From Syntrophomonadaceae bacterium (lineage in GTDB: Bacteria; Bacillota; Syntrophomonadia; Syntrophomonadales; Syntrophomonadaceae), in the NCBI GenBank assembly GCA_014360155.1, contig JACIYB010000006.1, positions 1-36,097 on the forward strand: 36,097 nucleotides of DNA, given 5' to 3'. A program made the translations under genes and the position numbers. The notes under the pieces are model-generated. The model did not search any database and was not told the DNA's origin. It saw only the letters and a list, made by a program, of their open reading frames with translations. Shown piece by piece: positions 1 through 36,097 of the stretch. Position 1 is the first letter of the stretch. Each line of letters starts with the position of its first letter.

Positions 1-35
1 AATAAAGCGCTATCACAAGACTCGAACAAAACAAA

Positions 36-68
36 GAGGATAAGGTAAACCGTTTCCTCCTTATCCTC
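36..68 (-). terminator. Rho-independent terminator-like hairpin
   Basis: GAGGATAAGG / CCTTATCCTC 10-bp stem; minus strand continues TTTGTTTTG. Confidence 0.6.
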
Positions 69-228
69 GAAATAATCCTTTTTTATTTTTTCTATATTAA
101 ATTAGCCCCTTTCTAACCACCTCTATCCTCCAGCGCTGACCTTAAGCGTTCAGTCCCAAAAGTCCATAAATGATGGAAATGGGAGCGGGGCTGAAGGCTT
201 AAGAATTTATTTTCGCATTAAAAGGCTC

Positions 229-798
229 TTACAGGTATTCATCCAGGTTTTCTAAAGCATCATTGAGAAACTGTTCATCTTTAAATTCGTACTCGCCAGC
301 CCTTATAGCTTCTCGAATCTTTTCTGGCAGCATGTCCATTTTAATAGCAGTTACGCGTAAGAGCTTGTCATTCTTACTATCCGGTCCCTTATAAACTGCT
401 ACTCTCCCATTATATTCTTTAAGGCGACACTTCTTTTTGTCGTCAGGACACCAGTCATCTACTATCTGCCGTATCACCAGAGTATCTTCCTGCATTGATA
501 CCCGGTAGCCGTTTTCCGAGTTATAAATTTTCCGTATCTCCTCTACGCTTTTGCCTATAAGAACATCCCTGTCTTCGAATTCGGATATGATAACGTGCCC
601 GCATCTCTGATATTCCTGCTCATAAATTACTGGACTGTCTTTGTTTATTACCTTCTTCTTTTCTTCTACTCCCATCACCGGCTTCTGTTCGCTGTCGGCA
701 ACCCCTAAATTCCGGTATATATAGGCAAAAGTATAGCCTATTCCAAAACTTGTAATCAAGACTGCAGCCATTACTGCCCCCAGGACTTGCCTGTTCAT
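229..798 (-). CDS. BofC C-terminal-domain-like protein with N-terminal TM/signal anchor
   Basis: 189 aa ORF; N-terminal hydrophobic segment; C-terminal pattern (GRVAVYKGP...LLRVTAIKMDMLP...IRAG) resembles the BofC C-terminal domain. Confidence 0.55.
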   Translation of the reverse strand: MNRQVLGAVMAAVLITSFGIGYTFAYIYRNLGVADSEQKPVMGVEEKKKVINKDSPVIYEQEYQRCGHVIISEFEDRDVLIGKSVEEIRKIYNSENGYRVSMQEDTLVIRQIVDDWCPDDKKKCRLKEYNGRVAVYKGPDSKNDKLLRVTAIKMDMLPEKIREAIRAGEYEFKDEQFLNDALENLDEYL

Positions 799-1144
799 GG
801 GAAATCACCTCAATAGATATTTTTCCCAAAATTCTTTAAACTATACCATGTTTCAACAAAAATTCTGGTTTATGCCGTACAGCATCCGGGAGCAAAGCTA
901 AAAACGCCAGTAAACCAAGGGGTATTTTTATATCCGAAGTACAACACCTGCAAATACAAAAAACACCCGTATTGTATTGCTATAATAAAAACGGATAAAT
1001 AACACAGTAAAAAGCGTAAAATACTTCACCCAGTATAAGCTTTTTAAGAAACCGGAACAAAACCGGCAGTTTATCCTGGAGGCAAAATCGTGATAAGTAA
1101 TTAGACTGTATCTTCAGTGAAAAGATTGATAAAGCGGGATAGGT

Positions 1145-1903
1145 TTAGCCGAGCTTTGACATTATTTCATCTGATATGGACATATTGGTATAGACATTTT
1201 GCACATCATCGTGTTCTTCTAGAGTTACAATCAGTTTAAGCACTTTTTCCGCCGTAGTTTCGTCATTAATCTCAACAACATTTTCCGGCAGCATGACTAT
1301 GTCAGCAAACTCAAATTGAACATCCTCCTGTTCCAGTGCTTCCTTTATCTCCATGAAAACATCGGGAGATGTTATTATCTCATATACATCACCCTCATCC
1401 CTTACATCATCAGCTCCGAGTTCGAGAGCTTTTAACATAAACTCTTCTTCATCGACATCAAGTTTTTCCTTATCAATATCCAACAACCCCGCACGTTTAA
1501 ACATCCAAGACACACACCCGCCCTCACCCAGGTTACCGCTGTTTTTTGCAAAAATGTGCCTTATCTCCGAGGCTGTCCTGTTGCGGTTATCAGTTGCTAT
1601 CTGCAGCATTACCGCCACCCCCCCTGGAGCATAGCCTTCATATATTATTTCTTCGAATTCCTCGCCACCTGCTTCTCCCGTCCCTTTTTTTATCGCCCTG
1701 TTTATATTGTCATTGGGCATATTTATCGCCTTTGCCTTCTGGATAGCCATTTTCAACTTGGGATTGAAATTGGGGTCACTCCCTCCTCCCGTGCGTACGG
1801 CTATAGTGATTTCTCTTGCTACTTTAGTAAATTCTTTGCCTTTTTTTTCATCGGAACGGGCTTTCCTGTGTTTAATATTAGCCCATTTCGAATGCCCAGC
1901 CAT
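1145..1903 (-). CDS. yebC: YebC/PmpR family transcriptional regulator
   Basis: 252 aa; MAGHSKWANIKHRKARSDEKKGKEFTKVAREI is the canonical YebC N-terminus. Confidence 0.97.
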   Translation of the reverse strand: MAGHSKWANIKHRKARSDEKKGKEFTKVAREITIAVRTGGGSDPNFNPKLKMAIQKAKAINMPNDNINRAIKKGTGEAGGEEFEEIIYEGYAPGGVAVMLQIATDNRNRTASEIRHIFAKNSGNLGEGGCVSWMFKRAGLLDIDKEKLDVDEEEFMLKALELGADDVRDEGDVYEIITSPDVFMEIKEALEQEDVQFEFADIVMLPENVVEINDETTAEKVLKLIVTLEEHDDVQNVYTNMSISDEIMSKLG

Positions 1904-1927
1904 AGCTTTCCCTCCCTTGTTCTAATT

Positions 1928-2599
1928 TCACCATATGCCCGGAATCATTTTTTTGGTCCTCTTCATGTACTGCGCATACTCATCGCCAAAATGCTTCAGC
2001 ATAAACTCCTCTTCTATCCTTATCCTGTATACCAGTGCAGGTACAGTAGCCAGCAGTATTATTAACAAACCTCCCCAGGAATTAAAAACCATCGGGATGG
2101 CAAAAAAACCTACGGCAGACCCCAAGTAAAGAGGGTGCCTTATATTTTTGTAGGCTCCTTCAGTCATCAAGCGGTGGTTTTCATAAACAGCCACTCTGGG
2201 ATTAAAATATTTATCTATAGATTCGAACCCCCGCCAGCGGATAAAACAGGAGATTATGAAAAGTATAAAGCCAATATATATCACATAGGGTTCTAGAAAA
2301 AACAGCCTGGTGTAATGCAACTCTACAAAATCAATAGCTGCATAAAAGAGAGCAACTAAAAAAGAAAGCTGCAGATAAAGGTAAGATCTCTTATCCTGGT
2401 CCTCGATCACGTAAGCCTCCGGGTCTTTATAAATCAGCGTTTCCGCAACTACCGACCATACAGAATAGACGATGAAAAAAAGCATAACAACCCAGAAATC
2501 AAAGCTCGGAAGCTGTTGCCAGGCAACATAACCTACATATATAAAAACTATAAGGGCAATCAGCATGCGTATAAATACACCGCGCATCCTCGAAATCAA
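1928..2599 (-). CDS. Isoprenylcysteine carboxyl methyltransferase (ICMT/PEMT-like) family membrane protein
   Basis: Multiple TM segments; YKNIRHPLYLGSAVGFFAIP and RIRIEEEFMLKHFGDEYAQYMKRTKKMIPGIW signature. Confidence 0.85.
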   Translation of the reverse strand: MISRMRGVFIRMLIALIVFIYVGYVAWQQLPSFDFWVVMLFFIVYSVWSVVAETLIYKDPEAYVIEDQDKRSYLYLQLSFLVALFYAAIDFVELHYTRLFFLEPYVIYIGFILFIISCFIRWRGFESIDKYFNPRVAVYENHRLMTEGAYKNIRHPLYLGSAVGFFAIPMVFNSWGGLLIILLATVPALVYRIRIEEEFMLKHFGDEYAQYMKRTKKMIPGIW

Positions 2600-2615
2600 A
2601 TTGTATTCCCCCTGT

Positions 2616-3362
2616 TTATCTGTATTCGCTGGGAACGATTGCTATAGGCGGCATCTGTCTCTTGTGCTCACTGGCGCTTATCATTTTTTCAATCTTGGTG
2701 ATTATTCCAGGATCCCCTTCTTTGCAAGCTATATAATTATCCAACTGTTCGTAGGTTACCCCCATTTCTTCCTCATCAGTCTGTCCCAGCCACAACCCAC
2801 CTGAAGGCGGCTTCTTTATAATTGCATCAGGTATTTGTAAGTAGCGCGCCAGCTCATATACTTCTCTTTTCAAAAGATCTCCCAGAGGTTGGAGATCTAC
2901 AGCATTATCCCCATATTTGGTGAAATAACCCACAGTTAACTCGCTCTTATTACTAGTTCCAAGAACCAGGTAATTTCTGGCCTGTGCCGAATAATAGAGG
3001 GTAAGCATTCTAAGCCGTGGTTTTATATTAGCCCGCAGCAATCTCCCCCTATGTCCTTCTAACTTCAAATAAGATTCAAATTGAGTCAATAAAAGATTGT
3101 AAGCGTTATCCAGCTCTACCACCTTGTAAGGAATATCAAACTCTTCTGCTAGCTGTTGGCTGTGAATACGATCATTTATATCGCTTTTGCATGGTAAAAA
3201 GAGTGCCAAACAATTATTAGGAAATGCTTTTTTAGCGATAACCGCAACTACAGCCGAATCAACCCCCCCACTCATCCCAAAAACAACCCCAGCAGCACCC
3301 GCTTCTCCTACTTTCCTCCGCAACCAATAGACGAGGTGCTGAATTACAGCTTCAGGCTTCAT
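2616..3362 (-). CDS. nadE: NH3-dependent NAD+ synthetase
   Basis: GMSGGVDSAVVA P-loop; LVLGTSNKSELTVGYFTKYGD; PPSGGLWLGQTDEEEMG. Confidence 0.95.
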   Translation of the reverse strand: MKPEAVIQHLVYWLRRKVGEAGAAGVVFGMSGGVDSAVVAVIAKKAFPNNCLALFLPCKSDINDRIHSQQLAEEFDIPYKVVELDNAYNLLLTQFESYLKLEGHRGRLLRANIKPRLRMLTLYYSAQARNYLVLGTSNKSELTVGYFTKYGDNAVDLQPLGDLLKREVYELARYLQIPDAIIKKPPSGGLWLGQTDEEEMGVTYEQLDNYIACKEGDPGIITKIEKMISASEHKRQMPPIAIVPSEYR

Positions 3363-3379
3363 GCTTTTAACTCTCCTCC

Positions 3380-4297
3380 TCAGTCAAATAATTCAGTAGA
3401 CATGTATTTATCTGCTCCATCTGGGGATATAGTTAAAATTTTTTTATCTTTCCCCATCTCTCTAGCTAAAGCAAGGGCAGCGAATATGACTGCCCCAGAC
3501 GAAATTCCCAAGAGTAAAGCTTCCTTACGCGCCAGTTCCCTACAAGTCTTTAAAGCCTCGTCATCTTCTACGGTCACAATTCTATCGATTAAGTCAATAT
3601 TCAACACAGGAGGGATAAATCCTGCCCCAATTCCTTGAATTTTGTGAGTTCCTGGCGAATTGCCGCTTAATACTGCAGAATTTGCAGGCTCAACAGCTGT
3701 TATGGTAATTTTTGGTATACGCTCTTTTAATACTCTAGCTACCCCAGTTATCGTTCCACCGCTTCCAACACCACAAATCAAAACGTCAATATCGTTCCCC
3801 ATTTGCTGCAGGATTTCTCTGGCGGTATTGACTTCATGACATTCAGCGTTATCCGGATTTTCGAACTGCCTGATCAGATAATATCTAGAATCGGCTTCAG
3901 CCATGCTTCTAGCTCTCTCCACTGCTCCCGGCATCCCTTTTTCTGCCGGGGTCAAAACCAATTCAGCACCATATGCTTTCAATATCTTTTTTCTTTCCTC
4001 GCTCATATTTTCCGGCATTACGATCACAATAGGATAACCCTTCACAGCTGCGGCCATAGCCAGCCCTATCCCGGTATTCCCGCTAGTGGCTTCCAGAATG
4101 ACCGATCCCTTTTTAAGGGCACCTCTTTCTTCCGCTTTTTCGATCATGAACAGTCCCGGGCGGTCTTTAATGCTGCCGCCTGGGTTCAAACCCTCTAGCT
4201 TCACATAAACTGCAGCATCATTTTTTTCAGTCATATTGTTCAGTTTAACTATCGGTGTTCCGCCTATCAATTCGAGAACATTTTCTGCTACTCTCAT
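3380..4297 (-). CDS. cysK: Cysteine synthase (PLP-dependent)
   Basis: 305 aa; ELIGGTPIVKLN, NPGGSIKDRP, EATSGNTGIGLA, GSGGTITGV. Confidence 0.93.
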   Translation of the reverse strand: MRVAENVLELIGGTPIVKLNNMTEKNDAAVYVKLEGLNPGGSIKDRPGLFMIEKAEERGALKKGSVILEATSGNTGIGLAMAAAVKGYPIVIVMPENMSEERKKILKAYGAELVLTPAEKGMPGAVERARSMAEADSRYYLIRQFENPDNAECHEVNTAREILQQMGNDIDVLICGVGSGGTITGVARVLKERIPKITITAVEPANSAVLSGNSPGTHKIQGIGAGFIPPVLNIDLIDRIVTVEDDEALKTCRELARKEALLLGISSGAVIFAALALAREMGKDKKILTISPDGADKYMSTELFD

Positions 4298-5070
4298 TGC
4301 TGCTTCCCCCTTTTAATCGGGATAATCTCAATTTCGCCCCAGAGCGCCATTTTATTGTTTTTTATTATTAATATGCCACTAATACCTGGTATATTTTTAA
4401 CATAATCAATTGCTTTGAGCAAATCCGCTTCACTTTTTACCAAGTTGCCCGCTCCAGTTGCTGCTGCGTCAGCCAGAGCAACCGGCATCCCTTTTACCAC
4501 TACTGCATCGGCCGTCCCAAAACTCAAGCTGGGACCAACTGTGCCTGAAGAAGTGCAAACCCCTACCGGGCCTTCACCAGCATTAATCTTTATCCCTATT
4601 TTATAACTAAAACTGGATTCCCCAGCAAATACTGCTATTATCCTGTCTCTTGAAGAACTTAAATATATATCTCCGCCGTTTTCTACAATAACTTCATCTG
4701 CGTAACCCGCCAGCATCTCTCCTACTGCTTGAGCAAAAGCGCCTGCCACAGCTGCCATCGGGCCTACTCCCGCTGCAGCTGCAGCTGCAGCCATCTCAGA
4801 AGCGATATGCGGCGCTCTGGGTGAAAGCTGCAAAGGAAGCAGCGAAGTCCTAAATTCGGGGTGCATGGAAATGTAATCTTCAAGTTCTCCCCTCAGCCTA
4901 ATCAGTTCCTTACGGCACAGGTCGAAAAGAACATCCCTGTAACTGTTGCGGTCCACTCCAACAGCCAAATCGCTTTCCTTCAGTTGAACTTTAAAATAAC
5001 ACAGGTCACTAGCCTCATGAAGAAAACGATAATCGCGGGTTACATACCTTCCGGCTTTACTAATGTCCAT
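4294..5070 (-). CDS. UPF0280 (COG2122, ApbE-like) family protein
   Basis: MAAVAGAFAQAVGE...VIVENGGDIYL...CTSSGTVGPSLSFGTADAVVV; overlaps cysK start by 4 nt. Confidence 0.88.
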   Translation of the reverse strand: MDISKAGRYVTRDYRFLHEASDLCYFKVQLKESDLAVGVDRNSYRDVLFDLCRKELIRLRGELEDYISMHPEFRTSLLPLQLSPRAPHIASEMAAAAAAAGVGPMAAVAGAFAQAVGEMLAGYADEVIVENGGDIYLSSSRDRIIAVFAGESSFSYKIGIKINAGEGPVGVCTSSGTVGPSLSFGTADAVVVKGMPVALADAAATGAGNLVKSEADLLKAIDYVKNIPGISGILIIKNNKMALWGEIEIIPIKRGKQQ

Positions 5071-5078
5071 TTAACTAG

Positions 5079-5501
5079 CTAAACTGCCTCCTTAACCTCA
5101 AAATGGAGATTTATAGCCCGGGTAGGGCAGCAGTCCAAGCACATGCCACAAACCACACACTTGGAATTATCAAAAGATATTATCATTGTATCCCGATCTA
5201 TGGAAAGCGCTTCTGTCGGACAGAACGATGCACAGGCACCGCACTGAATACATAACTCCTCATTCCATACAACCGTTTCGCTAAGGGGCTCTACTATCAC
5301 TCCCAAATTCTTCAAAAAAGCAATACCTTCTTCATACTGCCCTTTATCGCCTTCCAATTCCACTACTAAATATCCTTCTTTCTGTGGATTAATGTTGGCC
5401 TTCAGGATATTCACTATCAAATCGTAATTCCTAATCAACTGGCATATTATAGGCTGTTCAGACTGGGCCGCCGAAAAATAACATACTACTTTGTTTTTCA
5501 C
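5079..5501 (-). CDS. NIL-domain / 4Fe-4S ferredoxin protein
   Basis: N-terminal NIL-like domain, then two 4Fe-4S motifs CIQCGACASFCP and CVVCGMCLDCCP. Confidence 0.92.
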   Translation of the reverse strand: MKNKVVCYFSAAQSEQPIICQLIRNYDLIVNILKANINPQKEGYLVVELEGDKGQYEEGIAFLKNLGVIVEPLSETVVWNEELCIQCGACASFCPTEALSIDRDTMIISFDNSKCVVCGMCLDCCPTRAINLHFEVKEAV

Positions 5502-5502
5502 G

Positions 5503-6747
5503 CTAATCCCTCCTCCTGTTTCCGTTTAAAAATAACCCATTAGGGGTTCGCGTTGGAATAGATTTAAATTCTATATCAGCATCAGCAGACGGGAGCAGTT
5601 GTACCGGCTGGGTCAGCTCGAACTTGCCTGCCTTAATCCAGTTTTTCAGTATATTGGCAATCTGTCTCGCCCTGGGATAACTGGATTGCGGTGTTGTAAC
5701 CACTTCTCTGCCATTAATTGTTATCTTTCCGCTCTTCAACTCTTTAAAATTAGCAAAACCCAAATCTATAGGTTTACAATAAGGGTAACCCTCACTGAAA
5801 TCGACTATGGGACAATAAATATCTTCATCTTTAACTGCTGTGTAACGCAGTATTTCTTCATCAAGAATAGGTATAGGTACCCCTATCCCTACTGCCATCG
5901 TTGCCCCATAACCTATATAACTAAGCCCCACCAACCAGTACGGGTCCATCTGTTTGAGATCCCCAATAACGGAGAGAGTTCCAGCAGGTACTTTGGGGAC
6001 GCCGTTTTCTCCCCGCAGTACATTAGGATGATGCTGGGTTCCATTCCAGGCAACATAGCCTATTCCCCCACCCAAGAAAATCCTGGTGCCTATGCCTATA
6101 GTTTTATAATAAGGGTCATTCAGCAACGGGCTCAGCTGACCCGACGTAGAATAACTGGCATTTCCTAAATTAGGTCTTAAAATACCCATATAAGTGTAAA
6201 GAATCCGTTCCCCTAGATTGACAGCGCAATTATAATTTTGATAAGCATTGCGCGGATTAAAAATAAAAGCTTCGTTAACATCATTTAAGGTAATAACTGT
6301 ATCTACCTTTTTATTGGGATAGCAGTCTGTTCCATAGGCTACAGCTTCTAACCGAATCCTTTTGCCGGCCACAAAATCGTGGATTACATGCCCGCCCCCA
6401 TAGGTAAAACGACCAGGGTACACTTTATTCTCAGGATCAGTCTCCGGCAGCTGGGCTGCACCCAGGTAAGCATCAACAGCGGCTATCCCCGTGTAGGCCT
6501 CCACCCCGTTTAACCACACTCTTTTCATCTTTATACGAGGATTAGAATGCCCGAAATTTATAAAAATACCGGAAGAACACATCGGTCCAAAAGTACCGGT
6601 AGTAACCACATCTATTTCCCGAGCCGCTTTTTCATAACCTTTTTCTGCGACAATATCAATTACTTCTTCTGCAGTCACTACCACAGCTTCTCCTCGCCTG
6701 ATCTTCTCATTTATCTCCTCATAAGTTTTCTTATATGTCATATACAT
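5503..6747 (-). CDS. DUF39 homocysteine biosynthesis protein
   Basis: 414 aa; KTYEEINEKIRRGEAVVVTAEEV, TGTFGPMCSSGIFINFGHSNPRIK, YGTDCYPNK; adjacent to NIL-ferredoxin and metH. Confidence 0.92.
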   Translation of the reverse strand: MYMTYKKTYEEINEKIRRGEAVVVTAEEVIDIVAEKGYEKAAREIDVVTTGTFGPMCSSGIFINFGHSNPRIKMKRVWLNGVEAYTGIAAVDAYLGAAQLPETDPENKVYPGRFTYGGGHVIHDFVAGKRIRLEAVAYGTDCYPNKKVDTVITLNDVNEAFIFNPRNAYQNYNCAVNLGERILYTYMGILRPNLGNASYSTSGQLSPLLNDPYYKTIGIGTRIFLGGGIGYVAWNGTQHHPNVLRGENGVPKVPAGTLSVIGDLKQMDPYWLVGLSYIGYGATMAVGIGVPIPILDEEILRYTAVKDEDIYCPIVDFSEGYPYCKPIDLGFANFKELKSGKITINGREVVTTPQSSYPRARQIANILKNWIKAGKFELTQPVQLLPSADADIEFKSIPTRTPNGLFLNGNRRRD

Positions 6748-6756
6748 CGCTCCTTA

Positions 6757-9264
6757 TCAGTTAACTAATCTTTGTGCAGCAAGAACTGCCGATCTTGCAT
6801 CTTCAGAATAGGCATCAGCTCCTATACTTTTCGCGTATTCCTCATTTAGCACAGCTCCCCCCACCATTATTTTACAGCGCAAGCCCCTTGCTTTAGCACC
6901 TTCAATTACTTCCTTCATTCTGGTCATGGTTGTCGTCATAAGGGCGCTTAGTCCTATAATATCAGCATTTTCTTGCTCAGCAACATCGAGTATCCGTTCA
7001 GTCTTCACATCTTTGCCCAAATCTATTACCCTAAAACCATAGTTTTCCAGCAATACGCAAACTATGTTCTTGCCTATGTCGTGAATATCACCTTCTACTG
7101 TAGCCATAACGATAACGCCCTTCACTACCTCAGATTCTTTGGGCAGATAAGGCTTAACAACAGCGAATGCTTTCTTCATAGCTTCAGCCGACATCATTAA
7201 CTGGGGCAAAAAATATTTTTTCTGGTCATACATCTCTCCTGCCCTTTCAATACCGGGGATTAAAGCTTTGTTAATGATATCCAAGGGTGCTGTTTTTTCT
7301 TCCTCCAGAGCCTTTAAAACCAGGTCTTCAATTCCGTCTTTATCTCCCTCGAAAACAGCGGTCTCCAGTTCTCGCCATATTCCCTTCCGCGAGCTATGCT
7401 CTGTCCTGCCGATGCTCACATCATCGGGAGAAATTGATTCCTTGCTCCCCTCCTGTAAAATTTCCGGGATATTACAGACCTCGCAAATACTGTGCCTGGG
7501 TTTCAATGTCGTTCCCGTCCCTCCAGGCTTATAATCACTATAGTGGTATATAAAGGCTTTACAGTTGATATCCCGATTAAGCAAGACAGCAGCAGCCCGG
7601 GTAACATCAAACATCCGTTCCTCAAACGGATTTATAATCGGCAGATCAAGTCCGGCCGCCCAAGCCATCGCAAGATAAGTCGAATTCAAAACATCACGGG
7701 CCGGCAACCCGTGGGATATATTACTGATACCCAACACTGTTCCCACATCAAGCTCACCCTTCACAGCACTCAAAGCTTTCAGGGTCTCCATAACCAGAGA
7801 TTGTTCGGCACTGGCTGTTTTCACCAGGCAGTCAATATAAATGTCCTCATCACGAAGTCCGTACTCTTTACACCGCCTATATATTTTCCTGGCTATTGCT
7901 ACTCTCTCCTCAGCCCTATCGGGGATGCCGCTTTCATCCAGGCACAGTCCTAATACAGCAGCGCCATATTTTTTAGCCAGAGGAAGCACTCTTTTTAAAT
8001 GTCTTTCTTCTCCTGTAGTAGAATTTATCAGCGGCCTGCCCACGAAGTGCTTGAGCCCTTCTTCCACTGCCTCAATATTGGTCGAATCTATGGAAAGAGG
8101 CAGATCCACAGCTGATTGTATAGCTTTAACTGCCCGTTTCATAGCCAGTGGCTCATCTATTCCCGGCACACCCATATTCACATCAAGCATAGGCGTACCT
8201 GCAGCAGACTGTCTCCTTGCTTCTTCAACAACCATCTGCATCCTGCCTTCCTTTATATCATAAGCCAGCTTTTTTCTCGCTGTAGGATTAATTCTCTCCC
8301 CTATAAAAGCCAGGGGATAACCCTCACCTATCAAAAGATGTGTACTGCGTGATGCAAATGCTTTCAATTTCTTAGGTTTCCTTGCAAGCGGCGGCAAACC
8401 TTTAATCGTGCTGGATATGGCCTGGATATGTTCTGGAGTGCTGCCGCAGCAGCCGCCTATTATATTGGCGCCTGCGTCTCTTAACCGCAGAGCATATTCG
8501 GCCATTTCCTCAGGTGTATCAGGAAAAACCGTTTTTCCGTCAATTAGCACCGGCATTCCCGCGTTAGGTTCGACCGACAAAAAAACACTGGAGTATCTCT
8601 GCATTTGTTCTATAACAGGCAACAGTTCTTTAGAACCCCCCGAGCAATTAGCTCCTATTGCTAATGGCTGAAGTGCCTCTAGAATTATCAGTGCTGTTAT
8701 GGGGTCAGTCCCCATAACAGTCCTCCCGTCATTTTCAAAAGTCATATGAGCAATAACCGGCAAACGAGTATTTTCCTTAGCAGCTATCAAGGCTGCTCTC
8801 ATCTCTCCAATATCAGTCATGGTCTCAATTGAAATTAAATCTGCCCCCGCTTTTTCACAAGCAACCATTTGTTCCTTAAATACAGCGTACAAATCGTCGA
8901 ACTCAACATCCCCCATAGGACTGAGAATTTTACCTGTTGGTCCTATAGAAGCAGCTACTATCGCACGGCCCTTCGCCTGTTGCTTGGCTATCCTCACAGC
9001 TTCAGAATTAATCTCTGCAACCATTTCATGCAGGCCATATTCAGCCAACTTGAAACGGTTTCCCCCAAAAGTGTTAGTTTGAATAATATCTGACCCGGCT
9101 TCTAAATAGCGATAATGTATTTCTCTTAAAACTTGAGGGTGGTTGATCCCGTACAGCTCTGGACACTCTCCCGGTTTCATCCCGTTTTCTTGTAGCATGG
9201 TCCCCATGGCCCCATCGAGTATTAAGATCTTTTCTTTTAACAAAGCCGACAAATCAGCAACCAT
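6757..9264 (-). CDS. metH: Cobalamin-dependent methionine synthase lacking the reactivation domain
   Basis: 835 aa; homocysteine S-methyltransferase (GGCCGSTPEHI), pterin-binding (GERINPTARKK), B12-binding (EGDIHDIGKNIV); stops after the B12 domain. Confidence 0.95.
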   Translation of the reverse strand: MVADLSALLKEKILILDGAMGTMLQENGMKPGECPELYGINHPQVLREIHYRYLEAGSDIIQTNTFGGNRFKLAEYGLHEMVAEINSEAVRIAKQQAKGRAIVAASIGPTGKILSPMGDVEFDDLYAVFKEQMVACEKAGADLISIETMTDIGEMRAALIAAKENTRLPVIAHMTFENDGRTVMGTDPITALIILEALQPLAIGANCSGGSKELLPVIEQMQRYSSVFLSVEPNAGMPVLIDGKTVFPDTPEEMAEYALRLRDAGANIIGGCCGSTPEHIQAISSTIKGLPPLARKPKKLKAFASRSTHLLIGEGYPLAFIGERINPTARKKLAYDIKEGRMQMVVEEARRQSAAGTPMLDVNMGVPGIDEPLAMKRAVKAIQSAVDLPLSIDSTNIEAVEEGLKHFVGRPLINSTTGEERHLKRVLPLAKKYGAAVLGLCLDESGIPDRAEERVAIARKIYRRCKEYGLRDEDIYIDCLVKTASAEQSLVMETLKALSAVKGELDVGTVLGISNISHGLPARDVLNSTYLAMAWAAGLDLPIINPFEERMFDVTRAAAVLLNRDINCKAFIYHYSDYKPGGTGTTLKPRHSICEVCNIPEILQEGSKESISPDDVSIGRTEHSSRKGIWRELETAVFEGDKDGIEDLVLKALEEEKTAPLDIINKALIPGIERAGEMYDQKKYFLPQLMMSAEAMKKAFAVVKPYLPKESEVVKGVIVMATVEGDIHDIGKNIVCVLLENYGFRVIDLGKDVKTERILDVAEQENADIIGLSALMTTTMTRMKEVIEGAKARGLRCKIMVGGAVLNEEYAKSIGADAYSEDARSAVLAAQRLVN

Positions 9265-9411
9265 CTTAGAAATTCCTCCTCTACTTTTATGTGCAAAAGC
9301 TTATGGGCACAATCATAACAGTAATCGAGCAACCACCGTCAAGTCCCCAGCTAATCGACGCACCCCTTTTATATTCACTTGCAATGCTTATAACATTTTT
9401 ACAATATATAT

Positions 9412-9439
9412 AAGAAAAACCCTCTGGCAAAGGAGGGTT
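9412..9439 (-). terminator. Riboswitch-associated intrinsic terminator
   Basis: Minus strand AACCCTCCTTTGCCAGAGGGTTTTTCTT directly after the SAM-I aptamer. Confidence 0.9.
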
Positions 9440-9451
9440 AATGGGTTCTCC

Positions 9452-9553
9452 CTCTTATCTGCCAGGTTCTCCCTGCAGGAATTGGCACCATACCCTCGCC
9501 TGGGCGGTTGCCGGGTTTCATCGGGCCAGTCCCTCCACCTCTCTGGATAAGAG
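9452..9553 (-). promoter_or_regulatory. SAM-I (S-box) riboswitch upstream of metH operon
   Basis: Minus strand CTCTTATCCAGAGAGGTGGAGGGACTGGCCCGATGAAACCCGGCAACC...GGTGCCAATTCCTGCAGG...GATAAGAG; canonical S-box core and P1 closing stem. Confidence 0.98.
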
Positions 9554-9649
9554 TACAATTATCTAAAATGCACATAGTATAATTATACTGTTAATTCTAA
9601 AAAATACGTTTAATTTTTAAACAAAATTACAGCCCGGCTAACAGCAGAC

Positions 9650-9955
9650 TCATGAACCAGAACTGTCCGTTTCCTCGAGTTCACTTTTAATATTGTTTGT
9701 TTTACCAGCTTCCTGCTTTTTATCAGTTTTACTGGCAGAATCGTCATCCACTTTCAGGGCATTTTCGAATTCCCTCTTCACTCCCGTGGTGGCCTTCTTG
9801 AATTCATTCATAGCTTTACCAACAGATTTTGCGACCTCAGGCAATTTCCCCGGTCCAACTACGATCAATGCTATCAGCAAAATGAGAACTATTTCCCAAG
9901 GGCCAATATTCCCAATAAATCCGAACATAATTACCTCCTGTAAACAACTGGGCAC
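9650..9955 (-). CDS. tatA: Sec-independent translocase TatA/E family protein
   Basis: GPWEIVLILLIALIVVGPGKLPEVAKSVGKAMNEFKKA; likely start at internal ATG (MFGFIGNIG, ~9928). Confidence 0.93.
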   Translation of the reverse strand: MPSCLQEVIMFGFIGNIGPWEIVLILLIALIVVGPGKLPEVAKSVGKAMNEFKKATTGVKREFENALKVDDDSASKTDKKQEAGKTNNIKSELEETDSSGS

Positions 9956-10084
9956 AGCCTTAATACCTTCGCACTGTTTCTATTGTACTTTTCTTTAGCG
10001 AGATTAGCAACGGTTTTCCTCATTACATAACCTTATAATTCAACAACTCCTCAACGTTTACCCGTATTAAAGAATGCACAACCC

Positions 10085-10119
10085 ATAAAAATAAATAGAC
10101 CAGTACAAAAACTGGCCTA
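10085..10119 (-). terminator. Intrinsic terminator of YvlD-like gene
   Basis: Minus strand TAGGCCAGTTTTTGTACTGGTCTATTTATTTTTATGG. Confidence 0.75.
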
Positions 10120-10196
10120 TATCGGAAAAACTCTTAAAACCGGAGCGCTTCTCAATCCTTATTTTTAGCCCTGCTTAAACAACATTGGCTTTCCTA

Positions 10197-10538
10197 TTAC
10201 CTTAATGCAGTAGGAACAAAAGCATCCACGAGGCCAATAACAAATGCTGCCAGCAAACTCCCTAGAAGCGACACCGATAAGTAACTGGGAATTATAAATT
10301 GGGCCAGATAAATTACTACTGCAGCGGTAATAAAACCGACCCACCCTCTGGAACGAGGAGAAATTTTGTCCCCCAAAACGTATTCCACAGCGAAACCTAT
10401 AACTGCGATTACTATTGCAGCAATCAAGGCCCCGGTAAAACCAGCCACAGTTATCCCTGGTAAAAGATAACCGATCAGCATCAGGACAAGAGCGGATACT
10501 ACAAAACGAACTATTATACCAACCCAATCAATAGCCAT
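10197..10538 (-). CDS. Phage-holin-like / YvlD family four-TM membrane protein
   Basis: MAIDWVGIIVRFVVSALVLMLIGYLLPGITVAGFTGALIAAIVIA...; start placed at internal ATG instead of the 10625 ORF start. Confidence 0.75.
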   Translation of the reverse strand: MAIDWVGIIVRFVVSALVLMLIGYLLPGITVAGFTGALIAAIVIAVIGFAVEYVLGDKISPRSRGWVGFITAAVVIYLAQFIIPSYLSVSLLGSLLAAFVIGLVDAFVPTALR

Positions 10539-11055
10539 ATCAAATCTCCCTTCAAAACAAATTTCTTTTTTTATGTTTTTATATTTCCTAAGAAAAATAA
10601 AACTATTCAATTTATTTGCATACAAAAATATGGTAATTTTTTGCTTTTAAACAAAATCCTAGCCCTATTGAGCATTAAACTGGTACAAACATCGGCAACA
10701 CCTGCTGCTCGAATTAAAAATCAAATATAAAACCTGTAAAATAAAATTTCTCAAATACTCGTACAGAACATGTGCAAACAGTTAATTTATACCGCAAATC
10801 TCGCAATACCCCCATTTATAATGAACTTCGGCGCAATATACCCAGGATTTTCCCACAAAATAAGTTTCTGACACGTATAATATAACCCTATTTTTATATA
10901 ACTTAACAACTATATGTATATGCATAATACATCCCTCTCTCCACTCTATACAACCAGAATTTAGGTTACATTATGAAAAATCTCCTTAAATATTCGGTTT
11001 CAAATTTAGCAGTATTTTCATATAGTAATATAGCAAAACTGAAAGGTTGAGCTCC

Positions 11056-12078
11056 ATGAGAAGTGTATCTTTATTCCCGTACTATGCAAAAGACGCCGAT
11101 GACAAAATTACCGTGCCCTGGAATATAAAGCATGTAAGAGCCTCTTCTTTTTGGCCGCACTCTCAAGGTGATGGTGCAGTCGTAGCAGTAGTCGATACCG
11201 GCTTGGACGTAGAACATCCCGAAATAAAAGAGAGAATAATATCACCGGTTAACTTCACTGCCCCCGGTTACAGGGATAATGACGTAAGGGATAAGGAAGG
11301 CCACGGAACCCATGTTGCAGGAATAATAGGCGGAAAAAATACTGGAATTGCTCCACGCTGCAGAATAATGCCTCTCAAAGTATTCGGAGACGATAAAGCC
11401 GGAATTAATATTCATGAAGCCTTCAAATACATCCTGGAGTGGAATCGAACTGCAACAGAACATGACAGGGTAGTAGCTGTAAACTGCAGCTTCGGCAGCC
11501 AGGTTTACGATCCAATTATGGCTTACCTCATACGCACCTTAACCAGCAGCGGTGTTTCAGTAATAGTAGCTGCCGGTAATTCTGGAGATGGAGACCCCGA
11601 TACCCATGAAGTATTCTCCTACCCTGCTTACATTTGGGAAGTCATAACTGCCTCAGCTATCAAAGAAGACGGTCTTAACGCCGGCTATTCGAATTCCTTT
11701 GACGGCATCGACCTAGGAGCCCCAGGGAATAACATCTGCTCGTGCTGGCCGGGAGGAAAATACAAAAAGCTGTCGGGAACCAGTATGGCTGCTCCTCATG
11801 TAACCGGAGCGATGGCTTTGATATACGCCATGTGGCGAAAAAGGGAAGGCAGGTATCCTACAGTTGAGGAAGCAGAATCCGTTCTATGGAAACACATACG
11901 CACAGTCGATATGGACCCTTTTCTGATAGGCAAGGGAATACTCGATCTAACTTACGAGCCAAAACGATGGCCGCTGTACAGGGTTCAGATAGGTGCTTTC
12001 TATCACAAATCCAGGGCCAGAGTAAAGCAAAAAGAAGCTGAAAAATTAGGCTTGAGTACACATCTGGCAAAGTACTGA
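11056..12078 (+). CDS. S8 family intracellular-subtilisin-like serine protease with partial SPOR-like C-terminus
   Basis: Catalytic triad motifs VAVVDTGLD, GHGTHVAGI, SGTSMAAPHVTGA; N-terminal LFPY (cf. LIPY of ISPs), no signal peptide; C-terminus YRVQIGAFYHKSRARVKQKEAEKLGLSTHLAKY; ATG 9 nt after GAAAGG. Confidence 0.92.
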   Translation: MRSVSLFPYYAKDADDKITVPWNIKHVRASSFWPHSQGDGAVVAVVDTGLDVEHPEIKERIISPVNFTAPGYRDNDVRDKEGHGTHVAGIIGGKNTGIAPRCRIMPLKVFGDDKAGINIHEAFKYILEWNRTATEHDRVVAVNCSFGSQVYDPIMAYLIRTLTSSGVSVIVAAGNSGDGDPDTHEVFSYPAYIWEVITASAIKEDGLNAGYSNSFDGIDLGAPGNNICSCWPGGKYKKLSGTSMAAPHVTGAMALIYAMWRKREGRYPTVEEAESVLWKHIRTVDMDPFLIGKGILDLTYEPKRWPLYRVQIGAFYHKSRARVKQKEAEKLGLSTHLAKY

Positions 12079-12111
12079 GCAGAGACATCTGAATTGTATT
12101 TGTTGACTTTC

Positions 12112-12160
12112 CATAAAAAAACGGGACAGACAGTTTCGGTAATACCAAAACCGTCTGCCC
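12112..12160 (-). terminator. Intrinsic terminator of TusA operon (possibly bidirectional)
   Basis: Minus strand GGGCAGACGGTTTTGGTATTACCGAAACTGTCTGTCCCGTTTTTTT. Confidence 0.85.
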
Positions 12161-12230
12161 ACAAAACCGTTCGTAAAGATGAGTTTTCCCCAACAATAAT
12201 TCCTGCCCTTGTTGTTGCCATACTCCAGCC

Positions 12231-12449
12231 TCATTTGGGTTCCAAATACAATTTAAATTCCCTGCCGTTTTCCTCCTCTTTAACCGTATAGCCGCTGTTC
12301 TCTGCCAGTCTAGATACATTTTCCCTAGACACCTGGCTGTCGGTCATTACTTCAATAGGCTGGTTCGGGTTTTCTTCCATAGCCTTTTTAACCTTAACAA
12401 CAGGAATAGGACACGACAATCCCCTTACATCAATTTTCACCATGCACAC
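12231..12449 (-). CDS. TusA-family sulfurtransferase / YedF N-domain-like protein
   Basis: 72 aa; VKIDVRGLSCPIPVVKVKKAME CPxP motif. Confidence 0.93.
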   Translation of the reverse strand: MCMVKIDVRGLSCPIPVVKVKKAMEENPNQPIEVMTDSQVSRENVSRLAENSGYTVKEEENGREFKLYLEPK

Positions 12450-13323
12450 ACCCCCTGTTCATGGAATTTATACCCAGGAAATCCAGGGCATCTGGTAAAA
12501 AGCGTATAAGCTCCGAGATCTTGGTAACAGGAGTTACCCCGGCAGCTTTACCCGCCAGACGATTTGCTTTTACACTTGCGACCGCAGCATCTTCGAGTTC
12601 AAAACCTGCATGTACAAGCGCTGCTGCCATTCCCGTGATGGTATCGCCAGTCCCGCCTATACATTCCATTTCAGGAACATCCGGTTCATCAATCCGGTAC
12701 TTAATCCCATCTTTCCTAGCAATATAGTCAACTGCTCCTTTAACTATTAATAATTTGGCGGCACCTCCCAATCTATAAGCTTCTTCAATTAATCCGGGCA
12801 CCTCATTGTCGCAGGATTCAAAGAGGTGCTGGTTAATGTACGCCGGGTGAATGGCGTCCCTATCCGCAAGAAAAGCCATTTCCGATACATCGGGTGTAAA
12901 TATGTCAAACTCCTCTGCCAAACCTGCAGCTTTAGCAGCATACATAGAAGCCGCGTCCGCAATCATAACCGGCCTTCTTGGTAATTTCGCCGCTGCTGCA
13001 ACAACATTTTTAATCAAACCCAGGTTAGGCAGCCAGTAATGAAGAGCAAGAACACGGGGAGCATATTCTTCCAGCTTTTCTGCCAGATGCTCATAAAGCA
13101 ATCTGCTCCCTTTACCAGAACCCGTATCCCCTCCCAGAACCGCATAAGGCGGGGACAATCGCAGAGCATTGCTGACCGTCAATGCAGCACTTGCCATTGC
13201 TGAAGTTCCCTGAAAACATGGAACAGTATAACCACCAACAGACAACGAATCGTCCTTCATCTCTACTGTACCTTCGACCAAAGAAATATCTGGAAAAGGC
13301 ACAATTCCAGCAATTATTAACAC
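12430..13323 (-). CDS. YjeF C-terminal-domain / ribokinase-fold carbohydrate kinase-like protein
   Basis: GTGDTITGMAAALVHAG anion-hole/GxGD motif; GGDTGSGKGS; overlaps both neighbours. Confidence 0.75.
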   Translation of the reverse strand: MLIIAGIVPFPDISLVEGTVEMKDDSLSVGGYTVPCFQGTSAMASAALTVSNALRLSPPYAVLGGDTGSGKGSRLLYEHLAEKLEEYAPRVLALHYWLPNLGLIKNVVAAAAKLPRRPVMIADAASMYAAKAAGLAEEFDIFTPDVSEMAFLADRDAIHPAYINQHLFESCDNEVPGLIEEAYRLGGAAKLLIVKGAVDYIARKDGIKYRIDEPDVPEMECIGGTGDTITGMAAALVHAGFELEDAAVASVKANRLAGKAAGVTPVTKISELIRFLPDALDFLGINSMNRGCVHGEN

Positions 13324-13871
13324 TTTTTATTCTCCTCCCAGATCATAAGGCTTTCTTCCAGAGCTCGATCGAGCATCAGCGCACAGAGAGTCGCCCCAAT
13401 ATCCTTCGGACGAGGGGCTTGGTCTAACCGTTTGCCGACCAACTGTATATTGAGAAAAGGAATGTCAGGACATCCCCCTCCAGAAACGTTAACGATCATA
13501 CCTGTTATATCATCAAAGGTCAACTTCATATTCCCTGCCTTCACCATAGTATACCCTTCATAATGGGTGACCTTCACTACATCCAGCAGCTCAAGGTTGC
13601 CTTTGACAGGGTAAATACCTTGATGAGGAACCCCGTTAGCCAATATGCGGTTAATTACAGGCAGCTCTACCAACCTTATCTCCAGAGCAAGATCACACCC
13701 CTTGCGCAGCTCTGGAGGCGGAGCAAGCAGCCTGCAGTATAAATCATTCTTCCGCACCAGCTTTTCTGCTTTAATGGCCTCTTCTACTGTATTAAAAATC
13801 ACCAAGCCCTTTTCTATCGCAGACTGCGGCCCAGACTCATCAGCAGAAGTTCTCTTCCCTTTCCAGAACAT
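13317..13871 (-). CDS. DUF3343 (putative Se/S carrier-like) protein with C-terminal extension
   Basis: GLVIFNTVEEAIKAEKLVRKNDLYCRLLAPPPELRKGCDLALEI matches DUF3343 pattern; ~100 aa extension with SGGGCPDIP. Confidence 0.75.
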   Translation of the reverse strand: MFWKGKRTSADESGPQSAIEKGLVIFNTVEEAIKAEKLVRKNDLYCRLLAPPPELRKGCDLALEIRLVELPVINRILANGVPHQGIYPVKGNLELLDVVKVTHYEGYTMVKAGNMKLTFDDITGMIVNVSGGGCPDIPFLNIQLVGKRLDQAPRPKDIGATLCALMLDRALEESLMIWEENKKC

Positions 13872-13918
13872 ATATACCCTCCCGTTGCATGCATAATAAA
13901 GACACTGCTTTGTCCTAA

Positions 13919-14971
13919 TTAATCATATCTTTCAATCATTGTGAACCCGACTATTACCATAAAAACGAGGCCTATAATAACAGCTGTTGGACCAAAGGCA
14001 CCTACACCGGCTGGGCTTGATGCCAGACCGAAATTATGAGAAAAAGCCGCTCCGGCTAATATCCCTAATATGCAGATACCCGCATCAGTGTCTCCCTCAG
14101 ACGCCAGTATAGTCTGCCGCAATGGACATCCCCCCAGCAGGGTAGCGCCAAGACCCACCAGAACCATACCCATAAAATTCCACAAACCGTCGTTATGAGC
14201 TACCGGTTGGTCAACAAAACCGATATTAACCCCGCCCATTATCAGATTAACCAGCAATGCGCCCGCAAAAAACGCAGCAATCCCACTGAAAAGGTAACTG
14301 TCCTTTACCAGGAAAAGGTCACGCCATCCGCCCACAAAACACATCCTGGTCTTTTGGGCAAGAATTCCGATGACAAGGCCGACCGCCAGTGATATTCCCA
14401 GAGCTGCATGGGCTGCACCCGGTCCTTTTTCACTGCTGAAAATAAATCCAGGTTGAAACACAGCTAAAAGCAACAATCCAAACATCACCATGGGTATCAG
14501 CCAGCCAAGCAAAACAGGCTGTTCGACCGCACGCCCCAGGTTAAACCCGCGTTTTAAGAAATAGATCCCAACTAATGCCCCCACGGCAACCCCTAGCAAA
14601 CCGACAGCGGCATTAAGGTCACCTCCGGCCAAACGGAGAACAGCCCTAACCGGACAGCCGAGAAAAACCAAAGCTCCGATCATTGCAAACGCAGACAGAA
14701 AAAACCGCAGCAGAGGAGAAGATCCCCCCCGAGGGCGAAAATCCTTACTGACAAACGCACTCAAAGCCGCCCCCAAGCCTATCCCCATGATTTCAGGACG
14801 CAGATACTGAACTACCTCAGCCCTGTGCAAACCTAGTCCACCCGCAATGTCCCGGTAAAAACAGGCTATACAAATTCCCATATTGACCGGGTTACCCAGC
14901 CCAGTCATATAAGCTGCCAATCCGCCAAAAATAAATCCAGCCGCAATCATTAACAACTTCAGATTTTTCAA
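13919..14971 (-). CDS. yedE: YedE-related selenium/sulfur membrane transporter
   Basis: Multiple TM; FLGCPVRAVLRLAGGDLNA and LLGGCPLRQTILASEGDTDAG repeats, CFVGGWRDLFLVKD; TTG start after GGGGAGGG proposed (track ORF begins 15028). Confidence 0.87.
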   Translation of the reverse strand: MKNLKLLMIAAGFIFGGLAAYMTGLGNPVNMGICIACFYRDIAGGLGLHRAEVVQYLRPEIMGIGLGAALSAFVSKDFRPRGGSSPLLRFFLSAFAMIGALVFLGCPVRAVLRLAGGDLNAAVGLLGVAVGALVGIYFLKRGFNLGRAVEQPVLLGWLIPMVMFGLLLLAVFQPGFIFSSEKGPGAAHAALGISLAVGLVIGILAQKTRMCFVGGWRDLFLVKDSYLFSGIAAFFAGALLVNLIMGGVNIGFVDQPVAHNDGLWNFMGMVLVGLGATLLGGCPLRQTILASEGDTDAGICILGILAGAAFSHNFGLASSPAGVGAFGPTAVIIGLVFMVIVGFTMIERYD

Positions 14972-15163
14972 ATAATATCCCTCCCCTAGAAAATTCTTAA
15001 AAACTAAATACCGTCCCTCCTCTCTCATCCCGTTTCTATAATTCCATATAATAATTATACTAATAATGTTTATTTATTTTTTCAATAGAAATTCAAAACT
15101 TTTTATGATTTATTGTATAACATAAAGTTATTGTTTAGGTTAAGAGTGAACCCCCAGATATAG

Positions 15164-15187
15164 AAAGCAGGCTGCATTGCCTGCTTT
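15164..15187. terminator. Hairpin, probable terminator
   Basis: AAAGCAGGC tgcatt GCCTGCTTT. Confidence 0.6.
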
Positions 15188-15342
15188 TAATAAATAAATT
15201 TAAATGTTAATAATAATACCCATGTCCATAGGGCATAACCGTTGATGGGAATAGGAAAGAGGATGAAGTTATTTGATTATTAATTTAACTGTTAAACCCC
15301 GCTTTAACTTGCTTAAGTAAAGTGCTGCTCAGGAATTCACCA

Positions 15343-15993
15343 TTAAAATCCCCGCAAGCCGCTTATAATAAAATACACTCCCAGCCCAATCAGTAATAAT
15401 CCACAGACTGAAATTAAATAGCTGTATATTTTCTGACTGAAGAAACGGCTTCCGCCAGCAACAACTGCAGCGATGAACGTAAACCAGAGCAGATCGGCCA
15501 GTATGTGGCCGAAAAAAAATGAAGCCAGACCCCCGCCCCCTTTTTTTAGGGAAAGAGTGATATAACTCAGACCGACAGTCGCCCACCATATAGTCCAGTA
15601 TGGATTAGACAGACTAACAAATATGCCGCTGAGTACCGGGTGAAATCCCCTGCTTTCTCTTTTGCCGCCGAATATGTCTGCAGCATCGACCCGTTCCTGT
15701 AATGCATCTCTGCACATTGTAAAACCCAGGAAAACCAGGAAAGCCCCTCCTACCAAAGCAATAGTCCGTATAACAGCACCCTGAGTCAGGATGGAAGCCA
15801 TTCCAATTGCCAATGCCAAAATAAGGATTATCTCCAAAATCCCGTGGCCCAAAACTATAAGGGGGCCTGCTTTTATCCCCCTTTTACTGCTTTCCGCAAT
15901 TGTAGCCGTAAGCATAGGCCCCGGCATAATAGCCCCTGAAAAAGCCACAACAAAAGACGTTATAAAAATCTCCAGATCCCCTATTTTTACCAC
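15343..15993 (-). CDS. LysE family translocator
   Basis: 216 aa, multi-TM; FSGAIMPGPMLTATIAES...GILEIILILAL; SNPYWTIWWATVG; GTG start. Confidence 0.87.
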   Translation of the reverse strand: MVKIGDLEIFITSFVVAFSGAIMPGPMLTATIAESSKRGIKAGPLIVLGHGILEIILILALAIGMASILTQGAVIRTIALVGGAFLVFLGFTMCRDALQERVDAADIFGGKRESRGFHPVLSGIFVSLSNPYWTIWWATVGLSYITLSLKKGGGGLASFFFGHILADLLWFTFIAAVVAGGSRFFSQKIYSYLISVCGLLLIGLGVYFIISGLRGF

Positions 15994-16036
15994 CTCGCTA
16001 GGATACCTCCCGCGGCCTGTGAAATTCTGTTATTGT

Positions 16037-16046
16037 CACTCCCACT
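16037..16046. repeat. Putative att-like core, distal copy
   Basis: CACTCCCACT (minus AGTGGGAGTG) resembles the guaA 3' end ATTCCCACT (minus GAGTGGGAAT). Confidence 0.4.
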
Positions 16047-16150
16047 CTGTGATTAAGCCTTTTTCGGTATTTTCTATTCTTGATTTTACTGCATTTCACG
16101 CCATTATTTTTTATATTTTCAATGAAAAAATCAGGCTTCAAAAATTTTGC

Positions 16151-16168
16151 GTATCATTTTCGTATCAC
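16151..16168 (+). repeat. Flanking direct repeat, left copy (putative arm-type integrase site)
   Basis: GTATCATTTTCGTATCAC; 17/18 identical to 16894..16911. Confidence 0.7.
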
Positions 16169-16209
16169 TTTTCCACTCATTTATTATATTTTCTGTGGTG
16201 TCAAATATA

Positions 16210-16512
16210 TCATTTTATAATCTTTGTTAAATCCATTCTTGAATTTATAATTCGGTGAATCTCAATTGTATCTTCTAACACGATATAAAATATTAAGTAT
16301 TTATCAACTACCATCTTTCGGTATCTAAAACCCATCACATCTACTGGATATTCCTCATAAATAAATGGGAATTCTTTTAAAGCATTAATTTTTTCTATAA
16401 TTCTATCATATTGTTTTAAAGCTGTGCTTGGGTAGAATTGAGATAAATAATCAATCATATCACCCAAATCAACCTTTGCAGAAGGAAGCATTTTAATCTT
16501 ATATTTTTTCAA
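16210..16512 (-). CDS. RelE/ParE family type II toxin
   Basis: 100 aa; YKIKMLPSAKVDLGDMIDYLSQFYPSTALKQYDRIIEKINALKEFP...YRKMVVDKYLIFYIV. Confidence 0.92.
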   Translation of the reverse strand: MKKYKIKMLPSAKVDLGDMIDYLSQFYPSTALKQYDRIIEKINALKEFPFIYEEYPVDVMGFRYRKMVVDKYLIFYIVLEDTIEIHRIINSRMDLTKIIK

Positions 16513-16780
16513 TGAGTTTCTCCCTCATTTCTTTTGAAACCTCATCAAAATCATATCTTACATCTGTTGATTTTGCTTCCATTGCAGCTTCTTTTAATTT
16601 TTCATAAATCAAAATATCCAGCTTAAGCCTTTCATAAGCTTCCATGCTCATTACAACCATATCCCCATAACCATTCTTAGTCAAGAATACAGGTTCGGCG
16701 GTTTCATGGACAACCCTTGAAATATCAGCAAAATTATTTCTTAAATCTGAAACTGGTCTGATATGCGGCATAATATTCAC
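16499..16780 (-). CDS. Phd/YefM family type II antitoxin
   Basis: 93 aa; IRPVSDLRNNFADISRVVHETAEPVFLTKNGYGDMVVMSMEAYERL; overlaps toxin start by 14 nt. Confidence 0.94.
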   Translation of the reverse strand: MNIMPHIRPVSDLRNNFADISRVVHETAEPVFLTKNGYGDMVVMSMEAYERLKLDILIYEKLKEAAMEAKSTDVRYDFDEVSKEMREKLIEKI

Positions 16781-16790
16781 TCCCTTAATT

Positions 16791-16825
16791 AGTTTAGCAT
16801 AATTTTATCATAATTATGCTAAACT
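16791..16825. promoter_or_regulatory. Palindromic operator upstream of TA operon
   Basis: Perfect 12-bp inverted repeat AGTTTAGCATAA N11 TTATGCTAAACT, 10 bp upstream of antitoxin start. Confidence 0.8.
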
Positions 16826-16893
16826 ACCAACAAGTTTTTGAAAGTTAATTTTCAATATCCTGATATAAATGATACTACTGGAAGATAGGAAAT

Positions 16894-16911
16894 GTATCAT
16901 TTGCGTATCAC
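16894..16911 (+). repeat. Flanking direct repeat, right copy (putative arm-type integrase site)
   Basis: GTATCATTTGCGTATCAC; 17/18 identical to 16151..16168; inverted AAATGATAC at 16867..16875. Confidence 0.7.
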
Positions 16912-16923
16912 AAGCAAAATTAT

Positions 16924-16961
16924 AATCCTCTAAACCCTTTATTATCAAGGCTTAGAGGATT
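16924..16961. terminator. Hairpin downstream of guaA, terminator-like
   Basis: AATCCTCTAA...TTAGAGGATT 10-bp stem with internal CCTT/AAGG pairing. Confidence 0.65.
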
Positions 16962-16969
16962 TTTCCTTA

Positions 16970-18502
16970 CTATTCCCACTCGATAGTTCCAGGAGGTTTG
17001 GAGGTTATGTCGTAGGCTACCCGGTTTACGCCCTGCACTTCATTGACTATGCGTAGGGCCATCTTGTCCAGCACTTCATAAGGAAGCCAGGCCCACTCAG
17101 CTGTCATAGCATCATCACTTGTAACAACCCTTATAATCACAGGATAGGCATAAGTACGCGCATCCCCCATAACCCCTACACTTCTAACTGGAAGCAATAC
17201 CGCAAAAGCCTGCCAAATATCCTTTTTAAACCCTGCCTTTTCTATCTCTTCACGGACAATTGCATCTGCTTCCCGCAGAATATCAAGTTTTTCTTTTGTA
17301 ACTTCTTCTAGCACCCTTACCCCCAGTCCGGGTCCGGGAAACGGCTGGCGCCAGACTATTTCTTCAGGTATACCTAACTTTTCACCAATAATCCTAACCT
17401 CATCTTTAAATAAAAGGCGAAGAGGCTCAATCAGTTCGAAGTCCATCACTTCAGGGAGCCCCCCCACATTATGGTGGGTTTTAATAGTATGAGCAGTTCT
17501 TGTCCCGCTCTCTATGACATCAGGGTAAACAGTCCCCTGAACTAAATATTCTATATCGCCCAGCTTAGATTTTTCCTCTTCGAAAACCCGAATAAATTCT
17601 TCTCCTATAATTTTGCGTTTTCTTTCCGGATCTCTCACACCCTCCAGCCTAGTCAAAAAGCGGCTCTCAGCCTGTACAAAAATCAAGTTCATTTTCATCT
17701 GATTTTTAAATGTCTCTATTACCTGCTCTGCCTCTCCCTTACGCAGAAGCCCGTTATCCACGAACACACACACCAGCTGATCCCCCACCGCTTTATGTAC
17801 CAGAACAGCAGCAACGGAAGAATCAACGCCTCCGCTTAGGGCGCACAGCACTTTTTTCTTACCTACTTTAGCTTTAATATCTTCGGTTATCTCATCAATA
17901 AAGTCGCTCAAATTCCAATCGCCTCTTAACGAGCACACATTGAAAAGAAAATTCCGCAAAATATCCATACCGTAAGGTGTATGCCTGACTTCCGGATGAA
18001 ACTGCACTCCATACAACTTGCGTTCAGGAAAACTCATAGCGGCTACAGAACAATTGTCTGTACACGCTGTAACACGAAAGCCCTCCGGTACTCTTTTAAT
18101 AGAATCCCCGTGACTCATCCACACCTGCATCTCTCGCGCGAGGCCTGCAAACAACAGATCGTCTTCTAATACAGTCAAATAGCTGCGGCCATACTCCCTT
18201 AGCCGGCTTGCTTCCACATTGCCTCCCAGCTGGCTGGCTAAAAGCTGCATTCCGTAGCAGATACCCAGCACCGGTATACCCATAGTAAAAATTCGCGGGT
18301 CACACGCAGGGGCATCTTCACTGTGAACATTGGCAGGCCCGCCGGTAAGAATAATAGCCTGCGGCCTTTTGGCTTTGACCTCTTCATAAGATATATCATA
18401 GGGGACCATCTCACTGTACACCGACAATTCCCGAACCCTGCGAGCAATTAATTGATTATACTGCCCCCCAAAATCTAGAACAAGAACAAGTTCTTTATGC
18501 AA
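16970..18502 (-). CDS. guaA: GMP synthase (glutamine-hydrolysing)
   Basis: 510 aa; [44 protein letters not shown]-terminus [10 protein letters not shown]. Confidence 0.98.
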
Positions 18503-18513
18503 AAAAAGCCCCC

Positions 18514-19053
18514 CTACTTTTCATAGACTGATGGTTTTAATATATACACATCCGGATAATTACGGTATTGTTCTGCGTAATCAAGCCCGTAACCTACAAC
18601 AAACTTGTCTGGGATAATATACCCGACATAATCGGGAGAAATATCAGCCTTACGACGCGATGGTTTGTCCAGCAGACAACATATCTTTAAACTTCGCGGG
18701 TTTCTGTTTCGCAAAATTTCGGTTATATATTTTAAAGTCAAACCTGTATCAACAATATCTTCCACAATCAGCACGTCTTTGTCCTGTATAGAATACTCCA
18801 AATCTTTAATTATCCGCACTTCACCTGAAGAAGAAGTAGAGAGCCCATAACTGGAAACATCCATAAAATCGACCTCTATTGGTACATCTATTTCCCTTAT
18901 GAGATCGGCCATAAAGATAAAAGCACCCTTCAATATTCCAACAACTAATAACTCCCGCCCGCTGTAGTCTTTAGTTATTTGTTGCCCCATTTCAGCAACT
19001 TTTTTCCTCAATTCACTGCGATCAAACAGCACTTCCATTTTGACCAAGTTCAA
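18514..19053 (-). CDS. hpt: Hypoxanthine phosphoribosyltransferase
   Basis: [51 protein letters not shown]. Confidence 0.95.
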
Positions 19054-19077
19054 CTAAAATCCCTCCCTTACGAAAAA

Positions 19078-19106
19078 ATTATAGCAACAAGTAAGTCAAG
19101 GTGCAA
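19078..19106 (-). promoter_or_regulatory. Sigma-A-type promoter for hpt-guaA
   Basis: Minus strand TTGCAC-N17-TATAAT, close upstream of RBS GGGAGGG. Confidence 0.7.
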
Positions 19107-19221
19107 TTATTACCTCTGGTCCCGCTGCAAAAATAAAGGACTGACAAAAACAGAAACATACCCCTTTTCTCCATCATTTTAACGGATCGCGAAAACAGTG
19201 CCCTATTAAAACACACACAAA

Positions 19222-19246
19222 ACCAGAGGCTTTTAAAGCCTCTGGT
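19222..19246 (-). terminator. Intrinsic terminator
   Basis: ACCAGAGGCTTTTAAAGCCTCTGGT; minus strand followed by TTTG. Confidence 0.7.
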
Positions 19247-19296
19247 CAAAAACAATTTCCGTCTTGGAACATCTCCTTTTCATTTCCTGCCTGAAA

Positions 19297-19953
19297 CTAA
19301 TTTGCATCAGGCGGCGGTTTGATTTTAATCTCTTTATTAAAGTCAAAAAAACGCACTTCCAAATTCAGCTTAGTGTTGGGATTATTCTTATTAACTGCAT
19401 TTAAAGCAGCCTTCCTTATGAACCCCTTTTTATAATCTATCCATAGCCTGTATTCAAAATCTTCCCATAAAGTTTCCAATAACTGGCTTTCAACAGAAGG
19501 TTGACAAGCAACCACCAAACATTCTGTGCCATCTACTTTTTCAAATTTTAGTTTATCAACGGTATCCACCTGTTTAAACCTGAAATTAGACAGAGGATTA
19601 AGTTCAGATATGAGCAATTCTTCAGAATTAGTCGTATCACTTTCGATTACAAGCCAATTCTTGGAAAAAGAATCGTAGTTGTAGATGGTACGGTCTACAT
19701 AATAGATATCTACAGGTGTGTTGACCATCTCCCCCTTTATATGCGTATTTTCTTTATTCTTTTCTCCTCTTACCTCACTTATCACCTCCTTCCGGTTGTC
19801 AACGGCAAAACTGGATTTTAAGCTGTATCTGTAGCTATCAACTGCAGCCATATTTTTGCTAGCTTTTTCCAGTTCAACCTTCGGGTCAAGCTTTGATTTT
19901 ATATAATAATCATTTATTTTCTCTGCAAATATAAGCAAAACAAGTACCAACAA
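19297..19953 (-). CDS. Hypothetical membrane-anchored protein (LolA-like fold possible)
   Basis: 218 aa, N-terminal hydrophobic segment; no confident family. Confidence 0.5.
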   Translation of the reverse strand: MLVLVLLIFAEKINDYYIKSKLDPKVELEKASKNMAAVDSYRYSLKSSFAVDNRKEVISEVRGEKNKENTHIKGEMVNTPVDIYYVDRTIYNYDSFSKNWLVIESDTTNSEELLISELNPLSNFRFKQVDTVDKLKFEKVDGTECLVVACQPSVESQLLETLWEDFEYRLWIDYKKGFIRKAALNAVNKNNPNTKLNLEVRFFDFNKEIKIKPPPDAN

Positions 19954-20153
19954 GGCAGCTACAACAAGAAAAATCCAGCGGTTCCTGTTAATATCCGCTC
20001 ACTCCCCATTCCCCTTACAACTCGATGACTTCTAAGAACCGTAGTACATTTTATTAACCAGGCCAACAATATATTACAGGCAAAAGAGGAGAATTTTATT
20101 CCAGTGAGCCACAGAGCCAGAATAATGTATACTGCATATTGCATATATTACTC

Positions 20154-20182
20154 TTTACTAAGAATATCTCGTCTGTTATAAT
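20154..20182 (+). promoter_or_regulatory. Sigma-A-type promoter for glnA
   Basis: TTTACT-N17-TATAAT upstream of RBS AAAGGGGG. Confidence 0.6.
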
Positions 20183-20220
20183 TTGCACGATGTATACAAA
20201 ATAAAGGGGGCTATAATAGA

Positions 20221-21654
20221 GTGTTCAAAAATTACGAAGAAGTAATTAATTTTTGTAGAGAAAAAGAAATACAGATGATTGATTTCAAAATGATCGACTT
20301 GCTGGGACGGTGGCGTCATCTCAGTATTACTACCGGACGCTTTACTCCCGACACATTGAAATACGGCATAGGGTTTGACGGCTCAAACTACGGCTTTGCC
20401 CCGGTAGAAAAAAGCGATATGGTTTTTATCCCTGACATATCTACTTCTTTCTACGATCCATTTACTGAAGTCCCTACGCTAAGCATGATAGGCGATGTTT
20501 TTGTTATAGCTCAACCCGAAAACTACCGCTTTGACCAGGACCCTCGAGCTATAGCTTATAAAGCTGAAGATTATATGAAAACTACTGGTATCGCCGATGA
20601 AATGATAATCGGTCCCGAATTTGAGTTTTACATTTTCGACCACGTAAGTTACGAATGCTCTCCACAGAGGACCGGTTTTACAGTAGATGCTGAACAGGCA
20701 ATATGGAACAGCGGTGAAAATGAATACGAGAACCTGGGTTTTAAGATACCCCTCAAAGGTGGATATCATATAACTCCTCCCCAAGACGTGCTCTACGACT
20801 TAAGATCCCGCATGTGCATATTAATGGAAGAAAACAATATCCCCATAAAGTATCATCATCACGAAGTCGGAGGACCGGGACAGGTAGAAATTGAAGTCGA
20901 GTTCGGCAGAATGCGGGAAATGGCTGATAAAACCATGCTGTCCAAATACCTGATCAAAAATCTGGCCTTTGCCGAAGGCAAAACAGTAACCTTTATGCCT
21001 AAACCGCTCTATGGTGAAGCGGGAAATGGCCTGCATGTTCACATGCACCTGTTCAAAAATGGGAAGCCTATATTCTACGACAAAGACGGCTATTCAGGAT
21101 TAAGTAAGGAAGCCCTGTATTTTATTGGCGGCCTGCTAAAACATGCTCCTGCAGTACTGGCTTTCACTAACCCCAGCACTAACTCCTACAAGCGTTTGAT
21201 ACCTGGCTATGAGGCCCCGGTAAGTATCTGTTTTGCTACTGCTAACCGCAGTGCAGTTATAAGAATTCCCGCTTATGCTAAATCTCCAGAGCAAAAGCGT
21301 TTTGAATTCCGCTCCTCAGATGCCACCTGTAACCCTTACCTGGCTTATTCAGCTATATTGATGGCCGGCCTGGATGGGATTACTAAAAAGATAGACCCAA
21401 TGGCGGAAGGTTTTGGCCCCTATGATATTAACCTTTATAATCTGCCCCCAGAAGAACAGGCTAAGATCAAATCACTTCCTAAATCACTGGACGAAGCCTT
21501 GGATGCTTTGGAAAAGGATTACGAATTTCTGCTGGCCGGAGGCGTTTTCCCTAAACGCTTGATCGAAATATGGATCGATAAGAAAAGAGCAGAAGCACGC
21601 AGGGTAAATGACATCCCCCATCCTATGGAATTTGAACTCTATTATGATCTCTAA
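20221..21654 (+). CDS. glnA: Glutamine synthetase type I
   Basis: 477 aa; GFDGSNYGFAPVEKSDM, GPEFEFYIFD, GNGLHVHMHLFKNG, NRSAVIRIPAY, RFEFRSSDATCNPYLA; GTG start. Confidence 0.95.
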   Translation: MFKNYEEVINFCREKEIQMIDFKMIDLLGRWRHLSITTGRFTPDTLKYGIGFDGSNYGFAPVEKSDMVFIPDISTSFYDPFTEVPTLSMIGDVFVIAQPENYRFDQDPRAIAYKAEDYMKTTGIADEMIIGPEFEFYIFDHVSYECSPQRTGFTVDAEQAIWNSGENEYENLGFKIPLKGGYHITPPQDVLYDLRSRMCILMEENNIPIKYHHHEVGGPGQVEIEVEFGRMREMADKTMLSKYLIKNLAFAEGKTVTFMPKPLYGEAGNGLHVHMHLFKNGKPIFYDKDGYSGLSKEALYFIGGLLKHAPAVLAFTNPSTNSYKRLIPGYEAPVSICFATANRSAVIRIPAYAKSPEQKRFEFRSSDATCNPYLAYSAILMAGLDGITKKIDPMAEGFGPYDINLYNLPPEEQAKIKSLPKSLDEALDALEKDYEFLLAGGVFPKRLIEIWIDKKRAEARRVNDIPHPMEFELYYDL

Positions 21655-21714
21655 AAACAATAAAGAACATATTAACCCCCATGCCCTCAGGGCATAACCA
21701 TTGGAAATGTGTAA

Positions 21715-21747
21715 GGGGATGAAGGCTTGAGCCTTCATCCCCAAAAA
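21715..21747 (+). terminator. Intrinsic terminator of glnA
   Basis: GGGGATGAAGGCT TG AGCCTTCATCCCC perfect 13-bp stem followed by AAAAAG... Confidence 0.75.
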
Positions 21748-21824
21748 GTCATTTTTATAAAAAGGATGTTGGAAAAATTCAGCCAACAGCCTTTCTATTA
21801 TGCCAAAAACAGCCAATATGTGCT

Positions 21825-22799
21825 CTATGGTTTCTCGCTGCCGTTTTCCACAAACCTGCCTACATTTCTAAATTTGTTATAACGTTCCTCCAGTATTTCG
21901 TCAATATCTCTGCTTAACAGTTCAGCCAACGCCTTTTTAAGGCTAACCTTTATATTATTTGCTGTTGTCTCAAAATCCTTATGAGCACCGCCTAGAGGTT
22001 CTTCTATTATTTCGTCCACAATTTTTAATTTGTGAAGGTCAAATGCCGTTATTTTCATGGCCTCAGCCATTTCTTCCACTCTCTGCAGGTCTTTCCACAG
22101 GATAGAAGCACAGGCCTCAGCAGACGCAATGGAGAAAACCGCATTGGAGAGCATTAATAAACGGTCAGCGACTGCTAAAGCCAAAGCCCCTCCACTGCCA
22201 CCTTCCCCGGTAACAATGGAAACCACAGGCACCTTTATCTTTGCCAGGGTCATAAGCAGCTGCGAAATACTCCAGGCCTGCCCTCTTTCTTCAGCACCGA
22301 TTCCCGGGTATGCTCCCTGAGTATCTACCAAAGTCACGACTGGCCGGTTAAATTTTTCAGCCTGCAGAAGCAACCGGTAGACTTTTCTGTACCCTTCAGG
22401 ATGAGGCATCCCAAAATTACGAAGCAAGTTATCTTTGGTATCCTTACCCCTCTGGTGGCCCACAATGGTAAGCGGCTGTCCTTCTAAAATCCCTATTCCG
22501 CCGATTATAGCTCTATCATCTCCATAAAGACGGTCACCGTGCAACTCTATCCATTCGTCACAAAAAAACTTGATATAGTCATAACTAGTAGGCCTCTCAG
22601 GGTTTCTGACCAGCAGTATTTTTTCCCAGGGAGACAGGTTTTTATATTTCTCTTCCCGCAAACTTTCCATTCTGGCCTCAAGAGATTTTATTTCACCCGA
22701 TAAGTCAATATTAAAAGTTTTAGACATCTCTCGCAGTTCTTTAACTTTCTCCTGCAATTCCTGATATTTCTTTTCGTAATCAAACTGTCGCTTAACCAT
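21825..22799 (-). CDS. accA: Acetyl-CoA carboxylase carboxyltransferase subunit alpha
   Basis: 324 aa; RPTSYDYIKFFCDEWIELHGDR, VDTQGAYPGIGAEERGQA, VTGEGGSGGALALAVADR. Confidence 0.97.
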   Translation of the reverse strand: MVKRQFDYEKKYQELQEKVKELREMSKTFNIDLSGEIKSLEARMESLREEKYKNLSPWEKILLVRNPERPTSYDYIKFFCDEWIELHGDRLYGDDRAIIGGIGILEGQPLTIVGHQRGKDTKDNLLRNFGMPHPEGYRKVYRLLLQAEKFNRPVVTLVDTQGAYPGIGAEERGQAWSISQLLMTLAKIKVPVVSIVTGEGGSGGALALAVADRLLMLSNAVFSIASAEACASILWKDLQRVEEMAEAMKITAFDLHKLKIVDEIIEEPLGGAHKDFETTANNIKVSLKKALAELLSRDIDEILEERYNKFRNVGRFVENGSEKP

Positions 22800-23655
22800 T
22801 ATTACCTCCTTGATGCAGCCTTAACAAGCTCGCTATAGTGCTGTGTAACTGTGAACGCTGCACCACCAGATCTACCATCCCGTGTTCTAGAAGAAATTCA
22901 GAACGCTGAAAGTTCTCAGGCAGCTTCTGCCCTATAGTCTGGCTAATAACACGAGGCCCGGTAAATCCCACCAAGGCTCCCGGCTCAGCAATGATAATGT
23001 CAGCTAAAGAAGCAAAGCTCGCTAAAACACCGCCGGTAGTCGGATGGGTAAAAATAGAAATATATAAGAGACTGTTCCTGTGAAAACGCGACAATACAGC
23101 ACTTGTTTTAGCCATTTGCATTAAACCGACCATGCCCTCCTGCATACGAGCACCGCCAGAAGCCGTGCACATAATAAGAGGAAATCTGTTTTTTATGGCG
23201 TGTTCAACAGCCCTGCTAACTTTTTCTCCCACTACTGAACCCATACTAGCCATCATAAAACTCGGCTCCATAATTCCCAGGACTACTTTATAGCCAGCAA
23301 TACTGGCATAACCCGTGATAATAGCTTCCCTTAACCCGGACTTCTCTTCCCCTGCAACAAGCTTTTCTTCATAGCCCGGGAAATCTAGAAAATTACAGGA
23401 GTACAGGTCAGAATCCAATTCTGCAAAACTGTTCGGGTCAACCAGCAAATTAAGGCGTTCCCATGCTCCCACAGGAAAATGATACGTGCATTTTGGACAA
23501 ACCCTGTAGTTTTTCACTAACTCCGTTTCCCATATTAAACTGGAACAGGAAGGACAGGCAATTTTCCTTGGGATTTCATCCGGCTTCTTCCCCGCTGCCT
23601 CAGCGCTTTTACTTATTGAAAAATACCTTTTCTTGCCAAAGGTGTTCCTAATCAT
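22792..23655 (-). CDS. accD: Acetyl-CoA carboxylase carboxyltransferase subunit beta
   Basis: Zn-ribbon CPSCSSLIWETELVKNYRVCPKC; TASGGARMQEGMVGLMQMAKTSA. Confidence 0.97.
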   Translation of the reverse strand: MIRNTFGKKRYFSISKSAEAAGKKPDEIPRKIACPSCSSLIWETELVKNYRVCPKCTYHFPVGAWERLNLLVDPNSFAELDSDLYSCNFLDFPGYEEKLVAGEEKSGLREAIITGYASIAGYKVVLGIMEPSFMMASMGSVVGEKVSRAVEHAIKNRFPLIMCTASGGARMQEGMVGLMQMAKTSAVLSRFHRNSLLYISIFTHPTTGGVLASFASLADIIIAEPGALVGFTGPRVISQTIGQKLPENFQRSEFLLEHGMVDLVVQRSQLHSTIASLLRLHQGGNNG

Positions 23656-23668
23656 AAACCTTGCCGCC

Positions 23669-24094
23669 TTAGATTTCAGCTAAAGCAAACAAGAATTCAC
23701 CTCCACAAACTGTTTCATTGTTGACAGTTACACTGCCACTACCCTTTCCCATGTTTCCCCTAATATTTACCAACTCGGTGGTAATCTCCAATGTGTCACC
23801 CGGGAATACCTGATGTCTGAATCGAATACGGTCGACACCTGCCAGATAGGCAATCCTGTTTTTGTATTTGTCATCACACAGCAAAGCACAAGCTCCCACC
23901 TGTGCCATGGCTTCTATCATCAATACCCCGGGCATTACCGGCCGGCCGGGAAAATGTCCTTTAAAATGCGGTTCATTTATAGAGACATTTTTGATCCCCA
24001 CTGCCCTTTTCCCAGGAACCAGCTCTATAATCCGGTCTACAAGCAAAAAAGGATAGCGGTGGGGAAGAATACTCATTATCTCTTCTATATTCAC
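23669..24094 (-). CDS. fabZ: 3-hydroxyacyl-ACP dehydratase
   Basis: [42 protein letters not shown]. Confidence 0.97.
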
Positions 24095-24151
24095 GATTTA
24101 TCACCTTCTTATTACAATTTTACCACTAAAAGGAAGGAGCGTAAAGTTAAA

Positions 24152-24196
24152 GGCATTCTATTTCTTAAGATATAGACCTTAAGAACTATAGATGCC
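24152..24196. other. Imperfect stem-loop in fabF-fabZ intergenic gap
   Basis: GGCATTCTATTTCTTAAG ... CTTAAGAACTATAGATGCC. Confidence 0.55.
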
Positions 24197-24237
24197 CTAA
24201 ATAATTACAAAAATCATTTTACTGTAAAACAATATTT

Positions 24238-25488
24238 TTAATTTTTAGAATCAAGTTTGCTGATTATTAAAACCGCGTTATGCCCTCCGAAGCCGAGAGA
24301 ATCGGAGAGAACAATACGCAGTTCTTCCTGCCTGGGCTTTCCGCAAACATAGTTCAGATCACAGCGAGGATCCGGGGTTTCCAGATTAAGAGTAGGCGGA
24401 ATCGTATTTTGGACCAAGGACAGGGTAGATGCGATTAATTCTATCGCGCCTGCTGCCCCTAACATGTGTCCAGTATTAGGTTTTATGGAACTAATCGGAA
24501 CTTTATACCCATGAGCGCCAAATACCTCTTTAATCACAAGCGTCTCCACCACGTCATTCAGCTCGGTCCCAGTTCCATGAGCATTTATATAATCTACCTT
24601 TTCCGCATCTATACCGGCATCCTCCAGTGCCATTTTGAAGGCCAACACCGCTCCTTCTCCTTCTTCATCCGGCTGGACCATGTGACATGCATCAGCGCTG
24701 GAGCCATAACCAAGCACTTCAGCATAAATGCGGGCCCCTCGTTCTAAAGCATGCTCTAGTTCCTCCAATACCAGGATACCTGCACCTTCACCCATTACAA
24801 AACCGTCCCGGTTGATGTCAAAAGGACGACACGCTTTGGCGGGCTCTTCGTTAGAAGTGGACAGAGCTTTCATACTGCAAAACCCCCCTATAGCTAAAGG
24901 AGTAATTGCAGCTTCTGCACCTCCGGTTATCATAACATCAGCCTTGCCATTTTGAATCAAATGAAATGCTTCTCCAACGGAGTTGGTCCCCGAGGCACAA
25001 GCCGTAACCGTACATCCATTCGGCCCTTTGGCCCCCAGCATAATTGCAATCTGCCCTGAAGCCATATTAGGGATCATCATAGGAATAAAAAAAGGACTTA
25101 TCCCTGCTGCACCCTTTTTCAACATATTGGAGTGCTGTTTTTCTAAGGTCTCTATGCCGCCTATTCCCGAGCCTACCCATACACCCACCCGACAAGCCTT
25201 CGCCGGTTTTACTTCCAAAGCAGCATCTTCTACCGCTATACGAGCAGCAGCACAGGCATACTGAACGAAAAGATCCATGCGCCTCGCATCTTTTCGGGCA
25301 ATGTAATCCTGGACATTAAAATTGCTCACCTGTGCGGCGATTTTAGCAGGAAAAGAAGAGGTATCGAAGCGCTCGATTTCTCTGACGCCGCTATACCCCT
25401 GCACCAGGTTATTCCAGAATTCTTCTTTATTGTGTCCAATAGGAGAAACCATCCCCAGACCAGTTATAACAACTCTGCGTCCAGGCAT
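24238..25488 (-). CDS. fabF: 3-oxoacyl-ACP synthase II
   Basis: RRVVITGLGMVSPIGHNKEEFW, TACASGTNSVGEAF, NAHGTGTELND, SIKPNTGHMLGAAGAIE. Confidence 0.97.
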   Translation of the reverse strand: MPGRRVVITGLGMVSPIGHNKEEFWNNLVQGYSGVREIERFDTSSFPAKIAAQVSNFNVQDYIARKDARRMDLFVQYACAAARIAVEDAALEVKPAKACRVGVWVGSGIGGIETLEKQHSNMLKKGAAGISPFFIPMMIPNMASGQIAIMLGAKGPNGCTVTACASGTNSVGEAFHLIQNGKADVMITGGAEAAITPLAIGGFCSMKALSTSNEEPAKACRPFDINRDGFVMGEGAGILVLEELEHALERGARIYAEVLGYGSSADACHMVQPDEEGEGAVLAFKMALEDAGIDAEKVDYINAHGTGTELNDVVETLVIKEVFGAHGYKVPISSIKPNTGHMLGAAGAIELIASTLSLVQNTIPPTLNLETPDPRCDLNYVCGKPRQEELRIVLSDSLGFGGHNAVLIISKLDSKN

Positions 25489-25501
25489 ACTACCACCTCT
25501 G

Positions 25502-25744
25502 CTATGCTTTCTCTTTAATTTTTGCTTCCACGTATTCTACCGCATCTTTTACCGTCTTCAACCCCTCAGCATCTTCCTCAGGAATCTGAATATCAAACTT
25601 TTCTTCCAGCAGCATGAGCATTTCAACAATATCCAGAGAATCAGCTTCCAGATCATCTTCGAAATTTGATTCAAGCTTTATGTCCTCTTCTGGGATATCC
25701 TTAATCTCAACAATAATCTTTTTTAACTCTTCAAATACCGACAT
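25502..25744 (-). CDS. acpP: Acyl carrier protein
   Basis: [32 protein letters not shown]. Confidence 0.98.
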
Positions 25745-25859
25745 GTTTACTCCTCCCTTAAATAATTTATTCTATATAATAAACCCTGAAACAGGGTTAT
25801 AAATAGCCAGTCGAATTTCCAGCCGCCAAAACTGCAACCAAACAAGCTACGCTAATATC

Positions 25860-26639
25860 TTACAAAGAAGATAGACCTCCGTCAACTCTAATAATTTGGG
25901 CAGTTATGTAGGAAGCCTGGGGTGACGCCAGAAAAGCTACTGCACCGGCAATGTCTTCCGGTGTCCCTATTCTGCCTAGGGCAATAGCTGAAAGGAGTTT
26001 CTCCCTTTGCTCAGGGGTAAAATCCTTTGTCATATCGCTTTGTATATACCCCGGAGCTATTACGTTAGCCGTTATCCCCCGCGGTCCATATTCACGGGCA
26101 ATAGAAAAAGTCAGCCCCAGCAACCCCGATTTGGAAGCAGCGTAATGGGCTTGCCCTACATTTCCGTTAATCCCTACTACAGAAGATATGTTAATTATAC
26201 GCCCATAACGTTTTCTCACCATATACCTCAGAGCTGCCCTGCTGCAGTAAAAAGCGGAACTTAAATTAGTATTTATTAATTCATCCCAATCGTCGTCATT
26301 TATGCGCAACATAAGCTGATCCTTGTTTATGCCGGCATTGTTGACCAACACATCAACTCTTCCAAATTCTTCTACGGTTTTTTCCACGAGTTCTGCTGCT
26401 GACTGAGAATTAGAAACATCAGCTCCGATCATTATACCTATGCTGCCTGTATTTTCAATTTCTCTCAATACTTCCTCTGCCTGGCGCCGGTTTTCCTCTA
26501 CTGCCTCTTCAGGAGCGCTTTTGTTACTATAATAATTAACTGCTACCCGATATCCTTCACGGGCAAGCTGGAGGGCAATAGCCCGCCCAATTCCCCGAGA
26601 ACTGCCTGTTACTATGGCGACCTGATCTTTCTTTATCAT
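25860..26639 (-). CDS. fabG: 3-oxoacyl-ACP reductase
   Basis: VTGSSRGIGRAIALQLA, NNAGINKDQLMLR, YAASKSGLLGLT. Confidence 0.95.
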   Translation of the reverse strand: MIKKDQVAIVTGSSRGIGRAIALQLAREGYRVAVNYYSNKSAPEEAVEENRRQAEEVLREIENTGSIGIMIGADVSNSQSAAELVEKTVEEFGRVDVLVNNAGINKDQLMLRINDDDWDELINTNLSSAFYCSRAALRYMVRKRYGRIINISSVVGINGNVGQAHYAASKSGLLGLTFSIAREYGPRGITANVIAPGYIQSDMTKDFTPEQREKLLSAIALGRIGTPEDIAGAVAFLASPQASYITAQIIRVDGGLSSL

Positions 26640-27556
26640 GGTTTCACCTTCTCGATAATTTTTTTCAATGATCTGACATCCTCGATGTTCCCCAGCACAC
26701 GGTTTCGGTCGATCCTCTTGATCAACCCCGTGAGGGTTGACCCCGGCCCTATTTCTATAAAATATTCCACCTTATTCATCATGTACCTGACGCTCTGTTC
26801 CCACAACACCGGAGAAAAGAGCTGTTTCACCAACAGATCTGCAAATTCATCGTATGTATTACAGCGGGCATTGACATTGCTTACAACCTCGATAACCGGT
26901 TCCTGCCACTTAATCTGTTCCAAATAAGAACTCAGCTCCACAGCAGCATCATACATAAGCTGACTGTGAGAAGGGACGCTGACTTCCAGCATCCTCACAC
27001 GGCCTCCGGCCTCTTTTAGTATAGAGCCGGCAGCGATTACTGCCTCTTTTTCTCCCGAAATAACTACCTGCCCTGGGGCATTATAATTGGCAATATCTAC
27101 AATTCCTCCTGTTTGTCTGCATGCATCCTTTACCACCTCATCATCAAGGCCCATCACAGCAGCCATAGCTCCTTTTCCCAGCGGCACTGCCTCCTGCATC
27201 AAACGGGCTCTCACCTGCACCAGCGGCAACGCTTCCCGGAAAGATAAAGCACCTGCGGCCACTAAAGCAGTATACTCCCCCAGACTGAGACCCGCAACAA
27301 CAGTCGGAATTATTCCCTGTTTTTTTACTGCTTCATAAACAGCAAGGCTCGTGGTGAGCAAAGCCGGCTGGGCGTACTCCGTCTTATCCAGCAACCCATC
27401 AGTATCCTCAAAACACAAGGTGCTTATCTTATACCCGGCGATTTCATCTGCTGCAGCAAAAACCTCGGCAGCTTCCTTACAATTTTGGGCCAAGTCCCTG
27501 CCCATCCCTTTATACTGTGCACCCTGACCAGGAAAAACAAAAGCTATTCTCTCCAT
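26636..27556 (-). CDS. fabD: ACP S-malonyltransferase
   Basis: AFVFPGQGAQYKGMGRDL, VVAGLSLGEYTALVAAGALSF. Confidence 0.97.
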   Translation of the reverse strand: MERIAFVFPGQGAQYKGMGRDLAQNCKEAAEVFAAADEIAGYKISTLCFEDTDGLLDKTEYAQPALLTTSLAVYEAVKKQGIIPTVVAGLSLGEYTALVAAGALSFREALPLVQVRARLMQEAVPLGKGAMAAVMGLDDEVVKDACRQTGGIVDIANYNAPGQVVISGEKEAVIAAGSILKEAGGRVRMLEVSVPSHSQLMYDAAVELSSYLEQIKWQEPVIEVVSNVNARCNTYDEFADLLVKQLFSPVLWEQSVRYMMNKVEYFIEIGPGSTLTGLIKRIDRNRVLGNIEDVRSLKKIIEKVKP

Positions 27557-28497
27557 TCTATGTCCCCCAATTCTCTCAGAACCCGGCAGGCATCGCTTAT
27601 TATATCAGCAACAATCTCCGCTGCAGGCTGTATATCCTTGACCAACCCGCTTATCTGGCCTGCAAGGATAGTCCCCTCATCTATCCGTCCCTCTAAAGCA
27701 GCAGCCGGATAACGACCTCTCCCTAATTCCTCTAATTCCTCTTTACTAGCACCCGTTTTTTCAGCCTTTAAATACTGCCGCACAAATTTATTATGAATGG
27801 CACGCACCGGGTGCCCGGTCGTAACGCCGCAAACCACGGTATCCCTGTCCCTGGCCTTTAATATCTTTTGCTGATAGTCAGGGTGGACATCGCATTCTTT
27901 AGCGCAAATAAACCTCGTTCCTACCTGCACCCCGCGAGCTCCCAAGGCTAAACTGGCTATTAACCCTCTGCCATCCGCCACACCGCCAGCAGCTATAACC
28001 GGAATATCTACGGCATCAACAACCATAGGGACCAAACACATAGTAGTCATTTCCCCCACATGCCCACCAGATTCCATACCCTCCGCTATCAAAGCATCAG
28101 CTCCCAGACGGCTTAGGCGCTTTGCGAGAGCAACAGAAGCTACAACAGGTATTACTTTTATACCTGCTTCCTTCAATGATTTCATATAACGCCCCGGATT
28201 ACCGCCGCCGGTAGTAACTACAGGAACTTTCTCCTCTATTACCAAATTTACAATACTTTCAATTTCAGGCGATGTCAGCATCAAATTGACGGCAAACGTA
28301 TTATCAGTAATTTGGCGGACTACATCTATTTCCCTTTTAAGCCAGGCAACATCAGCATTGCCGGCCCCGATCACTCCCAGTGCTCCCGCACTGGAAACCG
28401 CTGCCGCCAGCCTCCCTCCAGCTATCCAGGCCATGGCTCCCTGGATCAGAGGATACTCTATATTCAGCAGATCACACAAGCAGGTCTTTAAGAACAA
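27544..28497 (-). CDS. fabK: FMN-dependent enoyl-ACP reductase II
   Basis: YPLIQGAMAWIAGGRLAAAVSSAGALGVIGAG; ESGGHVGEMTTM; GGVADGRGLIASLALGARGVQVGTRF. Confidence 0.93.
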   Translation of the reverse strand: MFLKTCLCDLLNIEYPLIQGAMAWIAGGRLAAAVSSAGALGVIGAGNADVAWLKREIDVVRQITDNTFAVNLMLTSPEIESIVNLVIEEKVPVVTTGGGNPGRYMKSLKEAGIKVIPVVASVALAKRLSRLGADALIAEGMESGGHVGEMTTMCLVPMVVDAVDIPVIAAGGVADGRGLIASLALGARGVQVGTRFICAKECDVHPDYQQKILKARDRDTVVCGVTTGHPVRAIHNKFVRQYLKAEKTGASKEELEELGRGRYPAAALEGRIDEGTILAGQISGLVKDIQPAAEIVADIISDACRVLRELGDIEWRE

Positions 28498-28498
28498 A

Positions 28499-29485
28499 TC
28501 AATCCCTCCCCCAGCGCAGCAATGCCCCCCCGTAGGTTAAACCCGCTCCAAAAGCCACCATTAAAATAAGGGCACCATCATGCAATCTTCCTTCTTGATT
28601 TGACATGGACAAAGCTATTGGGATACATGCCGCGGATGTGTTTCCAAACACGTCCAAATTAATTAGAGTTTTTTCTGGAGGTATATTCATGCGCTTCATG
28701 GCAGTTTTTATGATACGTATGTTGGCTTGATGGGGAATAAAAAAATCAATATCTTTATAACCCAGCCCTGACATGGCAAATAACTTTTCACTCACTTCTA
28801 CCGTGATTCTCGTAGCAAACTTGAATATCTCGTTTCCGTTCATTTTAACAAAATGCAGCCTTTCCTTAACAGTCTGCGGGTTTGCAGGCAAAGCGGACCC
28901 GCCCGCTGGCATATTCAAATGTTTACCGCCCCTGCCGTCAGCTCCGAGATAGGTGCATATTATACCAGAACCGGTATTCCCTCTTCCCAAGACTACTGCT
29001 CCCGCCCCATCCCCGAAAAGAACGCAGGTATTACGATCAGTATAATCAACTATTCTAGAAAGGGCCTCAGTTCCAATAACCAGTGCATACTTATATTGCT
29101 GGGACAGCAGGAATTTCTCAGCAACCGTTAGGGCATAGACAAAACCTGTACACCCTGCTTCCAGATCAAAAGCAGCTGCATTCCAAGCTTCAAGACGTTC
29201 CTGAATAATACAAGCAGTAGCAGGGAAAAGCATATCTGGAGTCGCAGTAGCTACTATGATCAGATCCAGCTCTTCAGGCTCTACACCAGCCTCATCAAGA
29301 GCCATACGAGCAGCCTCAAACCCTAAATCAGAAGCTGCCTTATCTTCATCTATAATTCTTCGTTCTAAAATTCCACTCCTCTCCACTATCCACTCATGAG
29401 TCGTATCTACCATCTTCTCCAGTTCTTTATTGGTCAATACCCTTGACGGCAAAGCATGCCCTGCTCCCAATACCTGGACATTCAT
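28499..29485 (-). CDS. fabH: 3-oxoacyl-ACP synthase III
   Basis: DLEAGCTGFVYALTVAEKF, FIPHQANIRII, NLDVFGNTSAACIPIAL; start at internal ATG MNVQVLGAG. Confidence 0.96.
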   Translation of the reverse strand: MNVQVLGAGHALPSRVLTNKELEKMVDTTHEWIVERSGILERRIIDEDKAASDLGFEAARMALDEAGVEPEELDLIIVATATPDMLFPATACIIQERLEAWNAAAFDLEAGCTGFVYALTVAEKFLLSQQYKYALVIGTEALSRIVDYTDRNTCVLFGDGAGAVVLGRGNTGSGIICTYLGADGRGGKHLNMPAGGSALPANPQTVKERLHFVKMNGNEIFKFATRITVEVSEKLFAMSGLGYKDIDFFIPHQANIRIIKTAMKRMNIPPEKTLINLDVFGNTSAACIPIALSMSNQEGRLHDGALILMVAFGAGLTYGGALLRWGRD

Positions 29486-29618
29486 ATGAAACACCACCAC
29501 AGATTCCATTTAATTTATTTAAAAAGCAATATATGTAAAATCTATTAATTCTCTACAATTATTATTAATTAAATCAGCTATACCTGCAAATGTCAAGAAA
29601 TATGCAGGATAACACACG

Positions 29619-29651
29619 ACTGCAGGACAAAACAAGGTTTTGCCCTGCAGT
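29619..29651. other. Hairpin upstream of fabH
   Basis: ACTGCAGGacAAAACaaGGTTTTGCCCTGCAGT near-perfect inverted repeat. Confidence 0.6.
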
Positions 29652-29663
29652 AAATTAATACTA

Positions 29664-29758
29664 ACCTCCTCAGGCTCTCAGGACTCAGTCATTTACGGAG
29701 ACAGGGGAAAACAGCTTTATCCCCCTGCGCTAACCCCAACCCTTTACCCCCAAGGAGT
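29664..29758. other. Unexplained structured intergenic segment between groEL and fabH
   Basis: Possible closing stem ACTCCTTGG/CCTGAGGAGGT (minus) and internal CAGGGG...CCCCTG hairpin. Confidence 0.4.
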
Positions 29759-29771
29759 TTTTATATGATTA

Positions 29772-29802
29772 ACCCCCGCTAAAATCATGCCTTAGCGGGG
29801 GT
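29772..29802 (-). terminator. Hairpin downstream of groEL
   Basis: ACCCCCGCTAA...TTAGCGGGGGT 11-bp stem. Confidence 0.65.
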
Positions 29803-29813
29803 CTTAAAAGCCT

Positions 29814-29837
29814 GCGGCCGCTCTGCAGAGCGGCCGC
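29814..29837 (-). terminator. GC-rich perfect palindrome just downstream of groEL
   Basis: GCGGCCGCTCTGCAGAGCGGCCGC (24 bp). Confidence 0.65.
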
Positions 29838-29861
29838 TTGTTTTCTGCTTTGTTTGTTTTT

Positions 29862-31517
<1,656 letters not shown>

Positions 31518-31808
31518 TTAATTCAACTTTGCCAGTATATCTCTTTCAGACAGAATAAGGTATTCTTCTCCATCGATTTTGACCTCTGTTCCGCCGTACT
31601 TGGCAAATATAACTCTATCTCCTACTGCTACATCAATCGGAATCCTTTCGCCCTTCTCATTTAAAGCGCCCGGGCCTACTGCTAAAACTTCTCCTTCCTG
31701 CGGCTTCTCTTTGGCAGTATCAGGCACGTACAAACCTGCCTTGGTTTTTTCTTCAACTACTTCCGCCACTTTGACTACCAAGCGGTCTCCTAATGGTTGA
31801 ATCCTCAA
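31518..31808 (-). CDS. groES: Co-chaperonin GroES
   Basis: [47 protein letters not shown] start after AAAGGGGG; ORF track starts earlier at 31844. Confidence 0.97.
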
Positions 31809-31837
31809 AGGTATACCCCCTTTTAATATTTTTATTA

Positions 31838-31864
31838 TTAGCACTCAATAAGTGTGAGTGCTAA
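31838..31864 (-). promoter_or_regulatory. CIRCE element (HrcA operator)
   Basis: TTAGCACTC-N9-GAGTGCTAA exact consensus upstream of groES. Confidence 0.98.
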
Positions 31865-32004
31865 TATGTATATATAATATTAGGTTAGATAAAACAAGAA
31901 TTCAAACCAGAATACTGATTAAATCTGGTCTGTATTTCCGATTTATAGTATACTCTTTCATTTTTCTTTTTATACCTTTAAATAGCATTATTTTTTAAAA
32001 CTTT

Positions 32005-32493
32005 CTAACTTTCACCACATTCATTTGCTGAACCAACAATTATGTCTAAGCCGTGGCTGAGTGCCGGAAAAATCGCTTCCAGCGATTCTCTTACACCCTT
32101 CACACTGCCCGGCAGGTTAATGATAAGTGTTTTTCCCCTTATACCTGCAACTGCCCGGGACAACATAGCCCTAGGAGTCTTTTGCATGCCATAGTAGCGA
32201 ATTGCTTCCGCAATACCTGGAGCAATTTTTTCAATAACCTGCAGACTGGCTTCGGGGGTAACATCACGTTTAGAAAAACCGGTACCTCCTGAGGTTAATA
32301 CCAAATCCAGCGATAATTCATCACAGGCATACAACAGTTTTTCTATAATAACTTCTTTATCATCGGGTATTATTTCATAAAAATCGATACTATATTCCTC
32401 GTCCAGCATTTTCCGTATCTGTTCACCGCTCAGGTCCTGTCTCTCTCCCGCAAAACCTCTATCACTGACAATTAAAATTCCGGTTCGATACAT
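32005..32493 (-). CDS. MoaB/MogA family molybdenum cofactor protein
   Basis: GILIVSDRGFAGERQDLSG; LVLTSGGTGFSKRDVTPEA; LIINLPGSVKGVRE. Confidence 0.92.
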   Translation of the reverse strand: MYRTGILIVSDRGFAGERQDLSGEQIRKMLDEEYSIDFYEIIPDDKEVIIEKLLYACDELSLDLVLTSGGTGFSKRDVTPEASLQVIEKIAPGIAEAIRYYGMQKTPRAMLSRAVAGIRGKTLIINLPGSVKGVRESLEAIFPALSHGLDIIVGSANECGES

Positions 32494-32930
32494 TACATCA
32501 CCTCTACAGAATCACCTTTTTTTATATGTCCTCCCTTGATAACTCTACAGAACAGGCCTTCATGAGGCAACAGAGAAACACCCAGTGCCCTGGTGACCAC
32601 GCTGGGATGATCCTCTTTTCCCACCTGAGTAACTTCCAAAACAACATCATTCCCGATTTTCAACCGCCCGGCAACCCCTACTCCGGTGAAGTCTATGCCT
32701 TCTATCAAAAGATTCTCAGCAAAATCGCCCGGTCCGGCATTCAGGTTATATTTTTCATTCGCCTTTAAGACGCTTTCCCGGCTGAGACATGTTACCTGCC
32801 GCCCCCAAGGTCCTGCATGGCCGTCGTTTTCTATTCCATGGTCTTCAATAACTCTCGCTTCTGGAACTTCGTATTTTAATTGCCCTCTCTCCGGATTGAT
32901 ACAGATTGAATACAATCTCCCTTTGGCCAT
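32493..32930 (-). CDS. MOSC domain-containing protein
   Basis: GIENDGHAGPWGRQVTCLSRES; GDFAENLLIEGIDF; ALGVSLLPHEGLFCRVIKGG. Confidence 0.92.
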   Translation of the reverse strand: MAKGRLYSICINPERGQLKYEVPEARVIEDHGIENDGHAGPWGRQVTCLSRESVLKANEKYNLNAGPGDFAENLLIEGIDFTGVGVAGRLKIGNDVVLEVTQVGKEDHPSVVTRALGVSLLPHEGLFCRVIKGGHIKKGDSVEVM

Positions 32931-32953
32931 ATATTTACCTCCTAAAGACTTTT

Positions 32954-33433
32954 TTACGCTTCGCTTCTTCTAAGGTGCCCACTCTTGCCCCCCGCCTTTT
33001 CCACCAATTTTACATCGGTTATCTCCATCCACCGGTCAACCGCCTTGGCCATATCATATACGGTGAGGGCGGCCACGGTAACAGCCGTAATCGCTTCCAT
33101 TTCGACCCCGGTTTTTCCAGTAGTCTTGACCTGGGCAGTAATAATTATCCCCGGATTATCTTCGTCGAAGTCAAACTTCACATCAACAGCAGTAAGCATA
33201 AGTGGATGGCACATAGGAATCAAACTGGGGGTCTGCTTTGCCCCCATTATGCCTGCTACCTGGGCAACTGCAAGAACATCGCCTTTTCTAATTCCGCCGC
33301 CCTGTATAGTCCTTAGAGTTTCCAGCTGCATGCGTACCACGGCCTGAGCTACCGCCACCCGTTCAGTATCGTCCTTCTGACTTACATCAACCATCCGCGC
33401 GCGCCCCTGCTCGTTGATATGGGTCAAATCCAT
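32954..33433 (-). CDS. moaC: Cyclic pyranopterin monophosphate synthase
   Basis: LTHINEQGRARMVDVSQKDDTERVAVA; PMCHPLMLTAVDV; GVEMEAITAVTVAALTVYDM. Confidence 0.97.
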   Translation of the reverse strand: MDLTHINEQGRARMVDVSQKDDTERVAVAQAVVRMQLETLRTIQGGGIRKGDVLAVAQVAGIMGAKQTPSLIPMCHPLMLTAVDVKFDFDEDNPGIIITAQVKTTGKTGVEMEAITAVTVAALTVYDMAKAVDRWMEITDVKLVEKAGGKSGHLRRSEA

Positions 33434-33437
33434 GTCT

Positions 33438-34451
33438 TTAGCCCCCTATTTGGTACATTTTGCGCTTGTTCTCCACGCCCCATCCTGCATTCATATTATG
33501 TTTAAACGGCTTCATCTTTATAACATTAACGAACAAACGCTTTATTTCCTCGTCGCCGGCACCACTTCTAAGAGCGTGCTTCAAACTAATTTCCCGCTTA
33601 TCATAAAGACACCCTCTAAGACTCCCTTCTGCAGTTAGTCTAATACGGTTGCATTCACCGCAGAAATGATTGCTCATGGGACTGATAAAGCCTATTGAAC
33701 CTTTCCCCCCCTGGATATTATAATATTTTGCCGGTCCATTGCCTTCTATCTTTTTGGCTGCCTTTAGAACGTATTTTTTCTCGATGGCCTCCTGCATCTT
33801 CCGGGCGCTTAAAACGCGCTCTTTTTTCCAAAAAAGCAGGTCCCCTACAGGCATAAATTCTATAAAACGTATATGCAGGGGATATATATAGGCCAGCTCA
33901 GCAAAATCTAGCAATTCATCATCATTAAACCCCTTGATTATAACAGTATTGATCTTTACTGGATGCATTTCGAGTTCCAAAGCCCTGAAAATAGCATTCC
34001 TGACATCAGTTAAATTTCCGCAACGGGTAATATATTTGAATTTTTCTGCCACCAGGCTGTCCAGGCTTATATTTACCCGCTGTAAACCTGCATCTTTCAA
34101 CTGCTCTGCCATCTGAGCAAACAAGACCCCATTGGTGGTAATGGCTATATCATCAATTTTAGGAATATTCGAAATGCCCCGTACAAGCTGAATTATATTC
34201 CTCCGAACCAGCGGCTCCCCACCGGTTAGCCTAACCTTCCGAACACCTACCTGAGAAGCAATATCAACAAGCCTCACGATCTCCTCAAAGCTTAAGATTT
34301 GAGAATGATCCAGCTTGTCCACACCGTCTTCAGACATACAGTACCTGCAGCGTAAATTGCACCTGTCAGTTACAGATATACGCAAATAATTTATATTCCT
34401 GCCATAACTATCCTGCACATTCACCACTCCCCGGAAAACGCTGTGATCCAA
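33438..34451 (-). CDS. moaA: GTP 3',8-cyclase (radical SAM)
   Basis: YLRISVTDRCNLRCRYCM radical SAM CX3CX2C; VRLTGGEPLVR; HFCGECNRIRLTAEGSLRGCLYD; C-terminal GG. Confidence 0.97.
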   Translation of the reverse strand: MDHSVFRGVVNVQDSYGRNINYLRISVTDRCNLRCRYCMSEDGVDKLDHSQILSFEEIVRLVDIASQVGVRKVRLTGGEPLVRRNIIQLVRGISNIPKIDDIAITTNGVLFAQMAEQLKDAGLQRVNISLDSLVAEKFKYITRCGNLTDVRNAIFRALELEMHPVKINTVIIKGFNDDELLDFAELAYIYPLHIRFIEFMPVGDLLFWKKERVLSARKMQEAIEKKYVLKAAKKIEGNGPAKYYNIQGGKGSIGFISPMSNHFCGECNRIRLTAEGSLRGCLYDKREISLKHALRSGAGDEEIKRLFVNVIKMKPFKHNMNAGWGVENKRKMYQIGG

Positions 34452-34452
34452 G

Positions 34453-34629
34453 CTAAAAACAGCCTAATTCACAACCATAAATCTTTAGACCAGCTTTATC
34501 ACACAATTCTCCCATCTCAGCGAGTTCAATATCTAATTCAACCGCTACTCGTCTAGCTTCCGTACAGCTTATTTTTCTCTGGGGGAACATTTCCTGCAGT
34601 TTTTTAACCAGTTCACTTTTATCCTCCAC
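34453..34629 (-). CDS. Small hypothetical protein at head of moa operon
   Basis: 58 aa from GTG (MEDKSELVKKLQEMFPQRKISCTEARRVAVELDIELAEMGELCDKAGLKIYGCELGCF) after GGGAGGTG; track ORF begins 34659. Confidence 0.7.
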   Translation of the reverse strand: MEDKSELVKKLQEMFPQRKISCTEARRVAVELDIELAEMGELCDKAGLKIYGCELGCF

Positions 34630-34655
34630 CGCTATCACCTCCCTAAAATAGATGA

Positions 34656-34675
34656 GCACCCTTTAGAAAGGGTGC
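34656..34675 (-). terminator. Expression-platform hairpin of moa leader
   Basis: GCACCCTTTCTAAAGGGTGC followed by TCATCTATTTT. Confidence 0.55.
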
Positions 34676-34713
34676 AATTAAGCCTAAACACACACATTAA
34701 CCCGGCTTAAATT

Positions 34714-34809
34714 AACTCCTTTCCACTGGGAGGCATAACAGTTTCCCATTATACCCTGTCGTTCAACTGCCATAGCATTGAAGCCTTAGGACTGGTTGAA
34801 TCGGAGTTT
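34714..34809 (-). promoter_or_regulatory. Moco/Tuco riboswitch candidate upstream of moa operon
   Basis: Minus strand ACTCCGATTC...GACAGGG...GCCTCCCAGTGGAAAGGAGTT; conserved GCCUCCC...GGAAAGG core as in moaA leaders, with ACTCC/GGAGT closing stem. Confidence 0.85.
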
Positions 34810-34901
34810 TCCTCGATATTCCTTTTTTTTACGGACGGCTACACAGTTTATATTATAAATAATATCAACATTTACTACAACAGCCATTGACAAAATTCTT
34901 T

Positions 34902-35492
34902 TTAAAAATAATCCCAATTTATCACCAATTCCGATTTATCGGTAACAATCCAGTGCATAGGAATATCGCTCTCATGGGGAAAAACGTTTTCCACCAGCTG
35001 AAATTCGTAACAAACGCCGCAAATAAAAACACTTTCTCTAAGCAGCTTTAGAAATCGATCATAATAACCTTTACCGTAACCCAAGCGATAACCGTTGCCA
35101 TCAAAAACCAATCCCGGCACCAAAACCGCATCGATATTTTCAGCTGCGTACGGCTTTCCCAAAGGTTCCCTTATTCCATATGGCCCCTTCACCGTGTATT
35201 CCCAACCCCTGAATTCAACTGCCTCCATCTCACCCCCCTGACCTATCCGGGGAAGCAGTATGACTTTATTTTTTGTCCCTGCCTGTTCCATAAACGGAGT
35301 CAGGTCCACTTCGTTTCGTATACTGGCAAAGCCCATAACCACTTTGGCCAGCCGAATCGGTTCCAGCTGCCATAATTTATACGCTATCTTTCGGCTCAAT
35401 TCTCTAACCTGAGCAGGTGAAAGTTTGTTTCGTTCAACCATCATATTCTTTCTTAAAACATCTTTTTGCAGCTCGATATCAGCCATGGCCAA
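34902..35492 (-). CDS. 5-formyltetrahydrofolate cyclo-ligase
   Basis: FASIRNEVDLTPFM; VPGLVFDGNGYRLGYGKGYYDRFL. Confidence 0.94.
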   Translation of the reverse strand: MAMADIELQKDVLRKNMMVERNKLSPAQVRELSRKIAYKLWQLEPIRLAKVVMGFASIRNEVDLTPFMEQAGTKNKVILLPRIGQGGEMEAVEFRGWEYTVKGPYGIREPLGKPYAAENIDAVLVPGLVFDGNGYRLGYGKGYYDRFLKLLRESVFICGVCYEFQLVENVFPHESDIPMHWIVTDKSELVINWDYF

Positions 35493-35537
35493 TACACCTT
35501 TCCCGCAATATTTTTTCAGGCAGCAACAGGCTACACG

Positions 35538-36097
35538 TCATGTCCTGCCTGCTTTCGACCTGCGCCATAAGTAAAACAGCGCCGCCGCTATAAAAAGGCC
35601 TGCTGTATAAACCTGCCCCATTGAAAATATACCGTACATTACCAGGTTGTCACGGAAGAATTCAACCAGGAAACGATATACGGCGTATCCCATAAGATAA
35701 AACAGCAGCAGCTGGCCCTCGAACTTTCGGCGGGGATAATACCAGAGCAGAAAAATAAAGAGCAGCAGGTTAAGAGCCGAACTGTATAACTGGGTTGGGT
35801 GCCTGGCAAATTCGTCTACATAGGGAAAAACCACACCAAAAACAGATTCAGTTACCTTGCCGTAACAACACCCGTTTAAAAAGCACCCTATCCTCCCAAT
35901 AGCATATCCCAGGGCAAGAAAGGGCGCGAATATATCACTCACCTGCCAAAATGGCAGACCTTTTTTCCATATATAAAGGGCAAAAGATATAAACCCCCCT
36001 GCCAAGGCTCCATACCATACTAATCCCCCGAGCCCCCCACTGGACAAAGAAATAAAGCTAAGGGGGTTACTGAGAAAAACCTCCCGCTCATAGAGCA
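35538..36097 (-). CDS. lgt: Prolipoprotein diacylglyceryl transferase, 5' end beyond window
   Basis: GGLVWYGALAGG, ALGYAIGRIGCFLNGCCYG, RHPTQLYSSALNLLLF; frame is open to the window edge (…YEREVFLSNPLSFISLSSGG), so the 36047 TTG is internal. Confidence 0.93.
   Translation of the reverse strand, partial: LYEREVFLSNPLSFISLSSGGLGGLVWYGALAGGFISFALYIWKKGLPFWQVSDIFAPFLALGYAIGRIGCFLNGCCYGKVTESVFGVVFPYVDEFARHPTQLYSSALNLLLFIFLLWYYPRRKFEGQLLLFYLMGYAVYRFLVEFFRDNLVMYGIFSMGQVYTAGLFIAAALFYLWRRSKAGRT

Follow-up and report, generated by a model that had tools for sequence, protein, structure and literature searches.

A ribokinase-fold protein as a candidate component of a proposed YedE-TusA selenium operon in Syntrophomonadaceae

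According to a 2026 review, no dedicated selenium uptake system has been identified in prokaryotes (PMC13188914), and the locus analyzed here raises the question of what a kinase-like protein is doing among YedE, DUF3343 and TusA proteins. The window, by which we mean the whole analyzed stretch of 36,097 nucleotides from a Syntrophomonadaceae bacterium, contains these four ORFs on the minus strand from 14971 to 12231, in the order yedE (13919..14971), the extended DUF3343 gene (13317..13871), the ribokinase-fold gene (12430..13323) and tusA (12231..12443). A preliminary description had reported a four-gene minus-strand cluster with overlaps, and this was confirmed from the ORFs and their family matches. 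The kinase GTG start overlaps the DUF3343 stop by 7 nt (13317-13323), exactly as that description stated, whereas the kinase/tusA overlap is 14 nt instead of about 20 if tusA begins, as is most likely, at ATG 12443, the start used by its relatives (which begin M(V/I)E(V/I)DVRG). The YedE start that it implied, TTG 14971, stands as well. Specifically, relatives have a TTG at this position behind a good Shine-Dalgarno sequence, so ATG 15028, to which the ORF is open upstream, is not needed.

The four genes form a single operon that most likely contains no others, since a strong intrinsic terminator lies 3' of tusA, a same-strand gene for a LysE-type transporter lies some 370 nt upstream of the yedE start, and a subtilase-family protease gene (11047-12078, plus strand) converges on the operon from downstream. 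The terminator (12124..12160, minus strand, read 12160-12124) has a 17-pair stem, a 3-nt loop and a T run, and ends the operon. Upstream of yedE there is a weak promoter-like site (15057..15085, minus strand) with 9 of 12 matches, a consensus match only and of a kind only slightly commoner here than in shuffled sequence. On the far side of the LysE-type gene, between it and guaA, at 16210-16780 on the minus strand, a Phd/YefM-type antitoxin gene (TIGR01552) overlaps a 100-aa ORF that occupies the usual toxin position of such pairs and has no NCBIfam match.

The distribution of the kinase was followed in 54 genomes of the same family and in 399 genomes of the phylum, samples that include some MAGs and in which co-occurrence counts are not independent. 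Within the family, 8 of the 54 genomes, among them the source genome, have the kinase or an orthologue at E below 1e-95, clearly separated from Nnr, which follows at about 1e-4, and all eight have the order yedE-DUF3343-kinase-tusA. Profile searches of the phylum sample with the kinase and with the extended DUF3343 protein retrieved the identical 18 of 399 genomes, with DUF3343 directly upstream of the kinase in every one of them and yedE present in 17. The preliminary description had held that its reading would fail if the kinase were rarely found with yedE and DUF3343, and had proposed neighborhood conservation as a check; the association proves to be close to complete, and it is the four genes that are conserved and not their flanks, where no neighbor is broadly conserved. 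The same gene order is seen in L002, a contig of a Chloroflexota-labelled MAG, and recurrence of this gene set in several families and in that MAG puts the cluster far beyond chance. L002 was the sole match in a scan of genome contigs with a single query sequence, probably as a result of using one sequence as the query. Downstream of its operon, at 9225-9836, there is a second short TusA-like reading together with a 156-aa ORF that resembles a HAD-type hydrolase (LDLNGT...) and has no Pfam match. In relatives without the kinase, tusA directly follows yedE as the standard pair, which indicates that a known selenium pair has been extended from within by DUF3343 and the kinase.

Two of the 18 loci depart from this pattern. 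In G213 (L101, 5854-7207) the kinase and tusA are kept, DUF3343 is reduced to its C-terminal 76 aa with the N-domain gone, yedE was not found in the genome, and the break in the locus abuts CobN-like genes; this is either a rearrangement or a chimeric contig. G236 (L104, 5944-9645) has a distant DUF3343-kinase pair, 33-39% identical, flanked by an ArsP_1 permease and by a protein in which Sulf_transp is fused to a PEMT/ICMT-like methyltransferase, with yedE elsewhere in the genome. This pair could be a chalcogen or metalloid variant.

The family assignments of the three non-kinase proteins bear on what the operon handles. YedE, a 350-aa predicted selenium/sulfur transporter of the Sulf_transp family in Pfam, scores 471 bits against the selenium equivalog TIGR04112 (cut-off 200) and at most 42.5 bits against the thiosulfate and FdhT models, neither of which it passes. 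Five cysteines (53, 56, 125, 230 and 301, numbered from the ATG) are invariant in all 55 YedE proteins compared. In Methanococcus maripaludis the yedE transcript rises strongly without selenium, and an uptake defect upon yedE deletion was not clear (PMC11097638). A tree of 35 rows placed every kinase-linked YedE in one clade (support 98/94), a strict grouping that was lost after 20 more rows were added. In the enlarged tree of 55 proteins the YedE of G109 groups with those of G306 and G192, and the other 20 kinase-linked proteins, which are the YedE of standard operons, form a 99/96 clade that intermixes families f1, f16 and f30. Kinase-less YedE from every one of these families is also found elsewhere in the tree, with G022 having both kinds. 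This pattern fits a scenario in which the operon moved horizontally as one unit, or one of ancient paralogy followed by loss.

The 70-aa TusA-family carrier is a single domain with one conserved cysteine in its CPxP motif (GLSCPIP), and it passes the PF01206 cut-off with 73 bits. Its 60.7 bits against the YedF model TIGR03527 come from the TusA part only and fall short of the 110 bits that mark the two-domain protein (TusA plus DsrE-like). A two-domain YedF, which most relatives have, was not found in the source genome, where the TusA of this operon may take its place. The DUF3343 protein (184 aa) matches Se_S_carrier (PF11823) over residues 22-88 with 53.6 bits (cut-off 25), as do 19 of 19 members of the extended family at E<=1, and it exceeds the typical DUF3343 size of 80-100 aa (PMC5322559) by virtue of a conserved C-terminal domain of about 95 aa that matches no known family. 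Foldseek with this extension returned no match at E<=0.001, and a family search gave nothing convincing, the best being a weak hit to FKBP26_IF at 6.8e-4. Cys59, Cys134 (SGGGCPD) and Cys163 are invariant in all 19 members.

The genome that holds this selenium-type YedE also carries selenocysteine machinery. Specifically, the active-site position of its SelD (MVRAAGUAAK, G000:C162) is encoded by an in-frame TGA, which makes this a Sec-containing SelD, tRNA-Sec is encoded on the same contig as selD, and SelB is present. The selenium trait, whose absence the preliminary description would have counted against its reading, is thus in place. Among kinase-bearing genomes, SelB was found in all 23 tested, that of L002 included, and selD in all 18 of the phylum sample as compared with 261 of 399 (65%) overall. 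This overlap is significant (hypergeometric 4e-4 by genome, 0.018 by genus) and yet modest evidence because selD is common in the phylum. Stronger links come from two single genomes. In G109 the order is yedE-tusA-DUF3343-kinase-selD and the kinase stop is separated from a Sec-containing selD by 18 nt, this being the one genome with direct selD adjacency, and in L002 a LysR regulator divergent from the operon matches the selenium LysR model NF040786 with 260 bits against a cut-off of 250. Both adjacencies favor selenium over sulfur, and they support and narrow the initial selenium/sulfur reading of the operon. Its suggested connection with Se-dependent molybdenum hydroxylases did not hold up: yqeB is absent from the source genome (G000) and from all f1 kinase-bearing genomes, and a link to the Se-cofactor trait is rejected for this genome and its family; yqeB is present in some f16 kinase-bearing genomes.

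These same observations bear on the best-surviving alternative, in which the substrate is reduced sulfur (thiosulfate or persulfide) and the selenium link of the operon reflects only shared ancestry plus the commonness of selD in such anaerobes. The TusA and DUF3343 families serve sulfur too, and the membership of YedE in Sulf_transp, the frequency of selD in the phylum sample, and the location of the distant G236 pair away from yedE, with an ArsP_1 permease on one side and another Sulf_transp protein on the other, all point the same way. However, the scores of YedE against the selenium equivalog (471 bits) and the thiosulfate models (42.5 bits or less), the operons that adjoin a Sec-selD and a selenium LysR, and the uniform presence of SelB argue against it, and we regard a sulfur function as unlikely.

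With selenium as the favored substrate, the question becomes what the 297-aa kinase is. It scores 28.5 bits against PF01256 (NAD(P)H-hydrate dehydratase), marginally above the cut-off of 27, and 29.4 bits against NCBIfam TIGR00196, far under the curated cut-off of 129.85, and its G236 counterpart is under the PF01256 cut-off at 19.1 bits. The family would be labelled 'NAD(P)H-hydrate dehydratase', a label to which the operon adds a concrete context. An AlphaFold model is confident (pLDDT 92, pTM 0.92), and its top 50 Foldseek matches are kinases or dehydratases of the ribokinase fold (E down to 1.7e-7, TMq of only 0.45-0.59), the best TMq among these 50 (0.59) belonging to 3rss, the Nnr of Thermotoga. 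This fold together with an invariant GGTGD, the GxGD catalytic motif, places the protein in the ribokinase-like superfamily, and the catalytic motif is intact in the predicted fold. Across 20 sequences with identity down to 39%, invariance extends to K195-G196, GGTGD227 and N254-R255 and also to D123, D145, E148, H159 and H95-Y96; the latter group is probably on the substrate side. The stretch GDTGSGKGS of the window kinase is not conserved in relatives, and its interpretation as a Walker-A motif was discarded for that reason. The alignment has zero invariant cysteines, so the kinase is unlikely to carry selenium itself.

Kinase folds can work through binding alone, and a transport operon might plausibly need gating, so we considered a non-enzymatic, nucleotide-sensing or regulatory subunit acting on YedE or the carriers; the invariance of the three ATP-side and catalytic motifs, as expected of a working kinase, makes this quite improbable. 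Least likely of all is that the protein is an Nnr displaced into the operon, or some other repair or vitamin kinase with a housekeeping role that merely lies there, as PF01256 matches in 20 of 20 aligned members (E<=0.01) and an hhalign probability of 96.5% with Nnr over the C-terminal 132 columns are outweighed by a separate full-length Nnr in 19 of 19 kinase-bearing genomes tested, by replacement of the Nnr motif TPHPGE with TPDxSE, loss of the NPGMA loop and an N-terminal half that cannot be aligned by sequence, and by exclusive pairing with the extended DUF3343 protein. On the grounds of the separate Nnr and the half-length alignment, identity with the housekeeping NAD(P)HX dehydratase itself was rejected. 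Since each genome tested has its own Nnr, and since homology to Nnr is confined at the sequence level to the ATP-binding half with the Nnr motifs changed, the kinase is most aptly treated as a subfamily of its own within the ribokinase-like superfamily.

We therefore return to selenium and propose, with somewhat better than even confidence, that the operon is a selenium acquisition and delivery module of Sec-decoding bacteria in which the kinase gives the relay an ATP-dependent step. The operon itself, the exclusive pairing of kinase and extended DUF3343, the linkage to a YedE subclade and the restriction to genomes with Sec machinery among those tested are all observed, as are, in single genomes, the adjacencies to selD and to the selenium LysR. 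From these we infer what is transported and in which direction, how the relay is ordered and what the kinase acts on. A reduced selenium species would cross the membrane along the line of conserved cysteines in YedE, and on the cytoplasmic side TusA would take it over through its CPxP motif, in the way that YeeD serves YeeE in thiosulfate uptake. The three invariant cysteines of the extended DUF3343 protein would then pass selenium on towards SelD, a transfer from YedE to TusA to DUF3343 to SelD that is modelled on the YeeE-YeeD precedent. The kinase, with its complete ribokinase-type ATP and catalytic motif, would supply the ATP-dependent step, most likely by phosphorylating a small Se/S carrier or acceptor that bears a hydroxyl group and acts together with DUF3343. 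Several points count against this model, namely the lack of a clear uptake defect upon yedE deletion in M. maripaludis, the possible exporter role of YedE and the occurrence of DUF3343 in genomes without SelD as well (both from PMC5322559), the two deviating loci among the 18, and a direct selD adjacency in one genome only.

Of all parts of the model, what the kinase does chemically is the least secure. Enzymes of the ribokinase-like superfamily transfer phosphate to hydroxyl groups, which in Nnr creates a leaving group, and activation of a hydroxylated acceptor or carrier is for this reason our preferred guess, although a tentative one. It is likewise a possibility, held with well under even confidence, that the kinase is an enzyme new to selenium metabolism that together with the three-cysteine DUF3343 protein phosphorylates a dedicated selenium carrier or acceptor between import and selenophosphate synthesis. 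If true, this would be an ATP-dependent activation step found in no known pathway. The kinase is a new candidate part of selenium uptake and hand-on, and the compactness of the set, four genes of which one encodes a soluble enzyme that apparently uses ATP, makes the selenium uptake question testable.

Finally, in regards to known systems, the operon is a new variant on the YedE-TusA selenium unit to which a DUF3343-kinase pair has been added. The portions of Lin et al. 2015 considered here predict YedE, YedF, DUF3343 and LysR_Se as selenium genes from gene neighborhood and describe YedE as possibly an exporter as well (PMC5322559). The present operon shares with those genes the YedE family TIGR04112, a TusA/SirA-like neighbor, DUF3343 and the association with a selenium LysR. 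It differs in that their DUF3343 is typically 80-100 aa without the C-terminal extension, and in having a single-domain TusA in place of the two-domain YedF and a kinase; a mention of the kinase was not found in those portions or in a literature search for the gene combination. With YeeE-YeeD (TsuA-TsuB) thiosulfate uptake, where a CPxP partner captures the substrate of a membrane cysteine relay (PMC11073785), the operon has in common a cysteine-relay membrane protein and a CPxP TusA-like partner, and it differs by its selenium-type YedE subfamily, its predicted selenium substrate and the extra DUF3343 and kinase. Nnr, or the YjeF C-domain (TM0922, PDB 2ax3/3rss), has the same ribokinase-like fold with KG and GG(T/S)GD motifs, whereas the kinase has its own substrate-side motifs, an N-terminal half unrelated by sequence, and the low TIGR00196 score given above. 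Hydroxyethylthiazole kinase ThiM (PDB 3dzv) is the best solved-structure profile match (E 1.5e-6, profile positions 169-264), but this match is limited to the C-terminal third of the kinase, and a thiamine context is absent here.
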